From Phaeobacter inhibens DSM 16374 (GTDB lineage Bacteria > Pseudomonadota > Alphaproteobacteria > Rhodobacterales > Rhodobacteraceae): DNA of 64,000 nucleotides. The stretch covers positions 310,001 through 374,000 of the forward strand of contig NZ_KI421498.1 in NCBI RefSeq assembly GCF_000473105.1, in the 5' to 3' direction. The notes under the pieces are model-generated. The model had not been told where the DNA came from and did no database searches. It worked only from the letters and a program-made list of their open reading frames with translations. The position numbers were made by a program, and so were the translations under genes. This document shows, one piece after another, positions 1 through 64,000 of this stretch (position 1 is its first letter; every line of letters starts with the position of its first letter).

Positions 1-48
1 GCTGGTGACAGCCTCGCCGTTGACGAAGTGATCATGGAATTCGAATAA
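1..48 (+). CDS. pccA: propionyl-CoA carboxylase alpha subunit, C-terminal end (partial)
   Basis: Frame 1 is open from the window edge and reads AGDSLAVDEVIMEFE then TAA. This is the usual last strand of a biotinyl (BCCP-like) domain, matching the C-terminus of biotin-carrying acyl-CoA carboxylase alpha subunits. The methylmalonyl-CoA mutase gene 2.3 kb downstream makes propionyl-CoA carboxylase the likely identity: it would make methylmalonyl-CoA for the mutase. Only 15 residues are visible, so the assignment depends on this motif and on context. The biotin-accepting lysine lies outside the window. Confidence 0.7.
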   Translation, partial: AGDSLAVDEVIMEFE

Positions 49-54
49 CACGAC

Positions 55-582
55 ATGATGTCGGTGCAGTCATATCACAAACTGGCGCGTGTCGCCTGTG
101 TGGCGCTGGCCCTTTCGGGGCTGGCGGGCTGCGCCTTGCAAGATGAGGCGGCGGCCCGTGCCGCCGTCGGCGATTGGGTACAGCTGGGCGAGACGCAGTA
201 TTATTTCTCCCGCCGCAACTGCGCCGCTGGTGTGTTTGAGGTGAAGGCCACCCGGATTTCATCGCTGCTGACCAAGGCGCGCTCTATCCGGGCGGGGCTG
301 CGTCACCTCGACAACAACATACCCGTCGCCTTCGAGGTTGAGGGACTGTCGCCCAATATGGTCTCAGTTCAGGTGATGACGATGGATCAGGGTCGCGGCA
401 ATGGCATCTTCGCAGCCGGGATTGTTGGCAAGGACTGTATGCTGGAGGAGGTCAGCCGCGCTTATCTCCTGGCGCTTCTCGATCCCACATCGGTGCTGAT
501 TTACGAACCACGTGCCCGCTTCATGGCGGTGGTGGATCGCAGCAACAGACGCCTGTTCTACGCGCAGGGCGGGGGGGCGTGA
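55..582 (+). CDS. putative lipoprotein of the pcc-mcm locus
   Basis: A 175-residue protein of unknown function. The N-terminus has a basic stretch, a hydrophobic segment (residues 13-23) and the lipobox L-A-G-C with Cys26 as probable lipidation site, so it should be membrane-anchored in the periplasm. The mature part has no motif I recognise. It starts six bases after the pccA stop, so it is probably co-transcribed with the carboxylase. Two ATG codons (55 and 58) are possible starts; neither has a strong Shine-Dalgarno site, which suggests translation coupled to pccA. Why a lipoprotein sits in a propionate operon is not clear from the sequence. Confidence 0.8.
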   Translation: MMSVQSYHKLARVACVALALSGLAGCALQDEAAARAAVGDWVQLGETQYYFSRRNCAAGVFEVKATRISSLLTKARSIRAGLRHLDNNIPVAFEVEGLSPNMVSVQVMTMDQGRGNGIFAAGIVGKDCMLEEVSRAYLLALLDPTSVLIYEPRARFMAVVDRSNRRLFYAQGGGA

Positions 583-670
583 TGCGCTCCCGCTCGTCCC
601 TTGGCTCTCGGCAAATTGGTCCTGGCGGGTCCCTCAGCGGCCGCGTCGGCCGGTACCGGGTTGTGTCCAC

Positions 671-1276
671 TCAGCTGCCGCGCCGCTCCTCCACCTCGCG
701 CAGGCGGGAGGGGAATTTGTCGATGGTCCGGCTCAGCTCACGCACGGTCCAGGGTTGCGGTTTGCGTAGTTTGACACCGCCATCCTTGCCGATCAGCACC
801 AGCATGAACCCCCTCGGCCGCAACTTCTTGCGCAGCGCGGATGTCACGCCGGGGTCGGTATCGGTCAGCACGATGACATCGCGCTCCAGCAGGGCCTCGG
901 CCCCGTCCGCCAACCGCTCCATCTGTTCGTGGAAACGCGGGTCAGCAGGGCTGTCGGCAAAAACCACGATGGGCCGGTGCAGCCACATCAGATCGTCCAG
1001 CTCAACGCTGGCGCCGGGGCGCACCAGCTGCACCAGCGGGTCGGTGGGCGGATCGGCGACTTCCGCCATCGTCTCGGCGTCACGTGCCCCTTGCGATCCG
1101 GTCTCCTCCGCCACGATCGCGGAGTCATCCGCAGCGGCAGCAGCGGCCTGTTGTGCAACGCCCGCAGATGGCAGCCCCATGGCAAGCAGAGCCGCCAGCC
1201 CAAGTATCCCAGCCGATCCAAGCAGCGGTTCGGCCGGCCCAAAACGGGTTTTTCCAAAGACAAACAAGTGTTTCAT
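671..1276 (-). CDS. DUF4174-domain secreted protein
   Basis: A 201-residue protein. I chose the ATG at 1276 because AGGAGA lies just upstream and because translation then begins with a signal-like stretch (hydrophobic residues about 20-36, possible cleavage after A-G-V-A-Q). Upstream in-frame codons would extend it into non-coding DNA. The C-terminal ~110 residues fit the DUF4174 pattern: a thioredoxin-like strand order with RPIVVFADSPADPRF, then D-T-D-P-G and a final K-[DE]-G-G-V-K-L-R segment. No CxxC pair is present, so it is probably not a redox enzyme. It is encoded opposite to the pcc-mcm genes. Function unknown. Confidence 0.75.
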   Translation of the reverse strand: MKHLFVFGKTRFGPAEPLLGSAGILGLAALLAMGLPSAGVAQQAAAAAADDSAIVAEETGSQGARDAETMAEVADPPTDPLVQLVRPGASVELDDLMWLHRPIVVFADSPADPRFHEQMERLADGAEALLERDVIVLTDTDPGVTSALRKKLRPRGFMLVLIGKDGGVKLRKPQPWTVRELSRTIDKFPSRLREVEERRGS

Positions 1277-1478
1277 CAGCTCTCCTGTAGCGATGAATAT
1301 ATGCCCCATCGCGGTAATTGCGATGGGCAATCCCGCGCGTGGGGCAAAAAAAACATGTCCCTGCAACACCCGCGCACGGCGCATTAACCGCATCGTCAGC
1401 CTCCCCGTGGCAGGCTCTTGGCCTCTGCAAACCCGGCAGTCCGCCTTGCGCGACGCCACCATCGGGACAGGACTGGCC

Positions 1479-2414
1479 ATGGATATCATGCTGCATATCG
1501 GCGCGCATCGCTGCGCAACGGGGTATTTTCAGGGCTTCCTCGCCCATCACGCGGCGCGGCTGCGGCAGGACGGGCTTGCGATCTGGGGGCCGGAGCAGAC
1601 CCGCAACGGGCTGTTCCACGGCATCCAACCCGGCCCGGCGCCGGTCACAGGGCGCGATCTGGCAACCCGCGCGCGGGGCCGTCTGCGGCTGCGGATCGCG
1701 ACAGAGACCGCCGCCGGCGCCCAACGCCTGCTGATCAGTGACACGGATCTGATGGGCGGCGCCCATGACCTTCTGCAGCAGCGCCAGCTCTATGCCGGGG
1801 TTGGCGTGCGGCTCGCCCGCTTTGACGCGGCCTTTGACGGGCAGGTGCGCGACGTGATGCTGAACCTGCGCAGCCCGGATCGCTTCTGGACCTCGCTGCT
1901 GACCCAGATGGTGGCCAATGGGCACCCGCTGCCCTCGGCTGCGGTGCTGGGTCAGATCGCCGCCCATCCGCGCAGCTGGCGCGATGTCATCACGGATATC
2001 GCCTGCGCCATGCCCAATGCCCGCATCCGTGTGATGCCTTACGAGACCTATGGCGACCGGCCCGAGGTGCAGCTGTCCCTGCTCGCGGGCCTGCGTCTGG
2101 CGCGGATGCCCCGCGCAGATCGGCTCAACCGCTCCGACGGTCTGCCGACCCTGCGCCATCGCCTGGCGCCTGATGTGGCCCGCGATCTGCCGCGCGGGGA
2201 GGGCCGCTGGAGCCCGTTTTCCGACATTCAATCCGCAGCGCTGCGCGAGCGCTACGCCGACGATCTGATGTGGCTGCAAGGCGGTGCCGATGGTCTGGCA
2301 GAGCTGATGCGCGACCCTGACAAACACGCGGTGGGCTTGAACCCGCCCCCCTACGACCTGACAAGAGGAACTTCCGATGACGACCAAAACCGACGATTGG
2401 CGGGCTCTGGCTGA
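1479..2414 (+). CDS. sulfotransferase-like protein
   Basis: A 311-residue protein that begins [18 protein letters not shown]. This resembles the PAPS-binding loop of sulfotransferase-like proteins (usual form HIGxHKTGTTxxQ), but the K-x-G-T-T core is changed, so catalysis is uncertain. The ATG at 1479 has GGGACAGGA upstream; the same frame stays open much further 5', but that part lies antisense to the DUF4174 gene and reads as low-complexity Ser/Arg, so I left it out. The end overlaps the mcm start by 38 bases, showing tight coupling to the mutase. The role in this locus is unknown. Confidence 0.65.
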
Positions 2415-4500
2415 AAAGGAACTGCGCGGCCGCCCGCTGGACGCGCTGACCTGGAATACGCTGGAAGGTATTGATGTCAAACCACTCTATACCGAGGCCG
2501 ATACCAAAGAACTGCCCCATATGGGCACCATGCCCGGGTTTGGCCCCTTTACCCGTGGGGTGAAGGCCACGATGTACGCAGGCCGCCCCTGGACCATCCG
2601 CCAATATGCGGGCTTCTCCACGGCTGAGGAATCCAACGCTTTCTACCGCCGCAACCTCGCTGCCGGGCAGCAGGGCGTTTCTGTGGCCTTCGACCTTGCC
2701 ACCCACCGCGGCTATGACAGCGACCACCCCCGCGTGATGGGCGATGTTGGCAAGGCCGGCGTGGCCATCGACAGTGTCGAGGACATGAAAATCCTGTTTG
2801 ACGGCATCCCGCTGGATCAGGTCTCGGTCTCGATGACCATGAACGGCGCGGTGATCCCGATCCTTGCCAGCTTCATCGTCGCGGGCGAAGAGCAGGGCCA
2901 TGACAAATCGCTGCTGGCCGGCACCATTCAGAACGACATTCTGAAGGAGTTCATGGTCCGCAACACCTATATCTATCCGCCTGAACCCTCAATGCGGATC
3001 ATCTCGGACATTATTGAGTACACCTCGAACGAGATGCCGAAATTCAACTCCATCTCCATTTCCGGCTACCACATGCAGGAGGCCGGCGCGAACCTGGTGC
3101 AGGAGCTGGCCTATACCCTCGCAGACGGGCGCGAATATGTGCGCGCGGCGATGGAGGCGGGCATGGACGTCGACAAATTCGCAGGTCGTCTGAGTTTCTT
3201 CTTTGCCATTGGCATGAACTTCTTCATGGAAATCGCCAAGCTGCGTGCGGCTCGCACGCTCTGGCACCGGGTTATGACCGACTTTGATGCCAAGAATGAC
3301 CGCTCCAAGATGCTGCGCACCCACTGCCAGACCTCGGGCGTGTCCTTGCAGGAACAGGATCCCTATAACAACGTGATCCGCACCGCCTACGAGGCGATGT
3401 CGGCGGTCCTTGGCGGCACGCAGTCGCTGCACACCAACGCGCTGGACGAAGCCATCGCGCTGCCCACCGATTTCTCCGCCCGCATCGCCCGCAACACCCA
3501 GCTGGTGCTGCAGGAGGAAACCGGCGTCACCAATGTGGTCGATCCGCTGGCTGGCTCCTACTATGTCGAAAGCCTCACCAATGAGCTGATTGAGAAAGCC
3601 TGGGCGCTGATGGAAGAGGTCGAGGAGATGGGCGGCATGACCAAGGCCGTGGCCTCCGGCATGCCGAAACTGCGCATCGAGGAAAGCGCGGCCCGTCGTC
3701 AGGCGATGATCGACCGCGGCGAAGAGGTGATCGTCGGCGTCAACAAATACCGCAAGGAAAAGGAAGACCCGATCGACATTCTGGACGTCGACAATGTCGC
3801 CGTCCGTGACAGCCAGATCGCCCGTCTCGAAACCCTGCGCGCAGATCGCGACAGTGCCGCCTGCGAGGCCGCGCTGGAGAACCTGACTCGCGTCGCAAAG
3901 GAAGGTGGCAATCTTCTCGCTGCCGCTGTCGAAGCCGCGCGTGCGCGCGCCTCAGTCGGAGAAATCAGCATGGCAATGGAAAAGGAATTCGGCCGTCACA
4001 GCGCCGAGGTCAAGACCCTCGCCGGTGTCTACGGTGCCGCCTATGAGGGTGACGAAGGCTTTGCCGCCATTCAGAAATCCATCGAAGACTTTGCCGAGGC
4101 AGAGGGTCGTCGCCCGCGTCTTCTGGTGGTCAAGATGGGCCAGGACGGCCACGACCGCGGCGCCAAGGTGATCGCCACCGCCTTTGCCGATATCGGCTTT
4201 GACGTCGACGTCGGCCCGCTGTTCCAGACCCCGGAAGAGGCCGCGCAGGACGCCATCGACAATGACGTCCATGTGGTCGGGATTTCGTCGCAGGCCGCAG
4301 GGCACAAGACGCTGGCCCCGCAGCTGGTGAAGGAACTGAAGGCGCAGGGCGCCGAGGATATCATCGTGATCTGTGGCGGGGTGATCCCGCAGCAGGATTA
4401 CCAGTTCCTCTATGACAATGGCGTCAAGGCGATCTTCGGCCCCGGCACCAATATCCCCGAAGCGGCGCAGGACATCCTGAAGCTGATCCGCCAAAGCTAA
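2377..4500 (+). CDS. scpA: methylmalonyl-CoA mutase
   Basis: A 707-residue adenosylcobalamin-dependent mutase that interconverts (R)-methylmalonyl-CoA and succinyl-CoA, the last step of propionyl-CoA entry into the TCA cycle. Residues ~1-560 form the substrate TIM barrel ([36 protein letters not shown]). The C-terminal B12-binding domain has D-G-H-D-R-G with the cobalt-ligating His592, then [10 protein letters not shown] and VICGGVIP. The length is that of the fused homodimeric (ScpA/MutB-like) form. AGAGGA precedes the ATG. With pccA just upstream this is the propionate assimilation locus. No GTPase chaperone (MeaB) gene is in the window. Confidence 0.95.
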
Positions 4501-4567
4501 GTGCCGATGGTGCGCGTGGGGTCTCTCTGCGCGCACCCATCCGCACCGGCATTGCGACACCCATAGT

Positions 4568-4730
4568 GCTCCCGCCCCCGCAGGTGGGTTTGCCCTTGGG
4601 CAAACGCCCCCTTTGCGGCCTTGGGCGTGGCAGCCAGCCTATCCGGCTGGCTGCCTGCATCGCGCTTGGCGCGATGCGATCCCCAACGGGAGCGGCTGCG
4701 TCTGAGACGCGGTCGACGACGGGCGGGAGC
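4568..4730. repeat. branched inverted-repeat element downstream of mcm
   Basis: Outer arms GCTCCCGCCC (4568-4577) and GGGCGGGAGC (4721-4730) are perfect complements. Between them are four separate perfect hairpins: GTTTGCCC/GGGCAAAC (4588-4605, 2-base loop), GGCAGCCAGCC/GGCTGGCTGCC (4629-4655), GCATCGCGC/GCGCGATGC (4657-4677) and GCGTC/GACGC (4698-4710). Folded as RNA or single-stranded DNA this gives a multi-branched junction closed by one stem. It fills most of the 337-base gap between mcm and the next gene, with no credible ORF. It could be a dispersed palindromic element, a complex terminator or a structured RNA; the sequence alone does not decide. Confidence 0.7.
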
Positions 4731-4837
4731 GGCGCTGTCTGCCCCCTCACATGCCGCCAATATTGCCGCTTGCGCCCCGGCGATGTCCGGCTAGTCTCGC
4801 GCTGACGCAATGACAGTGCCGGAAGGGGGGAGACGTC

Positions 4838-5440
4838 ATGGAGCTGGATCATCTTGCTGTGGCCGCAGATACGTTGGACGCAGCGGTCGCCCATATGGAG
4901 GAAAGCCTCGGCGTGCCGATGCAGCCGGGCGGCAGCCATGCGGTCTTTGGCACTCACAACCGGCTTCTTGGGCTTGCCGATGGCCTCTATCTCGAGGCCA
5001 TTGCCATCGACCCAGCCGCCACACCGCAGCGCAGCCCGCGCTGGTTCGATCTGGACCGCCGCAGCGGCCCGGCACGGATCACCAACTGGATCTGCCGCTG
5101 CGCCGATCTCGCAGCCGCGCTGGCGGCAGCCCCGGAGGGCGCGGGCGAGATTGTCGATCTGCAACGGGGCAATCTCAGCTGGCAGATGGCGGTGCCGAAG
5201 GATGGCATCCTGCCCTTTGACAATATGTTCCCGGCCTTGATGCAATGGCACAGCCCCCATCCCGCCGCCGCGCTGATCCAGCAGGGCTGTACCCTGCGCC
5301 GTCTGCATCTGTCGCACCCGGACAGCACAGCACTGGCGCAGGCTCTGCCGCTGCGCGATGCACGGGTGGAACTGCATCATGGCCCCGCCGCCTTCGAGGC
5401 CGAGTTCGACACGCCCCATGGGCCAAGGGTGCTGCGATGA
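4838..5440 (+). CDS. VOC-family glyoxalase-like protein
   Basis: A 200-residue protein with the N-terminal pattern MELDHLAVAADTLDAAVAHM, typical of the vicinal-oxygen-chelate fold (Glyoxalase_3-like group). His5 and a later acidic residue (Y-L-E-A-I) are in the positions of metal ligands in this fold. The start is supported by GGAAGGGGGGA upstream. The ATGA overlap with the GNAT gene at 5437 indicates translational coupling. Substrate unknown; the family includes dioxygenases, isomerases and resistance proteins. Confidence 0.8.
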   Translation: MELDHLAVAADTLDAAVAHMEESLGVPMQPGGSHAVFGTHNRLLGLADGLYLEAIAIDPAATPQRSPRWFDLDRRSGPARITNWICRCADLAAALAAAPEGAGEIVDLQRGNLSWQMAVPKDGILPFDNMFPALMQWHSPHPAAALIQQGCTLRRLHLSHPDSTALAQALPLRDARVELHHGPAAFEAEFDTPHGPRVLR

Positions 5441-5961
5441 TCGTCCGGGCGGCCACGGCAGCGGATGCAGAGGCAATCGCTGCGATCACCAATCAGATCA
5501 TCCGCGACACGCTGATCACCTTCACCACGGTGGAAAAGACCAGCGCGCAGGTCAGGGATGAGATCGCCGAGAAAGGCGCATATGTGCGGGTGGCCGAGGA
5601 AGCGGGCCAGATCCTTGGCTACATCAGCCTTGGCGCCTTTCGCATCGGCCCCGGATATGCCCGCACCTGTGAACACGCAATCTATCTGGCTGAAACGGCC
5701 CGTGGTCGCGGGGCAGGGCGGGCGCTGATTGCCGCCATTGAGGCGGTCGCGCGTGCCGACGGGGTCCATGTGCTGGTCGCAGGCATCAGTGCCGTGAACG
5801 CAGGCGGTCTGGCTTTCCACGCCGCCATGGGGTTCGTCGAGGTGGGGCGAATGCCGGAAGTCGGGCATAAGGCCGACCAGTGGCTTGACCTGGTGCTGAT
5901 GCAGAAAATTCTCTCCCCCAAAGGGGTTGGCCCCGCTGACAGCCCGGTCAAATCAGGGTAG
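5437..5961 (+). CDS. GNAT-family N-acetyltransferase
   Basis: A 174-residue acetyltransferase of the phosphinothricin/methionine-sulfoximine acetyltransferase type. The start MIVRAATAADAEAIAAITN and the segment T-F-T-T-V-E-K-T match that group, and R-G-R-G-A-G-R-A-L is the acetyl-CoA pyrophosphate-binding loop (Q/R-x-x-G-x-G/A). H-A-A-M-G-F-V-E-V-G is the usual C-terminal GNAT strand. The ATG at 5437 overlaps the stop of the VOC gene, which decides the start over longer upstream options. Likely cytoplasmic N-acetylation of an amino-acid analogue; the exact substrate is not visible. Confidence 0.85.
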   Translation: MIVRAATAADAEAIAAITNQIIRDTLITFTTVEKTSAQVRDEIAEKGAYVRVAEEAGQILGYISLGAFRIGPGYARTCEHAIYLAETARGRGAGRALIAAIEAVARADGVHVLVAGISAVNAGGLAFHAAMGFVEVGRMPEVGHKADQWLDLVLMQKILSPKGVGPADSPVKSG

Positions 5962-5970
5962 TCTGCCCTT

Positions 5971-6669
5971 ATGTCACTCTGGACCCGCATCACCGAAGCG
6001 CTCTCTGCGCTGGCCTCTGGCCAGAGCCTTTCTGAGGTGTTCGATAGCCTGCGCGCACCGCCGGAGCGCAGCGTCGCCTTTGCCATTGCGGTGATCGCGC
6101 TTGGTGCCAAAATGGCCAAGGCCGACGGGCAGGTTACCCGTGACGAGGTCACCGCCTTTCGCGAGGTGTTTCAGATCGCCGCCGAGGATGAGGTCGGCGC
6201 GGCGCGTGTCTTTGACCTCGCGCGGACGGATATCGCGGGCTATCAGGACTATGCCGCCCGCGTTCAGAAGATGTTTGCCAATGATCCCCAGACGCTGTGC
6301 GATCTGATGGAGGGGCTGTTTCACATCGCCATGGCGGATGGGTTTTATCATCCCGGCGAAAACGAATTCCTGTCAGAGGTCAGCCGTATTTTCGGCCAGA
6401 GCGAACAGCAGTTCATGGCGCTACGGGCACGGTTTGTCGCTGATGCGCCGCGTGATCCCTTCACGGTGCTGGGCGTGTCCCCGGATATGCCGCGCGATGA
6501 GATCCGCAAACACTGGCGCAAACTGGTGCGTGAAACCCATCCTGATTCCATGATGGCGCGTGGTGTGCCCGAGGAGGCGGTGCGCCTTGCGGAAAAGCGG
6601 ATGATCGACATCAACCGCGCCTGGGATGAAATCAACGGATGCGGTGGCCATGCGGCTCGTCACCTATAA
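5971..6669 (+). CDS. TerB/J-domain (DjlA-like) co-chaperone
   Basis: A 232-residue protein with a helical TerB-like region (about 20-150, including GAKMAKADGQVTRDEVTAF and IAMADGFYHPGENEFL, both with acidic loops) and a C-terminal J domain (DPFTVLGVSPDMPRDEI, then H-P-D at 190-192). The HPD motif is intact, so it should stimulate a DnaK-type ATPase. DjlA proteins have this order but usually an N-terminal membrane segment; here the N-terminus is not clearly transmembrane. It starts ten bases after the GNAT gene and overlaps the next gene. Confidence 0.88.
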   Translation: MSLWTRITEALSALASGQSLSEVFDSLRAPPERSVAFAIAVIALGAKMAKADGQVTRDEVTAFREVFQIAAEDEVGAARVFDLARTDIAGYQDYAARVQKMFANDPQTLCDLMEGLFHIAMADGFYHPGENEFLSEVSRIFGQSEQQFMALRARFVADAPRDPFTVLGVSPDMPRDEIRKHWRKLVRETHPDSMMARGVPEEAVRLAEKRMIDINRAWDEINGCGGHAARHL

Positions 6670-7645
6670 CGTCGAGTGGTTCTCCTCGCTGTTCGGTGCG
6701 GACGACACGCTGCTGATGGACGGCGGCACATCGGGCCGCCACGGGGTCGACCGCGACAGCCAGACCCGCGCTCTCGCAGAAGTGTTTCAAAGGCTTGATG
6801 CCGATGGCATCATGGTGATCGAAGCCCCGGATACCAACAACCGCCGCAAAACCCTGCGCGCGCTGGAGCATTTTGCGCAGGAGGCCGGCCTGCGCAGCAC
6901 CAAGGCGGTGATCGGCTTTGCCAATGACACCCAGCAGGAGATCGCCTTTCTCTACGATCCGAAGGTGCTGCATGTGGCCCATTCGCCGAGAGAAAGTGCG
7001 GCGGCACCGCGGTTTGATGGCGTCTTTCACATTGATCTGGATGTCGATGCGCAGAAAGACGCGGTGCGGTTCTCCAAACCCCCGCTGGAGCTGACCGTAA
7101 CCACAAACGGGGGCCGCGAGATCTCGCTGATTGGGGCGCATCTCAAATCAAAGGCTCCGCATGGCGCGCGTTCTGATGATCATGCCGTCACCCTGTCGAT
7201 TGCCAACCGGCGCAAACAGCTGGCACAGGCAATCTGGCTGCGCCGCCGGGTTGAGCAGCTTTTGGCCGAGGGGCGGGACGTTGTGGTGATGGGCGACCTC
7301 AACGATGGGCCAGGGCTGGACCAATACGAACAGCTGTTCAACCGCTCCTCGGTTGAGATCGCGATGGAGAGCGATCTTTATGATCCCAACGCCCAGAGCC
7401 TGCTGCAACCCCGGCTGCGGGTGATGCCCAGTTCCGCACGCTTCTATGACAAGGCAAACAAACGCTATTTCAGTGCTTTGCTGGACTATATCATGGTCTC
7501 ATCCGGGCTGCGCCAACCAGCAGCCAACTGGCGGATCTGGCACCCGTTTGAGGATGCAGCCTGTTATGAGGACGTGGCGCTGCGCGAGGCGTTGCTGGCG
7601 GCCTCTGATCATTTCCCGGTCAGCCTTGATCTGGATCTGACGTGA
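6650..7645 (+). CDS. endonuclease/exonuclease/phosphatase-fold protein
   Basis: A 331-residue protein of the DNase I-like EEP superfamily. The start MRLVTYNVEWF, the metal-ligand region V-I-E-A-P-D-T-N-N, the V-V-V-M-G-D-L-N-D-G motif and the ending A-A-S-D-H-F-P-V-S-L-D-L are the canonical EEP blocks, with the catalytic D-x-N and S-D-H all present. No signal peptide is apparent. The ATG at 6650 is used; an ATG at 6626 would extend the overlap with the J-domain gene. The substrate (DNA, phosphodiester or phospholipid) cannot be assigned. Confidence 0.85.
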   Translation: MRLVTYNVEWFSSLFGADDTLLMDGGTSGRHGVDRDSQTRALAEVFQRLDADGIMVIEAPDTNNRRKTLRALEHFAQEAGLRSTKAVIGFANDTQQEIAFLYDPKVLHVAHSPRESAAAPRFDGVFHIDLDVDAQKDAVRFSKPPLELTVTTNGGREISLIGAHLKSKAPHGARSDDHAVTLSIANRRKQLAQAIWLRRRVEQLLAEGRDVVVMGDLNDGPGLDQYEQLFNRSSVEIAMESDLYDPNAQSLLQPRLRVMPSSARFYDKANKRYFSALLDYIMVSSGLRQPAANWRIWHPFEDAACYEDVALREALLAASDHFPVSLDLDLT

Positions 7646-7781
7646 CAGTGGCCAGCTCCGCCAAGGGCCGCAGCGCATACCGCCGGGTCTGCGCCCTCTT
7701 CAATCCTGACGTGTTCTGCCTATATTGACGGCAAGCGATCCCTGCCCATGCCAACCTGTCCATGCCAAAGGGGGCAATACC

Positions 7782-8222
7782 ATGATGCCTAAGTTTCAAA
7801 TGACACCGCAATTGAGCCGTATCCTTGTGCTTTCAGGACTGTTGATGCTGCCGCTGGCGCCATCCGCGTTGGCGGAAAACGCGCCTGCGTCCGAGGATGA
7901 AGGCAGCAGCCTGATGCAGCGCGGGGCAGAGCTGTTCTGGGAAGGGCTGCGTCAGGAGATGGCTCCGGCAATCGACGATCTGCAGGCGTTGGCAGATGAC
8001 TTCGGGCCAAGCCTGCAAGGGTTCCTGTCTGAGATGGGACCGGCACTGGCCGAAATCGCAGGCAAGGTCGAGGATTGGAGCGTCTATGACCGCCCCGAAA
8101 TCCTGCCCAATGGTGATATCATCATACGCCGAAAACCCGAAGCCGCGCCGGATGCTACACCAGATGCCACACCCGAGGGGCAGCAGGGTGAGGTGTTGCC
8201 CGAGGGGACAACCGACCTCTGA
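7782..8222 (+). CDS. secreted hypothetical protein
   Basis: A 146-residue protein with a signal peptide (hydrophobic residues about 12-26, cleavage likely after A-L-A-E). The mature part is acidic and helical with A-P-A-I-D-D-L-Q-A-L and a Y-D-R-P-E-I-L-P-N-G-D-I-I-I-R-R segment, then a low-complexity tail with two D-A-T-P repeats. Such small periplasmic proteins are widespread in Rhodobacteraceae and are sometimes misnamed AAA+ proteins; there is no P-loop here. Start chosen at 7782 because GGGGG lies about eight bases upstream. Function unknown. Confidence 0.75.
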   Translation: MMPKFQMTPQLSRILVLSGLLMLPLAPSALAENAPASEDEGSSLMQRGAELFWEGLRQEMAPAIDDLQALADDFGPSLQGFLSEMGPALAEIAGKVEDWSVYDRPEILPNGDIIIRRKPEAAPDATPDATPEGQQGEVLPEGTTDL

Positions 8223-8229
8223 GCGTCGC

Positions 8230-8254
8230 AGGGCGGCCCGGTCCGGGCGGCCCT
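8230..8254. terminator. hairpin between convergent genes
   Basis: The stretch starting AGGGCGGCCCGG and ending CCGGGCGGCCCT folds into a 12-pair stem with one mismatch and almost no loop. It lies between the convergent gene ends at 8222 and 8294. There is no clear U-run, so it may act as a bidirectional block or protect 3' ends. Confidence 0.5.
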
Positions 8255-8293
8255 GTGCCAAAGGTCGGTATCAGATTTGAAAGATGCGGAGGG

Positions 8294-9838
8294 TCACTTG
8301 CGGATCTTCACCCGCAGCTCCGCCTCCAGCGACCGGGCAAGGGAATTCAGCCGTGCCTCGGCCACCTCGCCAAACAGCGGCTCCGCCTCGCGCGGCAGTT
8401 CCAGCAGCAGATGTTTCTTGCGTGGCTGCCAGACCAGCTTGCCGATGTCGCCGTCTTTGCTGACCATCAGCATGGCACCAAATCGCATCGCCTTGCCAAG
8501 GATCTCTGCCTCTTTCTTGCCGCGCTCATCCAGGAGATCATAGAGGTATTCAAACGCCGTCCCCTGCCGCTTGTTGCGGTAGCGGTGTAGCAGCGCCAAA
8601 CCCAGAAACACCCGTTCAGAGTGCTTCAGCCCGCCCAGATTGGCGCGGGTGGCATTGTCGAAACAGACCTCGGCACGGTAGTCGGGGTGGGCGCGCCAGC
8701 TGACGTCATGCAGCAGGCAAGCGGCCTTGACCAACCGGGTTTTTGCGTGGTCCGAGGCTTTGAACAGGGGCGAGACAAATTCATAGAGCGTGCGGCCAAA
8801 GCCGGGGATACGGGCGTCTTTCTTCTCAGCAAAGCGGCTGGCCTCAATCAGTGGGTCCCGGTTGCGCAGCCTCTGCGGCATCTGCTCATAGAGCAGCCCC
8901 TCGCGGATACCATAGCTGGAGACGGCAATATCCTTGGGTTTGAAGGTCTTGACCAGACGGGAGAGGACATCCGCCGCATAGGGCACCAGTGACATCCGGG
9001 CGGTGGATATGCCACATTCGCTGCGCAACGCTTCCAGATCATGGGTCTCGATATAGCGCAGGGTTTCGCGCACCGCCTGCGCATTCATACGATATTCGTG
9101 CAGCACCCGCAGCGGGTAGCCCCGCCGCGCCATGTCGATCCGCGCAATTGCCCGCCAGCTGCCGCCGACCAGAAACAGCCGGTCGTTCTGCTGACCCATC
9201 TCGTTGCGCAGGCCTTCCATAACTTCGGTGATATGCGCTTTGCGGCCCCGCCTGCCGCCGGGAATGTCGCGCAGCTTCAGCGGGCCGAGCGATGACGTCA
9301 CGCGTTTGCCAACCTCGCCGTCATGGATTTCTGCCAGCTCCATGGAGGAGCCGCCGATATCGCAGACCAGACCGTAAGACCCCGGCCAGCCCAGCAGAAC
9401 ACCCTGGGCGGACAGGCGGGCTTCTTCCTGACCATCAATGACGTGAATTTTCAGCCCGGTGTCACGCAGCACCTCTTCGCAGAAGTCCTCGCCGTCGCTG
9501 GCATCGCGCACCGCGGCGGTCGCCACCACCGACAGTGGCGGCATGTCCATGCCCTCGGCCAGATGCTGAAACCGGCGCAGCGCGGACAGCGCGCGGGCGC
9601 GCCCTTCGGGGTTCAGGCGACCTGTCTCTGACAGGCCAGCCCCCAGCGCACACATGATTTTCTCATTGTAGAAATAGGCCGGGCTACGGGCGGCGCCGTC
9701 GAATATCACCATCCGCACCGAGTTGGAGCCGACGTCAACAACGCCCACCCGTGACAGGGCGCGGACGCCGGGATCGTCAAACAAGGGGCGCTCAAATGGC
9801 CCCCAATCGGCGGTGGCAGGCTCCGGTGTCACGTGCAT
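8294..9838 (-). CDS. ppx: exopolyphosphatase / guanosine pentaphosphatase (Ppx/GppA)
   Basis: A 514-residue protein of the ASKHA phosphatase superfamily. Visible blocks: VGVVDVGSNSVRMVIFDG (phosphate 1), L-V-C-D-I-G-G-S-S-M-E-L (phosphate 2), and a C-terminal HD-like region (residues ~320-490, C-L-L-H-D-V-S-W). It should hydrolyse inorganic polyphosphate and/or pppGpp. I chose the ATG at 9838 (CGGAG upstream); a TTG at 9889 would overlap hda. It is the last gene of a perM-hda-ppx operon. A polyphosphate kinase gene is not next to it, although ppk and ppx often adjoin in related genomes. Confidence 0.92.
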   Translation of the reverse strand: MHVTPEPATADWGPFERPLFDDPGVRALSRVGVVDVGSNSVRMVIFDGAARSPAYFYNEKIMCALGAGLSETGRLNPEGRARALSALRRFQHLAEGMDMPPLSVVATAAVRDASDGEDFCEEVLRDTGLKIHVIDGQEEARLSAQGVLLGWPGSYGLVCDIGGSSMELAEIHDGEVGKRVTSSLGPLKLRDIPGGRRGRKAHITEVMEGLRNEMGQQNDRLFLVGGSWRAIARIDMARRGYPLRVLHEYRMNAQAVRETLRYIETHDLEALRSECGISTARMSLVPYAADVLSRLVKTFKPKDIAVSSYGIREGLLYEQMPQRLRNRDPLIEASRFAEKKDARIPGFGRTLYEFVSPLFKASDHAKTRLVKAACLLHDVSWRAHPDYRAEVCFDNATRANLGGLKHSERVFLGLALLHRYRNKRQGTAFEYLYDLLDERGKKEAEILGKAMRFGAMLMVSKDGDIGKLVWQPRKKHLLLELPREAEPLFGEVAEARLNSLARSLEAELRVKIRK

Positions 9839-9885
9839 GTTGGCTCCGTTACGTGTCGTCAGGATGGGGGATCGCAGGGCGCGGG

Positions 9886-10656
9886 TCAATCGCCGGATGT
9901 GGCCGGGTCGGCTGCGTCTGCGGCATCTGTTTTCGGATCGGTCTCTGCGCTATCGCCCGCGTCTGCCGATGCCGTTGCGGGCCGGGTCGGGCGGTCGGAC
10001 ATCAATTCCACCGCCAGCACGCGTGACACCATGCGCCCCTCAGTGAGGGAGAGACGATCCAGCTCCTCCACGATCTGCGAGGCGGCGGCAAAAGAGCGGT
10101 CCATATGGGCAACCAGATAGGGGATCACATCAGGCTTCGGGGTGATCTGGCGGTCATTGAACAGCTTGGCCAAAACGACTGACAGCAGGGCGTCATCGGG
10201 TGGTTGCAGCTGCGCATGTGGCGCGCCCTCGATCCGGCTTTGCAGGTCTGGCAGGGACATGCCCCACAGATGCGGTGCCGCCCGGCCGGTCAGCATCAGG
10301 GCGTGCCCATTGGCCAGCACCAGATTGTGCAGGTGAAACAACGCGTCCTGCGCAGGCGCGCTGTCGGCAATATCCGGCACATCCTCCACCGCAATCGGAC
10401 CATCGGCCAGATGCGGGACATCTTCCTTGGTCAGCTGCCAGGCGGGAATGATCTGTGCGCCCGAATTGCTGGCCCAGACGTGCACCAGATGGGTTTTGCC
10501 AGAGCGTTTCGGCCCGCTCAGCACCAGCTTGCCGCCCGGCCATGCGAAGGAGGGATCCAGCATCGCCACGGCCATGGCATTGGAAGGGGCGACAAAGAAA
10601 TCGTCCCGCCCAAGCGCCGGTTTCGCCGGGAGATCAAAGCTCAGTTGCTGTGCCAT
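9886..10656 (-). CDS. hdaA: DnaA-related regulatory ATPase (Hda/HdaA)
   Basis: A 256-residue AAA+ protein related to the ATPase domain of DnaA. It starts M-A-Q-Q-L-S-F-D-L-P; the Q-L-x-F-D-L motif is the beta-clamp-binding peptide of Hda. Walker A is GPKRSGKT at 48-55. The DNA-binding domain IV of DnaA is absent, as expected. With the sliding clamp it stimulates ATP hydrolysis by DnaA and limits re-initiation. The C-terminal ~35 residues are an Asp/Ala/Thr-rich low-complexity tail. It lies eight bases after the perM-like gene. Confidence 0.88.
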   Translation of the reverse strand: MAQQLSFDLPAKPALGRDDFFVAPSNAMAVAMLDPSFAWPGGKLVLSGPKRSGKTHLVHVWASNSGAQIIPAWQLTKEDVPHLADGPIAVEDVPDIADSAPAQDALFHLHNLVLANGHALMLTGRAAPHLWGMSLPDLQSRIEGAPHAQLQPPDDALLSVVLAKLFNDRQITPKPDVIPYLVAHMDRSFAAASQIVEELDRLSLTEGRMVSRVLAVELMSDRPTRPATASADAGDSAETDPKTDAADAADPATSGD

Positions 10657-10664
10657 GGGGGAAT

Positions 10665-11732
10665 TCAGTCCGCGTCGTGAAAGGCTTTGCCCTGATAGAG
10701 GCGACTGTCCAGATACTGCTCAACAAGGAAACGTGCAATCACCCCAAGTGCGGCGGCAACGGGCACCGCAATCAGCATGCCGACAAAGCCAAACAACGCG
10801 CCAAAGACCGACAAGGCCAGCAGCAACCAGACCGGATGCAGCCCGACCGAATTGCCCACCAGTTTGGGGGTGAGCAAATTGCCCTCAATCACCTGACCGA
10901 TGGCAAAGACGCCGGCCACCATGCCGATCGACCACCAGTCACCCCAGAACTGAAACAGTGCCAGACCAATGGCCAATGCGCCGCCGATCAGGGCACCCAG
11001 ATAGGGAATGAAGGTGACAAGACCAGCGATAAAGCCAACGGCCAGACCAAAGTTCAGCCCGACCAGCATCAGGGCAACGGCGTAGTAGGTGCCAAGGATC
11101 AGACAGACGGTGCCCATGCCACGGATGAAGGAGGCCAGCACCTTGTCAATGCGCGCGGCCAGTTCGCGGATGGTGGGGGCGTGGTCGCGTGGCAGCAGCT
11201 CATCAATGCGGGCGACCATCCGGTCCCAGTCCAACAGCAGATAGACCGCCACAACCGGGACGATCACAAACAGGATCAGCACATTGACCAGCGACACAGC
11301 CGAGCCGACAACGCCTTCCAGAACGCCGATGGCCTTGCTTTGCAGGGTCTGGGCAATGGATACGATGGTCTGTTGCGCGCGGCTGCCCTCGTCAAACAGG
11401 GACGGTGCCTGTTGCTGTACAAAGTCCCGCAGGTTCTTGAAGGCCTCCGGCAGCACCTTGGCGAGATCCAGCATCTGGTAGATCAGTGTTGGCACCACCA
11501 CCAGCAGAATGACGACAAACAGCAGCATCGCAAAAACGGTGATCACCGCAGTGGCTGCCGTCCGGCTGAGGCCCATCGCCTCCAGCCGGTCGGCAATCGG
11601 GTCAATCAGATAGGCAATCGCCGCACCCAGCACGAAGGGCAGCAGCACATCGCCAAGCGCCCAAAGCACAACCGCGATAACAACCGCCGCAATGCCCCAG
11701 TATTTCATCTGTTTCTGTGCGGGAAGAGCCAT
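10665..11732 (-). CDS. PerM/AI-2E family membrane transporter
   Basis: A 355-residue polytopic membrane protein with about 7-8 hydrophobic segments, including the paired N-terminal helices (Y-W-G-I-A-A-V-V-I-A-V and L-L-P-F-V-L-G-A-A-I-A-Y-L) and the conserved late block LTPKLVGNSVGLHPVWLL. These are typical of the AI-2E/PerM (UPF0118) family. Despite the family name there is no evidence here for autoinducer transport; members include Na+/H+ antiporters. Start at ATG 11732, chosen over an upstream in-frame codon that adds a non-membrane Ala/His-rich stretch. First gene of the operon with hda and ppx. Confidence 0.88.
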   Translation of the reverse strand: MALPAQKQMKYWGIAAVVIAVVLWALGDVLLPFVLGAAIAYLIDPIADRLEAMGLSRTAATAVITVFAMLLFVVILLVVVPTLIYQMLDLAKVLPEAFKNLRDFVQQQAPSLFDEGSRAQQTIVSIAQTLQSKAIGVLEGVVGSAVSLVNVLILFVIVPVVAVYLLLDWDRMVARIDELLPRDHAPTIRELAARIDKVLASFIRGMGTVCLILGTYYAVALMLVGLNFGLAVGFIAGLVTFIPYLGALIGGALAIGLALFQFWGDWWSIGMVAGVFAIGQVIEGNLLTPKLVGNSVGLHPVWLLLALSVFGALFGFVGMLIAVPVAAALGVIARFLVEQYLDSRLYQGKAFHDAD

Positions 11733-11940
11733 GGTTGCGTCCTTGCTGTCAGCCCGAGCCTGCGGCGCGTGTTCGGCCCAAGTCTTCGCCGATGCGCCCC
11801 GCTGATGCAACCCGTTGATGTGGCCCGTTGTTGTGGCCCGTTGTTGTGGGCTGCAAAAGCTCAGACGACAAAGCGCGATTGCCCCAGACGCGCCGATGGC
11901 TTAGACCGCTTGAGAACCCAGATTGATAAATGAGACCGCC

Positions 11941-13296
11941 ATGCGCCTGTCCCGCTATTTCCTGCCTGTTCTCAAAGAGAACCCCTCCGAGGCCCAGATC
12001 GTCAGCCACCGCTATATGTTGCGGGCTGGCATGATCAAACAATCCGCCGCCGGGATCTATTCCTGGCTGCCCTTGGGCTTCAAGGTGCTGAAAAAGATCG
12101 AAACCATTGTCCACGAAGAGCAGATGCGCGCGGGCCATATCCCGATGCTGATGCCGACGTTGCAATCGGCGGATCTGTGGAAAGAATCCGGTCGCTATGA
12201 TGATTACGGTCAGGAAATGCTGCGGATCTCTGATCGCCATGGCCGTGACATGCTCTATGGTCCCACCAATGAAGAGCTGATCACCGATATTTTCCGCAGC
12301 CATGTCGGCAGCTACAAAGATCTGCCGCTGACGCTCTACCACATCCAGTGGAAATTCCGCGATGAGATCCGCCCGCGTTTCGGCGTGATGCGGGGGCGCG
12401 AATTCTACATGAAGGATGGCTATAACTTCGACCTGACCAAAGAGGACGCGCTGCACGCCTACAATCGTCATCTGGTCAGCTATCTGCGCTCATACGAGCG
12501 TATGGGGTTGCAGGCGATCCCGATGCGGGCTGACGGCGGACCTATTGGCGGCGATTATACCCATGAGTTCCTGGTTCTGGCCGACACCGGTGAGAGCGAG
12601 GTGTTCTACGATAGCGCCGTTACCGATCTGACCTTTGGCGATCGCGCGATTGACTATGACAGTGTTGAGCAGTGTCAGGGCGTGCTTGAGGAGTTTACCT
12701 CCAAATATGCCCGCACCGACGAGACCCATGACGAGGCGCTGTTCAATGAGGTGCCGGAAGAGCGTCGCCGCGTGGCGCGCGGGATCGAGGTTGGCCAGAT
12801 TTTCTACTTTGGTACCAAATACTCCGAAGCACTTGGTGCCAATGTGCAAGGCCCGGATGGCAAGCAGTCGCCGGTCCATATGGGATCGCATGGCATCGGT
12901 GTTTCCCGTCTGCTGGGCGCCATTATTGAAGCCAGCCATGACGACAAGGGCATCATCTGGCCCGAAGGTGTGACGCCCTTCCACTGCGGTATCGTGAACC
13001 TCAAACAGGGCGACGATGAGGCGGACGCCGCCTGCGAGAGCCTCTATGAGGCGCTGACAGCTGCCGGGCTGGAGCCGCTCTATGATGATCGCAAGGAACG
13101 CGCAGGCGGAAAATTCGCCACCATGGACCTGATCGGTTTGCCTTGGCGCATCACCGTCGGCCCGCGTGGGCTGAAAAACGGTGTGGTCGAACTCACCTCC
13201 CGCCGCAGCGGCGAAAGCGAGGAACTCTCGCCCGAGGCAGCGGTGCAGAAGATCGTGGAGATCTACGCCAACCACCAGACCGGTCGCGGGTTCTGA
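11941..13296 (+). CDS. proS: prolyl-tRNA synthetase (short type)
   Basis: A 451-residue class II aminoacyl-tRNA synthetase charging tRNA-Pro. Motif 1 region ([12 protein letters not shown]), motif 2 ([17 protein letters not shown]) and motif 3 ([12 protein letters not shown]) are all intact, followed by the anticodon-binding domain (residues ~350-440). The editing (INS) domain of the ~570-residue E. coli type is missing, which is normal for alphaproteobacterial short ProS. Translation starts at ATG 11941; the TTG at 11923 is less likely. Confidence 0.96.
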
Positions 13297-13326
13297 AGCT
13301 AAGCTGACATCGCAAAAAAACGGTAC

Positions 13327-13366
13327 AAACGGCCCGCACACCTATTTTTGGGATGCGGGCCGTTTT
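13327..13366 (+). terminator. rho-independent terminator after proS
   Basis: A 12-base perfect stem AAACGGCCCGCA / TGCGGGCCGTTT (13327-13338 and 13354-13365) with a 15-base loop, followed by a short T-run, 30 bases after the proS stop. A run of A on the 5' side makes it potentially bidirectional. Confidence 0.85.
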
Positions 13367-13466
13367 CATCTGGAGGTAGCGGGGAAAGCTGCCGGATGTG
13401 CAAGCAGATCTTGACCCCGGAGCTCAGGCAGCACAGGTTGCGCTGAACTTTACCGGCAGGATCATT

Positions 13467-14759
13467 ATGGCCACACCACTCCCTTTTTCCCGTTTCGAAT
13501 GGCTGATTGCATGGCGCTATCTGCGGGCGCGTCGCGCCGAAGGGGGCGTCAGCGTGATGACCTGGATCAGCCTCATCGGCATTGCGCTGGCGGTGTTTGC
13601 GCTGATCGCCACATTGGCGGTGCGCACCGGGTTCCGGTCGGAGTTTGTCGGCACCATTCTGGGGGCAAATGCGCATGTGACGCTCTATTCACATGGCACG
13701 GTCACCGAACAGGGCCAGATTGACCGCAAACTGACAGAGTATGACGCCCTGGCAGAAGCCGCCGCAGCTGTGCCCGGTGTGATCCGCACCGCGCCGCTGA
13801 TCAAAGGGCAGGTGATGGCAAGCCTGCGCCAGCGCAGCGCCGGGGTTGAGGTCTTTGGCATCTCGGCCGCCAATATCGCCACCCTGCCGGGCATCGCCCA
13901 GAGCGAGGCGGCGATTGGTGACCTGTCGCGGTTTGACGAGGGCGTGGCGCTGGGCTCCGGCGTGGCCCGCGAGCTGGGTGTCAGCGTCGGCGACCGGATC
14001 AAGCTGATCTCGCCCAACGGGGTGAAAACCGCCTTTGGCACCAGCCCGCGCGTCAACGCCTATGAGGTGGTATATATCTTCACCGCCGGGCGCTATGACA
14101 TCGACCGGACCCGGCTCTACATGCCCTTTGCCGAGGCGCAGAGCTATTTCAATCGCGAAGGCTTCGCCGACGAGATTGAGGTGATGGTGGAGGATCCCGA
14201 AACCGTGGATCGCATGGTGCTGCCGCTGTTGCAGGCCGGGGATGAGGTTGCCTCGGGCATCGGGGTCTGGACCTGGCGCGATGCCTCTGGCGGGTTCCTG
14301 CGCGCGCTGGAGGTCGAGGACAATGTGATGTTCATCATCCTGTCGATCCTGGTGCTGATTGCCACGATGAATATCGTCTCCGGCCTGATTATGCTGGTCA
14401 AGAACAAGGGTCGTGACATCGGTATCCTGCGCACCATTGGCCTGAGTGAGGGGTCGGTGATGCGGGTGTTTTTCCTCTGCGGGGCCTGTACTGGCGTTGT
14501 CGGCACCCTGTTGGGCGTGATCCTTGGCTGCCTATTCGCGATCTACATTGATCCGATTTTTTCCTTTGTGAACTATGTGATGGGGGGCGGGGTCTGGGAT
14601 CCGGCGATCCGGGGCATCTACGCGCTGCCGGCTGAGCTGCGGCTGGCAGATGTGCTGTCGGCGGTGGCACTGTCGCTGACGCTGTCCTTTGTCATCACCA
14701 TTTTCCCGGCACGGCGCGCGGCGCGGATGAATCCGGTGGAGGCGCTGCGCTATGAATAA
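13467..14759 (+). CDS. lolC: lipoprotein-releasing ABC transporter permease LolC/E
   Basis: A 430-residue inner-membrane protein with four transmembrane segments: one near residues 25-50 before a ~240-residue periplasmic domain, and three in the last 140 residues. F-E-W-L-I-A-W-R-Y-L-R-A-R-R and the M-N-I-V-S-G-L-I-M-L-V block are LolC/E hallmarks. Together with LolD it extracts outer-membrane lipoproteins from the inner membrane. Start at ATG 13467 (GGCAGGAT upstream). The end overlaps lolD by eight bases. A single permease presumably forms the homodimeric LolF-like version, as no second permease is adjacent. Confidence 0.92.
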   Translation: MATPLPFSRFEWLIAWRYLRARRAEGGVSVMTWISLIGIALAVFALIATLAVRTGFRSEFVGTILGANAHVTLYSHGTVTEQGQIDRKLTEYDALAEAAAAVPGVIRTAPLIKGQVMASLRQRSAGVEVFGISAANIATLPGIAQSEAAIGDLSRFDEGVALGSGVARELGVSVGDRIKLISPNGVKTAFGTSPRVNAYEVVYIFTAGRYDIDRTRLYMPFAEAQSYFNREGFADEIEVMVEDPETVDRMVLPLLQAGDEVASGIGVWTWRDASGGFLRALEVEDNVMFIILSILVLIATMNIVSGLIMLVKNKGRDIGILRTIGLSEGSVMRVFFLCGACTGVVGTLLGVILGCLFAIYIDPIFSFVNYVMGGGVWDPAIRGIYALPAELRLADVLSAVALSLTLSFVITIFPARRAARMNPVEALRYE

Positions 14760-15465
14760 TTCCGAGACGCAGGCAGGCGCGCAATCTGCCGTACTGCAGC
14801 TGAGCCAGGTCGGCAAATCCTACAACCATGGCCTGCCGACGCAGGTGGATGTGCTGACCGGCATTGATCTGACGGTGAAACCGGGCGAGATCGTGGCGCT
14901 GGTGGCGCCCTCTGGCGCGGGCAAATCCACGCTGCTGCACACGGCGGGCCTGTTGGACACGCCCGATCGCGGCACCGTGCGGATTGCGGGTCAGGATCTG
15001 ACCGGCAAATCCGAGCGGCGGCGTACGGCGGTGCGGCGGCAGGATGTGGGGTTTGTCTATCAGTTCCATCACCTGCTGGCGGAATTTACCGCGCTTGAAA
15101 ACATCGTGCTGCCGCAGCTGGCCAATGGCATCGGCCAGGCCAAGGCAGAGGCGCGGGCGCAGGATCTGTTGGCGCGGGTGGGTCTGAAGGACCGCGCCGG
15201 GCATCGTCCTGCGGCGATGTCGGGCGGCGAGCAGCAGCGGGTTGCGTTTTGCCGGGCGCTGGCCAATGGGCCGCGTCTGCTTCTGGCGGATGAGCCGACC
15301 GGTAACCTCGATCCCGGCACGGCGGATCAGGTCTTTGCCGCGCTGATGGAGCTGGTGGCGGCCACCGGTATGGCAGCACTGATCGCCACCCATAATCTGG
15401 AGCTGGCGCAGCGGATGGACCGGGTGGTGCGGTTGGAAGACGGTCAGCTCCACGCCGGGATGTGA
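14752..15465 (+). CDS. lolD: lipoprotein-releasing ABC transporter ATPase LolD
   Basis: A 237-residue ABC ATPase. Walker A APSGAGKST (52-60), Q-loop near residue 104, signature S-G-G-E-Q (157-161), Walker B L-L-L-A-D-E (176-181) and switch His in I-A-T-H-N are all present. L-A-D-E-P-T-G-N-L-D is the MacB/LolD/FtsE-group form. It powers the permease encoded immediately upstream with an eight-base overlap. The window also holds outer-membrane lipoprotein candidates that would use this system (for example at 49960). Confidence 0.94.
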   Translation: MNNSETQAGAQSAVLQLSQVGKSYNHGLPTQVDVLTGIDLTVKPGEIVALVAPSGAGKSTLLHTAGLLDTPDRGTVRIAGQDLTGKSERRRTAVRRQDVGFVYQFHHLLAEFTALENIVLPQLANGIGQAKAEARAQDLLARVGLKDRAGHRPAAMSGGEQQRVAFCRALANGPRLLLADEPTGNLDPGTADQVFAALMELVAATGMAALIATHNLELAQRMDRVVRLEDGQLHAGM

Positions 15466-15475
15466 GTGGCGCGGC

Positions 15476-16162
15476 TCAGGCGCAGATACCCGTCACATTG
15501 ACGTCTTTCCAGGGCAGGTAAACATCGCTCTCGCGGCTTTGCGGCAGGTCGGAGACGGGCATTGCGCCCTTCAGCATTCCATGCAGCCGCTTGGTGCGCG
15601 CGCCGGTTGGGTCCAGCGCGCGACAGCAGACGTATTCCTCAACGATGGCGCCCTGCTGTTCATAGGCATAGTCGATGAAGCGATCATTGCTTTTCAGATC
15701 AAACAGATAGGGGTCGTCGCTCGCGCGATGTTCAGCGGCGGCGCGCAGCGGGTGATAGCCGGTCTTGGCGCGTTGCTGCCATTGCCAGACATGGGTCGCC
15801 TCATGGGCCAGCAGCATCGCCTCCACCAGATAGAGCCGCTCGGGGTAGGCGGGCATGTAATCGTCGATATACCAGTCGCGCACGAAGAAGATTCGGTTGA
15901 ACAGCGTCAGTGCCGCCGGGGAAGAGGTGACGATCTCATCTTTTACGGGCGGCAGGATGCGTTCACGGCAGGTCACGCGGGGACGCGGCTTGCGGCGAAA
16001 TGTGACCTGCGACAGCGGCGCGCCCTTGACGATGCGCAGGCGGTTCATATCCAGCTCCGGTCCGTGGATGTGGATCAGAAACTGCTGTTCGCTTTCCGAC
16101 AGTGGGCGTCCGCAGGACAGCAGGGTAAGACAGGCGATGAGCAGGAATAAACGCGCGATCAT
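15476..16162 (-). CDS. lipoprotein with HExxH motif
   Basis: A 228-residue protein with a short signal and lipobox L-L-S-C (Cys17). The motif H120-E-A-T-H124-V-W-Q-W is a zincin-type HExxH, and a downstream E-E-Y could supply a third ligand. I do not recognise the family with certainty; eCIS/DUF4157-like and vWA-associated proteins have similar H-E-x-x-H-x-x-Q motifs, and many are not proteolytic. It is convergent with lolD, ten bases apart. Membrane-anchored periplasmic location is likely. Confidence 0.7.
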   Translation of the reverse strand: MIARLFLLIACLTLLSCGRPLSESEQQFLIHIHGPELDMNRLRIVKGAPLSQVTFRRKPRPRVTCRERILPPVKDEIVTSSPAALTLFNRIFFVRDWYIDDYMPAYPERLYLVEAMLLAHEATHVWQWQQRAKTGYHPLRAAAEHRASDDPYLFDLKSNDRFIDYAYEQQGAIVEEYVCCRALDPTGARTKRLHGMLKGAMPVSDLPQSRESDVYLPWKDVNVTGICA

Positions 16163-16224
16163 GGCCCCACCCTAGAGCAAGTTGCGCCGGGGTGGGAACC
16201 CGTTTCGCGGGCTTTGATCGCCGA

Positions 16225-18291
16225 TCAGCTGGCGGCGGGGCGCAGGTCCACAAAGGTCTCGTTATAGCAGGCGCCATCCTCGGTATCGGTGCGGATATCG
16301 GCGGGGATCAGCGCATTCACCGTCAGGCCCGTGGCACTGCTGGCGCGCCAGGTGCCCTTGGGGCTGTAAAGCACACCGGGGCGGGTGGCATCGCTGATTT
16401 TCAGCCGCAGGGTCACGGTGGCTTGGACGTTGAACACCTCCAGCAATGCGCCGTCGGTGAGGTTGCGGCTGGCGGCATCCTTTGGGTGGATTTCGACCAG
16501 TTCGGCCCCATCGGAGGGTGGCTGGTCGCCAAAGGTGGCATTGGTGCGTTTTGCCGAAGACGGCGTGATCAGCACAAAGGGGGCGCTGCGCGGCACCGGA
16601 TCATAGCGCGGCACGCCAAAGCCGTAGCGGGTCTCGTAATCCTCGCTGAACAGCTCAATCTTGCCCGAGGCGGTGGCCGGCGCAATCGTATCACAGAGGA
16701 TCGGTGCAACGCCCTCGGCGGCGGTGATTTCCAACGCCCGGTCGAGGGGGATTTCACTGGGGCGGTGGCCCTGAAGCTGCGGATGATTGCCGTCCAGCGC
16801 CTGATCCATCAGCTCCGCATCGCTGGCCTGAAACATCGGATCATCATAGCCGAACCGTGCGGCCAGACGGCGGAAAATCTCAGTATTGGGCAGGCTGTCG
16901 CCCACCAGTGGGATCACCGGAGCGGCGCGTTGAATGAAGTTCTGGCCATAAGCACCATAGACATCGTCATATTCAAAATGGCTGGCGGCAGGCAGGATCA
17001 CATCGCACATCCGCATGGAATCGGTCATCGCCACATCGCTGCCCGCGATAAAGATCTCTTCCTGACTGAGCGCCTCGATCAGGCGGGCCTGATCGGGGTG
17101 GGTGGCGACCGGGTTATGGTTGTAGATCATCACCGCCTTCACCGGGATGCGCATGTTCTGGTCCAACAGTTTGCGCGCCACATCAACGATGTTGAAGATA
17201 CGGGTGTCTGGATCAATCAGGTGACTGGCCTGTAAGCGGTCTGGCGTTTTCGGAGCCGCAAGGCCGGGTTTGGCCAGCACCCCGGTACCCAGCCGCCCGT
17301 GATGACCGGTCAGCGCCTGTAGCGCCATAGCCGCACGCAGGCCGGAGCCGCCGGAGCGTCCGCGTTCGATCCCGTTTCCAAGCGAGGTGGACATGCAGCG
17401 GGCCTGCGTGATCCAATCGGCGAGCTGGTGGAACTGCGCCAGCGGGATGCCGCAGACCTCGGCCACCTGATAGGGGGTATAGCTGAGTGCGGCCTTCAGG
17501 TATGGTTCGGATCCCGTGGTCCATTGGGCGATAAACTCATGGTCCAACGCGCCGCGCCGCTCCAGCTCAGCCGCCAGTGCCATCGCCAGCACCACATCGG
17601 TGCCCGGCACCGGTTGCAGATGCAGGTCGCAGTGTTCGGCAATCTTGGTGCGCTTGGGGTCGATCACCACCAGCCGTGCGCCCTTGGCGCGGGCCTGTTT
17701 CAGCAGCGGCGCCATATGCAGGTTGGAGACGGTGACATTGTTGCCCCAGATCAGCACCAGATCGGAATGCAGCACCTGTTGTGGCGGCATGCCGGGCGCG
17801 GGGCCAAAGAGGCTCTCATAGGCGCCGCCGCGCACTCCGCCGCAGAGCGGCCCTCGGTTCAGCCGGGTTGCGCCCATATGGTAGAAAAACCGCCGGTCCA
17901 TCGACCCGCCGGCCAGTTCGCCATGGGGGCCTGCGTAGTTGAAGGGCAGCACCGATTGCGGGCCGTGGGCGGTGATTGCGCGCGTGAACCCGGCGTGGAT
18001 CAGGTCCAGCGCCTCCTCCCAGCTGATCGGCTCATAGCTGCCGCTGCCGCGCGGGCCACTGCGGCGCAGAGGCTGGGTCAGCCGGTTGGGACCATGCACA
18101 AAGCCTGCAAAACTGCGCACCACCTTGTTGCAGATCACCGCATCGGTCAGCGGATTGGCGCGCGATCCGCGCACCGCGGTGACCTCACCATCGGTGACAC
18201 TGACGCTGAGGCTGCAGGTGTCGGGGCAATCCAGCGGGCAGACGCTGGGCAGATGGGTTGTCGGGCTATCGGACGGTGGGTTGTCGCGCAT
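16225..18291 (-). CDS. molybdopterin-dependent oxidoreductase (DMSO reductase family)
   Basis: A 688-residue protein. The N-terminal cysteines C18-x3-C22-x3-C26 and C54 form the 4Fe-4S site (C-P-L-D-C-P-D-T-C). The central parts include G-N-N-V-T-V-S-N-L-H-M and F-I-A-G-S-D-V-A-M-T-D-S, cofactor-binding blocks of the family; a molydopterin-dinucleotide-binding domain fills the last 120 residues. No Tat signal is visible, so it is probably cytoplasmic. It stands alone without electron-transfer subunits, so substrate and partner are unknown. Annotated relatives are often called formate dehydrogenase-like, which the sequence alone does not prove. Confidence 0.85.
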   Translation of the reverse strand: MRDNPPSDSPTTHLPSVCPLDCPDTCSLSVSVTDGEVTAVRGSRANPLTDAVICNKVVRSFAGFVHGPNRLTQPLRRSGPRGSGSYEPISWEEALDLIHAGFTRAITAHGPQSVLPFNYAGPHGELAGGSMDRRFFYHMGATRLNRGPLCGGVRGGAYESLFGPAPGMPPQQVLHSDLVLIWGNNVTVSNLHMAPLLKQARAKGARLVVIDPKRTKIAEHCDLHLQPVPGTDVVLAMALAAELERRGALDHEFIAQWTTGSEPYLKAALSYTPYQVAEVCGIPLAQFHQLADWITQARCMSTSLGNGIERGRSGGSGLRAAMALQALTGHHGRLGTGVLAKPGLAAPKTPDRLQASHLIDPDTRIFNIVDVARKLLDQNMRIPVKAVMIYNHNPVATHPDQARLIEALSQEEIFIAGSDVAMTDSMRMCDVILPAASHFEYDDVYGAYGQNFIQRAAPVIPLVGDSLPNTEIFRRLAARFGYDDPMFQASDAELMDQALDGNHPQLQGHRPSEIPLDRALEITAAEGVAPILCDTIAPATASGKIELFSEDYETRYGFGVPRYDPVPRSAPFVLITPSSAKRTNATFGDQPPSDGAELVEIHPKDAASRNLTDGALLEVFNVQATVTLRLKISDATRPGVLYSPKGTWRASSATGLTVNALIPADIRTDTEDGACYNETFVDLRPAAS

Positions 18292-18392
18292 GGCTGGGCT
18301 CGCAAATCAGGACAGGTCTGTTGCGGTTAGCCTAACGGGTAATGTGACCTTGTCGAAATGGCCAGTTTGGCAGTTTTTGATAAGGCCAGGGC

Positions 18393-19145
18393 TTAGCGCA
18401 GATCCACCACCGATTTGCCCAGCCGGAACGGCGCGGCAAAGGCCACCATGCAGAGCGCGAGGATTTGCAGGACCAGAATATGCGCATTGTCCTGAAGATA
18501 TTCCCATTCGCTCTTGAGCTGGGTAATCTGCTCAATCAGCGCATCATAGGCGCGCGCCAGGATCAGAAAATCGCCGGCAATGGTCGGCACCTTGCGGCGC
18601 AGGCTGTCGACGGCGGCTTCGGTCGGGGCGTCGAGCGCGGTAAAAACGGTGAAGGCGGCGGGATCAAACGCATCCGCCTTGGCGGCCATCGCCATCATCT
18701 CGCTGGTGTTTTCGGCACGGCCAAAGATCAGCTGTAGCCCCTGTAGCGGGGTGACCTGATCAGTCACAGCAATGAACAGCGGCAGTTCGGCATTGCCCGC
18801 GGTGGAGGCGGAGAGAAACTCGATCTTATCACATAGGGTTGCGATATCGCTGTCATAGGCCGGATCGCAGAACCGCAGGCGAAACCGCGCGGCGTCGCGG
18901 TCAAAAGAGGCGGTGGCGGCATAGGCAATGTCGATCTGGCGCTCCAGCCGCCCGGTGTCGGCCTTGTAAATACCCGCCAGCACAGCGACCAGCGCGCCGA
19001 TACCGCCCAGCACCACCCAGCCCAGATCCGCCAGCCGCCAGACGCGGTGTCCGGCAGGGTGGCGAAACAGCAGTGCCGTGCCAAGGCTGCCCGCGCCGAA
19101 ACACAGGAGGATCAGCAGCAGCTGATTGTCGGCAATGGTCATCAT
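18393..19145 (-). CDS. membrane protein of unknown function
   Basis: A 250-residue protein with two N-terminal transmembrane segments (L-L-L-I-L-L-C-F-G-A-G-S and L-G-W-V-V-L-G-G-I-G-A-L-V-A-V-L) and one near the C-terminus (I-L-V-L-Q-I-L-A-L-C-M-V-A-F-A-A). The region between is soluble and helical. Start ATG at 19145 has GCAGGAG eight bases upstream; the frame is open a further 77 codons but that sequence is Pro/Arg-rich and not credible. No domain recognised. Its neighbour is the oxidoreductase gene downstream on the same strand, about 100 bases away. Confidence 0.65.
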   Translation of the reverse strand: MMTIADNQLLLILLCFGAGSLGTALLFRHPAGHRVWRLADLGWVVLGGIGALVAVLAGIYKADTGRLERQIDIAYAATASFDRDAARFRLRFCDPAYDSDIATLCDKIEFLSASTAGNAELPLFIAVTDQVTPLQGLQLIFGRAENTSEMMAMAAKADAFDPAAFTVFTALDAPTEAAVDSLRRKVPTIAGDFLILARAYDALIEQITQLKSEWEYLQDNAHILVLQILALCMVAFAAPFRLGKSVVDLR

Positions 19146-19746
19146 GGCGGCGGCTCCTGCGGGTGGGTCCGGGGTGGGCTGGCGTTGGGGAAGTGTAGAA
19201 AGACCAGCGCCTTGCAGGCAAGCGCTATCACCGCGCGGCCCGATGTGCCTAGGGGCGCGGTGGGGGATGTCCTGATTGTGATGTGCCCGGCGTGGTGGGG
19301 GCGGGGTTTTGGCCGTTGCTGCGGGCAACAAAAGGAGGCGGCGCCGCCAAGGGCCCAATGTGTCCATCGGGGCCAAAGGCGGAGGGTGGGATGGGGATTG
19401 CCCATCTTCGCGAGATATCTGCGAACCGCCCCGGTTGGTGGCCGTGGCGTCCGATCTCCAGGTGGTGTGGCGGGGTGTCAGTCCGCCCCGGATGTCGCGA
19501 CCGGATCAGTCTGGCAGATCGGGTTTAAGCGAAGGTGGGGGCGGCGTGCGGTGGGTGCGCAACGGGGCGGTGAGGGGGAGCGTTTGAGGGGCGGACGGGC
19601 GGAGCCCTTCGCTGCTACCGGTGCCTTGGGAGGTAACGGCGTCGGCGTGCCCCCTTTGGACGTGGCGCGTAGCGGCACGGCCCGCGCCTGACCTTCCCCC
19701 CGGGAAGGCGCTTCACGCCTCCCCAAGGTCAGGCGCTGGCCTTGTG
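19146..19746. other. gene-free GC-rich stretch
   Basis: About 600 bases with no ORF showing normal codon structure on either strand; the open frames are Gly/Arg/Trp-rich. It is strongly G-biased on the plus strand up to about 19590 and ends in a folded inverted repeat (19684-19736). It lies next to the AT-rich gene inserted at parE and may be degraded or repeat-derived sequence. Confidence 0.6.
19684..19736 (-). terminator. compound inverted repeat downstream of the AT-rich gene
   Basis: Arms GCGCCTGACCTT (19684-19695) and AAGGTCAGGCGC (19725-19736) are perfectly complementary. Inside are two competing smaller stems, CCTTCCC/GGGAAGG (19692-19708) and AGGCG/CGCCT (19706-19720). It starts eleven bases after the stop of the gene on the minus strand, so it could terminate that transcript. 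There is no T-run, so it could equally be a dispersed palindromic repeat marking an insertion border. Confidence 0.55.
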
Positions 19747-20760
19747 TCATTCAGAAATCGCTTCCTCTTGATAAAATTTTGCGATGTTTCCTAAATACAG
19801 AAGAGTTGCCAAATAGGTTTGTTGCAGCTCAAATTTAGAAATCTCTCCATGCACTCCCTTGTTACTTCTGTCACTGATGGTTCTTAGAAGTTTTTCGAGT
19901 TCTTTGCTGCTGAAGGAAATGAGCTTTGCACCTTTATTCTTCGCTTCAGTCTCAAGGAAGTATGAAATACGGTTTAGCGGTTTGTCTTGTTCCAGGCCAT
20001 TGATGCCCGGTACAGGTTTTTGTATGGCGTCGGCTATCGTGTTTATGCAGCGTCGGATTAGAAGCGCAGCCTGCGACTTTTCTTCAATGCCTTCTGTGTT
20101 CAAAAGAGAGGAGGCTTTCTGAAGCTGGTTGAGAGACGCAGGCGATAGACGTTCTAAAAATGAGAAGACTGAATTTTCTATCTCAGCGATGGTCACGCTG
20201 TCATTCGCTTCCCACTCCACTTTCTGCTCAATTAGAGAAGCGTAGTCAAAAGCGGCTGACAAGAGCCTTTCCTTGACCTGCTTGATGGCGGAGCGTCGAT
20301 GTATTTCTTTAAGTTTGATAAGCTCGTTTTCTTTGTAGAAAAACGCGGCATCAATGTCGTTTACATTGCTCGGGACTTTCAAGGAATCGAGGGTGTCTTG
20401 TGAGGCTTCTAATTCAAAGTCTATTTGCCCACAGCCAGCCCAGAAAAGGGTGTCCTCTCCAATTTCCAACATTTTACAAGTCTGCTTGCTAAATGTTCGG
20501 TTTCGCATCTTCCGATTTACGGCAATTTCATGAAGGACCTTGATTTGTTCTTTGGTTAACTCCCCAAGTGAACTAAGCAAGTGCCTCAGCGCTTCCTGAT
20601 CTCCATGCTCTTGCTCATGAACAAAGTATGCGAAGCTCTGCAAATCACCGGACAGAAGCGATAACCGCTGGCACCCCCGGAATGCCGATGCAATGTCCTT
20701 TCTTCTAACGTCTTCAAATACTTCATCAATAATTTTGGTTTGACGTGAGCCTTTGCTCAT
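19747..20760 (-). CDS. AT-rich accessory gene with possible C-terminal HEPN-like domain
   Basis: A 337-residue, charged, mostly helical protein with no signal or membrane segment. The base composition is clearly lower in GC than parE and the other neighbours, suggesting recent transfer. The C-terminal part (about 228-330: A-A-L-L-I-R-R-C-I-N-T-I-A-D-A-I, then R298-S-N-K-G-V-H304) resembles a HEPN bundle, with R-x5-H fitting the R-x4-6-H ribonuclease motif. The K-G-V-H-x-E-[VI]-S pattern recurs, from memory, in uncharacterised proteins of mobile islands and defence loci. The ATG overlaps the parE TGA by four bases (ATGA), so it probably uses parE transcription and translation. HEPN assignment is an inference from the motif; the N-terminal 220 residues are unrecognised. 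Confidence 0.6.
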   Translation of the reverse strand: MSKGSRQTKIIDEVFEDVRRKDIASAFRGCQRLSLLSGDLQSFAYFVHEQEHGDQEALRHLLSSLGELTKEQIKVLHEIAVNRKMRNRTFSKQTCKMLEIGEDTLFWAGCGQIDFELEASQDTLDSLKVPSNVNDIDAAFFYKENELIKLKEIHRRSAIKQVKERLLSAAFDYASLIEQKVEWEANDSVTIAEIENSVFSFLERLSPASLNQLQKASSLLNTEGIEEKSQAALLIRRCINTIADAIQKPVPGINGLEQDKPLNRISYFLETEAKNKGAKLISFSSKELEKLLRTISDRSNKGVHGEISKFELQQTYLATLLYLGNIAKFYQEEAISE

Positions 20761-22715
20761 ACATCCAGCTCCTCCACGAACTTCGCGTTCTCCTGGATAT
20801 ACTGGTAGCGAAGCTCGGGTTTTTTGCCCATCAGCTGCTCGACCAGCTCGCTGGTCTCGCCCGGTTCGTCCTCGTCGATGGTGACGCGGATCAGCTTGCG
20901 GGTGGTGGGGTCCATCGTGGTCTCTTTCAGATCCTTGGCGTCCATTTCGCCAAGACCCTTGAAACGGGAGACGTCGATCTTGCCCTTGCCGCCCAGACCC
21001 TTTTCCAGCCAGAGATCACGCTCGGCCTCATCGAGGCAGTAAACGCGGCGGGCGCCCTGGGTCAGGCGGAACAGCGGCGGGCAGGCCAGATACAGGTGGC
21101 CGCCGTCAATCAGCGGGCGCATCTGGGTGAAGAAGAAGGTCATCAGGAGGGACGCGATATGGGCGCCGTCGACGTCCGCATCGGTCATGATGATGATCTT
21201 GTCATAGCGCAGATCGTCGAGGTTGAACTTGGTGCCGGTTCCGACGCCAAGCGCCTCGCAGAGGTCGCGGATTTCGGCGTTGGTGCCGATCTTGTTGGAG
21301 GCAGCGCCCAGCACGTTCAGGATCTTACCCTTGAGCGGCAGCAGCGCCTGATTGACCCGGTTGCGCGCGCCCTTGCCGGAGCCGCCGGCGGAGTCGCCCT
21401 CGACAATGAACAATTCGGTGCCGGCGCGGTCTTTTGATGTGCAGTCGGTCAGTTTGCCGGGCAGGCGCAGCTTTTTGGTGGCCGATTTGCGCTGGGTCTC
21501 TTTCTCCTGCTTGCGGCGCAGGCGTTCCTCAGCGCGCAAGACAAGAAAGTCGAGGATGGCGCCGGCCGATTTGGTGTCGGCGGCCAGCCAGTTGTCGAAA
21601 TGGTCGCGCACCGAGTTTTCGACCATTTTGGCGGCGATTTCGGTCGACAGGCGGTCCTTGGTCTGACCAACAAAGGCCGGATCGGCGATAAAGCAGGAGA
21701 CCAGCGCGCAACCGCCCGCCATCAGGTCGTCGCGGGTGATGCTGGCGGCCTTCTTGTTGCCGACAAGTTCGCCGTAGGCCTTGATCCCCTTGAGGATTGC
21801 GGCCCAGAAACCCGCAACATGGGTGCCGCCCTCGGGCGTGGGGACGGTGTTACAGTAGGACTGGGTGAAGCCGTCGCGCGAGGGCGTCCAGTTGATCGCC
21901 CATTCGACATAACCCGGCGCGTTGAATTTTTCGCGGAACTCAACCTTACCGGCAAAGGGCTGGTCGGCGTAGACGGAGGATTTGCCGAGCACCTCGGTCA
22001 AATAATCCTTAAGTCCGCCGGGGAAGTGGAAGGTGGCCTCGGTCGGGGTCTCATTGTCGTCGATTTCCGATTTCCAGCGGATTTCGACGCCGGAGAACAG
22101 ATAGGCCTTGGAACGCACGAGGGTAAACAGGCGCTTGGGCTTGAAGCGGTGGGAGCCGAAGATCTGCTCATCGGCGTGGAAGGTGACGAAGGTGCCGCGT
22201 TTGTTCGGGGCGGCGCCGATTTTTTCCACCGGGCCCTGCGGGATGCCGCGCGAGAAACGCTGTTCGAACAGTTCCTTGTTTTTGGCGACCTGCACCACCA
22301 TGGAATCCGACAGCGCGTTTACCACGGAGGAGCCGACGCCGTGCAGACCGCCAGAGGTCTGATAGGCCTTGCCGGAGAATTTGCCGCCCGCGTGCAGGGT
22401 GCAGAGGATCACCTCAAGCGCGGATTTGTCCGGGAACTTGGGGTGCGGATCGATCGGGATGCCGCGGCCATTGTCGGAGATGGTGACGGCGTAATCGGCG
22501 TGCAGCGTCACCTCGATCCGGTTGGCGTGGCCGGCGACCGCCTCATCCATGGAGTTGTCGAGGATTTCGGCGACCATATGGTGCAGCGCGCGCTCATCCG
22601 TGCCGCCGATATACATACCGGGGCGCTGGCGGACCGGTTCCAGGCCTTCCAGGACCTCAATTGAGGAGGCGTCATAGGTGTCGGATGCAGGCGTGCTGAG
22701 GAGGTCGTCGGCCAT
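20757..22715 (-). CDS. parE: DNA topoisomerase IV subunit B
   Basis: A 652-residue GHKL ATPase subunit of topoisomerase IV, which decatenates daughter chromosomes. Visible are the N-terminal Y-D-A-S-S-I-E-V-L-E-G-L-E-P-V-R, E-I-L-D-N-S-M-D-E-A (Bergerat fold), D-N-G-R-G-I-P, G-G-L-H-G-V-G-S-S-V, the TOPRIM blocks (F-I-V-E-G-D-S-A-G-G-S, T-D-A-D-V-D-G-A-H-I) and the C-terminal F-K-G-L-G-E-M. The ParE form is favoured over GyrB by the starting motif and length. Start at ATG 22715; upstream codons add a non-homologous Pro/Arg-rich stretch. The stop codon overlaps the start of the AT-rich gene downstream. Confidence 0.95.
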   Translation of the reverse strand: MADDLLSTPASDTYDASSIEVLEGLEPVRQRPGMYIGGTDERALHHMVAEILDNSMDEAVAGHANRIEVTLHADYAVTISDNGRGIPIDPHPKFPDKSALEVILCTLHAGGKFSGKAYQTSGGLHGVGSSVVNALSDSMVVQVAKNKELFEQRFSRGIPQGPVEKIGAAPNKRGTFVTFHADEQIFGSHRFKPKRLFTLVRSKAYLFSGVEIRWKSEIDDNETPTEATFHFPGGLKDYLTEVLGKSSVYADQPFAGKVEFREKFNAPGYVEWAINWTPSRDGFTQSYCNTVPTPEGGTHVAGFWAAILKGIKAYGELVGNKKAASITRDDLMAGGCALVSCFIADPAFVGQTKDRLSTEIAAKMVENSVRDHFDNWLAADTKSAGAILDFLVLRAEERLRRKQEKETQRKSATKKLRLPGKLTDCTSKDRAGTELFIVEGDSAGGSGKGARNRVNQALLPLKGKILNVLGAASNKIGTNAEIRDLCEALGVGTGTKFNLDDLRYDKIIIMTDADVDGAHIASLLMTFFFTQMRPLIDGGHLYLACPPLFRLTQGARRVYCLDEAERDLWLEKGLGGKGKIDVSRFKGLGEMDAKDLKETTMDPTTRKLIRVTIDEDEPGETSELVEQLMGKKPELRYQYIQENAKFVEELDV

Positions 22716-22809
22716 ATGCGGGGCTGCTCTTGCTTGGTTTTGGTTAAGGCTATTATGGCAGGTGTTGGGGCCGGGTGGAAGAGGCACGCAAGGGGCTGTG
22801 GATAAGGCG

Positions 22810-22827
22810 GCCCTGCCGCGGCAGGGC
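22810..22827. repeat. 18-base perfect palindrome
   Basis: GCCCTGCCGCGGCAGGGC is a perfect palindrome in the 232-base region between the divergent parE and decarboxylase genes. It could be an operator or part of a leader hairpin; nothing else identifies a binding protein. Confidence 0.45.
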
Positions 22828-22913
22828 GCCGAGTGACCAGCCCTTCGATGATAAGTTCCCGTATTCAGCCTGCGGCGATATTCTCCGTGCGGTGCCGGGG
22901 CTTGCGGGCTACA

Positions 22914-22927
22914 CCTCAGGCCTGAGG
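22914..22927 (+). promoter_or_regulatory. palindrome next to the decarboxylase ribosome-binding site
   Basis: CCTCAGGCCTGAGG is a perfect 14-base palindrome that ends six bases before the GGAGGAG Shine-Dalgarno site of the GTG start at 22948. It may be an operator or a hairpin affecting translation. Confidence 0.4.
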
Positions 22928-22947
22928 CAGGCAGGAGGAGAACGCAG

Positions 22948-24366
22948 GTGGCTGAGACAGGGATCAAAACGCAGGATTGGACGGCGTTTCGGGCGGAGGC
23001 GCAGCGGATGCTGGAGGCGGCGCTGGATCAGATGCAACAGGCGGCGGAACGCCCCTGGCAGCCCGTGCCCGACGACATTGACGCGCGTTATGCCATCAGG
23101 GCCGAGGCGCAGGGGCCGCAGCAGACAGTGGACCGGATCATCGCAGATGTGCTGCCCTATCACGGCGGCAATATTCATCCGCGGTTCTGGGGCTGGGTGC
23201 AGGGCTCGGGGCTGGCCACGGATCTGATCAGTTCTCTGGCGACGGCGGCGGTCAATGCCAATATGGGCGGGCGCGATCATGGCGCGAACTATATGGAGCG
23301 CGCTGTGGTGGACTGGACCCGCCGCAAAATGGGGATGCCGGAGGGGGCCAGCGGCATTCTGGTGACTGGCACCTCGCAGGCGACGGTGATTGCCTTTCAG
23401 GCGGCGCGGCTGCGGGTGCTGAAGGATCTTCGCAAAGAGGGGCAGGGGGATGTACGGCTGACGGCCTATGCCGGCGCGGGCGTGCACAATGCGACGCTGA
23501 AGGCGGTAGAGCTGCTGGGCATCGGCTCGGACAATCTGCGTAAGGTGCCTTTGGTTGATGGCCAGATGGACTGTGCAGCCCTGGCCCGGATGGTGGCAGA
23601 GGATAAGGCCGCAGGGGCGCTGCCGTTTTTGGTGGTGGGCACGGCGGGGTCGGTGGATCTGGGGCTGTTTGATGATCTGAACGCGCTGGCCGATGTCGCT
23701 GCTGAGCTGGACCTGTGGCTGCATGTGGATGGCGCCTTTGGCGCCTGGACGCGGATTGCGGCGGAGCCGTACCGATCGCTGTCGGATGGCATCGGGCGGG
23801 CCGACAGTATTGCGCTGGATTTCCACAAATGGATGTATGTCGGCTATGACTGCGGCATGGCGCTGCTGCGCAATGAGGACGAACATAGGGCGGCCTTTGC
23901 AGCGCGGCCATCGTATTTGGAAGGGGCCGAGCGCGGGCTGGCAGGCGGTGAGCCGTGGTACTGCGACTACGGCATTGACCTCAGCCGTGGCAATCGTGCG
24001 TTGAAGGTCTGGACCGCGCTGGAGACCTATGGCGAAGCGGCGTTTGCGCAAGCGATCACTGGCAATTGTGATTTGGCGGCAGCGATGGCCGCCGCAGTCG
24101 AGGCGCAGCCGCTGATGGCGCTTGGCGCGCCTGTGGTGTCCAATATCTGCGTGTTTACGGCGCGCAGCGATTTGCCGGTGGCGGCACAGTCGCAGGTGAA
24201 CGCGGATATTGCCCAGACCCTGCAGGAAAGCGGCGAGGCGGTGTTCTCCACCACGCGGATGGACGGGCGGGTGATGCTGCGCGCGGCCATCACCAACCAC
24301 CGCAGCCGCGCGGCGGATGTGGATGCTGCCATTGCCGCAGTCGCACGGGAGGCCGCGCGGGTCTAG
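22948..24366 (+). CDS. PLP-dependent group II decarboxylase (aromatic amino acid type)
   Basis: A 472-residue pyridoxal-phosphate enzyme of the aromatic-L-amino-acid/glutamate decarboxylase family. H-V-D-G-A-F-G (Asp261) and D-F-H-K-W (Lys294 as PLP Schiff base) are intact, as are H-P-R-F-W-G-W in the substrate region and T-G-T-S-Q-A for phosphate binding. The GTG start at 22948 is supported by a strong GGAGGAG seven bases upstream. It probably removes CO2 from an aromatic amino acid to give an amine; the exact substrate is not decided by the motifs. The AhpD-like gene follows on the same strand. Confidence 0.85.
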   Translation: MAETGIKTQDWTAFRAEAQRMLEAALDQMQQAAERPWQPVPDDIDARYAIRAEAQGPQQTVDRIIADVLPYHGGNIHPRFWGWVQGSGLATDLISSLATAAVNANMGGRDHGANYMERAVVDWTRRKMGMPEGASGILVTGTSQATVIAFQAARLRVLKDLRKEGQGDVRLTAYAGAGVHNATLKAVELLGIGSDNLRKVPLVDGQMDCAALARMVAEDKAAGALPFLVVGTAGSVDLGLFDDLNALADVAAELDLWLHVDGAFGAWTRIAAEPYRSLSDGIGRADSIALDFHKWMYVGYDCGMALLRNEDEHRAAFAARPSYLEGAERGLAGGEPWYCDYGIDLSRGNRALKVWTALETYGEAAFAQAITGNCDLAAAMAAAVEAQPLMALGAPVVSNICVFTARSDLPVAAQSQVNADIAQTLQESGEAVFSTTRMDGRVMLRAAITNHRSRAADVDAAIAAVAREAARV

Positions 24367-24468
24367 GGTTCAGCCGCCTGAGACATCGGCGGGGGGGATC
24401 ACTGGTTTTTTGCTTCCATCGCGCAGGGCAGCCGCTACTCTGCGCGCCAGACAATCAGGGAGAGCCTC

Positions 24469-25077
24469 ATGGCCTGGATCAAGACCATTCCGTTTGACGC
24501 AGCAACGGGCAAGCTGAAGACGCTGTACGACCGGGTGACCGGACCGGGCGGCAATGTCGATAACATCATGATGATGCACAGCCTGCGCCCGCAGTCGATG
24601 GAAGGGCATATGGCGCTTTATAAGGCGGTTCTGCATCATAGCGGCAACAGCCTGCCGAAATGGTATCTGGAGGTGCTGGGCGTCTGGGTGTCGTCGCTGA
24701 ATGACTGCGCCTACTGCGTTGAGCATCACTTTGCCGGGTTGCAGCGGCTGTTGCGGGACGCGCCACGTGGGGAGGCCATTCGCGCCGCGATTGAGGCGCG
24801 CAACCCGCAGCTGGCGCCGCTGGAGAGCGCAGAGCGGGCAGGCATGGTCTATGCGCGCAAACTGACCGAGGCGCCTGCAGCTGTGATTGAAGCGGATATC
24901 AACGCCCTGCGCGCGGCCGGACTGGATGACGGGCAGATTCTGGAGATCAATCAGGTCACTGCCTATTTCTCCTACGCCAATCGCACGGTGCTGGGACTGG
25001 GCTGCTCGACCAGAGGCGACGTGCTGGGGCTCAGCCCCAACAACAGCGAAAACCCGGAGGACTGGGGCCACAGCTGA
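24469..25077 (+). CDS. AhpD/carboxymuconolactone decarboxylase-like peroxidase-related protein
   Basis: A 202-residue alpha-helical protein. The motif C80-A-Y-C83-V-E-H86-H87 is the redox CxxC plus His of AhpD-type alkyl-hydroperoxidase proteins, and the length and start (M-A-W-I-K-T-I-P) fit the uncharacterised peroxidase-related subgroup. It likely reduces peroxides or acts as a thiol reductase, with an unknown electron donor. It sits about 100 bases after the decarboxylase gene, with GGGAGAG before the ATG. Confidence 0.85.
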   Translation: MAWIKTIPFDAATGKLKTLYDRVTGPGGNVDNIMMMHSLRPQSMEGHMALYKAVLHHSGNSLPKWYLEVLGVWVSSLNDCAYCVEHHFAGLQRLLRDAPRGEAIRAAIEARNPQLAPLESAERAGMVYARKLTEAPAAVIEADINALRAAGLDDGQILEINQVTAYFSYANRTVLGLGCSTRGDVLGLSPNNSENPEDWGHS

Positions 25078-25116
25078 TTGCGTCTGGTCGGCGGGCATGC
25101 ACCGCGTCAGACCGGG

Positions 25117-25851
25117 CTAGGCCGCAACAGGATCGGCAAGGATCGGCTGCAGCAGCGTAAACAGCGGCGCCAGCACAAGGGCGGCGCTGCAGACTGCTGC
25201 CACGGGATCGGGCGGCGGCGCAAGCGCGACATCACGCCAGAGCGTCAGTGACTTGCGCCGCAGCAGATCGGCATGGGGATGGCTCTGCCCATGCGGAGCG
25301 GGCACGCGTTTCAACTCCGGTGCCTTGGGGTGAAACCCCTTAAGCGCGAGGATATCCATCAGGGCCGCCAGCTCATCGGCAAAGCCACTGTCGCGCGGGT
25401 TGGGATGCCCGGCGACCTGCGCCAGCCCGGCGGTGGGATAGGCCCGCGTCAACGGCTGCCCCGCGACCGCATCGCGCCAGCGGCTGAGCGTGGCGCCTTT
25501 CAGCGCCATGATGCCCCCACCTATGCGTGCGCCATCGGGATCAATGCCGAAAAACACCCCGCACCCGGGATGCTGTGGCAGCTGCCAGAGCAGATGCAGA
25601 TGGGTGTGATATGGGGTTTTGTCCTTGGAAAAGCGCAGATCGCGCTGGGGGCGGAAGACTTTGCCCTGAAGGCCGGGATGATGCGGGCGCAGATAGTCCG
25701 CGACCTCTTTCAAAAGCGCCTCAGCCGGGGTGCGCAACTCTGCGTCGTAGCGCGCCTTTTGGGACTGGAACCAGCCCCGTGTGTTGGTCTCTGCCAGCTC
25801 TGTGAGAAAGGCCCGTGCGTCGGGGATCAGCTGGGGTGTGATATCGGACAT
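25117..25851 (-). CDS. DUF2461 family protein
   Basis: A 244-residue protein with the TIGR02453/DUF2461 pattern: F-L-T-E-L-A-E-T-N-T-R-G-W-F near the start, F-R-P-Q-R-D-L-R-F-S-K-D-K-T-P-Y-H-T-H-L at residues ~86-105, and G-G-G-I-M in the middle. No catalytic function is known for this family. Convergent with the AhpD-like gene; upstream is the MATE gene in opposite orientation. Confidence 0.88.
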   Translation of the reverse strand: MSDITPQLIPDARAFLTELAETNTRGWFQSQKARYDAELRTPAEALLKEVADYLRPHHPGLQGKVFRPQRDLRFSKDKTPYHTHLHLLWQLPQHPGCGVFFGIDPDGARIGGGIMALKGATLSRWRDAVAGQPLTRAYPTAGLAQVAGHPNPRDSGFADELAALMDILALKGFHPKAPELKRVPAPHGQSHPHADLLRRKSLTLWRDVALAPPPDPVAAVCSAALVLAPLFTLLQPILADPVAA

Positions 25852-26020
25852 GCGAAGGCTCCTCGTGGTGGGCTGGCTTTAAGAGAAGCCTAACACAGGT
25901 GCTGCAGTGTGCGTGCAGTGGAAAACCTGCAATCCCGGACCGGCTGAGAGCGAGGGGGCGACAACAACCAGCGGTAAGATCAGGCTTGCCGTTATGCCGG
26001 TCGATGCCTAAGGCTGGGGT

Positions 26021-27415
26021 ATGACACAGAGAATACCCCCGCCCGCCCCGAATACGCTCCTTGGCCACAGCCGCGCGATCGCGGTGTTGGGGCTGCCGTT
26101 GATCGGCGGCCATGTGGCGCAGTTTGCCATCGGCCTGACCGATACGGTGATGCTCGGGTGGTACGGGGTGGAGGCGCTGGCGGCGGTGACGCTTGGGTCG
26201 ACCTATTTCTTCACGATCTTTCTGCTGGGCTCCGGCTTTGCCTTTGCGGTGATGCCGATGGTGGCCGCTGCCGCAGGCGCCGGTGAGGAACGCCAGATCC
26301 GCCGAAGCACCCGCATGGCGCTGTGGCTGTCGCTGGCCTATGGCCTGTTGGTGATGCCGCTGTTGTGGTGGTCGGAGCCGATCCTGCTGCTGCTGGGGCA
26401 GGAGGCGGAGGTGGCCCATGGCGCGGCGGAGTATCTGCGGATTGCGGGCTGGGCGCTGTTTCCGGCACTGCTCTATATGGTGCTGAAGAGCTATCTTGCG
26501 GCGCTGGAGCGGACGCAGATCGTGCTTTGGGTATCCGTTCTGGCGGCGATGCTGAACGCGCTGATCAATTACGCGCTGATCTTTGGCAATTGGGGGGCGC
26601 CGGAACTGGGGGTGACCGGGGCGGCGCTGGCCTCTCTGGCGACCAATGTTTTTGCCTGCATCTTTGTGCTGTTCTACGCGCTGAAGGCGCTGCCCGAGCA
26701 TGAGCTGTTGAAGAATTTCCAGCGTCCCGACTGGGAGATGCTGAGCCGGGTGCTGCGTCTGGGGCTGCCGATTGGCCTGACCAACCTGAGCGAAACCAGC
26801 CTGTTTGCCGCCTCTGCGATGATGATGGGCTGGCTTGGCACCGTGGCGCTGGGCGCGCATGGCATTGCGCTGTCGCTGGGCGGGCTGGCGTTCATGATGC
26901 ATCTCGGGCTGTCCAATGCGGCGACAATCCGGGCGGGCAATGCCTTTGGCCGCGGTGACCGGGACCACATGGCGCGCGGTGCGCGGGTGGTGATGGCGAT
27001 GTCGCTGGGGCTGTCGGTGCTGGGGATGATCCTGTTTCTGGCGGTGCCTGAGGCGCTGATTTCGCTGTTCCTGTCGCCGGATGACCCGGACCGGGCCGAA
27101 ATCGTGCTGATCGGCAGCGTGCTGCTGGCGGCAGCGGCGTTGTTTCAGCTGATGGACGGGATGCAGGTGATCGCGCTGGGGCTGCTGCGCGGGGTGCAGG
27201 ACACCGGCGTGCCGATGGTGATTGCGGCGCTCAGCTATTGGGCGGTTGGGATCCCGGCCTCTTATCTCCTCGGCTTTACCTTCGAGATGGGAGGGCTTGG
27301 GGTCTGGCTGGGGCTGGTGCTGGGTCTGACGGCGGCGGGGGTGTTCCTGATGATCCGGTTCTGGCGCCGCTCAATCAAGCTGGTCGGCACATCGAAGACC
27401 GCCGCCGCGCGGTAG
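26021..27415 (+). CDS. MATE family multidrug efflux transporter
   Basis: A 464-residue inner-membrane protein with about twelve transmembrane segments in two related halves. The first half begins G-L-P-L-I-G-G-H-V-A-Q-F-A-I-G-L-T-D-T-V-M-L-G-W, and the second repeats the pattern at G-L-P-I-G-L-T-N-L-S-E-T-S. This fits NorM-type MATE antiporters that export cationic drugs using Na+ or H+. It is the last gene of the housekeeping block before the lower-GC accessory region. Confidence 0.92.
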   Translation: MTQRIPPPAPNTLLGHSRAIAVLGLPLIGGHVAQFAIGLTDTVMLGWYGVEALAAVTLGSTYFFTIFLLGSGFAFAVMPMVAAAAGAGEERQIRRSTRMALWLSLAYGLLVMPLLWWSEPILLLLGQEAEVAHGAAEYLRIAGWALFPALLYMVLKSYLAALERTQIVLWVSVLAAMLNALINYALIFGNWGAPELGVTGAALASLATNVFACIFVLFYALKALPEHELLKNFQRPDWEMLSRVLRLGLPIGLTNLSETSLFAASAMMMGWLGTVALGAHGIALSLGGLAFMMHLGLSNAATIRAGNAFGRGDRDHMARGARVVMAMSLGLSVLGMILFLAVPEALISLFLSPDDPDRAEIVLIGSVLLAAAALFQLMDGMQVIALGLLRGVQDTGVPMVIAALSYWAVGIPASYLLGFTFEMGGLGVWLGLVLGLTAAGVFLMIRFWRRSIKLVGTSKTAAAR

Positions 27416-27681
27416 CGGTCAGAGGGGCGGGCTGGTGGGCTGTGGAGGTGCAAGTCCCCTTTGTGATGGCGCGGCTATTTCAAGCCGAGTTTCGCGAGAG
27501 ACCTTCGGGCGCCGTATGTGCTGAATGTCGGGTGTGCGGACCAAGCAGACTTTCGCAACTTTGGCATCAACGACTGGTTTCGGTGGTTTGCGCCATTTGA
27601 TTTTGTGGAAGAAACGTTACTCCATATGTCTGTTTGGAGGTGCCTTTGACAAGAACGCGTCGGTAGACGGCAATGTTGATT
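27416..27681. other. intergenic junction with degenerate repeat words
   Basis: About 270 bases with no credible gene. It contains GCGGACC (27536) and GCAGACTTTCGC (27545-27556), similar to words in the gaps near 37690 and 39514. It marks the change from high-GC housekeeping genes to the accessory modules. Confidence 0.5.
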
Positions 27682-28464
27682 TCAGTTCTCCCCTTGCAGC
27701 CCTGACTTTTCCAACAAGAAATTACGGATGATCGGGTCGATCACCTTATGTTCGATCGGATAGACGCCGCACAGATTGAACACATCGCGCACGGAAGCGG
27801 ACACGTCCGCGCGTTTCCATATGACGCGCCCTGAATAGGGCATCCGCCTGGGTCGCCAGGCCAGCCCAAGTGTCATGCCGCGCAGATAGGTGCGTTGCTG
27901 GCGGTGTGCCGGATAGAGAACTGTCTCCGAGATGGAGCCCTCTTGCTCGCTCTCGAACTCGACAACAAAGATGCGGCTGCCGTGAAACCCCGCTTTGCCA
28001 TCATATCTGGCCCGCTGAAGGTTGACCTGTTCCGGTCCAACGCCACGTTCAATGGTGCGCACGCTGATTTGCCCGCCAAGGTCGTCCAGAAACGATGCGC
28101 CAATCATCACGCAGTCCGGCCAGGACGGGGACATAAAGTGGATGTTGTAGGCACCGACATATTGGCGTAGGCGGGCGAGATCACCTGGAAAGGCATTTGC
28201 AAAGGGGTCTTCGCGGGCGGTGGGTCGGTTGCGGTTCAATTGGCCCCGCCTTTGGGCAAAGGCCTCGCTATCTGACAAAAGGTCACTTTCCTGCAAATCG
28301 AAATACAGGCAGATTCGCCGCAGATTGTGGGCTGAGGGCAGACCCGCGCCACTGAGGTAACGGTTGAACTGCTGTTGGTTAATCCCGATTTCGCGGCAAA
28401 TTTGGGCAATCGACACGCGTTCGGCGCAGACATGCCTTAGGTTTTTTGCGAAGTTTTGGTTCAT
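27682..28464 (-). CDS. HTH (XRE-type) transcriptional regulator
   Basis: A 260-residue protein. Residues ~12-60 form a Cro/C1-type helix-turn-helix (I-A-Q-I-C-R-E-I-G-I-N-Q-Q-Q-F-N-R-Y-L-S-G). The remaining ~190 residues are an uncharacterised domain with I-F-V-V-E-F-E-S-E-Q-E-G, perhaps ligand-sensing. Start ATG at 28464; an upstream start would include promoter DNA. It diverges from the hydrolase-transporter operon, so it is the likely regulator of those genes. The direction of control cannot be told from sequence. Confidence 0.75.
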   Translation of the reverse strand: MNQNFAKNLRHVCAERVSIAQICREIGINQQQFNRYLSGAGLPSAHNLRRICLYFDLQESDLLSDSEAFAQRRGQLNRNRPTAREDPFANAFPGDLARLRQYVGAYNIHFMSPSWPDCVMIGASFLDDLGGQISVRTIERGVGPEQVNLQRARYDGKAGFHGSRIFVVEFESEQEGSISETVLYPAHRQQRTYLRGMTLGLAWRPRRMPYSGRVIWKRADVSASVRDVFNLCGVYPIEHKVIDPIIRNFLLEKSGLQGEN

Positions 28465-28497
28465 ATCGTCATTCCATAAGCAAGTTATAGCGTAAGT

Positions 28498-28539
28498 GCT
28501 AATAGTCGCTAATAAATGTGTATACTTGTGCAATTGTGC
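28498..28539 (+). promoter_or_regulatory. candidate control region of the CocE-ABC operon
   Basis: Two GCTAATA words at 28498 and 28508 lie exactly ten bases apart (one helical turn). They are followed by TATACT (28521-28526), a possible -10 box, and by two TTGTGC words (28526 and 28534) eight bases apart. A good -35 is missing, which would suit an activated promoter bound at the direct repeats. Confidence 0.4.
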
Positions 28540-28584
28540 GATGCAATCGAATCCGCTCTCATCTTACGAGGAAGAGGGGGACAG

Positions 28585-30564
28585 ATGCGCCACATAGAGA
28601 TCATCGAAAACGAATGGATCATGCTGCCGGACGGTCGCCGATTGGCGGCCCGCATCTGGATACCCCGTGGTATCGGCCGGGTTCCTGCAATCCTCGAATA
28701 CTTGCCTTACCGCAAGCGCGATGGCACGGCGGCGCGCGATGAAACCACCTACGGCGTTTTCGCCAAGTCGGGCTATGCCGGTATCCGCGTCGATATCGCA
28801 GGCACCGGCGAGTCTGACGGGGATTTTGACGACGAATATTCCGAGCAGGAGCTCAGTGACGGTGAGGCCGTTCTGGAATGGATCGCGTCGCGCGACTGGT
28901 GTGATGGCAATATCGGGATGATTGGAATCTCTTGGGGTGGTTTCAATGGATTGCAATTGGCCTATCGCCAGCCAGAGGCATTGAAAGCTGTGGTCAGTGT
29001 TGCCTCGACCACGGACCGTTACGCTGACGACATCCATTACATGGGCGGCTGTCTGCTCAGCGACAATGCGAATTGGGCAGCGCAGATGTTTGCCTGTCTG
29101 TCGCGCCCGCCTGATCCTGCCTTGCGATCTGACTGGCGCGCAGAGTGGATCAAGCGTATGGAAACGCTACCTTTTATGGCAGCGGATTGGTTGGGCCATC
29201 CGACGCGGGACGCATTCTGGAAACTAGGATCAGTCTGCGAGGGTTACGCGAAGATCAAGGTGCCCGTGCTGGCTGTGACCGGCTGGGCCGACGCCTATGT
29301 TAACGCCCCCTCCCAGCTTGCTGCGAACTTGAGCGGTCCGGCCAAGGCGCTTATGGGACCGTGGGAACATCGCTATGCGCATATCTCCAAACTCGGCGCG
29401 GCAGATTTTCATTCCGAAGTGTTGGGCTGGTTTGATCGTTGGCTGAAGGGCGAACAGAACGGTGCTGAAGACCTCCCAGACTACCGTGTTTTCATGCAGG
29501 AGCATTTCAATCCTACAGCCCAGAATAAACCCCGCGAGGGGCGCTGGATCGCCGAAGCAGAATGGCCTTCCCCCAATGTAACACAACACAGTTTTTATCT
29601 GGGCAATTCCCGTCTGGAACAGCAGCCGCAATCCGGCGAGTGCATCGTGTCCACCCCCGCGCATGTCGGTCAGGCCAGCGGAGTGTTCTGCGCGGGCATG
29701 CGGATCGACAACGAACTTCCCGGCAATCAAAGCAGCGATGATGCGCTGTCGGTCTGTTTTGATCTGCCGCTAGATACGCCGCTGGAATTGCTCGGGCGCG
29801 CTGTCTTCAACTTCGTGTTCACATCGGACACGCCGGTGGCGCAGATCATGGCGCGGCTCTGCGATGTGTCCCCCGATGGCGTGTCGCAACGCATCAGTTA
29901 TCGCCCCTTGAACCTGACCCACCACACCAGCCATGATACACCCGAAGCGCTAGTTCCGGGGCAACGCTACTACGCCAGTATCGCACTGAATGAATGTGCC
30001 CATAGGCTTCAGTCTGGCCATACGTTGCGATTGGCATTGTCCAACAGCTATTGGCCGATTGTCTGGCCGTCCCCGACTGCGACAGCCCTGACGCTTGATC
30101 TGGCCGAGTGTTCACTGGACCTGCCGGTGCGCACCGTCTCCACAGAAATTGCGACTTCGGCACCCGCAGCACCGCAGGAATTTCCAACTCTCGGAGCTGA
30201 CAATCTGCGCGAACCTGCGGCCACAGCCCGCACCGAAACCTTAGCGGACGGCATGATCGTGCAGGAAACCTTTGACGATTACGGGGCCACACGCGACCCG
30301 CACCATGGGCTGGAAGTCGGAAGCCACGTGACAACCCGTTATGCCATCCTTCCTGACGATCCAACCGCCGCGCAGTTTGACTCGGCTTGGGCGTTTACTT
30401 TTCAACGTGGTGACTGGCGCGTCGAAATTGAAACCGAAAATTCTATGACCTGCGATGCGACAAATTTCTATCTACATCGCAATCTGCGTGCTGTTGAAGG
30501 CACCGAAAAGACCGAAATCCTGACAAAAGAATGGTCGCAGACCATTCCGCGCGGACTCTTATGA
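28585..30564 (+). CDS. CocE/NonD family hydrolase
   Basis: A 659-residue serine hydrolase of the X-Pro dipeptidyl-peptidase S15 / cocaine-esterase family. The nucleophile elbow is G-I-S116-W-G-G; N-terminal L-P-Y-R-K-R-D and D-I-A-G-T-G-E-S-D-G are the usual early strands, and the C-terminal ~220 residues form the jelly-roll domain (P-G-x-x-Y characteristic segments). No signal peptide, so it acts in the cytoplasm on imported substrate. Start at ATG 28585 with GAGGGGGA upstream. First gene of an operon with a peptide-type importer, so it likely cleaves an ester, amide or peptide brought in by it. Confidence 0.85.
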   Translation: MRHIEIIENEWIMLPDGRRLAARIWIPRGIGRVPAILEYLPYRKRDGTAARDETTYGVFAKSGYAGIRVDIAGTGESDGDFDDEYSEQELSDGEAVLEWIASRDWCDGNIGMIGISWGGFNGLQLAYRQPEALKAVVSVASTTDRYADDIHYMGGCLLSDNANWAAQMFACLSRPPDPALRSDWRAEWIKRMETLPFMAADWLGHPTRDAFWKLGSVCEGYAKIKVPVLAVTGWADAYVNAPSQLAANLSGPAKALMGPWEHRYAHISKLGAADFHSEVLGWFDRWLKGEQNGAEDLPDYRVFMQEHFNPTAQNKPREGRWIAEAEWPSPNVTQHSFYLGNSRLEQQPQSGECIVSTPAHVGQASGVFCAGMRIDNELPGNQSSDDALSVCFDLPLDTPLELLGRAVFNFVFTSDTPVAQIMARLCDVSPDGVSQRISYRPLNLTHHTSHDTPEALVPGQRYYASIALNECAHRLQSGHTLRLALSNSYWPIVWPSPTATALTLDLAECSLDLPVRTVSTEIATSAPAAPQEFPTLGADNLREPAATARTETLADGMIVQETFDDYGATRDPHHGLEVGSHVTTRYAILPDDPTAAQFDSAWAFTFQRGDWRVEIETENSMTCDATNFYLHRNLRAVEGTEKTEILTKEWSQTIPRGLL

Positions 30565-30586
30565 CTCATCAACTGGGAGAACAGAT

Positions 30587-32137
30587 ATGAGACTAGAATG
30601 GAAAAAAGCACCCGTCGGGCGACGCAGTTTTTTGAAGGGCGCAACAGCGCTCGGTGCGGCGTCGATGCTGCCAATGCGCGCCATGGCCCAAGACGACGGT
30701 GTCCTACGCATCCGTAACTATGGCGATCTTAGTACGATGGACCCTGCTCACAGCGTTGGCGTTGTCGATGAAACCATTCACGCATCCGTCTACAACAAGC
30801 TAATCCAATACACGCCGGGCACCGAATGGGGCTGGCAGATGGATGCCGCTGCAATGATCGAACAGGGTGACGCGACCCATATCAACTTTGCATTGCGTGA
30901 CGACATCGGGTTTACCAGCGGCCATGGTGCGATGACGGCAGAAGATGTGAAGTTCTCGTTCGAGCGCATCATCGCAGATGCCACAGGCTCCCCCAACAAG
31001 CCCGACATGGGCCCACTAAGCCATGTTGAGGTCACGGGCGAGCGTGAAGGCACAATCGTATTGAACGACCCCTTTGCGCCGCTTTGGACAATCGCACTGC
31101 CTTACATCACGGGCAATATCGTTTCTAAGGCTGCAACAGAGGCGGCAGGAGGGCGTATCGGGATTGATCCGGTCGCTGAATCCGGCCCCTATTTGCGCAC
31201 CAGTTGGGCGGCGAAGGAAAAGACGGTATTGACGCGGAACCCCGACTGGAAGGGCGAAGCCCCTGCATGGGATTCCATCGAGATTCTGCCAATTGATGAC
31301 GAAAGCACCGCCGAAATTGCATTTGATTCAGGTGAAATTGATTTGACACGGGTATCTTTGGGATCGGTTGAACGTTACCGCGCTGACGTCCCTAATGGCG
31401 GTACTTTGGTGGAAAACCCGTCGCTGTTCTACGTCTGGTTGGGGATGAACCTTGATCATCCGAAACTTCAAAACCAGAAACTGCGTCAAGCCATTCAGCA
31501 CGCCATCGATGTGCCTTCAATCCTGCAGGCGGCCTATTTTGGTGCGGTCGAACCGTCGACCGGGATCATTGCACCGGGCCTTGCTGGCAACCGTCCAGCC
31601 AGCCTTGTGCCAGCGGCAGCTGACTTTGCCAAAGCGGCCGAGCTTTTGGCTGAATCTGGTGAAACGAACGTGTCGCTGACACTGGATGTACTCAACAAGA
31701 CCGAGTTCACCACGACAGCGCAGGTTATTCAGGCGACTCTGGCGCAGATCGGCATCACGCTGGAAATCAACCTGTTGGAATCTGGCGCATTTTGGTCCAG
31801 CGGAGACAACGAAGACCTGCAACTTGTGCTCAACCGCTTCTCAATGGCGCCTGATCCGTCGTATGCGACGGCTTGGTTCACCACTGAACAAGCGGGCATC
31901 TGGAACTGGGAGCGCTTCCGCAACGACGAGTTCGACCAGTTGCACGCCGCCGCATCAGCGGAAACCGATGTAGCCAAGCGCGACGAGATGTATCGCCGTG
32001 CGCAAGACCTGATGGAAGAAAGCGGTGCCTACCGTTTCATCACCCATGAGGCCACGCCGGTTGTACATTCCTCGCGCATCACGCCAGCTCTGCGGCCTGA
32101 TGGCCTGCCACTGCTGCGTTATTTCGGCAAAGCATAA
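30587..32137 (+). CDS. ABC transporter substrate-binding protein (peptide/opine/nickel family)
   Basis: A 516-residue family-5 solute-binding protein. The N-terminus V-G-R-R-S-F-L-K-G-A (twin Arg at 12-13) is a Tat signal, cleavage likely after A-M-A. Typical blocks are L-R-I-R-N-Y-G-D-L-S-T-M-D-P-A, T-A-E-D-V-K-F-S-F-E-R and P-S-Y-A-T-A-W-F. It should bind a di/oligopeptide-like or amide ligand in the periplasm and deliver it to the permeases encoded next. About 20 bases after the hydrolase gene. Confidence 0.9.
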   Translation: MRLEWKKAPVGRRSFLKGATALGAASMLPMRAMAQDDGVLRIRNYGDLSTMDPAHSVGVVDETIHASVYNKLIQYTPGTEWGWQMDAAAMIEQGDATHINFALRDDIGFTSGHGAMTAEDVKFSFERIIADATGSPNKPDMGPLSHVEVTGEREGTIVLNDPFAPLWTIALPYITGNIVSKAATEAAGGRIGIDPVAESGPYLRTSWAAKEKTVLTRNPDWKGEAPAWDSIEILPIDDESTAEIAFDSGEIDLTRVSLGSVERYRADVPNGGTLVENPSLFYVWLGMNLDHPKLQNQKLRQAIQHAIDVPSILQAAYFGAVEPSTGIIAPGLAGNRPASLVPAAADFAKAAELLAESGETNVSLTLDVLNKTEFTTTAQVIQATLAQIGITLEINLLESGAFWSSGDNEDLQLVLNRFSMAPDPSYATAWFTTEQAGIWNWERFRNDEFDQLHAAASAETDVAKRDEMYRRAQDLMEESGAYRFITHEATPVVHSSRITPALRPDGLPLLRYFGKA

Positions 32138-32154
32138 AGAAAAGGAGCGTCGCA

Positions 32155-33093
32155 ATGTTACAATTCACCCTTAAACGATTTGCCCTTGCGGCGCTTATTC
32201 TGGTCGTGGCCGTCACGGTCATGTTCTTGATGATCCGCGCGGTGCCCGGTGATCCTGTTTCGATCATGCTGGGGCCGCGCGCGACGCCTGAGCTCAAAGC
32301 GCGTCTCATCGCGGAAATGGGTTTGGATCGTTCGATTCCAGAGCAACTCATGCTCTATTTCGGCGGGCTGTTGCGCGGGGATTTGGGTGTTGATGTCTTT
32401 TCGGGCCGCGAGGTCACAACCATCGTGTTTGAGCAGCTGCCCCACACGTTAAGACTTATCTTCTCGGCTATTCTTTGGTCTGCGGTGCTCGGAATTGGTC
32501 TGGGGTGTTATGCCGCCGCACATCCAAACACGTGGATTGACCGTGTCGCCGCGACACTTTCGGTCAGCTTTATAGCCGCACCTGCCTTTGTCGTGGCGTT
32601 GCTGTCGCTGCTGTTGTTTGCCGTTCATCTGCAATGGTTCCCCGCGATTGGCGTCGGGGACGGATTCTGGGACACGGCATGGCACCTGGTGCTGCCGTCG
32701 TTTGCCATCGGCCTTAGCTGGGTCGGTTATATCGCCCGTTTGGTTCGCGCATCCATGCTTGAGGTGATGGGTGAAAGCCATATTCGCACGGCGCGTGCAT
32801 TCGGGCTAAGTGAACGCCGCATCATTGGCATCTATGCCCTGCGCATCGCAATCTTGCCGGTTGTCACTGTCATTGGTGTGGGCATGGGTTTCTTGCTCAG
32901 CTCTGCCGTCTTTACCGAGATCGTCTTTGCCCGCCCCGGCCTTGGCAAGCTGGTGATCGACAGCATCACCACCCGAAATTACCCCATCGTCATGGGGGCA
33001 GTGCTGGTCTCAACCGCACTTTTCGTCATCTCAACCGCGATTGCGGATTTGATCAACGCAATCCTTGACCCGCGCGCGCGGTCAAGCACCTAA
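32155..33093 (+). CDS. ABC transporter permease, DppB-like
   Basis: A 312-residue permease with six transmembrane segments. It starts F-T-L-K-R-F-A-L-A-A-L-I-L with R-A-V-P-G-D-P, the conserved DppB/OppB beginning, and has the EAA loop region around R-T-A-R-A-F-G-L-S-E-R-R-I. Pairs with the next gene to form the heterodimeric channel. SD GGAGCG before the ATG. Confidence 0.92.
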   Translation: MLQFTLKRFALAALILVVAVTVMFLMIRAVPGDPVSIMLGPRATPELKARLIAEMGLDRSIPEQLMLYFGGLLRGDLGVDVFSGREVTTIVFEQLPHTLRLIFSAILWSAVLGIGLGCYAAAHPNTWIDRVAATLSVSFIAAPAFVVALLSLLLFAVHLQWFPAIGVGDGFWDTAWHLVLPSFAIGLSWVGYIARLVRASMLEVMGESHIRTARAFGLSERRIIGIYALRIAILPVVTVIGVGMGFLLSSAVFTEIVFARPGLGKLVIDSITTRNYPIVMGAVLVSTALFVISTAIADLINAILDPRARSST

Positions 33094-33106
33094 GGGAGGG
33101 CTGAAC

Positions 33107-33988
33107 ATGGCAAACATCACCACAAATGCACCCGCAGAAAGCCGCTCGGAAATGTCGATCATCCTTGAAGGCGTGGTCCGCGATCCACTGGGCCTGCTTG
33201 GCTTGATCATTGTCGGGGCAATCGTTTTTTCAGCGATCTTTGCGGCCTGGATTGTGCCCTATGATCCGATTGCGATGAATGTTCCTGACAGGATGCAGGG
33301 GCCATCCTGGAACCATCTTCTGGGCACGGATCAGTTAGGGCGCGATACGTTTTCACGTGTGATCATGGGCGGACAAGTCGCCCTAAAGGTCGCGCTGCCT
33401 GCCATTTTTGGGGCCATGGCCATTGGCCTGACCCTTGGCATGATCGCGGGTTACGGACCCAAATGGCTCGATAACCTTCTGATGCTGCTGTTCGACACGA
33501 TCCGGTCTTTCCCAACTGTGATGTTTGCTTTGGCCGTTGTCGCGTTGGTGGGTCCCAGCCTGCAAACCGTGGTTTTCGTGGTCATGGCGACATCGATCCC
33601 GACCTATGGGCGGGTGGCACGCACCCAAACACTGACGCTACGCAACAGTGAGTTCATTCTGGCCGAACGCGCTATGGGGGCCAGCGTTGCCCGCATCTTA
33701 GGCGTGCATATGCTGCCCAATATCATTGGCGTTCTGGCCGTACTGGCGGCGATGGACATCCCCACAGTGATCGCACTTGAGGCGGGGCTGAGCTTTCTAG
33801 GCCTTGGGGTCAAACCACCCACCCCGAGTTGGGGGGTGTTGTTGAAAGACGGTTACGCCCTGATCCGCCAGACCCCATGGCTGGTTGTCGCGGGTGGTTT
33901 GCCAATCATTTTGGCGACCCTTGGTTTTACCTTCCTTGGTGAAAGCCTTCGCGATGTTGTGGATCCAAAATTGAGGAAGAACCGATGA
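33107..33988 (+). CDS. ABC transporter permease, DppC-like
   Basis: A 293-residue permease of the DppC/OppC type: D-P-L-G-L-L-G-L-I-I, G-T-D-Q-L-G-R-D-T-F-S-R-V (signature of the group), EAA loop A-E-R-A-M-G-A-S-V-A-R-I and the ending F-L-G-E-S-L-R-D-V-V-D-P-K-L. Start at ATG 33107 (GGGAGGG upstream) rather than the longer frame overlapping the previous gene. The stop overlaps the next start (ATGA). Confidence 0.92.
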   Translation: MANITTNAPAESRSEMSIILEGVVRDPLGLLGLIIVGAIVFSAIFAAWIVPYDPIAMNVPDRMQGPSWNHLLGTDQLGRDTFSRVIMGGQVALKVALPAIFGAMAIGLTLGMIAGYGPKWLDNLLMLLFDTIRSFPTVMFALAVVALVGPSLQTVVFVVMATSIPTYGRVARTQTLTLRNSEFILAERAMGASVARILGVHMLPNIIGVLAVLAAMDIPTVIALEAGLSFLGLGVKPPTPSWGVLLKDGYALIRQTPWLVVAGGLPIILATLGFTFLGESLRDVVDPKLRKNR

Positions 33989-34962
33989 GCGAGACCTTGC
34001 TGGAAATAGATAATCTCAGCGTCGACTATGAAACCGCCCGCGGCGATCTGAAGGCGCTGCGCAATATCAGCTTTGATGTGAACAAGGGTGAAATCGTCGG
34101 CATCGTTGGCGAAAGCGGATGTGGCAAATCTACACTCATCTCTGCGATCCTACGTCTGATTGCGCCAAACACACGGTTTCGCAGTGGCGAGGTGCGCTTC
34201 AAGGGCGAGGATCTGCTGACCCGTAGCGAGAGCGAGATGCGTGGTTTGCGCGGCGGGGACATCTCGATTGTGTTCCAAGACCCGATGCAGACCCACAATC
34301 CGGTCATCGCCATCGGTAAGCAAATGACGGACATCCAACACCGTTCCAACGCGACGAAGGCGGAAAAGCTGGCTACGGCTGCTAAGATGCTGGGCGCTGT
34401 AGGTATCCCTGATCCAGAAATGAGGCTGGGCCAATACCCACACGAATTTTCCGGAGGCATGCGCCAACGGATCGCGATTGCGATGGCATTGATGTCCGAA
34501 CCCGATTTGCTGATTGCGGATGAACCGACAACCGCGCTGGATGCCACGCTTGAGGTGCAGATCATCGAGCGGTTGAAAGACCTTCAACGCGACCTCGGGT
34601 GCGCGGTCCTGTTCATCTCGCATCACCTTGGGGTCATCGCGGAACTTTGTGACCGTGTGGTCGTTATGTACGCGGGCGCTGTTGTTGAAAGTGGCACCGT
34701 GCGCGAGATTTTTCACAATCCCAAGCATCCCTACACCCGCCGTCTGATTGAGTGTGACCCGGGCCATATCAAAGAACGGGCGCGCATTCTGCCAACGATC
34801 CCTGGCGAAGTGCCAGATCTGGCGAACCTGCCAGACGGGTGCATCTTTCGGGATCGCTGTGATCAAGCGATGGATCGCTGTGCGCAGGTGCCCCCACTGG
34901 CGCGCCTTAGCGAAGGGCACAACGCAGCCTGTTGGCTGAACCACGCGGAGGAAGTGGCATGA
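33985..34962 (+). CDS. ABC transporter ATP-binding protein, DppD-like
   Basis: A 325-residue ABC ATPase with Walker A GESGCGKST (42-50), signature F-S-G-G-M-R-Q-R, Walker B L-L-I-A-D-E and the C-terminal oligopeptide domain with cysteines (G-C-I-F-R-D-R-C, 3 to 4 Cys) that in some family members holds an Fe-S cluster. Start overlaps the permease stop and its own stop overlaps the next ATP-binding gene, so translation is coupled. Confidence 0.93.
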   Translation: MSETLLEIDNLSVDYETARGDLKALRNISFDVNKGEIVGIVGESGCGKSTLISAILRLIAPNTRFRSGEVRFKGEDLLTRSESEMRGLRGGDISIVFQDPMQTHNPVIAIGKQMTDIQHRSNATKAEKLATAAKMLGAVGIPDPEMRLGQYPHEFSGGMRQRIAIAMALMSEPDLLIADEPTTALDATLEVQIIERLKDLQRDLGCAVLFISHHLGVIAELCDRVVVMYAGAVVESGTVREIFHNPKHPYTRRLIECDPGHIKERARILPTIPGEVPDLANLPDGCIFRDRCDQAMDRCAQVPPLARLSEGHNAACWLNHAEEVA

Positions 34963-35888
34963 GCCCGATCCTAGAGGTCAAAGACCTGCAAACCAGTTAT
35001 GGCACTGTGAACGTTTTGGCAGGGGTCAGCTTTACCGTTGAACAAGGCGAAACCTACGCCATGGTCGGCGAAAGCGGGTCCGGCAAAACAACGGTTATTC
35101 GTGCCATCGCGGGGCTGGCCCCTGCGCAGGCGGGATCGGTAAAATTTGATGGTCAGGAAATTCGCGGTGTCGGAGAGCGCGCCATGCGTCCGCTGCGCAA
35201 AGACATCGCGATGATGTTTCAAGACCCAACGGGATCGCTGTCACCACGCCTAACGATCCGCAATCTGATCACCGAGCCGTACAAAATCCAAGGCATGAAG
35301 GACCGCGACCTTGATGCCGAGGCCAAGCGGCTGTTGGAACTGGTGAACCTGCCCGCGCATTTCGCGGAGCGCTATCCCTATCAGCTATCAGGAGGGCAGG
35401 CGCGCCGCGTAGGCGTGGCGCGTGCATTAGCATTAGAACCCAAACTCATCCTTGCGGATGAACCCACGGCGGGTCTGGATGTGTCGGTGCAGGGCGAGCT
35501 GTTGAACCTGCTTAACGATCTGCGCGAGCGCCTTGGCCTGTCGATGGTGATCATCACGCACAACTTGAACGTTGTGCGCCATGTCGCGGACCGTATGGGC
35601 ATTTTGTACCTTGGACGCTTGGTTGAAGAAGGCACCACTGAGGCGATTTTCCATGAACCGCGCCACCCCTACACCAACTGCCTGCTGAGCGCGAACCCAG
35701 AACCAGACCCAGATGCGCGCCTTGATCGTATTGCCCTGAAAGGTGAACCGCCTAGCCTGGTGAAACGTCCTACGGGATGTGAATTCAGGGACCGTTGCCC
35801 AATGGCGAGCGACATTTGCACCCAAGTGCCACACTGGGAGGTCACCGATGGCCACGGCGTGTGCTGCTTAACGCCACGACATCTATGA
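34959..35888 (+). CDS. ABC transporter ATP-binding protein, DppF-like
   Basis: A 309-residue ABC ATPase: Walker A GESGSGKTT (37-45), signature L-S-G-G-Q-A-R-R, Walker B L-I-L-A-D-E and a C-terminal cysteine region (C-E-F-R-D-R-C-P). Second ATPase of the importer. The ATG at 34959 overlaps the preceding stop, which is preferred over a codon 27 bases upstream. Confidence 0.93.
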   Translation: MSPILEVKDLQTSYGTVNVLAGVSFTVEQGETYAMVGESGSGKTTVIRAIAGLAPAQAGSVKFDGQEIRGVGERAMRPLRKDIAMMFQDPTGSLSPRLTIRNLITEPYKIQGMKDRDLDAEAKRLLELVNLPAHFAERYPYQLSGGQARRVGVARALALEPKLILADEPTAGLDVSVQGELLNLLNDLRERLGLSMVIITHNLNVVRHVADRMGILYLGRLVEEGTTEAIFHEPRHPYTNCLLSANPEPDPDARLDRIALKGEPPSLVKRPTGCEFRDRCPMASDICTQVPHWEVTDGHGVCCLTPRHL

Positions 35889-35898
35889 GAGCCAAACC

Positions 35899-37542
35899 AT
35901 GAGCGCAGCGGTCCTTTATTTCAACGGCCCAATCCTGACGATGGACGCGCAGGACACTGTGGTAGAAGCCGTGTTGACCATCGGCGAAAACATCGCCGAG
36001 GTTGGCGCATTGTCCGACCTTCGCGCGCGGATGCCCGCGGGCACCACGCAGGTTGATCTGGCGGGCAAGGCCATGCTCCCCGCCTTCATCGACCCACATG
36101 GCCATTTCCCTGATCCCGGATTCATCAAACTGTTTCGCGTTGATCTGTCTGCGCCACCTCGCGGGAATTGCGCCGATATGGCCGCCGCGCTGAAGCGGCT
36201 TGGCGAGAAGGCCAAAACCACGCCAGCGGGTGATTGGGTCATGGGCGTGCTCTTTGACAACACCGCCATTTCTGAACGGCGCATGCCGACCCGCGCCGAA
36301 CTGGACGGGGTGTCCACCGATCATCCGATCTGGGTGCTGCATGCCTCGGGTCACAACGGGGTGGCCAATTCCGCAGCACTTGCTCTGCAAGGTTTCACAC
36401 CGGACACCCCTGACCCGCTCGGCGGGCGCTTTGGCCGCAATCCCGCGACGGGTGAACTGACTGGGTTGATCGACGGCATCTCGGCCATGGGGGAGATGGG
36501 GGATACCAATTTTCTGATTGATCATGACAGGTTCTGGCAAGGGTTCGCTGCGGCGCGCGACGACTACCTCGCCCACGGTGTGACCTATGGGCAAAACGCA
36601 TGGGCGAGCGCGGAAACACTGTCGCAATTCAACAGCTTGCCCGCCGATCAGGACCCCGGTTTCGATCTGACGATCCTGCCCGTCGCAGATTTGGAACCAG
36701 AGCTGAGCCAAGGCTCAAATGCGATGCGTGATTTCGACAATCCGCATTTCACACTTGGCCCGCGCAAACTGTTCTCAGACGGGGCGTTCCAGTTGCAGAC
36801 GGCTTATTTGCGTGGCGATTATGCCAAACCCATTAACCCACAGGCCCCGCGTGGCGTGCCTTATATGGCGTCGGATGAGCTGAACAAACAGGTCAGAAAA
36901 TTGCACGATATGGGTTTCCAGATCCATTGTCACTGCAACGGCGATGCGGGTGCCGATCTGTTTCTGGACGCAGTGGACGCGGCGCAAAAGGCCACGCCGC
37001 GCGAGGATCACCGTCACACAATCATCCACGGCCAAGTGCTACACGACGACCAGTTCGAACGCATGGCGCGCCTTGGGGTCACGGTCAGTTTTTTCTCGGC
37101 GCATATCCATTTCTGGGGCGACCGCCACTATGACACCTTCCTTGGCCCTGACCGCGCCGCACGTATCTCGCCAGCCAGATCCGCGCAGCAACACGGAGTA
37201 CGCTTTACCTTGCACAACGACGCCTCGGTCACACCGACACGCCCGATCCATTTGGCACATTGCGCTGTGAACAGGGTGACGTTTTCGGGGCGCGAACTTA
37301 ACGGAGGCCAGAAAATCACCGTCCTTGCCGCCCTGCGTGCCCTGACGATCGAAGCCGCATGGCAGGTTTTTCTAGAAGACAGCCGTGGCTCAATCGAATC
37401 CGGCAAAATCGCCGACTTCGCGATCCTGAATCGGAACCCACTGGATCAAGGCCAAAACATCCTTGGTCTTAAGGTGATCAACACAATCCGTCGTGGCAAA
37501 ACAGTATTCGAACAATCTGACGAACAGCAGGTGGCGCAATAA
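35899..37542 (+). CDS. YtcJ-type exo-amidohydrolase
   Basis: A 547-residue metal-dependent amidohydrolase. The beta-strand 1 motif is H67-G-H69 (P-A-F-I-D-P-H-G-H-F), with I-H-C-H-C-N-G-D-A later and T-L-H-N-D-A-S-V-T as the catalytic Asp region. The C-terminal S-I-E-S-G-K-I-A-D-F-A-I-L-N is the composite-domain ending. YtcJ-like enzymes remove N-acyl or formyl groups or cleave amides. It ends the operon, ten bases after the transporter, so it likely works after the CocE-type hydrolase on the same imported compound. Confidence 0.88.
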   Translation: MSAAVLYFNGPILTMDAQDTVVEAVLTIGENIAEVGALSDLRARMPAGTTQVDLAGKAMLPAFIDPHGHFPDPGFIKLFRVDLSAPPRGNCADMAAALKRLGEKAKTTPAGDWVMGVLFDNTAISERRMPTRAELDGVSTDHPIWVLHASGHNGVANSAALALQGFTPDTPDPLGGRFGRNPATGELTGLIDGISAMGEMGDTNFLIDHDRFWQGFAAARDDYLAHGVTYGQNAWASAETLSQFNSLPADQDPGFDLTILPVADLEPELSQGSNAMRDFDNPHFTLGPRKLFSDGAFQLQTAYLRGDYAKPINPQAPRGVPYMASDELNKQVRKLHDMGFQIHCHCNGDAGADLFLDAVDAAQKATPREDHRHTIIHGQVLHDDQFERMARLGVTVSFFSAHIHFWGDRHYDTFLGPDRAARISPARSAQQHGVRFTLHNDASVTPTRPIHLAHCAVNRVTFSGRELNGGQKITVLAALRALTIEAAWQVFLEDSRGSIESGKIADFAILNRNPLDQGQNILGLKVINTIRRGKTVFEQSDEQQVAQ

Positions 37543-37765
37543 CGGCAACTCAAGGCGGTTTTTGGTCATTCATACGCTGCGCAGCATCGGTCATTATGGG
37601 CTCAGCGCAGCCGTTCTCTGCGCCGGTCGCGAGTGGCCGGTTCGGGAAACAACGCCGTTCGCTGCGCGGCGCACGAACTGCTAAGATGCGGACTTTGCTA
37701 CCTTTCACCGCAAATGATTCAACGGCCGCTTTGCCAGAAATCGAGAAACAACCGTCACTCCGTTG
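37543..37765. other. intergenic repeat-like sequence
   Basis: No gene seen. The word GCGGACTTTGCT (37688-37699) and the downstream stretch with C-C-G-C-T-T-T-G-C-C-A-G-A-A-A-T-C-G-A-G resemble dispersed intergenic sequences that I remember from Roseobacter genomes. It separates the transporter module from the Old Yellow Enzyme module. Confidence 0.45.
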
Positions 37766-38986
37766 TCATTCGCGTCTAGCTGTGAGCAGCTGGTCGGTGG
37801 CCAACTTGATTTGGTTCAAGTAGCTTTCATGCCCGTCGACAACTGACATTTCTAAGTCCGGTGCCCCTGTCCGTCCTGCAAGTGCAATCTGGGCGCAGAA
37901 CCAATTGAGAACCGCGCCGCGCGGCAATGTCTCAGCAGGTGGAAAATTCTGCTCAACTGCGGGGGCTTTCGCGATCTCACCTTCGAGCAATTTTCTGGCA
38001 AAAGCCGGATCAGCAATAAAGGGACGCCCCATCCCGATCAGGTCTGTCTTTCCGCCTTCAATCGCATCGTTCATGACGTTGGAGGAACGAAACCCGCCGG
38101 TGACCATCAGGGGAATGTTCAATGCAGCTTTGATCGCAGCGGCATAATCCAGAAAGTAGGCCTCGCGTATCTGAGTTGATCCGCTTTTCGACGCATGTTG
38201 ATACGCTGTCGGCTCTTCGAAATTGCCGCCCGAGATTTCGATAAAATCCACGCCCTCTGCTTCCAACATGACGGCCACTTGAACTGAATCCGCGTGGTCG
38301 AACCCGCCTTTCTGGAAATCGGACGAGTTCAGTTTGACGGCAACGATGAAGCCCGGATCAACCGCTTTCCGAACGGCTCTGACCACCTCGATTGCTAGCC
38401 GAGCCCTGTTTTCCAAAGCACCACCCCAGCGGTCGGTACGGGTGTTTATCCGAGGCGACAGGGCAGAACTAAGCAGGTAACCATGTGCGGCATGAACCTC
38501 GACGCCATCAAACCCAGCCTCCTGTGCAAGCCTTGCAGACCGCACGAATTTTGCGATGATCTCTTCAAATTCGGCCTCGCTTGCTGGTGTCGGCTTGCCA
38601 TAGCCGGGTAAATCTAGCTGGACGTCTGATATCGATGTCGGATGGGCATTGATTGCCTCAGGCGTTTGTCGTCCTGCGTGGGCAAGTTGAGCAAGGATTT
38701 TCGCACCACCACTCTTGCCTGCTGCGGCAAGTGCTGAAACGCGCTTCATGTCCGAACTGGGGTCCAATACAAAGTTGCCAGCATGTTCGAGATGCATCCG
38801 ATCAACGGGTGTGTTCCCTGTGATCAAAAGCGCGGCACCCCCTTTGCTCCATTGCGCAAAGAGGTCAATCTGGGCCTGCGTGGGATTGTTGTATTCGTCC
38901 GCAAGCGCTTCCGACATTGCGGATTTCACGATGCGATTTTTGAGTGTGACACCGTTTGGCAGTGTCAGGTGTTGGCCGATGTTCAT
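37766..38986 (-). CDS. NADH:flavin oxidoreductase (Old Yellow Enzyme family)
   Basis: A 406-residue FMN-dependent TIM-barrel oxidoreductase. L-P-N-G-V-T-L-K-N-R-I-V-K-S-A-M-S-E, Q-L-A-H-A-G-R-Q and E-V-H-A-A-H-G-Y-L-L-S-S-A-L-S-P are standard OYE blocks, the last with the substrate-binding His pair. It lacks the C-terminal Fe-S and NAD domains of 2,4-dienoyl-CoA reductase, so it is a single-domain ene-reductase-like enzyme. GGAGGAA lies about ten bases before ATG 38986. It follows the ArsR gene by two bases, so the two form an operon and ArsR probably controls it. Confidence 0.9.
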   Translation of the reverse strand: MNIGQHLTLPNGVTLKNRIVKSAMSEALADEYNNPTQAQIDLFAQWSKGGAALLITGNTPVDRMHLEHAGNFVLDPSSDMKRVSALAAAGKSGGAKILAQLAHAGRQTPEAINAHPTSISDVQLDLPGYGKPTPASEAEFEEIIAKFVRSARLAQEAGFDGVEVHAAHGYLLSSALSPRINTRTDRWGGALENRARLAIEVVRAVRKAVDPGFIVAVKLNSSDFQKGGFDHADSVQVAVMLEAEGVDFIEISGGNFEEPTAYQHASKSGSTQIREAYFLDYAAAIKAALNIPLMVTGGFRSSNVMNDAIEGGKTDLIGMGRPFIADPAFARKLLEGEIAKAPAVEQNFPPAETLPRGAVLNWFCAQIALAGRTGAPDLEMSVVDGHESYLNQIKLATDQLLTARRE

Positions 38987-38988
38987 TG

Positions 38989-39288
38989 CTACAGTTCCTC
39001 CGCCAGTATTTTCAGTGCTGCTGCGATTGCGTCTTCGTCCCGTCTGTAAAACGTCCATTGCCCATGCCGTTCTGACGTAACAAGCCCAGCGTCTTTGAGC
39101 AGGCGCATGTAGGTCGAGATTGTCGATTGTGAGAGGTTTGCCCTCTCCTGAATGTAGCCAACGCAGACCCCGCTAAGATCAGCGTGTTCCGGCAGAGCTG
39201 GTGGAAAATTAGAGCGATCCTTGAGCCATGCCAATATCTGGCGGCGAACCGGGTTGTTGAGGGCCGATAGTGTTTTATCAATATCCAT
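38989..39288 (-). CDS. ArsR-family transcriptional repressor
   Basis: A 99-residue winged-helix protein: L-N-N-P-V-R-R-Q-I-L-A-W-L near the start, the recognition helix N-L-S-Q-S-T-I-S-T-Y-M-R-L-L, and the wing E-R-H-G-Q-W-T-F-Y-R-R. A single Cys (S-G-V-C-V-G) precedes the recognition helix; the C-V-C metal site of ArsR proper is missing, so it may sense an electrophile or other ligand. Start at ATG 39288, because upstream codons run through a palindromic operator. Leads the operon with the Old Yellow Enzyme. Confidence 0.85.
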   Translation of the reverse strand: MDIDKTLSALNNPVRRQILAWLKDRSNFPPALPEHADLSGVCVGYIQERANLSQSTISTYMRLLKDAGLVTSERHGQWTFYRRDEDAIAAALKILAEEL

Positions 39289-39294
39289 ATATCG

Positions 39295-39310
39295 GTATAT
39301 CGCGATATAC
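39295..39310 (-). promoter_or_regulatory. palindromic operator of the ArsR-OYE operon
   Basis: GTATATCGCGATATAC is a perfect 16-base palindrome starting seven bases upstream of the ArsR start codon, with a further ATAT repeat between. Position and symmetry fit an autoregulatory ArsR operator. Confidence 0.7.
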
Positions 39311-39709
39311 TGTTTCAGAGTCAAGTGACCTGATTAAGGTTTTTGAAAAAGCAGCCGTTAGCCACGATGCAGCAACGCGGTAGGTGTTGGGCTCACTGCC
39401 GACTTGCGGCGATGCGGCGGCAGGCTTGCAGCGAAACTTCACCAGGACGCTTCTCCCACGCGATGCCAGGCAGCCCGAAGCGGACATGGTGCCCAAAATC
39501 TCTTCTGACAAAAGCGGACCTTTGCGAAGACACTCGGCAGATGGAAAGGGTGGGACGAGGCCGCCGGTCGCCGGAGTCGCGAACAAGGCTGCGCCCATTG
39601 TCCGCTATTGGTGCTACGCTGCCAAAGCTCGTCTTAGTTTACGGCATGATCGAGCCCAATTCGCCTGGTGTTGTAAAGCAGACGATTGCCGGCTCTGCAG
39701 ATCGTGCAC
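39311..39709. other. gene-free module junction
   Basis: About 400 bases without a credible ORF. It holds GCGGACATGG (39480-39489) and GCGGACCTTTGCG (39514-39526), two copies of the word also seen near 27536 and 37688. It probably also carries the promoter of the ArsR operon at its left end. Confidence 0.5.
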
Positions 39710-40594
39710 TTAGAAGAAACCCTTGAACTCATCACGAATTTTTGCGGTCGCGAATTCGAAGAATGCATGAACCCTGGCGCTTCGTCGAATATCGGGATGT
39801 GCCAGCATCCAGAGACTTGTGTTGTTTTTTTGGTCGGGCGCGTGCAGCCGCTGCAGTTCCGGGCAGCTTTGGCCAAGGTAGCAGGGCAATACAGCTATAC
39901 CGAGCCCTGCCCGGGCAAGATCGAACATTCCCATACCCGCACTGGTCAGTGTTACTGGCGCATGCTCCGCCTTGTGGGCCGCTGTAATCCGGTTCATTGG
40001 TGATTGCCGCAAGCTATCGTCCAGCTGCAGCCAGCGGTGCTGCTCCGGCGGCAGGTCCCGCATAGCCTCCACGTAATCCGTATGGGCATAGACCGCATAG
40101 GAAACCGGCAGCAGGTTGCGCCCTATCCAATGTTCGGGAGGGTTCATTGTTGGCCGCAACGCAATATCCGCGTCACGCTGCATCAGGTCTAGTGGCCGGG
40201 TTCCGGAGAGCAGGCGCAGTTCAACATCAGGGTATCTTTGCTGAAAACACCGGAACACTGGCGAAAACGTGTGCAGCAAAGAGTCTGTCGTCGTAACGGT
40301 AAGAATGCCCTCCAGGCGCAAATCCTGACCGCTCAGCTCGCGCTGAATAAGGGTCATGCGTTCCCGAAGCTTCAGCCCATGCTGAAGAAAATACTCACCC
40401 GCCGCAGTCATGACATAGCCGTGCGATTGGCGCTCGAACAGGGTGACGCCCAGCTTGCTTTCCACGTTTTCGATGCGCCGGAAAACGGTGGAGTGGTTCA
40501 CTCCTAACCTGCGGGCCGCGCCGGACAGGCTTCCGGTTTCGCAGACGGCCAGCACAAAGGGGATATCACTCCATTCAAAGTTTTGTGCGTTCAT
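39710..40594 (-). CDS. LysR-family transcriptional regulator
   Basis: A 294-residue regulator. The N-terminal HTH is W-S-D-I-P-F-V-L-A-V-C-E-T-G-S-L-S-G-A-A, then R-L-G-V-N-H-S-T-V-F-R-R-I, the form common in LysR proteins with V-N-x-S-T-V-x-R-R-I. The C-terminal ~200 residues are a periplasmic-binding-like effector domain. Start at ATG 40594, with AAGG upstream. It is divergent from the luciferase-domain gene and presumably controls that group; a paired inverted repeat in the gap is a possible site. Confidence 0.88.
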   Translation of the reverse strand: MNAQNFEWSDIPFVLAVCETGSLSGAARRLGVNHSTVFRRIENVESKLGVTLFERQSHGYVMTAAGEYFLQHGLKLRERMTLIQRELSGQDLRLEGILTVTTTDSLLHTFSPVFRCFQQRYPDVELRLLSGTRPLDLMQRDADIALRPTMNPPEHWIGRNLLPVSYAVYAHTDYVEAMRDLPPEQHRWLQLDDSLRQSPMNRITAAHKAEHAPVTLTSAGMGMFDLARAGLGIAVLPCYLGQSCPELQRLHAPDQKNNTSLWMLAHPDIRRSARVHAFFEFATAKIRDEFKGFF

Positions 40595-40781
40595 GCAAGA
40601 TACCTTCACGATGATGCCTAATTCCCTTGCAGGTATTAACGCTCGAACTTCGCTCAGCAAGTTTTTCGCATAGGCAGAGGGCGGCCCGTTTTCTGGCGCA
40701 GCTCTGGTCAGCATTGAAAAACCCGGCCCGTGTGGGCGCGCCGAGATTTCTGTCTGTGCGTATGTGCAAGGCTGATTTGCT

Positions 40782-40817
40782 TAGATTGCCAATTCCTGTG
40801 CACACCAGCGCAATCTA
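40782..40817 (+). promoter_or_regulatory. spaced inverted repeat in the LysR divergent gap
   Basis: TAGATTGC (40782-40789) and GCAATCTA (40810-40817) are perfect complements separated by 20 bases, with GTGCAC in the centre. It lies 31 bases before the start of the luciferase-domain gene. It may be a regulator site or a leader stem. Confidence 0.5.
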
Positions 40818-40848
40818 TCTTCTGACCACACCGAATTGGAGAAACGCC

Positions 40849-41331
40849 ATGAGCAAAACACTGAACCTCCCGAAGCGCGTTGGTCCGAAACCCGATACGA
40901 CCCACGGGCTGCCGCATTCCCAAATCACTCAGCACGGGCCTGACCACATCGTTGACCAGATGCGCGAGTGGGCCTTTTCCCTGCCGTGTGTCGAAAACCG
41001 CGATAGCCTTGTTTCCGTTCCCGGAGCCCGCGCCATGGTCATGCACGACGGAGCCGCCTGCAATCATGACGCCTTCATGATCGGCCGCGAGTTCGCTCAC
41101 ATCCACCCGCATCCGGACAATGGCAGCATGCATGTGCAACTGCCCCACAATGATGCCTTGGAAGTTGTCGAAAAAGGCTGGGGTGAGCACCACACACTGG
41201 TCCTGGCAGGTCGCCGTCCAGTCGGGCTGGTGATGGTGTTTTCACCCCGTGATGAGGCTGAGCTAGACACCATTAAAACGATCCTCAGCCGCTCCTACGA
41301 AGCTGTGACCGCTCAGAAAATCGCGGCGTAG
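40849..41331 (+). CDS. luciferase-domain (DUF5519-like) protein
   Basis: A 160-residue protein resembling the small luciferase-domain family (not bacterial LuxA): F-A-H-I-H-P-H-P-D-N-G-S-M-H-V-Q-L-P, then V-V-E-K-G-W-G-E-H-H, and R-P-V-G-L-V-M-V-F-S-P-R. The conserved histidines H-I-H-P-H and E-x-H-H could bind metal. Function is unknown in bacteria; the name does not imply light production. GGAGA precedes ATG 40849. It leads a group with a solute-binding protein and an SDR protein. Confidence 0.7.
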   Translation: MSKTLNLPKRVGPKPDTTHGLPHSQITQHGPDHIVDQMREWAFSLPCVENRDSLVSVPGARAMVMHDGAACNHDAFMIGREFAHIHPHPDNGSMHVQLPHNDALEVVEKGWGEHHTLVLAGRRPVGLVMVFSPRDEAELDTIKTILSRSYEAVTAQKIAA

Positions 41332-41361
41332 TCCCCCAACCGATACAGAAAGGGTAATCCA

Positions 41362-42441
41362 ATGAAACACGCATTTATTGGTGCTGTTGCAGGAATTCTC
41401 TTTGCCAGTTCGGCACTCGCAACCGAAATCGAAACCAAATCGCTCGAAGAGCTTTATGCCGAAGCCGTTGCGGAAGGCGGTGAGCTGGTCATCCGCGCGG
41501 GCGGTGATAAGGACGATCAGGCCGACTACTACCTGGATATGTTCAAAGAGCGCTTTCCAGAAATCAATGTCACACACAGTGTTGACCTGAGCTTTTATCA
41601 TGCATCGCGTTACGACAACGCCCGCAAGGATGCAGACAAGTCTGACGTGCCGGACGTTATCCAGCTGCAAACGCTGCATGACTACGAATATTATGCCGAG
41701 CGCGGGTTGCTGGAAAGATACAAACCCAGGAACTGGGAGAAGGTTTACCCGGACTACAAAGACCCGCACGGAAACTGGGTTGGCCTGTTCGGCGTGGCCT
41801 TCACCAATGTGTTCAATTCGGGCCTGATCAATGAAGATGACGCTCCGCGCGATGCCTTGGATTATCTGGACCCGGCGCTGAAGTGCAAAGTCATTCTGAC
41901 CTACCCGCACACCGATGACGCCGTTCTGTACCAGTTCTGGAACCTGAAAGAGCAATACGGCTGGGAGTATCTAGAACAGCTTGTTGCCACTGAACCGACC
42001 TGGGTGCGCGGCACGTCGATGCCCTATGTCGCGATTGACAATGGCTGGTACGGCGCGAGCTTCACGACCTCCTGGGCATTTGTGCCATTTGAAGGCAGCG
42101 ATACACGGCTCGTATTGCCCGAAGAAGACTACTTCCTGACTTGGTTTCAGACCGCAGCTATCCCGACCGATGCAAAACACAAGGCGGCGGCCAAACTCTA
42201 TCTGAACTGGATGCTGTCTGAGGAATTCCAAGGCAAGTGGCTGCAATTCCCGGTGCGCATGGATGTTGAATCGCCCGATGGCTACAAATCGCACCTGCAC
42301 TACAACACCTCTCCTGCAGACTTCCACCGGTTCATGCCGAAACGCGATCAGGTCGAGCGTTTCCGCCTGCAGATCGAACAGCTCGTTGGTCCGGCTGAAG
42401 GTCCAGCCCCTCTCGAACTGGACTACAGCGTCAAACCATAA
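41362..42441 (+). CDS. orphan ABC-type solute-binding protein
   Basis: A 359-residue protein with a signal peptide (M-K-H-A-F-I-G-A-V-A-G-I-L-F, cleavage after A-L-A). The mature part is a family-1/6-like periplasmic binding protein (iron/thiamine/putrescine type): V-I-R-A-G-G-D-K-D-D near the start, P-D-V-I-Q-L-Q-T-L-H-D-Y, and L-Y-L-N-W-M-L-S-E-E-F-Q near the C-terminus. Permease and ATPase genes are not adjacent, so either it serves a remote transporter or another role such as sensing. SD AAAGGG upstream; about 30 bases after the luciferase-domain gene. Confidence 0.82.
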   Translation: MKHAFIGAVAGILFASSALATEIETKSLEELYAEAVAEGGELVIRAGGDKDDQADYYLDMFKERFPEINVTHSVDLSFYHASRYDNARKDADKSDVPDVIQLQTLHDYEYYAERGLLERYKPRNWEKVYPDYKDPHGNWVGLFGVAFTNVFNSGLINEDDAPRDALDYLDPALKCKVILTYPHTDDAVLYQFWNLKEQYGWEYLEQLVATEPTWVRGTSMPYVAIDNGWYGASFTTSWAFVPFEGSDTRLVLPEEDYFLTWFQTAAIPTDAKHKAAAKLYLNWMLSEEFQGKWLQFPVRMDVESPDGYKSHLHYNTSPADFHRFMPKRDQVERFRLQIEQLVGPAEGPAPLELDYSVKP

Positions 42442-42451
42442 CCCCGCTCAC

Positions 42452-42489
42452 GGCTTCGCGTTGCGATTAGAACGCGGCAACGCGAAGCC
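42452..42489 (+). terminator. intercistronic hairpin after the binding-protein gene
   Basis: GGCTTCGCGTTGC (42452-42464) and GCAACGCGAAGCC (42477-42489) form a perfect 13-pair stem with a 12-base loop followed by TTT. It starts ten bases after the binding-protein stop. Such stems often stabilise the upstream message or attenuate readthrough, giving more binding protein than SDR. Confidence 0.7.
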
Positions 42490-42510
42490 TTTCAATATCG
42501 GAGAAAATCC

Positions 42511-43113
42511 ATGAAAATCCTTATCGTAGGCGCAACCGGTCTCATCGGCGGCGCAGTCGCAAATGCCCTCTCGGCCAACCACGAAATCATCAGCGCCGGA
42601 TACAGCGACGGTGATGTGAAGGTCGATCTCGGTTCCAAAGCCTCCATCGAAGCGATGTTCCAGGCCATCGGCACCGTTGACGCCGTGATCAGCACCGCCG
42701 GGCTTGCCGGATTTGCGCCCTTCAACGAGCTGGACGATGCGGCTTACGACCTTGCGCTTGGCAACAAGCTGATGGGCCAGGTCAACCTTGTCCGTGTCGG
42801 CCGGAACCACATCACTGAAGGCGGTTCCTTCACGCTCACTGCTGGTATTCTGTCCCGCGATCCGATGCCGGGTTCTGTGGTGATCAGCATCGCCAACGGC
42901 GCGCTGGAATCCTTTGCCAAGGCTGCCGCACTGGAATTGGACCGCGGCTTGCGCGTCAACACTGTCAGCCCGGTCTTTGTCAAAGAGACCATGGAAATGA
43001 TGGGTATGGACTCAAGCTCTGGCCTGTCAGCTGCGGATACTGCCAAAGCCTATGTCGCTGCTATCGAAGGCGCTATGAGCGGTAAAACGTTGGATGCACC
43101 TGACTACGTGTAG
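42511..43113 (+). CDS. short-chain dehydrogenase/reductase-like protein
   Basis: A 200-residue atypical SDR. The Rossmann loop is G7-A-T-G10-L-I-G13. The usual catalytic Y-x3-K is replaced: the segment reads I-S-I-A-N-G-A-L-E-S-F-A-K, with Asn in the Tyr region, as in one short SDR subfamily. S-T-A-G-L-A-G-F corresponds to the NAG-like strand. Catalysis is therefore uncertain, and redox or NAD-binding roles are possible. SD GGAGAA before the ATG. Last gene of the luciferase-domain group. Confidence 0.8.
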   Translation: MKILIVGATGLIGGAVANALSANHEIISAGYSDGDVKVDLGSKASIEAMFQAIGTVDAVISTAGLAGFAPFNELDDAAYDLALGNKLMGQVNLVRVGRNHITEGGSFTLTAGILSRDPMPGSVVISIANGALESFAKAAALELDRGLRVNTVSPVFVKETMEMMGMDSSSGLSAADTAKAYVAAIEGAMSGKTLDAPDYV

Positions 43114-43129
43114 TCATTGAAACCAAAAT

Positions 43130-43184
43130 ATCGGTTCCTTCCTGCCGTTGCGTTACCAAAACAGAATGGCAGGTAGGAACCGAT
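43130..43184 (+). terminator. long hairpin at the end of the SDR group
   Basis: ATCGGTTCCTTCCTGCC (43130-43146) pairs with GGCAGGTAGGAACCGAT (43168-43184) over 16 of 17 positions, around a 21-base loop. It starts 17 bases after the SDR stop and probably ends transcription or protects the 3' end; no U-run follows. Confidence 0.6.
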
Positions 43185-43369
43185 TGCGACGTACTGCAGG
43201 CGCGAGAGCGCACCTAATAGCCAGTGACCGCAACGGGCTCAGAGCGAACACTGTGCTCTGAGCGATGCAGTCATTTCCCGGCGTCATATTCTGTTGCCGG
43301 CTGTTTCTTCTGCGTTCCCTTTGCCGGGCAGTTTTCCGCTCCCGCTTTGGGCGGCAGCGGAAGATGGGA

Positions 43370-44236
43370 TCAGTTGCTGATCGGTGACAGCAGATCCGGG
43401 TTGGTCACCAGATTGCGGACGCCGTGGGCGTGGGTCTCGTCGAAATGGTTGTGCTCCAGCCAGGTGCCGACGCTGTGGATATTGACCCGGATCACCTTGG
43501 GCCGGACGCTCCAGGTGACCTGAAACGGCGACCCTTTGGTGTTGTAACCCGGCCCGGTGGTGGAGCCGGCATAGCGCACCGGGGTGCCGGTGTTGCTGGG
43601 GATGTTCTGCGCCTGATAGAGATTGTTACGGACCGTCAGGCGGGTCAGTTCCTCGAAATCGGCAGCGCCGGGATCATTGACCAGGACATAGACCTGCGCC
43701 TCAACCCGCAGCTGCGGGTTCTTGATCGCGTCACTCAGGCAGGCGCCAAGCGTGGGGCCGGGGGTCACCTGCGCGGTGGTGTGGACGTAATGCACCTCAA
43801 TCGTGTCGCCCGGCTGCAGATCGCCGTGGCCGCCCTCCGTCCCGATGGGGCTGTCCAGCGGGGCCAGTTCTGCCGCTGACAGCGTGCCGTCGAATTGATA
43901 GCCGCTGCCGTAACCCTTGCCATCGCCATTGCCTGCATAGGTGGTGAATTCACCGCCGCGATGTTCGGCATTCTCATGAAAGTGAATATTGCAGAGGTTC
44001 ATTTGCGATGCCGGTGGTGCCTCTGTGAAGAAGCGCAGGTTATGTCCCCCGGCGTCGTCGATATCGCGGGGCGATTGCGGGCCAAAACCTGCGCCAAAGG
44101 TGGACATGGCCAGTGCGGCGCGTTGCCTGTCCATCTCGCCATCTTTTGCTGTTTCCGATGTGTCGGCGGCGATTGCTGCACCATGGGAAAAGGTCAGGGC
44201 GGCAACGGCGGGAACGATCAAACGATATGATGGCAT
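43370..44236 (-). CDS. delta-class carbonic anhydrase-like secreted protein
   Basis: A 288-residue protein with a signal peptide (L-I-V-P-A-V-A-A-L-T-F, cleavage after A-I-A-A). N-L-C-N-I-H-F-H-E-N-A-E-H-R-G-G-E-F is the characteristic His-rich block, with V-H-Y-V-H-T-T later; these histidines fit zinc ligands of delta-class enzymes first known from diatoms. The C-terminal H-S-V-G-T-W-L-E-H-N-H-F-D-E-T-H-A-H-G is also His-rich. It likely interconverts CO2 and bicarbonate in the periplasm. Start at ATG 44236 gives the best SD spacing (AGGA); ATG 44239 and a GTG at 44263 are alternatives. Confidence 0.78.
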   Translation of the reverse strand: MPSYRLIVPAVAALTFSHGAAIAADTSETAKDGEMDRQRAALAMSTFGAGFGPQSPRDIDDAGGHNLRFFTEAPPASQMNLCNIHFHENAEHRGGEFTTYAGNGDGKGYGSGYQFDGTLSAAELAPLDSPIGTEGGHGDLQPGDTIEVHYVHTTAQVTPGPTLGACLSDAIKNPQLRVEAQVYVLVNDPGAADFEELTRLTVRNNLYQAQNIPSNTGTPVRYAGSTTGPGYNTKGSPFQVTWSVRPKVIRVNIHSVGTWLEHNHFDETHAHGVRNLVTNPDLLSPISN

Positions 44237-44484
44237 CATGAATCCTGTTTTGACTGAGGTCACTGGTAACGGTAGCGGCAGACGTGGACTGGCGCGAAAC
44301 CAAACAGGGGCGAGGTGATCACGTCACAATCCGCATTGCCGCCTTTGTTTCTTAAGTTGAGTGTGTGATAATTGTGTTAATCGACCTATGGTTGCAAATC
44401 AAGGCTTTGCCGGAGGGCTGCGGTCGGGATCGCTTTGTCAAAGACGCAGGATGCAGCGCATGATCTTGGATCAGCTGGATCAGA

Positions 44485-44907
44485 TCAGGAGGCGTCGCTG
44501 TCCTTGGCGGCTTTCAGCAGCCGGTCGGCCTTCTTGCGGACCAGAACCGAGCGCAGGTCATGCATCGCCAGCAGCATCTGATCGGTGATTTCGTCCAGCT
44601 GTTCGTCACTGGCCTTGCTCTGGGCCCAATGGGCCGTGAGGTTCAGGTGGTCGATGGCGCGGTGGATGTCATCCATATCCCGCGCCGCCAGAGTGCGGCT
44701 GCGTTGCGCCATCCAGTCGCGGATGGCGCTCAGATCCTCGGGGCTGAGGCTGCGGTCGCCATGCGGTCGGATCTCACCATTGCGCAGCTTCACCACTGCG
44801 ATCTGGTCCATCTCCAGCCGCCGCTGCCGGTTTTCACTGTCGATGCGGAACACAAAGGCGCCGTTGTCGCGCACGCGAAAGTAATAGTCCGGCAGGGCAG
44901 TGGACAT
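44485..44907 (-). CDS. conserved hypothetical protein
   Basis: A 140-residue protein, hydrophilic and helical in its second half (A-R-D-M-D-D-I-H-R-A-I-D-H-L-N-L). The first half has Y-Y-F-R-V-R-D-N-G-A-F-V-F-R-I-D-S-E-N-R-Q-R-R. No domain recognised. CGGAGG before ATG 44907. It follows aspC by 14 bases on the same strand and probably shares its transcript. Confidence 0.75.
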   Translation of the reverse strand: MSTALPDYYFRVRDNGAFVFRIDSENRQRRLEMDQIAVVKLRNGEIRPHGDRSLSPEDLSAIRDWMAQRSRTLAARDMDDIHRAIDHLNLTAHWAQSKASDEQLDEITDQMLLAMHDLRSVLVRKKADRLLKAAKDSDAS

Positions 44908-44921
44908 GCAGGAGCCTCCGG

Positions 44922-46145
<1,224 letters not shown>

Positions 46146-46233
46146 TCATGTAGAACTGTCATAGGGTGCCGCTAACTGTCGATCAAGCGCGATCAAAGGG
46201 CAGGCAAACCGATAGGCCAACAGGAGCGGGCAA

Positions 46234-46629
46234 ATGAGCAACGACGACATGAATTGGTATGGTCCGGAGGCCGCAACCTTTGGTGACCGCGTCGCGGCGG
46301 CGCGGGATGCTGCGGGCATGACACAGGCACAGCTGGCGCGCCGGCTGGGCATCAAAAAGACGACGCTGGCAGGCTGGGAGCAGGACCTGTCGGAGCCGCG
46401 TGCCAACAAGCTGTCGATGATGGCTGGGCTGCTGAATGTATCAATGCGCTGGCTGTTGACCGGTGAGGGCGAAGGCATGGAAGCCCCGGCCGGTGAGCAG
46501 GTGCCGCAGGATCTGGCAGCGGTCATGACTGAGCTGCGCCAGCTGCGCGAAGAGCTGCGCGGCAATGCTGACCGGGCAGCGCGGCTGGAGAAACGTCTGC
46601 GTCTGGTGATGGAAGGCAGCGCCCAATGA
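46234..46629 (+). CDS. XRE-family HTH regulator
   Basis: A 131-residue protein with a Cro/C1 helix-turn-helix at residues ~15-68 (A-G-M-T-Q-A-Q-L-A-R-R-L-G-I-K-K-T-T-L-A) and a helical C-terminal tail that may form a coiled coil (E-L-R-Q-L-R-E-E-L-R-G). AGGAGCG before the ATG. The stop overlaps the sdhE start by ATGA, so the two are co-translated. This pairing with sdhE suggests a role in respiration-linked control, but targets are unknown. Confidence 0.85.
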   Translation: MSNDDMNWYGPEAATFGDRVAAARDAAGMTQAQLARRLGIKKTTLAGWEQDLSEPRANKLSMMAGLLNVSMRWLLTGEGEGMEAPAGEQVPQDLAAVMTELRQLREELRGNADRAARLEKRLRLVMEGSAQ

Positions 46630-46886
46630 GTGAGCTGCCCGCCCATCGTCTGAAACGGCTGCAGATGCGTTCCATGCGCCGGGGGATCAAGGAGATGGAT
46701 ATTCTCCTGTCGGCCTATGCCGACCGGAATCTGGCTGTGATGGGCCCGGCTGAGCTGGATCTCTATGATCGGCTGTTGCAGGAAAACGATCAGGATCTTT
46801 ACCAGTGGGTGACCGGCCAGGTGGCCGCCCCGGCGCAGTTCGCTGCGCTGGTTGGCGACATATCGCAAACCCATCAAAAAGAATAA
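46626..46886 (+). CDS. sdhE: succinate dehydrogenase assembly factor SdhE
   Basis: An 86-residue protein of the Sdh5/SdhE (DUF339) family. R-R-G-I-K-E-M-D-I-L-L is the R-G-x-x-E-x-D motif needed to attach FAD covalently to SdhA, and Y-D-R-L-L-Q-E-N-D-Q-D-L-Y-Q-W is the second conserved block. Its start overlaps the XRE gene stop. It should act in the cytoplasm on the flavoprotein subunit before membrane assembly. Confidence 0.92.
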   Translation: MSELPAHRLKRLQMRSMRRGIKEMDILLSAYADRNLAVMGPAELDLYDRLLQENDQDLYQWVTGQVAAPAQFAALVGDISQTHQKE

Positions 46887-46959
46887 AATTTCAGCTTAAC
46901 GGATTTTTCGGGAATTTTCCGCATTGTGGCTCGCAGACACCATCGAGTCGGAGATGCGG

Positions 46960-47457
46960 ATGAGTATGGAAATGCCAATCGGCCAGCAGGACACCAAGGG
47001 GTTCATGACTGGCTATCTTGAGGCGCTCGCAATGGTTGAGCGTCTTCACCGTCTGCTGCTGGACGTGATCAAGGACGAGTTTGAGCGAGTGGGCGTGCTG
47101 GAGATCAATGCGGTCCAGGCGCTGCTGCTGTTCAATATCGGCAATAACGAAGTCACGGCAGGCGAACTGAAATCACGCGGCTATTATCAGGGCAGCAACG
47201 TCAGCTATAACCTGAAGAAACTGGTCGAGATGGGCTATATGCACCACCAGCGTTGCGAGATTGATCGCCGTTCGGTCCGGGTGCGCCTGACAGAGCGCGG
47301 TCGTGAGATTCGCGATATCGTTGCGGCCCTGTTCTCGCGCCATGCCGAAGGTCTGGAAGGCAAAGGTGTGATCAGCGGTGACGGCATCGCGGATATCACG
47401 ACTGCGCTGAAGCGGGTCGAGCGTTACTGGTCTGACCAGATTCGCTATATTTACTAA
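46960..47457 (+). CDS. LdtR/MarR-like winged-helix regulator
   Basis: A 165-residue regulator. The region Y-L-E-A-L-A-M-V-E-R-L-H-R-L-L-L-D-V-I-K-D-E-F is the dimerisation helix; G-E-L-K-S-R-G-Y-Y-Q-G-S-N-V-S-Y-N-L-K-K-L-V is the recognition helix, and D-R-R-S-V-R-V-R-L-T-E-R-G is the wing. It matches the alphaproteobacterial LdtR-type MarR group, linked elsewhere to cell-wall L,D-transpeptidase control. Several ATG codons lie at 46954-46972; 46960 has GGAG at the best spacing. No L,D-transpeptidase gene is in the window. Confidence 0.82.
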   Translation: MSMEMPIGQQDTKGFMTGYLEALAMVERLHRLLLDVIKDEFERVGVLEINAVQALLLFNIGNNEVTAGELKSRGYYQGSNVSYNLKKLVEMGYMHHQRCEIDRRSVRVRLTERGREIRDIVAALFSRHAEGLEGKGVISGDGIADITTALKRVERYWSDQIRYIY

Positions 47458-47970
47458 GCCTGACATTGCAGCGCCTGAAACGGGCGTGCGGAAATGGTCA
47501 TAGACAGGTTTCTCAGTATCGGCAGAACGCCGTTTTTGAGGAAATGCCGACCCTTCTGATTTGCTGCGTGGCAGCTGATCTGACCAAGCCATCCCGATGC
47601 CCACCGTGCAGAATGCCGGATGTGTGATCGGATACGGGGACCAGAAGGCCCATCCGGCTTGGCATTTGTTTCGAGTGATCACAGCGTAGCTGAAACACCA
47701 CCGGGGCAACCGGCTGGTGCGTTTTGGCGTGGCGTGATGTGCGCTTGCCGAGCTGCCTGAGATGTCGATTGATGTCCGGCCAAAGCGGCGCGGTTTTGGC
47801 AGTGTGAGATCGCGATGCCGGGCAGGTTCGGATCACCAGCATCGGCGCGGGTTTTCGACCTGTTCAGCTGCGCGCCTGTGGCCCGTCAGAGCGGGCAGCG
47901 TGGCGATAGATACCACAGGGCAGGCGGAAAGAGCGATCCGCCCTGTGGTGTTGGTTTTCAGCGGTCAGGT
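47458..47970. other. gene-free gap
   Basis: About 510 bases between the convergent LdtR-like and glyoxalase genes. Open frames are short and have atypical composition. Apart from the hairpin at 47912-47949, nothing recognisable was seen. Confidence 0.6.
47912..47949 (-). terminator. terminator-like hairpin after gloA
   Basis: On the minus strand ACCACAGGGCGGA (47949-47937) pairs with a matching arm ending CCCTGTGGT (47928-47912), with a two-base bulge. It begins 21 bases after the gloA stop. A short T-rich tail is absent. Confidence 0.6.
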
Positions 47971-48399
47971 TTACCAGCTGCCGGTGTTTTCCATGCTGGC
48001 CCAGGGTTCTGCCGGGTCCAGCGCGTCGCCGTTTTGCAGCAGCTCAATCGAGATATTGTCGGGAGAGCGGACAAAGGCCATGTGACCGTCGCGCGGTGGG
48101 CGATTGATGGTGACGCCATTGTCCATCAGATGCTGGCAGGTGGCGTAGATGTCATCAACACCATAGGCCAGATGGCCAAAATGGCGGCTGTCGCTGGGCA
48201 GCGCGTCATCACCATCCCAGTTGTAGGTCAGCTCAATCGGGGTGTCTTCCTGGCCTTCGGCAGCCATGAAGATCAGCGAGAAACGGCCCTTTTCGCTGTC
48301 ATAGCGTTTGGTCTCTTTCAGGCCCAAAAGCGCATAGAACGCCATGGATTTTTCCAGGTCTTTGACGCGGACCATCGTGTGCAGATATTTCAGCGGCAT
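47971..48399 (-). CDS. gloA: lactoylglutathione lyase (glyoxalase I)
   Basis: A 142-residue metalloenzyme that isomerises the methylglyoxal-glutathione hemithioacetal to S-lactoylglutathione. L-H-T-M-V-R-V-x-D-L-E-K-S, P-I-E-L-T-Y-N-W, F-G-H-L-A-Y-G-V-D-D-I-Y and S-I-E-L-L-Q give the metal ligands His, Glu, His, Glu. The length fits the Ni-type bacterial enzyme. ATG 48399 has GAGGAAG upstream. Confidence 0.93.
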   Translation of the reverse strand: MPLKYLHTMVRVKDLEKSMAFYALLGLKETKRYDSEKGRFSLIFMAAEGQEDTPIELTYNWDGDDALPSDSRHFGHLAYGVDDIYATCQHLMDNGVTINRPPRDGHMAFVRSPDNISIELLQNGDALDPAEPWASMENTGSW

Positions 48400-48530
48400 C
48401 GGTGTCTTCCTCATATCAGGACGGTTGGCCCAAGGGGCGCGGCGTCCGTGTCGTATATCTCAGGCCCCTGACCATAATGCGTCCGCTGGCGGTGACCAGA
48501 GCGATTGCGGGATCTGATTGTAATTAGGGC

Positions 48531-49955
48531 TTAAAACTTGGACTGGATGCCGAGGGAGAGAGACAATTCGCGAGACTGGAAGCGGCTGTGATTGCTATCT
48601 TTTTTGCCTGCGCGCAGGCGCAGTGTCGGGGCAAAACCCGCGTAATCATACTCCTCAAAGAACAGGTTCACATCGGCATAGAGCGATGTGTCCTCGCGCC
48701 CGTCAGGCAGGTAGCGGGCGGGAAAGCCTGCAATGAACTGCGGGTAGTCGGTCTGTCCCAGGATCAACCCGGTGCTGATTTTGGCAGGTCCCAGAGGTTT
48801 GGCAAACTGGTATCCCAGCCGCAGCGTCGCGGTGCGGCTGGAGGTGTTCACATGGTCCGAACGGGTGTCGCGCAGGGCGACGCTCAGATTGATCTGATCG
48901 CCGTTCAGCAGTTTGCGATTGACCCGCGCGCCAAGGCCGAACACCTCGCCATCCTGAGAAGGGCCGCGCGCATCCAGCCGCTGCTCGGCGATGCCATCCA
49001 GCGTCAGGCCGGTGCGCGCAGAGAGCTGCCAGCTGCGCCGGGCGGTCAGCTTGACCAGATCATAACTCTTGTCGCCGCCATACCAGGCGGTGCCAAAGCT
49101 GAGGCCGAGCACCGCAGATCCCTGCCGCTCAGGCGGGCCAACGGCAAAGGCATGGGTTAGGGAAATCTCGCCATAGGTGGAACCAAACTCGCTGTTGCGC
49201 GGCACTGTGGTGCCGGATTGCTGGGCGAGTGTGGCCGCTTTGGCCTTGGCATCCGAGGACAACGCGACCCGTTGCAGGTAGCCGCGCGCACTGAGAGTGG
49301 TGAGACTGGTGCGACTTTGATGCAGACGGCGGCTGAGCGACATGTCGAGCACCCCCACCGTACCCTCCAGCGCAACCGAGCGCGGCCCAAACCGCCCGAG
49401 CGTCGGCACGCCGTCAATCACCTCCAACGTGCTGTCGGCACCATTGTTGACATTGTTGGAGGGCTTCAGCTCTCCGCGCAACTGGAAGGACCAGGGGTTG
49501 ATGCGCCGCAGCACCTTATAGTCGGCAGCAATGCGTTTTTCGCTGATTTCATCGGGGGCATGGACGGCGGTGCGGCGGAGCCAGACCTGAGCGAGGGTCG
49601 GGCGGGCGTCCTGAACGGCCAGTCGCGCCGCGAGCTGTGCAGCGCGGAATTTCCCGGCGCTGTCCGGGGCAAACCGATAGGCGCGCGCGGCGGAGCGCCG
49701 CCCGGCGCCCGGCGATTTCAGCTGCGCCTGAGCGGCGGCGCGCAGATACCATGCAAGGTGATCTTGCCGATCCGCCCGCAAGAGGGCTCGGGTCAGATCC
49801 AGCGTCAGTTCGGGCTTGCCAGTGCCAAGGGAATGCGCGGCCAGCAGGCGGCCCTGCTCCAGGCTCAGATGCTGCTCGGGTGTCGGCTCTGCCGCAGCGA
49901 CTGGCGCCGCAGCAAGCAGCGCCAGGGTAAGGGCTGCGGCGAGTGTGTGCCGCAT
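48531..49955 (-). CDS. Slam-type surface lipoprotein assembly modifier (DUF560)
   Basis: A 474-residue outer-membrane protein with a signal peptide (residues 1-22, cleavage after V-A-A-A). Residues ~25-140 are helical repeats resembling TPRs (Q-A-Q-L-K-S-P-G-A-G-R-R-S-A-A-R-A-Y). From ~160 to the end alternating strands form a predicted beta-barrel ending in Phe (S-L-G-I-Q-S-K-F). This order, and the D-L-V-K-L-T-A-R-R-S-W-Q and D-x-R-x-D-H blocks, match Slam proteins, which move lipoproteins to the cell surface. The start lies four bases after the stop of a TbpB-like lipoprotein gene, its probable substrate. Confidence 0.8.
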   Translation of the reverse strand: MRHTLAAALTLALLAAAPVAAAEPTPEQHLSLEQGRLLAAHSLGTGKPELTLDLTRALLRADRQDHLAWYLRAAAQAQLKSPGAGRRSAARAYRFAPDSAGKFRAAQLAARLAVQDARPTLAQVWLRRTAVHAPDEISEKRIAADYKVLRRINPWSFQLRGELKPSNNVNNGADSTLEVIDGVPTLGRFGPRSVALEGTVGVLDMSLSRRLHQSRTSLTTLSARGYLQRVALSSDAKAKAATLAQQSGTTVPRNSEFGSTYGEISLTHAFAVGPPERQGSAVLGLSFGTAWYGGDKSYDLVKLTARRSWQLSARTGLTLDGIAEQRLDARGPSQDGEVFGLGARVNRKLLNGDQINLSVALRDTRSDHVNTSSRTATLRLGYQFAKPLGPAKISTGLILGQTDYPQFIAGFPARYLPDGREDTSLYADVNLFFEEYDYAGFAPTLRLRAGKKDSNHSRFQSRELSLSLGIQSKF

Positions 49956-49959
49956 GGGA

Positions 49960-50898
49960 TCAGGGAACCGGCTGGTCACAGACGGCTGAGCTGTCGGCCG
50001 TCCCGCATTGGCCCAGAACGAAAATCCCGTATTCCTCGATGCCGTCAATCCCTTCGACGTGGTTCTGGGCGAACACCGATCCGGCAACGGATGTGGCATC
50101 GGTCCCGGCGAAGATGCCGCCATAGGTGCCGACATTGGTGCGGGTGCCGTTGATCACCTGCGAGGCGGTGCCGGTAAAGGTGCCGTTGGCGGCAATATCG
50201 GTGGGCGCAAGGTCGAGGGTCACCAGTGTCTGCGGCACGGTGCCCGCGCTGGTCGGCTCAATCTGGCGGTTGTAGATGGTGCCATTGACGATGTTGTCGC
50301 CGAAATCGGCGTTGACGAAGGCATCGCCGGTGACTTCAGCCGTCTGGGCCGGGCGGATATCGCTGGGGGTGCCGGGGGTGACAGGCAGCAGATCACCGCC
50401 GTCGCCTGCGATATTCATCAGGCCCACATAGGTGCCGGCATAGCTGACCACACCGCCGGAGGCGACATCACCGGTTGGTGCGGAATAGCCGCCACGACGG
50501 CCATAGCTGGTGCCCGCGAAATAGTAGGAGAACTGACCGCCGGTGGCGACCGCAACGGCAAAGGCGCCGTCTTCGATTTCGCGGACATAGGCGGTGACAT
50601 GACGGTCAAGCGAGCTGTCCTGCGCTGTATAGGCCTCATAGCCCTGCCGGTCGAGTGCGGGGCGGCGACGGTAGCTGGCGGAAAATGGGGTATCATCCAG
50701 GCTGAGACCGCTGATCACCAGCGTACCGGCGGCGGCGTCATAGGCGACGCTGTCGACATCGGAGGCCAGGACTTCGGGTACAATCGGATCGGTGGTGGTG
50801 CCCCCATCGGTGCTGTCATCGGTGTCAAAGGGGTTTGTCCCCCCGCCACAGGCTGACAGAAGGGTGGCTGCCGCAAGTCCTAGCATTGCCCGCTTCAT
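49960..50898 (-). CDS. TbpB-barrel-like surface lipoprotein, probable Slam substrate
   Basis: A 312-residue lipoprotein with lipobox L-L-S-A-C (Cys17) followed by G-G-G, an outer-membrane sorting context. The C-terminal half has G-T-F-T-G-T-A-S-Q-V and then YGGIFAGTDATSVAGSVF, close to the transferrin-binding-protein barrel motif (G-x-F-x-G-x-x-A-x-x-x-G-G-x-F). Four Gly/Tyr-rich segments precede it. Two Cys near the C-terminus (G-Q-C-G-T-A-D-S-S-A-V-C) may form a disulfide. Start ATG 50898 with AGGTCAG upstream. Ligand unknown; a haem, metal or host-surface binding role is possible by analogy. Confidence 0.78.
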   Translation of the reverse strand: MKRAMLGLAAATLLSACGGGTNPFDTDDSTDGGTTTDPIVPEVLASDVDSVAYDAAAGTLVISGLSLDDTPFSASYRRRPALDRQGYEAYTAQDSSLDRHVTAYVREIEDGAFAVAVATGGQFSYYFAGTSYGRRGGYSAPTGDVASGGVVSYAGTYVGLMNIAGDGGDLLPVTPGTPSDIRPAQTAEVTGDAFVNADFGDNIVNGTIYNRQIEPTSAGTVPQTLVTLDLAPTDIAANGTFTGTASQVINGTRTNVGTYGGIFAGTDATSVAGSVFAQNHVEGIDGIEEYGIFVLGQCGTADSSAVCDQPVP

Positions 50899-50931
50899 TT
50901 GAACTGACCTCAAAATTTCTTTGTTTGCGGC

Positions 50932-50960
50932 AGTGTCTTGTCATGGTTGCGGAAAGTCAA
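50932..50960 (-). promoter_or_regulatory. candidate promoter of the lipoprotein-Slam operon
   Basis: On the minus strand TTGACT (50960-50955) is followed 17 bases later by GACACT (50937-50932), a plausible -35/-10 pair about 35 bases before the lipoprotein start. The rest of the 300-base divergent gap to thyA shows no gene. Confidence 0.4.
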
Positions 50961-51198
50961 TTGAATTGCCGCGCCGGTCGCGTCGTTGCCGGGGGAGCGT
51001 GGCGGTTCGGTGACCTTTTTTTCGCAGGCGCACTGGCGCGTGCAGACAGGCTGGGCTCCAGCGACGCAGCGGCGCGTTAAGACGCCGTGATCCGACCGGA
51101 CAGCCCTTGAGATCAGAGGCGCGGGCAGGCTAGACAGGAGGGACCTTGCGGGTGCCGCCAGCACCCCGCGCGGAGACGATCACGAGGGGGAGGTCACC

Positions 51199-52032
51199 AT
51201 GCGCCAGTACCATGAGGCATTGCAGTATATTCTGGACCACGGCGAGGCGAGCAGCGACCGGACCGGCACTGGTACCATATCCTGTTTCGGGATGCAGACC
51301 CGCTATCCGCTCGCGGATGGGTTCCCGCTGGTGACCACCAAGAAGCTGCATCTGCGCTCAATCATTCATGAACTGCTGTGGTTCCTGTCCGGCGATACCA
51401 ATATTGGCTACCTCAAGGACAATGGCGTGTCGATCTGGGATGAATGGGCGGATGAGAATGGCGATCTTGGACCGGTCTATGGCCACCAGTGGCGACATTT
51501 TCCGCGCCTGGAGCTTGCCCCCGGCACCAGCGGGGATGAGCCGCTCTATCGTGCGGGCACGGTGGATCAGATCACGAATCTGGTTGAGATGATCCGCAAT
51601 AGCCCGGACAGCCGCCGCCTGATCGTGACGGCCTGGAACCCTGCGGATGTGCCCGATATGGCGCTGCCGCCCTGTCATACGCTGTGGCAGGTGCGGGTGC
51701 AGGGACGGCGGATGCATTTGCAGCTCTATCAGCGGTCTGCGGATATGTTTCTGGGCGTGCCGTTTAACATCGCCTCTTATGCGCTGCTGTTGAAAATGCT
51801 GGCGCATGTGACCGGTTATGAGGCGGGGGATTTTATTCACACCATTGGTGACGCACATATCTATTCCAACCATATGGATCAGGTGAAGCTGCAATTGTCA
51901 CGGAAACCGCAGCCGTTGCCGGAGTTGCGTATAAACCGCGATGTCTCCTCCATTTTTGAGTTTAAATATGAAGATTTCGACGTGCTGAATTACACTCCGG
52001 ACCCGGGCATCAAAGCTCCGGTTGCGGTTTAG
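51199..52032 (+). CDS. thyA: thymidylate synthase
   Basis: A 277-residue enzyme that methylates dUMP to dTMP using methylenetetrahydrofolate. The catalytic Cys159 lies in [14 protein letters not shown] at the start, [15 protein letters not shown] and H-I-Y-S-N-H are the other conserved blocks. GGGGAGG before ATG. Followed 12 bases later by folA, the usual pairing that regenerates folate. Confidence 0.96.
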
Positions 52033-52044
52033 GAAAGGATTGAG

Positions 52045-52521
52045 ATGATCACCCTTATTGTTGCCCGCGACCAGAATGGCGCCATCGGCAAGGACAATAC
52101 GATCCCCTGGCATGCGCCAGAGGATCTGCAATCTTTTCAGCGCGAAACGCTGGGCGGGGCTTTGATCATGGGGCGCAATACCTGGGATAGCCTGCCGGTG
52201 AAGCCTTTGAAAAACCGGCTCAATCTGGTGGTGTCTTCGGATCCGGAGGCTGCCGATCTGGTCTATCCCAGCATTGAGGCGGCGCTGGCGGAGGCGCGCG
52301 CGCAGGGCTATCACCGGATTTACGGCATTGGCGGCGCCGGCATCTACAAGGGCATGATGGAGGCGGCCGACCGGATGCTGATCACCGAGGTTGAGACCGA
52401 GGTGGAGGGCGCGGATACGTATTTCCCCAAGTTCCGGGCCGGTGAATGGGGGATCGCCAGCCAGACTCAGATCCGCAGTGAGGCGCCGGCCTGTGTGGTG
52501 GTAGAATATCTGCGCCGCTGA
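52045..52521 (+). CDS. folA: dihydrofolate reductase
   Basis: A 158-residue DHFR that reduces dihydrofolate with NADPH. I-V-A-R-D-Q-N-G-A-I-G-K-D-N-T-I-P-W is the N-terminal signature, D-L-Q-S-F gives the substrate region, M-G-R-N-T-W-D-S-L the NADPH region, and G-I-G-G-A-G-I-Y the second dinucleotide block. The catalytic acidic residue is present in P-E-D-L. In an operon with thyA. Confidence 0.95.
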   Translation: MITLIVARDQNGAIGKDNTIPWHAPEDLQSFQRETLGGALIMGRNTWDSLPVKPLKNRLNLVVSSDPEAADLVYPSIEAALAEARAQGYHRIYGIGGAGIYKGMMEAADRMLITEVETEVEGADTYFPKFRAGEWGIASQTQIRSEAPACVVVEYLRR

Positions 52522-52620
52522 GGGCGGCGGGGCGCAGAGGCCGCTGGGATGGCGGCCTCCGAGAGATTGGTTTCTGACCCGCTAAGGTGTGGGCAAGATT
52601 CGCGTGCCGTAAGGTGGCCG

Positions 52621-53778
52621 TTAAATCACTGGCAGGTCGGGCGCGGCGCGGGTGCTCAGCAGGCGGCCGCCTTGTGGTGTCACCACGATGTTTTCTTCAT
52701 GCACCATCATCAGCCCGTCCCCATAGGACAGCGATGGTTCCAGCGTCAGCACCATGTTTTCCTGCAGCGCGGTGGTGTCGAAGGCGGCGTGTGAGGGCTG
52801 TTCTGTCAGCTGCAACCCCAGCCCGTGGCCCAGACGGCCAATGTCGCCGCCGCTGTCGTCCATTTCTGCGATGACAGTGGACATGGCCTGAAACAGGTCG
52901 CGGCAACTGTTGCCGGGGCGGGCGGCGGCCAGTCCGGCTTCGGTTGCGCGCCACAGCACGTCATAGGCACGGCGCGCGGTGTCATCTGCCCGGCCAATGG
53001 CCCAGTTGCGGTCGAAATCGCAGTAATAGCCGTCCAGCACCATGCCACTGTCCAGCATCAAAATGTCCCCGGCCGCCAGCGGCGTGGCATCAGGGGGCGA
53101 AATCACATCGGCGTAACCGCCCTGCGCGCTGGCCCCGACCACATAGGGCGCGCCATCCGCGCCCTGCGCCAGCGCTTCGCGGCGAAAGGCGCGGAACACG
53201 TCGTCCAGCGGCACACCTTCGCGGGCGAAGTCCGGCACGGCGGCAAAGGTGGCTGAGCCGATGGCGCAGATCCGGGCGAGTTTGTCGATCTCAGCTGAGG
53301 ATTTCACCATTCGAAGGCCCTGCACGAGATGCGTCGCATCGTGGATATGCAGATCGGGCAGTGCGGCCATCAGCCGTTCCCAATCGCCGAGCGGCATCCT
53401 CAGATGGGTTTCATGCCCCTTCATAACGCCCAAGTTGCGAAGCGGAGATAGTGCCTCCGTGAGCAGGCTGATGCCATCATCCTGAGGGGCGGGCGCAGAC
53501 CAGGTGCGGATATCGTCGATCCAGCTGCGGCGCATCAGGCTGGCGCCGATTTCAGGAATGAGGGCGATGGGTTTGCCGCTGGCGGGGATCAGCACGAACC
53601 ACGGGCGCGTTGGGCTTTGCCAGAACAGGGTCTGAAAGCCGGTGAAATATTGCACCTCCGGCTCGCTCATCACCAAAATCGCGTCCAGACCGGCCTCCGC
53701 CATATGGCTCTGGGCAAGCTGGGTGCGGGCGGCGTATTCGGCCTCGGGAAATCCGCGCAGGGCAGGGGCTGGTGTCAT
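52621..53778 (-). CDS. M24 family peptidase (Xaa-Pro aminopeptidase-like)
   Basis: A 385-residue protein with a creatinase-type N-terminal domain and a pita-bread metallopeptidase domain. Metal ligands are visible in D-S-G-M-V-L-D-G-Y-Y-C-D-F-D, G-H-G-L-G-L, T-L-E-P-S and H-E-E-N-I. The family includes Xaa-Pro peptidases, creatinase and ectoine-hydrolase-like enzymes, so the substrate may not be a peptide. Start at ATG 53778; upstream codons overlap the next gene. Last gene of the minus-strand arm of the catabolic cluster. Confidence 0.85.
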   Translation of the reverse strand: MTPAPALRGFPEAEYAARTQLAQSHMAEAGLDAILVMSEPEVQYFTGFQTLFWQSPTRPWFVLIPASGKPIALIPEIGASLMRRSWIDDIRTWSAPAPQDDGISLLTEALSPLRNLGVMKGHETHLRMPLGDWERLMAALPDLHIHDATHLVQGLRMVKSSAEIDKLARICAIGSATFAAVPDFAREGVPLDDVFRAFRREALAQGADGAPYVVGASAQGGYADVISPPDATPLAAGDILMLDSGMVLDGYYCDFDRNWAIGRADDTARRAYDVLWRATEAGLAAARPGNSCRDLFQAMSTVIAEMDDSGGDIGRLGHGLGLQLTEQPSHAAFDTTALQENMVLTLEPSLSYGDGLMMVHEENIVVTPQGGRLLSTRAAPDLPVI

Positions 53779-53870
53779 GGGGGCCTCATTGGTGGTGCGA
53801 TGGTGGTGCGATTGCGTGTCGGGGGCGCGGTGCCCGCAAGCCGGGCCAGCGTCGAGGGGAGATAGGCGGT

Positions 53871-54665
53871 TTAGAGTGTTGGCGTCAGCGCCCGGCCCGG
53901 ATGTTTGAACAGCTGGCCAAATCCATCGAGGTGATCCGCGATCCCGGCCCGGCGCAGGCAGGACCACATCAGCGCCTGATTGGATGTGATCACCGGTTTG
54001 CCTGCAGCCTGTTCGATCTCCTCCACCACTTCCAGGGTGCGCGTACCGCTGCAGGAGAGGAAGATCGCGTCTGCGTCCGGCTGGTCGATCTCCAGCGCGA
54101 ATTCCTTCCAATAGGCGGGTTCCACCTGTCCAAATTCCATACCGGTTTCCAGCCGCAGCCCCTGAATGTCGAGGATATCAAACCCTGCCGCCACCAGATA
54201 CTCGGCCTCGGCGGTGTTGATGTCGTCGAGATACGGTGTGCCCACCACGATTTGTTTCGCGCCCACCTCGCGCAGGGCATCCATTACGCCGGTGACGATG
54301 GACATGGGCTGGGTATAGGGCGCGCCCTTGTGGATCTCGCGAAAGACGTTCTCTTCCCGGCAGACGATTGAGCCTGAGGTGCAGCAATAAGCGATCACCG
54401 CAGGCTTCATGTCCGGTTGCAGCCGCCCGGCCGCATCGGCCATGTGATCGATATGGCGCGCCAGTGTTTCATTGGTGGTGTAGTCATCCGTCTTAAGCCG
54501 GGTAATGTGCACGCCGACGCCGTCGGGGGCCATGGCGAAGAGATCCGCCTCACAGGCCAGATCCGTTGACATCAGAATGAAGCCGAGACTGGCACGATGG
54601 GCCGTGCCCTTGCCCATCAGCGGCGTGCGGGGGCGGGACTGAACAGTTTGACCGGATCGGAACAT
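53871..54665 (-). CDS. Asp/Glu racemase superfamily protein (maleate isomerase/arylmalonate decarboxylase-like)
   Basis: A 264-residue protein. Cys94-Cys95 in A-Y-C-C-T-S-G-S and Cys205 in F-L-S-C-S-G-T-R-T-L-E-V are the paired catalytic cysteines of maleate isomerase/AMDase-type enzymes; T-P-Y-L-D-D-I-N is also typical. It should act on a dicarboxylate such as maleate or a substituted malonate. Start at ATG 54665; the longer frame upstream is non-coding in composition. Fits a pathway ending in a C4 dicarboxylate. Confidence 0.82.
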   Translation of the reverse strand: MFRSGQTVQSRPRTPLMGKGTAHRASLGFILMSTDLACEADLFAMAPDGVGVHITRLKTDDYTTNETLARHIDHMADAAGRLQPDMKPAVIAYCCTSGSIVCREENVFREIHKGAPYTQPMSIVTGVMDALREVGAKQIVVGTPYLDDINTAEAEYLVAAGFDILDIQGLRLETGMEFGQVEPAYWKEFALEIDQPDADAIFLSCSGTRTLEVVEEIEQAAGKPVITSNQALMWSCLRRAGIADHLDGFGQLFKHPGRALTPTL

Positions 54666-54989
54666 CAAGGAGAGACCTCGCTTTGGACTTCGGAAAAAAA
54701 CGGATGAGCATCGCATCCGTATTCGGGGGGGGCTGATGCGACCAACGGCCTGCCATAGATATCCTTCGGCGACAGGCGCACCGTCAATAGCCGGGATGAC
54801 GCGCGTCCGAATTTGCGGATGGGATGCCCGCTTGCGACCCGCCGTGAAACCTGACGTCGCCACCCAAGAATATGCCCTTACGCGACCACTCTGGGTGACG
54901 CTGCAAAGCCGGTGGCAATTGGGGCGAACGACCATTTTGACCAATGTCCTGTGGTGGGCTGCGCCAAGCGCACTATGAGATGAAAGGTG
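54666..54989. other. gap upstream of the racemase-like gene
   Basis: About 320 bases with no credible gene; a plus-strand 80-codon frame at 54736 has no homology signal and no good start site. It probably contains the promoter of the racemase-like and M24 genes, though no clear -35/-10 pair stands out. Confidence 0.5.
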
Positions 54990-55412
54990 TTAGCTTTGCT
55001 CGTGCTGATCCAGCACCCCTTTGGCGGCACGGAAACATTCCAGCCCCTGCGGGACGCCGCAGTAAATCGCGATCGCATGGATGATGGCGCGAATTTCCTC
55101 GCGGCTGACCCCGTTGTTCAGCGCCCCCCGGCAGTGCAGTTCCCATTCGTGCATCTTGCCCAGGGCGCCAATCATGGCGAGGTTCATCATCGACCGAGTC
55201 TTGGCATCAATGGTGTCATCGCCCCAGCCAAACCCCCAGCACCAGGCGGTCATGGCCTCCTGAAAGGGGCGGGTGAACTCATCGGCGGCGGCGAGGTTGT
55301 TTTCCACATACGCGGCACCTAGTGTCGCCTTGCGATGCTCCAGACCTTTCAGAAACAGATCTTCGTCAAAGCTGCTGGTTTTCGGCGCGGCGTCAGAGGG
55401 CGTGCTGCTCAT
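54990..55412 (-). CDS. carboxymuconolactone decarboxylase family protein
   Basis: A 140-residue helical protein with the CMD family pattern R-S-M-M-N-L-A-M-I-G-A-L-G and E-W-E-L-H-C-R-G-A-L-N-N-G-V-S-R-E-E-I-R, plus Y-C-G-V-P. The single Cys before R-G matches gamma-carboxymuconolactone decarboxylase-like members rather than AhpD (no CxxC). The reaction here is unknown. It follows the DUF1330 gene by 13 bases. Confidence 0.85.
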   Translation of the reverse strand: MSSTPSDAAPKTSSFDEDLFLKGLEHRKATLGAAYVENNLAAADEFTRPFQEAMTAWCWGFGWGDDTIDAKTRSMMNLAMIGALGKMHEWELHCRGALNNGVSREEIRAIIHAIAIYCGVPQGLECFRAAKGVLDQHEQS

Positions 55413-55425
55413 TGGGATTGGTCCT

Positions 55426-55719
55426 TCATGGCTCTAGCCCCTCGACGATAGCGATCTGCGCGGTGCAGGCGGCCTGTCGGTGGGTGCGGGCGGCTTGATA
55501 TTCGGGCGAGTGGTAGCAGGCGAGGGCGGTGGCCTTGCTGTCAAATTCGATGAGGACATGACGCTGATAGGCCGTGCCCTCCAGCGTCTCAGCCGCGTCA
55601 CCCCTTGCCAGGAACCGCGCGCCATAGTTGGCAAAGGCGGCAGGTGCCTGCTGTTGATAGCCCGCATAGCGGTCAGGATCGGTGACCGTGACAAACGCGA
55701 TCCAATAGCCTTTAGCCAT
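55426..55719 (-). CDS. DUF1330 family protein
   Basis: A 97-residue ferredoxin-fold (dimeric alpha/beta barrel) protein: K-G-Y-W-I-A-F-V-T-V-T-D-P at the start and V-L-I-E-F-D-S-K-A-T-A-L-A-C-Y-H-S-P-E-Y in the middle. Family members are small and mostly uncharacterised; some act as monooxygenase-like or isomerase-like accessory proteins. Its start overlaps the end of the GntR gene by eight bases. Confidence 0.9.
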   Translation of the reverse strand: MAKGYWIAFVTVTDPDRYAGYQQQAPAAFANYGARFLARGDAAETLEGTAYQRHVLIEFDSKATALACYHSPEYQAARTHRQAACTAQIAIVEGLEP

Positions 55720-56422
55720 TTGGCGCCTCTCCAGCTGCTGGCGCAGGGTCTTTCAGAAACCGCTGCGCAGTTTGGGCCGCATCGGCAATATGCGCCTCAA
55801 CCGCCTTGCGCGCCCTGTCAGGATCGCGGCTGAGGATGGCGTCATGGATCGCGGTCATATGGCTCATCCCAGAGGTTTCGCGGTCCTTTGCCGCGATGGT
55901 CAGGGCCCGCAACCGGCTGATCCGCCCATTCAGACGCTGTACAATGTCCCAGGCAATACTGTGGCCCGCTTCCAGAAAGATAAGCTGGTAAAAATCGGTG
56001 GTGGCCCGCAATAGGCTTCCCCATTCGGTATCATTCATCGTGACCCTGACCGCCGCCAGCGCGCGGCCAAGGGCGGCGTCAAATTCCGGGCCCTGGGCGG
56101 TGGCGCAGACCGCTGCGGCAGAGCCTTCCAGCTGGCGGCGTACGTCATAGATCTGCTGCGCCTGATCCCAGGACAGCCGCGCGACCACAGGGCCGCGATT
56201 GGGGATGATCTCGACCAGGCCTTCTGCCTCCAGATAGCGGATGGTTTCGCGCACGACGGTGCGGCTGACACCCAGCTGATCGCAAAGAGGACGTTCCACC
56301 AGCCGTTCACCGGGTGCAAAATGTCCGTCGATGATGGCCTCGCGCATTCTCTCCTGCACGATATCACGCAGGGTTTGCGGGGCTTTGTCGATTTTGCGGA
56401 GCGTTGTCTGGTTGCTGTTCAT
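55712..56422 (-). CDS. GntR-family (FCD domain) transcriptional regulator
   Basis: A 236-residue regulator. Residues ~15-80 form the GntR winged helix (R-M-R-E-A-I-I-D-G-H-F-A-P-G-E-R-L-V-E, then L-G-V-S-R-T-V-V-R-E-T-I-R-Y-L). The rest is an all-helical FCD domain with D-F-Y-Q-L-I and H-x-A-I-H-D-A-I, where His residues can bind a metal and carboxylate effector. Start ATG 56422. It lies between the two divergent arms of the catabolic cluster, over a palindromic site, and so probably represses both. Confidence 0.88.
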   Translation of the reverse strand: MNSNQTTLRKIDKAPQTLRDIVQERMREAIIDGHFAPGERLVERPLCDQLGVSRTVVRETIRYLEAEGLVEIIPNRGPVVARLSWDQAQQIYDVRRQLEGSAAAVCATAQGPEFDAALGRALAAVRVTMNDTEWGSLLRATTDFYQLIFLEAGHSIAWDIVQRLNGRISRLRALTIAAKDRETSGMSHMTAIHDAILSRDPDRARKAVEAHIADAAQTAQRFLKDPAPAAGEAPNG

Positions 56423-56464
56423 AGGGATCTCAATAGCAGCGCGGTTTCCGGCCGACAAGTATGA

Positions 56465-56496
56465 TTGACATATAGTATAATGGTATACCATAATAT
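56465..56496 (+). promoter_or_regulatory. GntR operator and promoter in the divergent gap
   Basis: ATGGTATACCAT (56480-56491) is a perfect 12-base palindrome of the T-G-G-T-A-T-A-C-C-A type bound by FadR-subfamily GntR proteins. TTGACA (56465-56470) lies just upstream and TAATAT (56491-56496) just downstream; their spacing of 20 is long, so the exact -10 is unsure. Binding would block promoters of both arms. Confidence 0.75.
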
Positions 56497-56524
56497 TATT
56501 TAACCGAGCGACCAGGAGATTCCC

Positions 56525-57127
56525 ATGCCCGCAGAAATCCGCAAAACGCTGCTTCATGTTGAAAAAACACTGATTGAGGGCGGCAAGGCGGCGCCGACAC
56601 CATTGACGATGATCGCGGCTATGGCGGTCATTCGGAACCCTTGGGCCGGGCAGGGCTTTGTTGAGGATCTGGGTCCGATGATCCGCGACTGCGCACCGGG
56701 TCTGGGCATCCTGCTGACAGAGATGATCCTAGAGGCCGCAGGCGGCGGTGACCGGGTCGAGGGCTATGGAAAATCCGCTATCGTTGGGATGAATGGCGAG
56801 GTTGAACATGCCTCGGCGCTGATCCACACACTGCAATTTGGCAATCACTATCGCAACGCGGTGGGGGCGAAATCCTATCTGTCGTTCTGCAACACGCGCG
56901 GGCCCGCAAATGCGCCCTTGATGATTCCGCTGATGGACAAGAACGACGGGGGCAGGCGGTCGCATTATCTGACGATCCAGACCTCGGTTGCGGATGCGCC
57001 CGCCGCGGATGAAATCCTGATCGCGCTGGGGGCCTCCATCGGGGGGCGTCCGCACCACCGGATCGGCGACCGATATCAGGACCTGAAAGAGCTTGGCCAT
57101 GACGTTGACAACCCTGCAGCTGTCTGA
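56525..57127 (+). CDS. amino acid synthesis family protein (DUF1185)
   Basis: A 200-residue protein with the DUF1185/AA_synth pattern: I-R-K-T-L-L-H-V-E-K-T-L-I-E-G-G, A-V-I-R-N-P-W-A-G, and G-N-H-Y-R-N-A-V-G-A-K-S-Y-L-S-F-C-N-T-R-G. The family name comes from a weak genetic link; the activity is unknown. It recurs beside flavin monooxygenases and amidases. First gene of the plus-strand arm. The end overlaps the hydrolase gene by 29 bases. Confidence 0.88.
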   Translation: MPAEIRKTLLHVEKTLIEGGKAAPTPLTMIAAMAVIRNPWAGQGFVEDLGPMIRDCAPGLGILLTEMILEAAGGGDRVEGYGKSAIVGMNGEVEHASALIHTLQFGNHYRNAVGAKSYLSFCNTRGPANAPLMIPLMDKNDGGRRSHYLTIQTSVADAPAADEILIALGASIGGRPHHRIGDRYQDLKELGHDVDNPAAV

Positions 57128-57917
57128 GGCTGGACCTACCGTCGCCCTGCGGGAGGCCGGGGCGGGTGCGCCGCTGGTCCTGCTGCACGGTGTCGGCATG
57201 CAGTCCGCCGCCTGGGGGCCGCAGATTGAGGATCTGAGCCGCAGCCACAGGGTCATCGCCCTTGATCTGCCGGGGCATGGCGGCAGCGACCCCTTGCCTG
57301 CGGGCAGTGACCTGCCGGATTTCGTGAGCTGGCTGCATGATGTGGTTCTGGCGCTGGATATTGGCCCTGTCAGCCTGGCAGGCCATTCGATGGGAGCGCT
57401 GATCGCGACTGGTTTTGCCGTAGACCATCCTGCAATGACCCATCGGGTGGCGCTGCTGAATGGCGTCTACCGCCGCACACCGCAGGCGCGCGCGGCCGTA
57501 GTGACCCGTGCTGCCGAAATCGGTGCGGGTCAGGTGGATCTGGCAACGCCGCTGGCACGCTGGTTTGGTAAGACGCCTGCTGACATCAGCGCCCGCGACC
57601 GGGTTGCGGGCTGGCTGCGGGCTGTTGATCCGGCAGGCTATGCCACCGCCTATGGCGCATTTGCGCGGGGCGATGCCACTTACGCCGACCGTCTGGACGA
57701 GATCACTTGTCCCTTTCTTGCCATCACTGGCGACGGCGATCCCAATTCCACACCGGTCATGGCGCAGGAGATGGCCGCGCAAGTGCCGCACGGACGCGCC
57801 ATCGTCATCACCGGCCATCGCCATATGGTGAACCTGACGGCGCCTGATGTGGTCACCGCTCATCTGCGCGACTGGCTGGCAATCCCCTCTGAGGAGACGT
57901 ATCATGACATCGCTTGA
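57099..57917 (+). CDS. alpha/beta hydrolase
   Basis: A 272-residue serine hydrolase: oxyanion region L-L-H-G-V-G-M, L-D-L-P-G-H-G-G-S, nucleophile G-H-S97-M-G, acid in A-I-T-G-D-G-D, and C-terminal His in I-T-G-H-R-H-M. In Rut-like pathways a hydrolase of this size (RutD) removes a reactive aminoacrylate or malonic-semialdehyde-type intermediate; here the substrate is not known. ATG 57099 (TTG at 57093 is an alternative). Confidence 0.88.
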   Translation: MTLTTLQLSEAGPTVALREAGAGAPLVLLHGVGMQSAAWGPQIEDLSRSHRVIALDLPGHGGSDPLPAGSDLPDFVSWLHDVVLALDIGPVSLAGHSMGALIATGFAVDHPAMTHRVALLNGVYRRTPQARAAVVTRAAEIGAGQVDLATPLARWFGKTPADISARDRVAGWLRAVDPAGYATAYGAFARGDATYADRLDEITCPFLAITGDGDPNSTPVMAQEMAAQVPHGRAIVITGHRHMVNLTAPDVVTAHLRDWLAIPSEETYHDIA

Positions 57918-58827
57918 TCCGCGCGCCTTGCGCCATGCCTTTGGCAGTTTTATGACCGGGGTGACGGTTGTGACCTCGCATGACCAAAGCGGCCAGCCAA
58001 TTGGCTTTACCGCCAACTCCTTTACCTCTGTCTCGCTTGATCCGCCGCTGGTGCTGGTGTGCTTGGCCAACCAGTCGCGCAATTATGATGCGCTGGTCAA
58101 CGGCGACGGGTTTGCCGTCAATGTGCTGGCGGAAACCCAGATTGAGATATCCAACACCTTTGCCCGACCGGCCGAAGATCGCTTTGCCGGGGTCAACTGG
58201 CACAAGGGGCCAGCGGGATCACCGCTGATCGACGGGGTGTCTGCCTGGTTCGACTGCACCCTGCACAAGACGGTTGAGGCGGGCGATCATGTGATCCTGA
58301 TTGGCGAGGTGAAGGCCTTTGACGTCAGCCCGCATCCGGGGCTGGGCTACGCACGCGGTGCCTATGTGACGGCGGCCACCACGGCAGAGCCTGCCGGAAC
58401 CGGCCCCGATCTGGTGGTCTCAGCATTGATTGAGCGCAACGGAGAGGTGCTGCTGGTCGATGATGGTCAAGGTGGCGCGACGCTGCCGGAGGCGCTTGCA
58501 GGTCCCGATGGTGCCTCTGCCACGGTGCGCCAGCTGATCGCCGACACCGGGCTCACGGCTGAGCCGGGCTTTGTCTATTCGGTGTTTGAGGATGTCGCGC
58601 GCAAACGCCAGCATATCGCCTTTCTCTGTCAGGCAGGGGCAGGCGCGCCGACGCGCGGAACCTTTGTGCCGCTGGCGCAGGACGGGGCGGGTGAAGCGGG
58701 TCTTGAGGACATCAGCGATCCGGCGATCCTGATCATGCTGGAGCGGTTCGCCCGCGAGGCAACATTGGGAGATTTCGGGATCTATTCCGGCAATCAACGC
58801 AGCGGCGAAATCCGCCAGATCGCATAA
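57904..58827 (+). CDS. flavin reductase fused to a degenerate Nudix domain
   Basis: A 307-residue protein. Residues ~1-160 are an HpaC/RutF-type flavin reductase (A-F-G-S-F-M-T-G-V-T-V-V-T, G-F-T-A-N-S-F-T-S-V-S-L-D-P-P-L, and G-L-G-Y-A-R-G-A-Y). Residues ~165-290 look like a Nudix fold (V-S-A-L-I-E-R-N-G-E-V-L-L-V-D-D). The Nudix box, expected R-E-x-x-E-E-x-G, reads R-Q-L-I-A-D-T-G with extra residues before it, so metal-binding glutamates are lost and hydrolysis is unlikely. It should supply FMNH2 to the monooxygenase encoded 13 bases later; the extra domain may bind a nucleotide. GAGGAG before ATG. Confidence 0.82.
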   Translation: MTSLDPRALRHAFGSFMTGVTVVTSHDQSGQPIGFTANSFTSVSLDPPLVLVCLANQSRNYDALVNGDGFAVNVLAETQIEISNTFARPAEDRFAGVNWHKGPAGSPLIDGVSAWFDCTLHKTVEAGDHVILIGEVKAFDVSPHPGLGYARGAYVTAATTAEPAGTGPDLVVSALIERNGEVLLVDDGQGGATLPEALAGPDGASATVRQLIADTGLTAEPGFVYSVFEDVARKRQHIAFLCQAGAGAPTRGTFVPLAQDGAGEAGLEDISDPAILIMLERFAREATLGDFGIYSGNQRSGEIRQIA

Positions 58828-58840
58828 CGATAGGTGACAC

Positions 58841-59878
58841 ATGCGCTTTTCTCTTTTTGTCCATATGGAACGGACCTCGGCGGAACAGGATCAACAGCGG
58901 CTCTATGACGAGTTCGTCGCCCTGGCAAAGATTGCCGACGATGGCGGAATGCACGCGGTCTGGACCGGGGAGCATCACGGGATGGATTTTACCATCGCGC
59001 CAAACCCGTTTCTGAACCTTGTCGATCTGGCGCGCCAGACCCGGCATGTGCGATTGGGTACCGGCACGATCATCGCCCCATTCTGGCATCCGATCCGTCT
59101 GGCTGGAGAGGCGGCGATGACCGATCTGATCACCGAGGGGCGGCTGGAACTTGGCATTGCACGCGGGGCTTATAGCTACGAATACGAACGGATGGTGCCG
59201 GGTATGGATGCCTGGGACGCAGGCCAGCGGATGCGTGAGCTGGTTCCGGCGATACAGGGGCTATGGCGGGGCGACTACGCACAGGAGGGCACCTATCATT
59301 CCTTCCCGGCCACGACGTCCTCACCCAAGCCACGACAGGAAAACGGCCCCCCCATCTGGGTGGCTGCCCGCGATCCCAACAGCCATGAATTTGCCGTCGT
59401 CAATGGCTGCCATGTGCAGGTGACGCCGCTGTGGCAAGGGGATGAGGAGATCACCCGGCTGATCGAGACGTTCAATGATGCCTGCGCCAAATACCCTGAC
59501 GTGCAGCGCCCGGATATCATGCTGTTGAACCACACCTATATTGCTTCAGATGCCGCCGATGCGCAGCAGGCGGCAGAAGAAATCAACCGGTTTTACTGCT
59601 ACTTCGGCGCCTGGTTCAAAAACGAGCGCCCGGTGTCGCAGGGGCTGATTGCGCCGCTGAGCGAAGCCGAAATCGCAGCGCATCCCTTCTATTCGCCGGA
59701 GGCGATGTTGCGTGACAATGTGATCGCCACCGCCGAAGATGCGATTGCCCGGATCCGGGGATATGAGGCACTCGGGTATGATGAATACAGTTTCTGGATC
59801 GACAGCGGCATGAGTTTTGAACGCAAGCGCGCCTCGCTTGAGCGGTTCATCCGCGATGTCATGCCAGCCTTTGCCTGA
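58841..59878 (+). CDS. LLM-class flavin-dependent monooxygenase
   Basis: A 345-residue bacterial-luciferase-like TIM-barrel enzyme: M-R-F-S-L-F-V-H-M-E-R at the start, A-V-W-T-G-E-H-H-G-M-D-F, and G-R-L-E-L-G-I-A-R-G-A-Y, all regular for the family. It lacks its own reductase, which the upstream gene provides, so it should be a two-component FMNH2-dependent oxygenase. Substrate could be an N-heterocycle, amide or aldehyde-like compound. Confidence 0.9.
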   Translation: MRFSLFVHMERTSAEQDQQRLYDEFVALAKIADDGGMHAVWTGEHHGMDFTIAPNPFLNLVDLARQTRHVRLGTGTIIAPFWHPIRLAGEAAMTDLITEGRLELGIARGAYSYEYERMVPGMDAWDAGQRMRELVPAIQGLWRGDYAQEGTYHSFPATTSSPKPRQENGPPIWVAARDPNSHEFAVVNGCHVQVTPLWQGDEEITRLIETFNDACAKYPDVQRPDIMLLNHTYIASDAADAQQAAEEINRFYCYFGAWFKNERPVSQGLIAPLSEAEIAAHPFYSPEAMLRDNVIATAEDAIARIRGYEALGYDEYSFWIDSGMSFERKRASLERFIRDVMPAFA

Positions 59879-59889
59879 AGGGGATCACC

Positions 59890-61356
59890 ATGCAGCAATT
59901 CCAGCAATATATCGGCGGGGTGTTCTCCGATGGCTCCGCCCGTTTTGAGAGCCGCGATCCGGCAACCGGAGAGGTCTGGGCGATGATGCCGGAGGCCCGC
60001 GCGCCGGATGTGGACGCGGCGGTTGCAGCCGCGTGCGCGGCATTCCACGCGCGGGATTGGGCGGGCATGACCGCCACTGTGCGCGGAAAGCTGCTTTATC
60101 GGCTGGCGGATCTGATTGCCGAGAATGCTGAGACCCTGGCCCAGTTGGAGGCCCGCGATACCGGTAAGATCATCCGCGAAACCTCGGCCCAGATTGCCTA
60201 TGTGGCCGATTACTATCGCTATTACGCGGGCCTCGCGGACAAGATCGAAGGCGCACATCTGCCGATTGATAAACCGGATATGGAGGTCTGGCTGCGCCGC
60301 GAACCGCTTGGGGTGGTGGCAGCCGTGGTGCCGTGGAACTCGCAGTTGTTTCTGGCGGCGGTCAAGATCGGCCCGGCACTGGCGGCGGGCTGCACTGTGG
60401 TGCTGAAAGCGTCTGAGGAAGCGCCTGCGCCGCTGCTGGAATTTGCCCGCATCTTTGATCAGGCCGGTTTTCCACGCGGTGTGCTCAATGTCATCACCGG
60501 ATTTGGCGCCGATTGCGGCGCGGTGCTGACAGCCCATCCTGGCATTGATCACATCGCCTTTACCGGCGGGCCGGACACCGCCCGCCATGTGGTGCGCAAT
60601 TCGGCGGAAAACCTTGCCTCCACCTCGTTGGAACTGGGCGGGAAATCTCCCTTTATCGTGTTTGAGGATGTCGATATCGACAGCACCGTAAATGCCCAGG
60701 TCTCTGCCATCTTTGCCGCTACGGGACAGAGCTGTGTTGCCGGTTCACGACTGATTATTTCCAATCAGATCAAGGATGTGTTTCTGCGCAGCCTCAAGGA
60801 AAAAGCCGAGCGGGTGCGGATCGGTGCGCCCCAGATGACGGAGACGGAGGTCGGTCCACTCTGCACCGACGCGCAAATGCGCCGGACGGTAGAGCTGGTG
60901 GCAGCGTCACTTGCAGCGGGTGCGCGGATCGTGACCGGGGGCCAGCCGCTGGAGGGGGAGGGCAATTTCTTTCCGCCCACCATCCTTGACTGCTCCAGCG
61001 CACCGGACGCGCCCTGTCTGCGCGAGGAGTTTTTTGGCCCGGTTCTGTCGGTGTGTGGATTTGACACTGAGGCAGAGGCGCTGGCGCTGGCCAATGACAC
61101 CGCCCATGGGCTGGCCTCTGGCGTGTTTACCCGCGACCTGACACGGGCGCACCGGATGATCCGGGGTATTCGTGCAGGCATTGTCTGGGTGAACACCTAT
61201 CGCGCGGTCAGCCCGATTGCGCCCTTTGGCGGGCAAGGGTTGTCGGGACATGGTCGTGAGGGGGGATTGCAGGCGGCGCTGGATTATACAAGGGTCAAAA
61301 CGGTCTGGTTGCGCACCAGTGATGAGCCGATCCCCGACCCTTTTGTGATGCGGTGA
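59890..61356 (+). CDS. aldehyde dehydrogenase
   Basis: A 488-residue NAD(P)+-dependent ALDH. V-P-W-N150-S holds the oxyanion Asn, L-E248-L-G-G-K-S-P the general base, and G-Q-S-C282 the nucleophile. Begins 11 bases after the monooxygenase, so probably oxidises the aldehyde product of that pathway. Final gene of the plus arm; a hairpin follows. Confidence 0.93.
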   Translation: MQQFQQYIGGVFSDGSARFESRDPATGEVWAMMPEARAPDVDAAVAAACAAFHARDWAGMTATVRGKLLYRLADLIAENAETLAQLEARDTGKIIRETSAQIAYVADYYRYYAGLADKIEGAHLPIDKPDMEVWLRREPLGVVAAVVPWNSQLFLAAVKIGPALAAGCTVVLKASEEAPAPLLEFARIFDQAGFPRGVLNVITGFGADCGAVLTAHPGIDHIAFTGGPDTARHVVRNSAENLASTSLELGGKSPFIVFEDVDIDSTVNAQVSAIFAATGQSCVAGSRLIISNQIKDVFLRSLKEKAERVRIGAPQMTETEVGPLCTDAQMRRTVELVAASLAAGARIVTGGQPLEGEGNFFPPTILDCSSAPDAPCLREEFFGPVLSVCGFDTEAEALALANDTAHGLASGVFTRDLTRAHRMIRGIRAGIVWVNTYRAVSPIAPFGGQGLSGHGREGGLQAALDYTRVKTVWLRTSDEPIPDPFVMR

Positions 61357-61412
61357 CCTTCAGACGGCAGACACACAGGCGCGCGCTGACAGGGCCATTT
61401 GGTGGCGCGGCA

Positions 61413-61444
61413 GGCTGCGCCCGAGGGTTAACCTCGGCGCAGCC
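61413..61444. terminator. bidirectional hairpin between ALDH and csp
   Basis: GGCTGCGCCCGAGG (61413-61426) pairs with CCTCGGCGCAGCC (61432-61444) with one bulged C and a loop of GTTAA. It lies between convergent gene ends at 61356 and 61454 and probably serves both. Confidence 0.6.
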
Positions 61445-61453
61445 GTATCGCGA

Positions 61454-61660
61454 TCATTGGGGGCGAATGTCGCTGGCCATCTGGCGGCCATCGCGCCCTT
61501 CGGTCATCTCGAAATCAACTTTTTGATTATCCGCCAGGCCGGTCAGCCCCGACCGCTCAACCTGAGAGATGTGCACAAACACATCCTTACCGCCGCCTTC
61601 GGGTTCGATAAAGCCATAGCCCTTGGTTGTATTGAACCATTTCACGGTGCCACTCGCCAT
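61454..61660 (-). CDS. cspA: cold-shock protein
   Basis: A 68-residue single cold-shock domain. K-W-F-N-T-T-K-G-Y-G-F-I (RNP1) and D-V-F-V-H-I-S (RNP2) are intact. It should bind single-stranded RNA/DNA and melt RNA structure. AAGGAGAC lies before ATG 61660. The symbol follows family usage; the exact paralogue cannot be assigned. Confidence 0.94.
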   Translation of the reverse strand: MASGTVKWFNTTKGYGFIEPEGGGKDVFVHISQVERSGLTGLADNQKVDFEMTEGRDGRQMASDIRPQ

Positions 61661-61880
61661 GTTCCCGTGTCTCCTTCCTGCTAGTGAGCCGCCCTGAATA
61701 CACGATAATTTCGCTGCGCAGAGCGGTGTGATCGGTTTTGCCGCAGTGCGCAGACAAAACAGGCCGGGGAAGTTGTCCCAACCCGGTTCCAACTTTTGCA
61801 CGGACCATGTAAAAATCAAGCAAAACAGTGCGGCTCTACCATAAATTGTGCTGAGCCGCCCCCTCGGGAAAGGAAAAAAC
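61661..61880. promoter_or_regulatory. leader/promoter gap of csp and the ArsC-like gene
   Basis: About 220 bases between divergent starts. Cold-shock genes commonly have long structured leaders, and this gap is long enough; it contains a T-rich tract near 61810. No promoter boxes can be fixed with confidence. Confidence 0.4.
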
Positions 61881-62201
61881 GTGCAACTCTTTGGATTGAA
61901 GGCCTGTGACACCTGCCGTAAGGCGCTGAAACAGCTGCCGGAGGCGGAACTGGTCGATGTACGCGCCGATGGCGTACCGGAGGCCATTCTCACAGCGGCT
62001 CTGGCGCAGTTTGGCGACCGTCTGGTCAATACCCGCTCCACCACATGGCGCGGATTGAGCGAGGCGGAGCGGGCGGAGGATCCCATGGCGCTGCTTAAGG
62101 CCCATCCTACGCTGATGAAACGTCCGCTAATCAAATCAGGGGACGATCTGCATCTCGGCTGGGATGCCAAAACCAAGGCGGCCCTTGGCGTTGAGGGCTA
62201 G
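61881..62201 (+). CDS. ArsC/Spx-like thioredoxin-fold protein
   Basis: A 106-residue ArsC-family protein that starts with GTG at 61881 (GGGAAAGGA upstream). L-F-G-L-K-A-C9-D-T-C12-R-K-A is the redox site, with both cysteines; N-T-R-S-T-T-W-R and M-K-R-P-L-I are the downstream conserved blocks. Members include arsenate reductases and YffB-like or Spx-like thiol proteins; the short length and CxxC suggest YffB-like rather than a true arsenate reductase. Confidence 0.85.
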   Translation: MQLFGLKACDTCRKALKQLPEAELVDVRADGVPEAILTAALAQFGDRLVNTRSTTWRGLSEAERAEDPMALLKAHPTLMKRPLIKSGDDLHLGWDAKTKAALGVEG

Positions 62202-62241
62202 GATCCCCATGTCAGTTCCAGAGTAGATGAGGAGAGCGGCA

Positions 62242-62610
62242 ATGCGCAATGCAGCGCTGGTGCTGGGCATCGTGGCCGGGCTGATTGGGATGGTGGTTGG
62301 GTTTGCGGGTTATGGTTATACCGCCGCCGTGGAGTATTTTGGCGAAATCGACGGGATTGCCCGGCAGGTCGATGATGTTGATCAGCTGCGGCTTTTGGCA
62401 GTGATCTCGCCTATTCTGGCGCTGGCGGGCGGTGCGATGGCGCTGTCCCGCGCGCTGTGGGGCGGGGTGCTGTTGCTTGCGTCGGCGGCAGGGCTCTATG
62501 CCGGGTTCGGGCTCAATGTCTTTACCATCTTCCCGATCTCACTGGCGCTTTTGGGCGGGCTGCTAGCGCTTGCTGCCGGCAAACCGGATGAGCCGAAGGC
62601 GCATTTCTGA
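62242..62610 (+). CDS. small membrane protein
   Basis: A 122-residue protein with four hydrophobic segments (starting A-A-L-V-L-G-I-V-A-G-L-I-G-M). The pattern resembles the DUF4064-like small membrane proteins. Start at ATG 62242 with GGAGAG upstream. About 40 bases after the ArsC-like gene. Function unknown. Confidence 0.75.
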   Translation: MRNAALVLGIVAGLIGMVVGFAGYGYTAAVEYFGEIDGIARQVDDVDQLRLLAVISPILALAGGAMALSRALWGGVLLLASAAGLYAGFGLNVFTIFPISLALLGGLLALAAGKPDEPKAHF

Positions 62611-62634
62611 CCCGAGGTGACTAACGGTCATGAA

Positions 62635-62667
62635 AAAAGGCGCCGCTGCGGATACAGGGCGCCTTTT
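62635..62667. terminator. bidirectional rho-independent terminator
   Basis: AAAAGGCGCC (62635-62644) and GGCGCCTTTT (62658-62667) form a perfect ten-pair stem with A-run and T-run sides, between the convergent gene ends at 62610 and 62688. Confidence 0.85.
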
Positions 62668-62687
62668 GTGTTTGAGAGCTCAGCAGA

Positions 62688-63224
62688 TCAGGCGGCGGCA
62701 GGTGCCGTGGCGCGCCGCGCCAGCGCATCCAGCGACAGGGGGCCGGCACCCTTGAAGACGAGAACGAGCAGCAGGAATGTCCACATAACCCGCTGATCCA
62801 CCAGACCGATGGAATTGTCAAAGAGACTGCCCAGTTTCACACCATGCCCGGTGACATCGACAATGGTCTGCACCCAGATGAAGCCAATGGTGCCAAGCGC
62901 GGCCAGACGGGTGAACAACCCAACAAGGATCAGCGCAGGCAGCACGTATTCGGCAATCGTCCCGGCAAAGATCACCAGCCGCTGAAGGATATTGAGCTGG
63001 GAGACATCATAAAGCACAGCCTCGGCAGCTTTGGGAAAGATCTGACCAAACGCCCCGGCAGAGGGCGAAAAGATCGACCCGTCAATCTTCAGCCCGGCTG
63101 AGTTCCAGTAATAGACCAGTAAAACAGCGGCAAAGACCAGCCTCGCCAGGGTCGGGATGATGAACGCCGACAATCTGTCAGCCCTGCCGGTGAGAGAGGT
63201 ATAAGAGGAAACAAGCGCGTGCAT
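62688..63224 (-). CDS. DoxX family membrane protein (bufferin/Hvf operon)
   Basis: A 178-residue protein with four transmembrane segments and the DoxX pattern L-I-I-P-T-L-A-R-L-V-F-A-A-V-L-L-V-Y-Y-W-N-S-A-G and A-E-Y-V-L-P-A-L-I-L-V-G-L-F-T-R. It starts three bases after the DUF2063 gene. In DUF2282-DUF692-DUF2063-DoxX operons this is the last gene; those operons make copper-binding modified peptides. Its own role is unknown, perhaps quinone-linked redox. Confidence 0.85.
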   Translation of the reverse strand: MHALVSSYTSLTGRADRLSAFIIPTLARLVFAAVLLVYYWNSAGLKIDGSIFSPSAGAFGQIFPKAAEAVLYDVSQLNILQRLVIFAGTIAEYVLPALILVGLFTRLAALGTIGFIWVQTIVDVTGHGVKLGSLFDNSIGLVDQRVMWTFLLLVLVFKGAGPLSLDALARRATAPAAA

Positions 63225-63227
63225 CGG

Positions 63228-63983
63228 TTATCCTTTGCGATCTAGGTCAATGATTGCACCGCCTTGCAACAACAGGGCGAGCGTATGAGAGAGGTCAAAA
63301 TCCGGGTGGTCGGCCTGCACCTCGGTCAGGGCCTCTTCCAATGTGGCACCGGAGGTGAGGGCGGTGATCCAGTCCGCGCCACCCGGAGGTAGCTCCTGAA
63401 TGATGGGGTCGAATTCGGGCCGGGTGATCAGCACATCCTGCGCCATATGCCGGGGCTTGGGAGCGTTCTCTTCGGTGTTGAAGCGCCAGATATCATAGAT
63501 CGGCCAGGGTGAGCCCAGCAGGGCAACGGCGGGGGCCAGCGTCAGCCGGGTCGCCATCAGCGCCTCCGGGGGCAGGGCTGCCAGACGCGCCGGGGCAACC
63601 GCTGTGGCGTCGCCTGCGTGATACGCCCGGCGAAGGGCGAGGTCGAGCCGCGCCGCATCGGGCAGATAGCCGAGGTGTTTCAGCTGCTCCATCCCGGCGA
63701 GAAACGCGGGAAATTCAGCGCCATAGTGCATCATCAGCGGCGAGGAGGGCGGATGGGCGCGCAGGTACATGCCCGCCAGCCCGTCGAGGTTCTGCTTACC
63801 CAGCAGTTTGCCAATCAGGGGAAAGGCGCTGTGCATCGCCTCGGAAAGGGAGACCGCGATATTATTGCGATAGACGCTGAACCGCCGCCCGGCGGGCTGG
63901 CCTGTCGCATCCAGCAGTCCCTCCGGCACCGGCTGGCCCGCGTCCATCATGGCGTGGGTGAATTCTGTCTGGCTTACAGTCAT
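63228..63983 (-). CDS. DUF2063 (HvfC/BufC-like) protein
   Basis: A 251-residue protein with the N-terminal DUF2063 domain: F-S-V-Y-R-N-N-I-A-V-S-L-S-E-A-M-H-S-A-F-P-L-I-G-K-L-L-G. Family members are partners of DUF692 (MNIO) enzymes and help recognise the precursor peptide leader during oxazolone/thioamide formation on cysteines. The start overlaps the end of the upstream gene (ATGA), consistent with a tight complex. Confidence 0.88.
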   Translation of the reverse strand: MTVSQTEFTHAMMDAGQPVPEGLLDATGQPAGRRFSVYRNNIAVSLSEAMHSAFPLIGKLLGKQNLDGLAGMYLRAHPPSSPLMMHYGAEFPAFLAGMEQLKHLGYLPDAARLDLALRRAYHAGDATAVAPARLAALPPEALMATRLTLAPAVALLGSPWPIYDIWRFNTEENAPKPRHMAQDVLITRPEFDPIIQELPPGGADWITALTSGATLEEALTEVQADHPDFDLSHTLALLLQGGAIIDLDRKG

Positions 63984-64000
63984 GCCGACACGCGCTCCAG
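63980..64000 (-). CDS. end of upstream gene, probably DUF692 (MNIO) enzyme (partial)
   Basis: Only L-E-R-V-S-A then TGA is visible, overlapping the DUF2063 start by four bases. Identity is inferred from operon order, in which DUF692 precedes DUF2063; six residues cannot prove it. Confidence 0.5.
   Translation of the reverse strand: MERVSA

Follow-up and report, generated by a model that had tools for sequence, protein, structure and literature searches.

The window analysed here, a stretch of 64,000 nucleotides from a Rhodobacteraceae genome, contains a single AT-rich gene whose start codon overlaps the stop codon of parE. This arrangement raises the question of whether the gene is specifically tied to topoisomerase IV, or whether the 3′ end of parE is a place at which genes of different kinds come and go. 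The features of the locus that bear on this question are as follows.

19747..20760, minus strand: cargo gene, encoding a 337-aa AbiTii/HEPN(c2405)-like candidate abortive-infection protein; GC 44%
20757..22967, minus strand: parE, topoisomerase IV subunit B, a host core gene (ORF called from TTG; the true start may be further in)
20757..20760, minus strand: ATGA, the cargo-gene start codon overlapping the parE stop
20759-20757, minus strand: parE stop codon
20760..20781, minus strand: conserved site GTTYGTGGAGGAGYTGGATGTT, the last 22 nt of parE
19746, minus strand: base after the cargo gene's own stop codon, where homology to sister genome G005 resumes
19678..19742, minus strand: GC-rich hairpin directly behind the cargo gene, with 17-base arms, one mismatch and an inner stem

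An AT-rich gene at the parE stop codon

The cargo ORF extends from 20760 to 19747 on the minus strand and comprises 337 codons, beginning with ATG. Its GC content is 44.3% (GC3 47%, as compared with 80% in parE), while the 500-nt intervals on either side are mostly at 0.59–0.69 GC. Over the 64 kb, GC is below 0.52 in 16 of 636 intervals of 400 nt; the longest stretch of low GC, 19600–20900, corresponds to the cargo gene. The only other stretches of the window below 0.52 GC are 28200–28700, 38900–39400, 41300–41700 and 51700–52100. A first-pass annotation, made from the letters of this DNA, had described a gene far below its neighbours in GC and a four-base overlap of its ATG with the parE stop; both statements are borne out.

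The same annotation had proposed that the gene was inserted exactly at the 3′ end of parE. This proposal is strengthened by the alignment to G005, which carries a different cassette: homology ends at 20757, the last base of the parE stop, and returns at 19746. The far end of the cassette in the window is therefore the stop codon of the cargo gene itself. Judging from the ATGA overlap, the cargo gene is probably translated from the parE message, as had also been suggested, and its translation is predicted to be coupled to that of parE.

A variable slot behind parE

Our survey of related genomes revealed that the main finding is the place, not the gene. An AT-rich segment begins at the parE stop in 74 of 128 sampled family genomes, a sample that includes the host genome and Pacificibacter as known positives. 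The segment was called when the first 400 nt after the parE stop were below 0.52 GC, a GC-based call that serves as a proxy. The genomes were drawn nearly in order from the top of a parE-similarity list, with some omitted, mostly those on short contigs. Segments are present in 43 of the 68 genomes of set 1 (60 from the family, seven of the host genus and Pacificibacter), and in 31 of 60 genomes of a fresh set. All seven genomes of the host genus have an AT-rich segment after the parE stop, different in each case and followed by DNA of higher GC. As controls, GC below 0.52 was seen in 7 of 118 cases at 1800–2200 nt past the parE stop, and in none of 388 intervals beyond 2 kb at five loci of the host genus. 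The segments have a median length of 816 bp (from the 63 of 74 with a clear GC step) and a mean GC of 0.45.

Since this class is defined by GC alone, the parE 3′ flank might merely be AT-rich intergenic DNA in the family. We regard such a composition artefact as hardly credible, because an ORF of at least 66 aa is present in 73 of the 74 segments (GC ceiling 0.57; median of the longest, 233 aa), many of these ORFs have specific domains, and GC returns to a mean of 0.64 past the segment.

The cargo is highly diverse. The 87 ORFs from these 73 segments form 66 clusters, including 49 singletons, and 60 segments hold a single ORF; the one in L175 (135-1754, genome G375) is unusually long, at 540 aa. 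The longest ORF has the same direction as parE in 58 of 73 segments, and overlaps the parE stop in 16. Defence-type domains are abundant among the Pfam matches (E 0.001) and include Mrr, AbiU2-HEPN, TIR (also of the ThsB type), Shedu and AIPR, as well as HNH_2, NA-iREase, DUF4238, RelA/SpoT, reverse transcriptase and trypsin, and matches of other types include YdcZ, CsbD, VasI, 4HBT and MarR. Cargo ORFs matched 98 PADLOC models, and at least 39 of the 85 ORFs scanned, by summed member counts, have no Pfam match at E 0.001. The Pfam lists for these 85 ORFs (38 + 47), which are complete, name no integrase, transposase or resolvase family, and no recombinase domain was found in the remaining two, those of the host and Pacificibacter.

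We read the 3′ end of parE as a hotspot, shared across the family and precise to the base, that takes up single genes, often of a defence type, and the segment at 20760–19747 is probably one cargo gene in this hotspot. The first-pass annotation had considered a defence factor tied to topoisomerase IV to be unusual. Our results reverse this view: most sampled relatives carry a different gene in the same place, so that the tie reflects the hotspot and not specifically this defence factor. The locus combines a core flank, variable defence-type cargo and a lack of mobile-element genes, as in core defence hotspots, the distal flank having been compared in detail within the host genus only.

No hotspot is evident outside the family. 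We read 30 class loci, and among the 29 that were testable GC dropped by more than 0.10 in six, two of which are the host and another family member; outside the family, the drop was thus seen at 4 of 27 testable loci. Literature searches on parE insertion, hotspots, cassettes, integrons, AbiTii and Xer elements returned no earlier description of the parE-end site among the matches listed, most subscription papers lying outside their reach. In the accessible part of PMC8649781 the ParE discussed is a toxin, and in that of PMC10121019 parE does not appear.

Two side observations concern related arrangements. In one genus (g402; L242, L243, L244, L245, L248, L249), GC is high, at 0.65–0.69, over the first 400 nt behind parE, and the AT-rich part begins later, as if another segment lay between. 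In the host genome, a second AT-rich lone gene, of 280 aa, is found on contig C1 at about 248.3–249.2 kb (L117 4331-5173), behind an ABC-F gene, which we take to be ettA-like, and a terminator, and it ends at the same type of hairpin. These hints make it possible that the end of the ABC-F gene is a second slot.

The parE end, the far end and the route of entry

In genomes with a segment, the last 22 nt of parE (GTTYGTGGAGGAGYTGGATGTT) are preserved as DNA, against codon usage. The parE gene ends in GATGTT in 35 of 43 segment genomes as compared with 7 of 25 others in set 1 (p=2e-5), and in 25 of 31 as compared with 6 of 29 among the 60 fresh genomes (p=6e-6). In the segment genomes of set 1, the last two codons are GAT in 43 of 43 and GTT in 35 of 43, while elsewhere in the same parE stretch aspartate is GAT in 38 of 123 cases and valine is GTT in 7 of 87. 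Between −22 and −1, third codon positions other than −19 (C or T) vary less among segment genomes than among the others. The wobble distance over the last eight codons is 0.22 among segment genomes versus 0.555 among the others, whereas the upstream parE codons are equally diverged (0.424 versus 0.399). This contrast persists in pairs matched for upstream divergence, and none of 1000 label permutations, which ignore phylogeny, reached it. The strongest edge of the signature is at codon −8; codons −9 and −11 show a weaker class difference, and codon −7 a reversed one (0.50 versus 0.39). The host copy of the site departs from the 22-mer at a single base, with A for the final T, a change that would turn a built-in TTGA into the ATGA that starts the cargo gene.

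The presence of a segment declines with mismatches to the 22-mer: 38 of 42 genomes with none, 22 of 26 with one, 9 of 19 with two, 2 of 7 with three, 1 of 10 with four, 1 of 12 with five, 0 of 11 with six and 1 of 1 with seven, the last being a genome that is also at 0.45 GC further downstream. No segment was called in 18 of the 87 genomes with zero to two mismatches. ORFs in the first 900 nt that are common to at least five other sampled genomes were found in 4 of these 87, versus 7 of 24 with five or more mismatches. Among 292 genomes drawn from the order, 99 contain the exact 23-mer, which consists of the site and a following T, and none contains its reversed control. A within-genus comparison of 30 genomes from three genera, 14 with the exact 23-mer and 16 without, showed a GC drop in 17 of 23 genomes with zero or one mismatch versus 2 of 7 with three or more (p=0.07), one genus holding four of the six site-bearing genomes that lack the drop. 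The within-genus association of the 22-mer with the segment is thus only suggestive. By inspection, the likeness of the 22-mer to the dif sequence appeared poor, and a Xer/dif reading was dropped.

The far end is less uniform. Of 68 genomes, 20 have a match to the pattern of the hairpin behind the cargo gene, lying between 576 and 1194 nt from the parE stop; 19 of these 20 belong to the segment class. Structure z values below −4 were obtained at 22 of 63 segment boundaries versus 2 of 59 controls. A covariance model of the hairpin gave 3–11 matches in each of the seven genomes of the host genus, some of them representing both strands of one place. Of the 37 genomes searched, 17 had matches, often at places outside AT-rich DNA. 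The hairpin is therefore a member of a dispersed repeat family, which weakens its candidacy as a cassette-specific, attC-like end and makes it more likely a terminator or a recombination arm. Rfam gave no match on the window and three loci, and no GTTRRRY core was noticed by eye at the hairpins. A second copy of the site, such as an attR-like remnant, was not detected at the far end, with weak matches in 4 of 74 segments and 11 matches in 370 shuffles. In another genome (G002, L033), a unit that includes the hairpin's right arm recurs about six times at about 0.7–1.4 kb behind parE, the copies being mostly 125–128 nt apart by eye.

The well-preserved stretch of DNA, together with the varied genes behind it, points to an undescribed gene-swapping site. 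Genes would be exchanged by recombination, with the 22-nt parE end as the left edge. Such a swap would leave parE intact and place the newcomer directly downstream, co-directional in about four of five cases. The right edge would often be the GC-rich hairpin, which could also end transcription. Entry may occur through a recombinase acting in trans, or through recombination via the short conserved flanks.

The second of these routes, in which short linear DNA delivered by gene transfer agents (GTAs), transformation or transduction recombines in, with the 22-nt end and the hairpin as identical arms carried along, is in our estimate a serious possibility that falls somewhat short of an even chance. 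Both flanks are conserved between genera, the right one often with the shared hairpin, and the segments are small. A portal-protein family, which also includes the GTA portal, has matches in 31 of 37 sampled family genomes. The accessible part of PMC9836097 describes GTA genes as particularly conserved in Rhodobacterales, and Johnson 2023 (PMC10250203), in the portion available, proposes transduction and recombination for similar hotspots. A homology arm fits less well with the strong conservation ending near −22 and continuing more weakly to codon −11, with no long fading tract, and dozens of unrelated genes share the same left joint to the base, which plain homology would have to trace to one founding insertion. 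The strong edge near −22 favours a recognised attachment site. Site-specific insertion by a recombinase or transposase from elsewhere, integron-like in effect, would account for the base-precise joint, the 22-nt signature against codon use, the graded loss of segments with mismatches, the many exact 23-mers and the lack of a recombinase domain in the cargo; we consider it possible, though we lean against it. No second copy of the site exceeds the shuffles at the far end of the 74 segments, no far-end motif is common to all of them and no recombinase was found, and these negative results, together with the conserved far flank, favour the short homology arm. In a stronger proposal, which we advance tentatively and with some doubt, an undescribed cassette-capture system with its machinery encoded elsewhere would use the parE 3′ end for attachment and place single defence genes, precise to the base, on the parE message. 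If true, it would provide one interchangeable immune slot for the whole family, functionally an integron without an integron.

Transposons could also use parE as an attachment site, since some type I-F3 CASTs insert beside parE via a dedicated TniQ, according to the available part of PMC11406308. Degraded Tn7-like or CAST elements are nevertheless a very improbable source of the segments: the cargo ORFs have no transposition domain, and segments of about 0.8 kb whose joint is at the stop codon hardly have space for the left end of a transposon.

The swapping site also differs from the hotspots and cassette systems that it resembles. Integron cassette arrays consist of single genes, mostly in one direction, that enter at a fixed site, often with a hairpin at the 3′ end. 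The parE slot shares these traits, but it holds one cassette, its site is within the coding end of parE and its hairpin is a dispersed repeat. cDHS1 and cDHS2 of Pseudomonas aeruginosa likewise place variable defence genes beside core genes, show no evident mobile element and are occupied in most isolates, as far as the accessible part of Johnson 2023 (PMC10250203) describes them. They span 1–224 kb, with a median of 26 kb for cDHS1, and belong to one species, whereas the parE slot holds mostly one gene of about 0.8 kb, is family-wide and has a base-precise joint and a DNA signature in the flanking gene. A short exact address, the 22 nt at the end of parE, allows the current, often defence-type gene of a family genome to be read. 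As at least 39 of the 85 cargo ORFs lack a Pfam match, the slot offers new anti-phage candidates in compact form. It also makes it possible to test how single genes pass between species without visible mobility genes, and whether defence is expressed constitutively from essential-gene transcripts.

The product of the cargo gene

The host protein has no significant match in Pfam, PADLOC, PHROGs, NCBIfam or PDB sequences. The first-pass annotation had named conservation of the gene at this site across the family as evidence against its own reading; tblastn and genome searches found no such conservation, with relatives in 4 of 394 family genomes including the host, and behind parE only in the host and in Pacificibacter maritimus (Roseobacteraceae). 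The Pacificibacter relative lies directly behind parE and, provided that its TTG start is correct, overlaps it by four bases. It is 56% identical, as compared with 84% for parE, and the cargo gene is therefore much more diverged than its neighbour. The G411 relative shows 26% identity, and the match to G234 is confined to the C-terminal part. Outside the family, relatives were found on two Rhizobium plasmids (25%) and two Alteromonas plasmids, but none in phage and viral collections, and a five-sequence profile searched against 385 class genomes matched the host alone.

The first-pass annotation had recognised an R-x5-H HEPN ribonuclease motif, R298 and H304, in a helical C-terminal region. 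Both residues are at these positions, but the family alignment does not uphold the motif: K301-G-V-H304 is invariant in five of five sequences, while R298 is R in two (the host and Pacificibacter) and L or I in the other three, and R-x5-H was rejected as a catalytic signature on this alignment. The HEPN-like C-terminal region and the defence type of the gene are better supported. In hhalign, the C-terminal half of the cargo family matched the G234 relative, which has an AbiTii Pfam match, at a probability score of 97.8, and an Alteromonas relative with a C-terminal helix-hairpin-helix (HHH) at 98.9. The accessible part of Anantharaman 2013 (PMC3710099) characterises c2405-type HEPN domains by the words "conserved H but lacks R" and reports their fusion with AbiTii and, in a few cases, with HHH. 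The C-terminal matches to relatives of that build, the conserved H without a conserved R, the C-terminal HHH of one relative and the helical N-terminal extension all agree with this class as described there. We accordingly read the protein as an AbiTii-HEPN candidate, and from its sequence the product looks like a c2405-type abortive-infection protein, although it falls below every curated AbiTii or HEPN model, has a highly diverged N-terminal part and is here a lone gene behind parE. Such a protein would abort phage infection, perhaps through cleavage or binding of RNA by the H304/KGVH region.

The N-terminal 220 residues, which the annotation could not recognise, indeed have no AbiTii match in the host protein, but they probably form a diverged AbiTii-like domain. 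This assignment is weakly supported: two relatives have sub-threshold AbiTii matches (E 0.0057 and 0.1), and the G234 relative, which just exceeds the Pfam cut-off (27.7 versus 27.6 bits), matches the host protein only in the C-terminal part. The full-length structure model is poor (pLDDT 53.5) and gave no significant Foldseek match. The C-terminal model (pLDDT 78.4) is all helical, and the HEPN domain protein 4nqf was the most probable of its 50 listed Foldseek matches (probability score 0.60, E 1.3), all of which were weak and none significant. The presence of R and H and this ranking of 4nqf would suit a HEPN RNase that uses R298-x5-H304 for catalysis and has an individual tie to parE. We consider that explanation unlikely, given that R298 is replaced in three of five sequences with KGVH intact, and that unrelated genes fill the same slot elsewhere. 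The interpretation offered by the first-pass annotation is, as a whole, partly supported.

On the R. etli plasmid (L007), the distant relative of the cargo gene, at 9986-11032, lies behind a 4-kb ORF, and genes annotated as HEPN, HEPN-associated, helicase and AAA ATPase are found within 10 kb of it.
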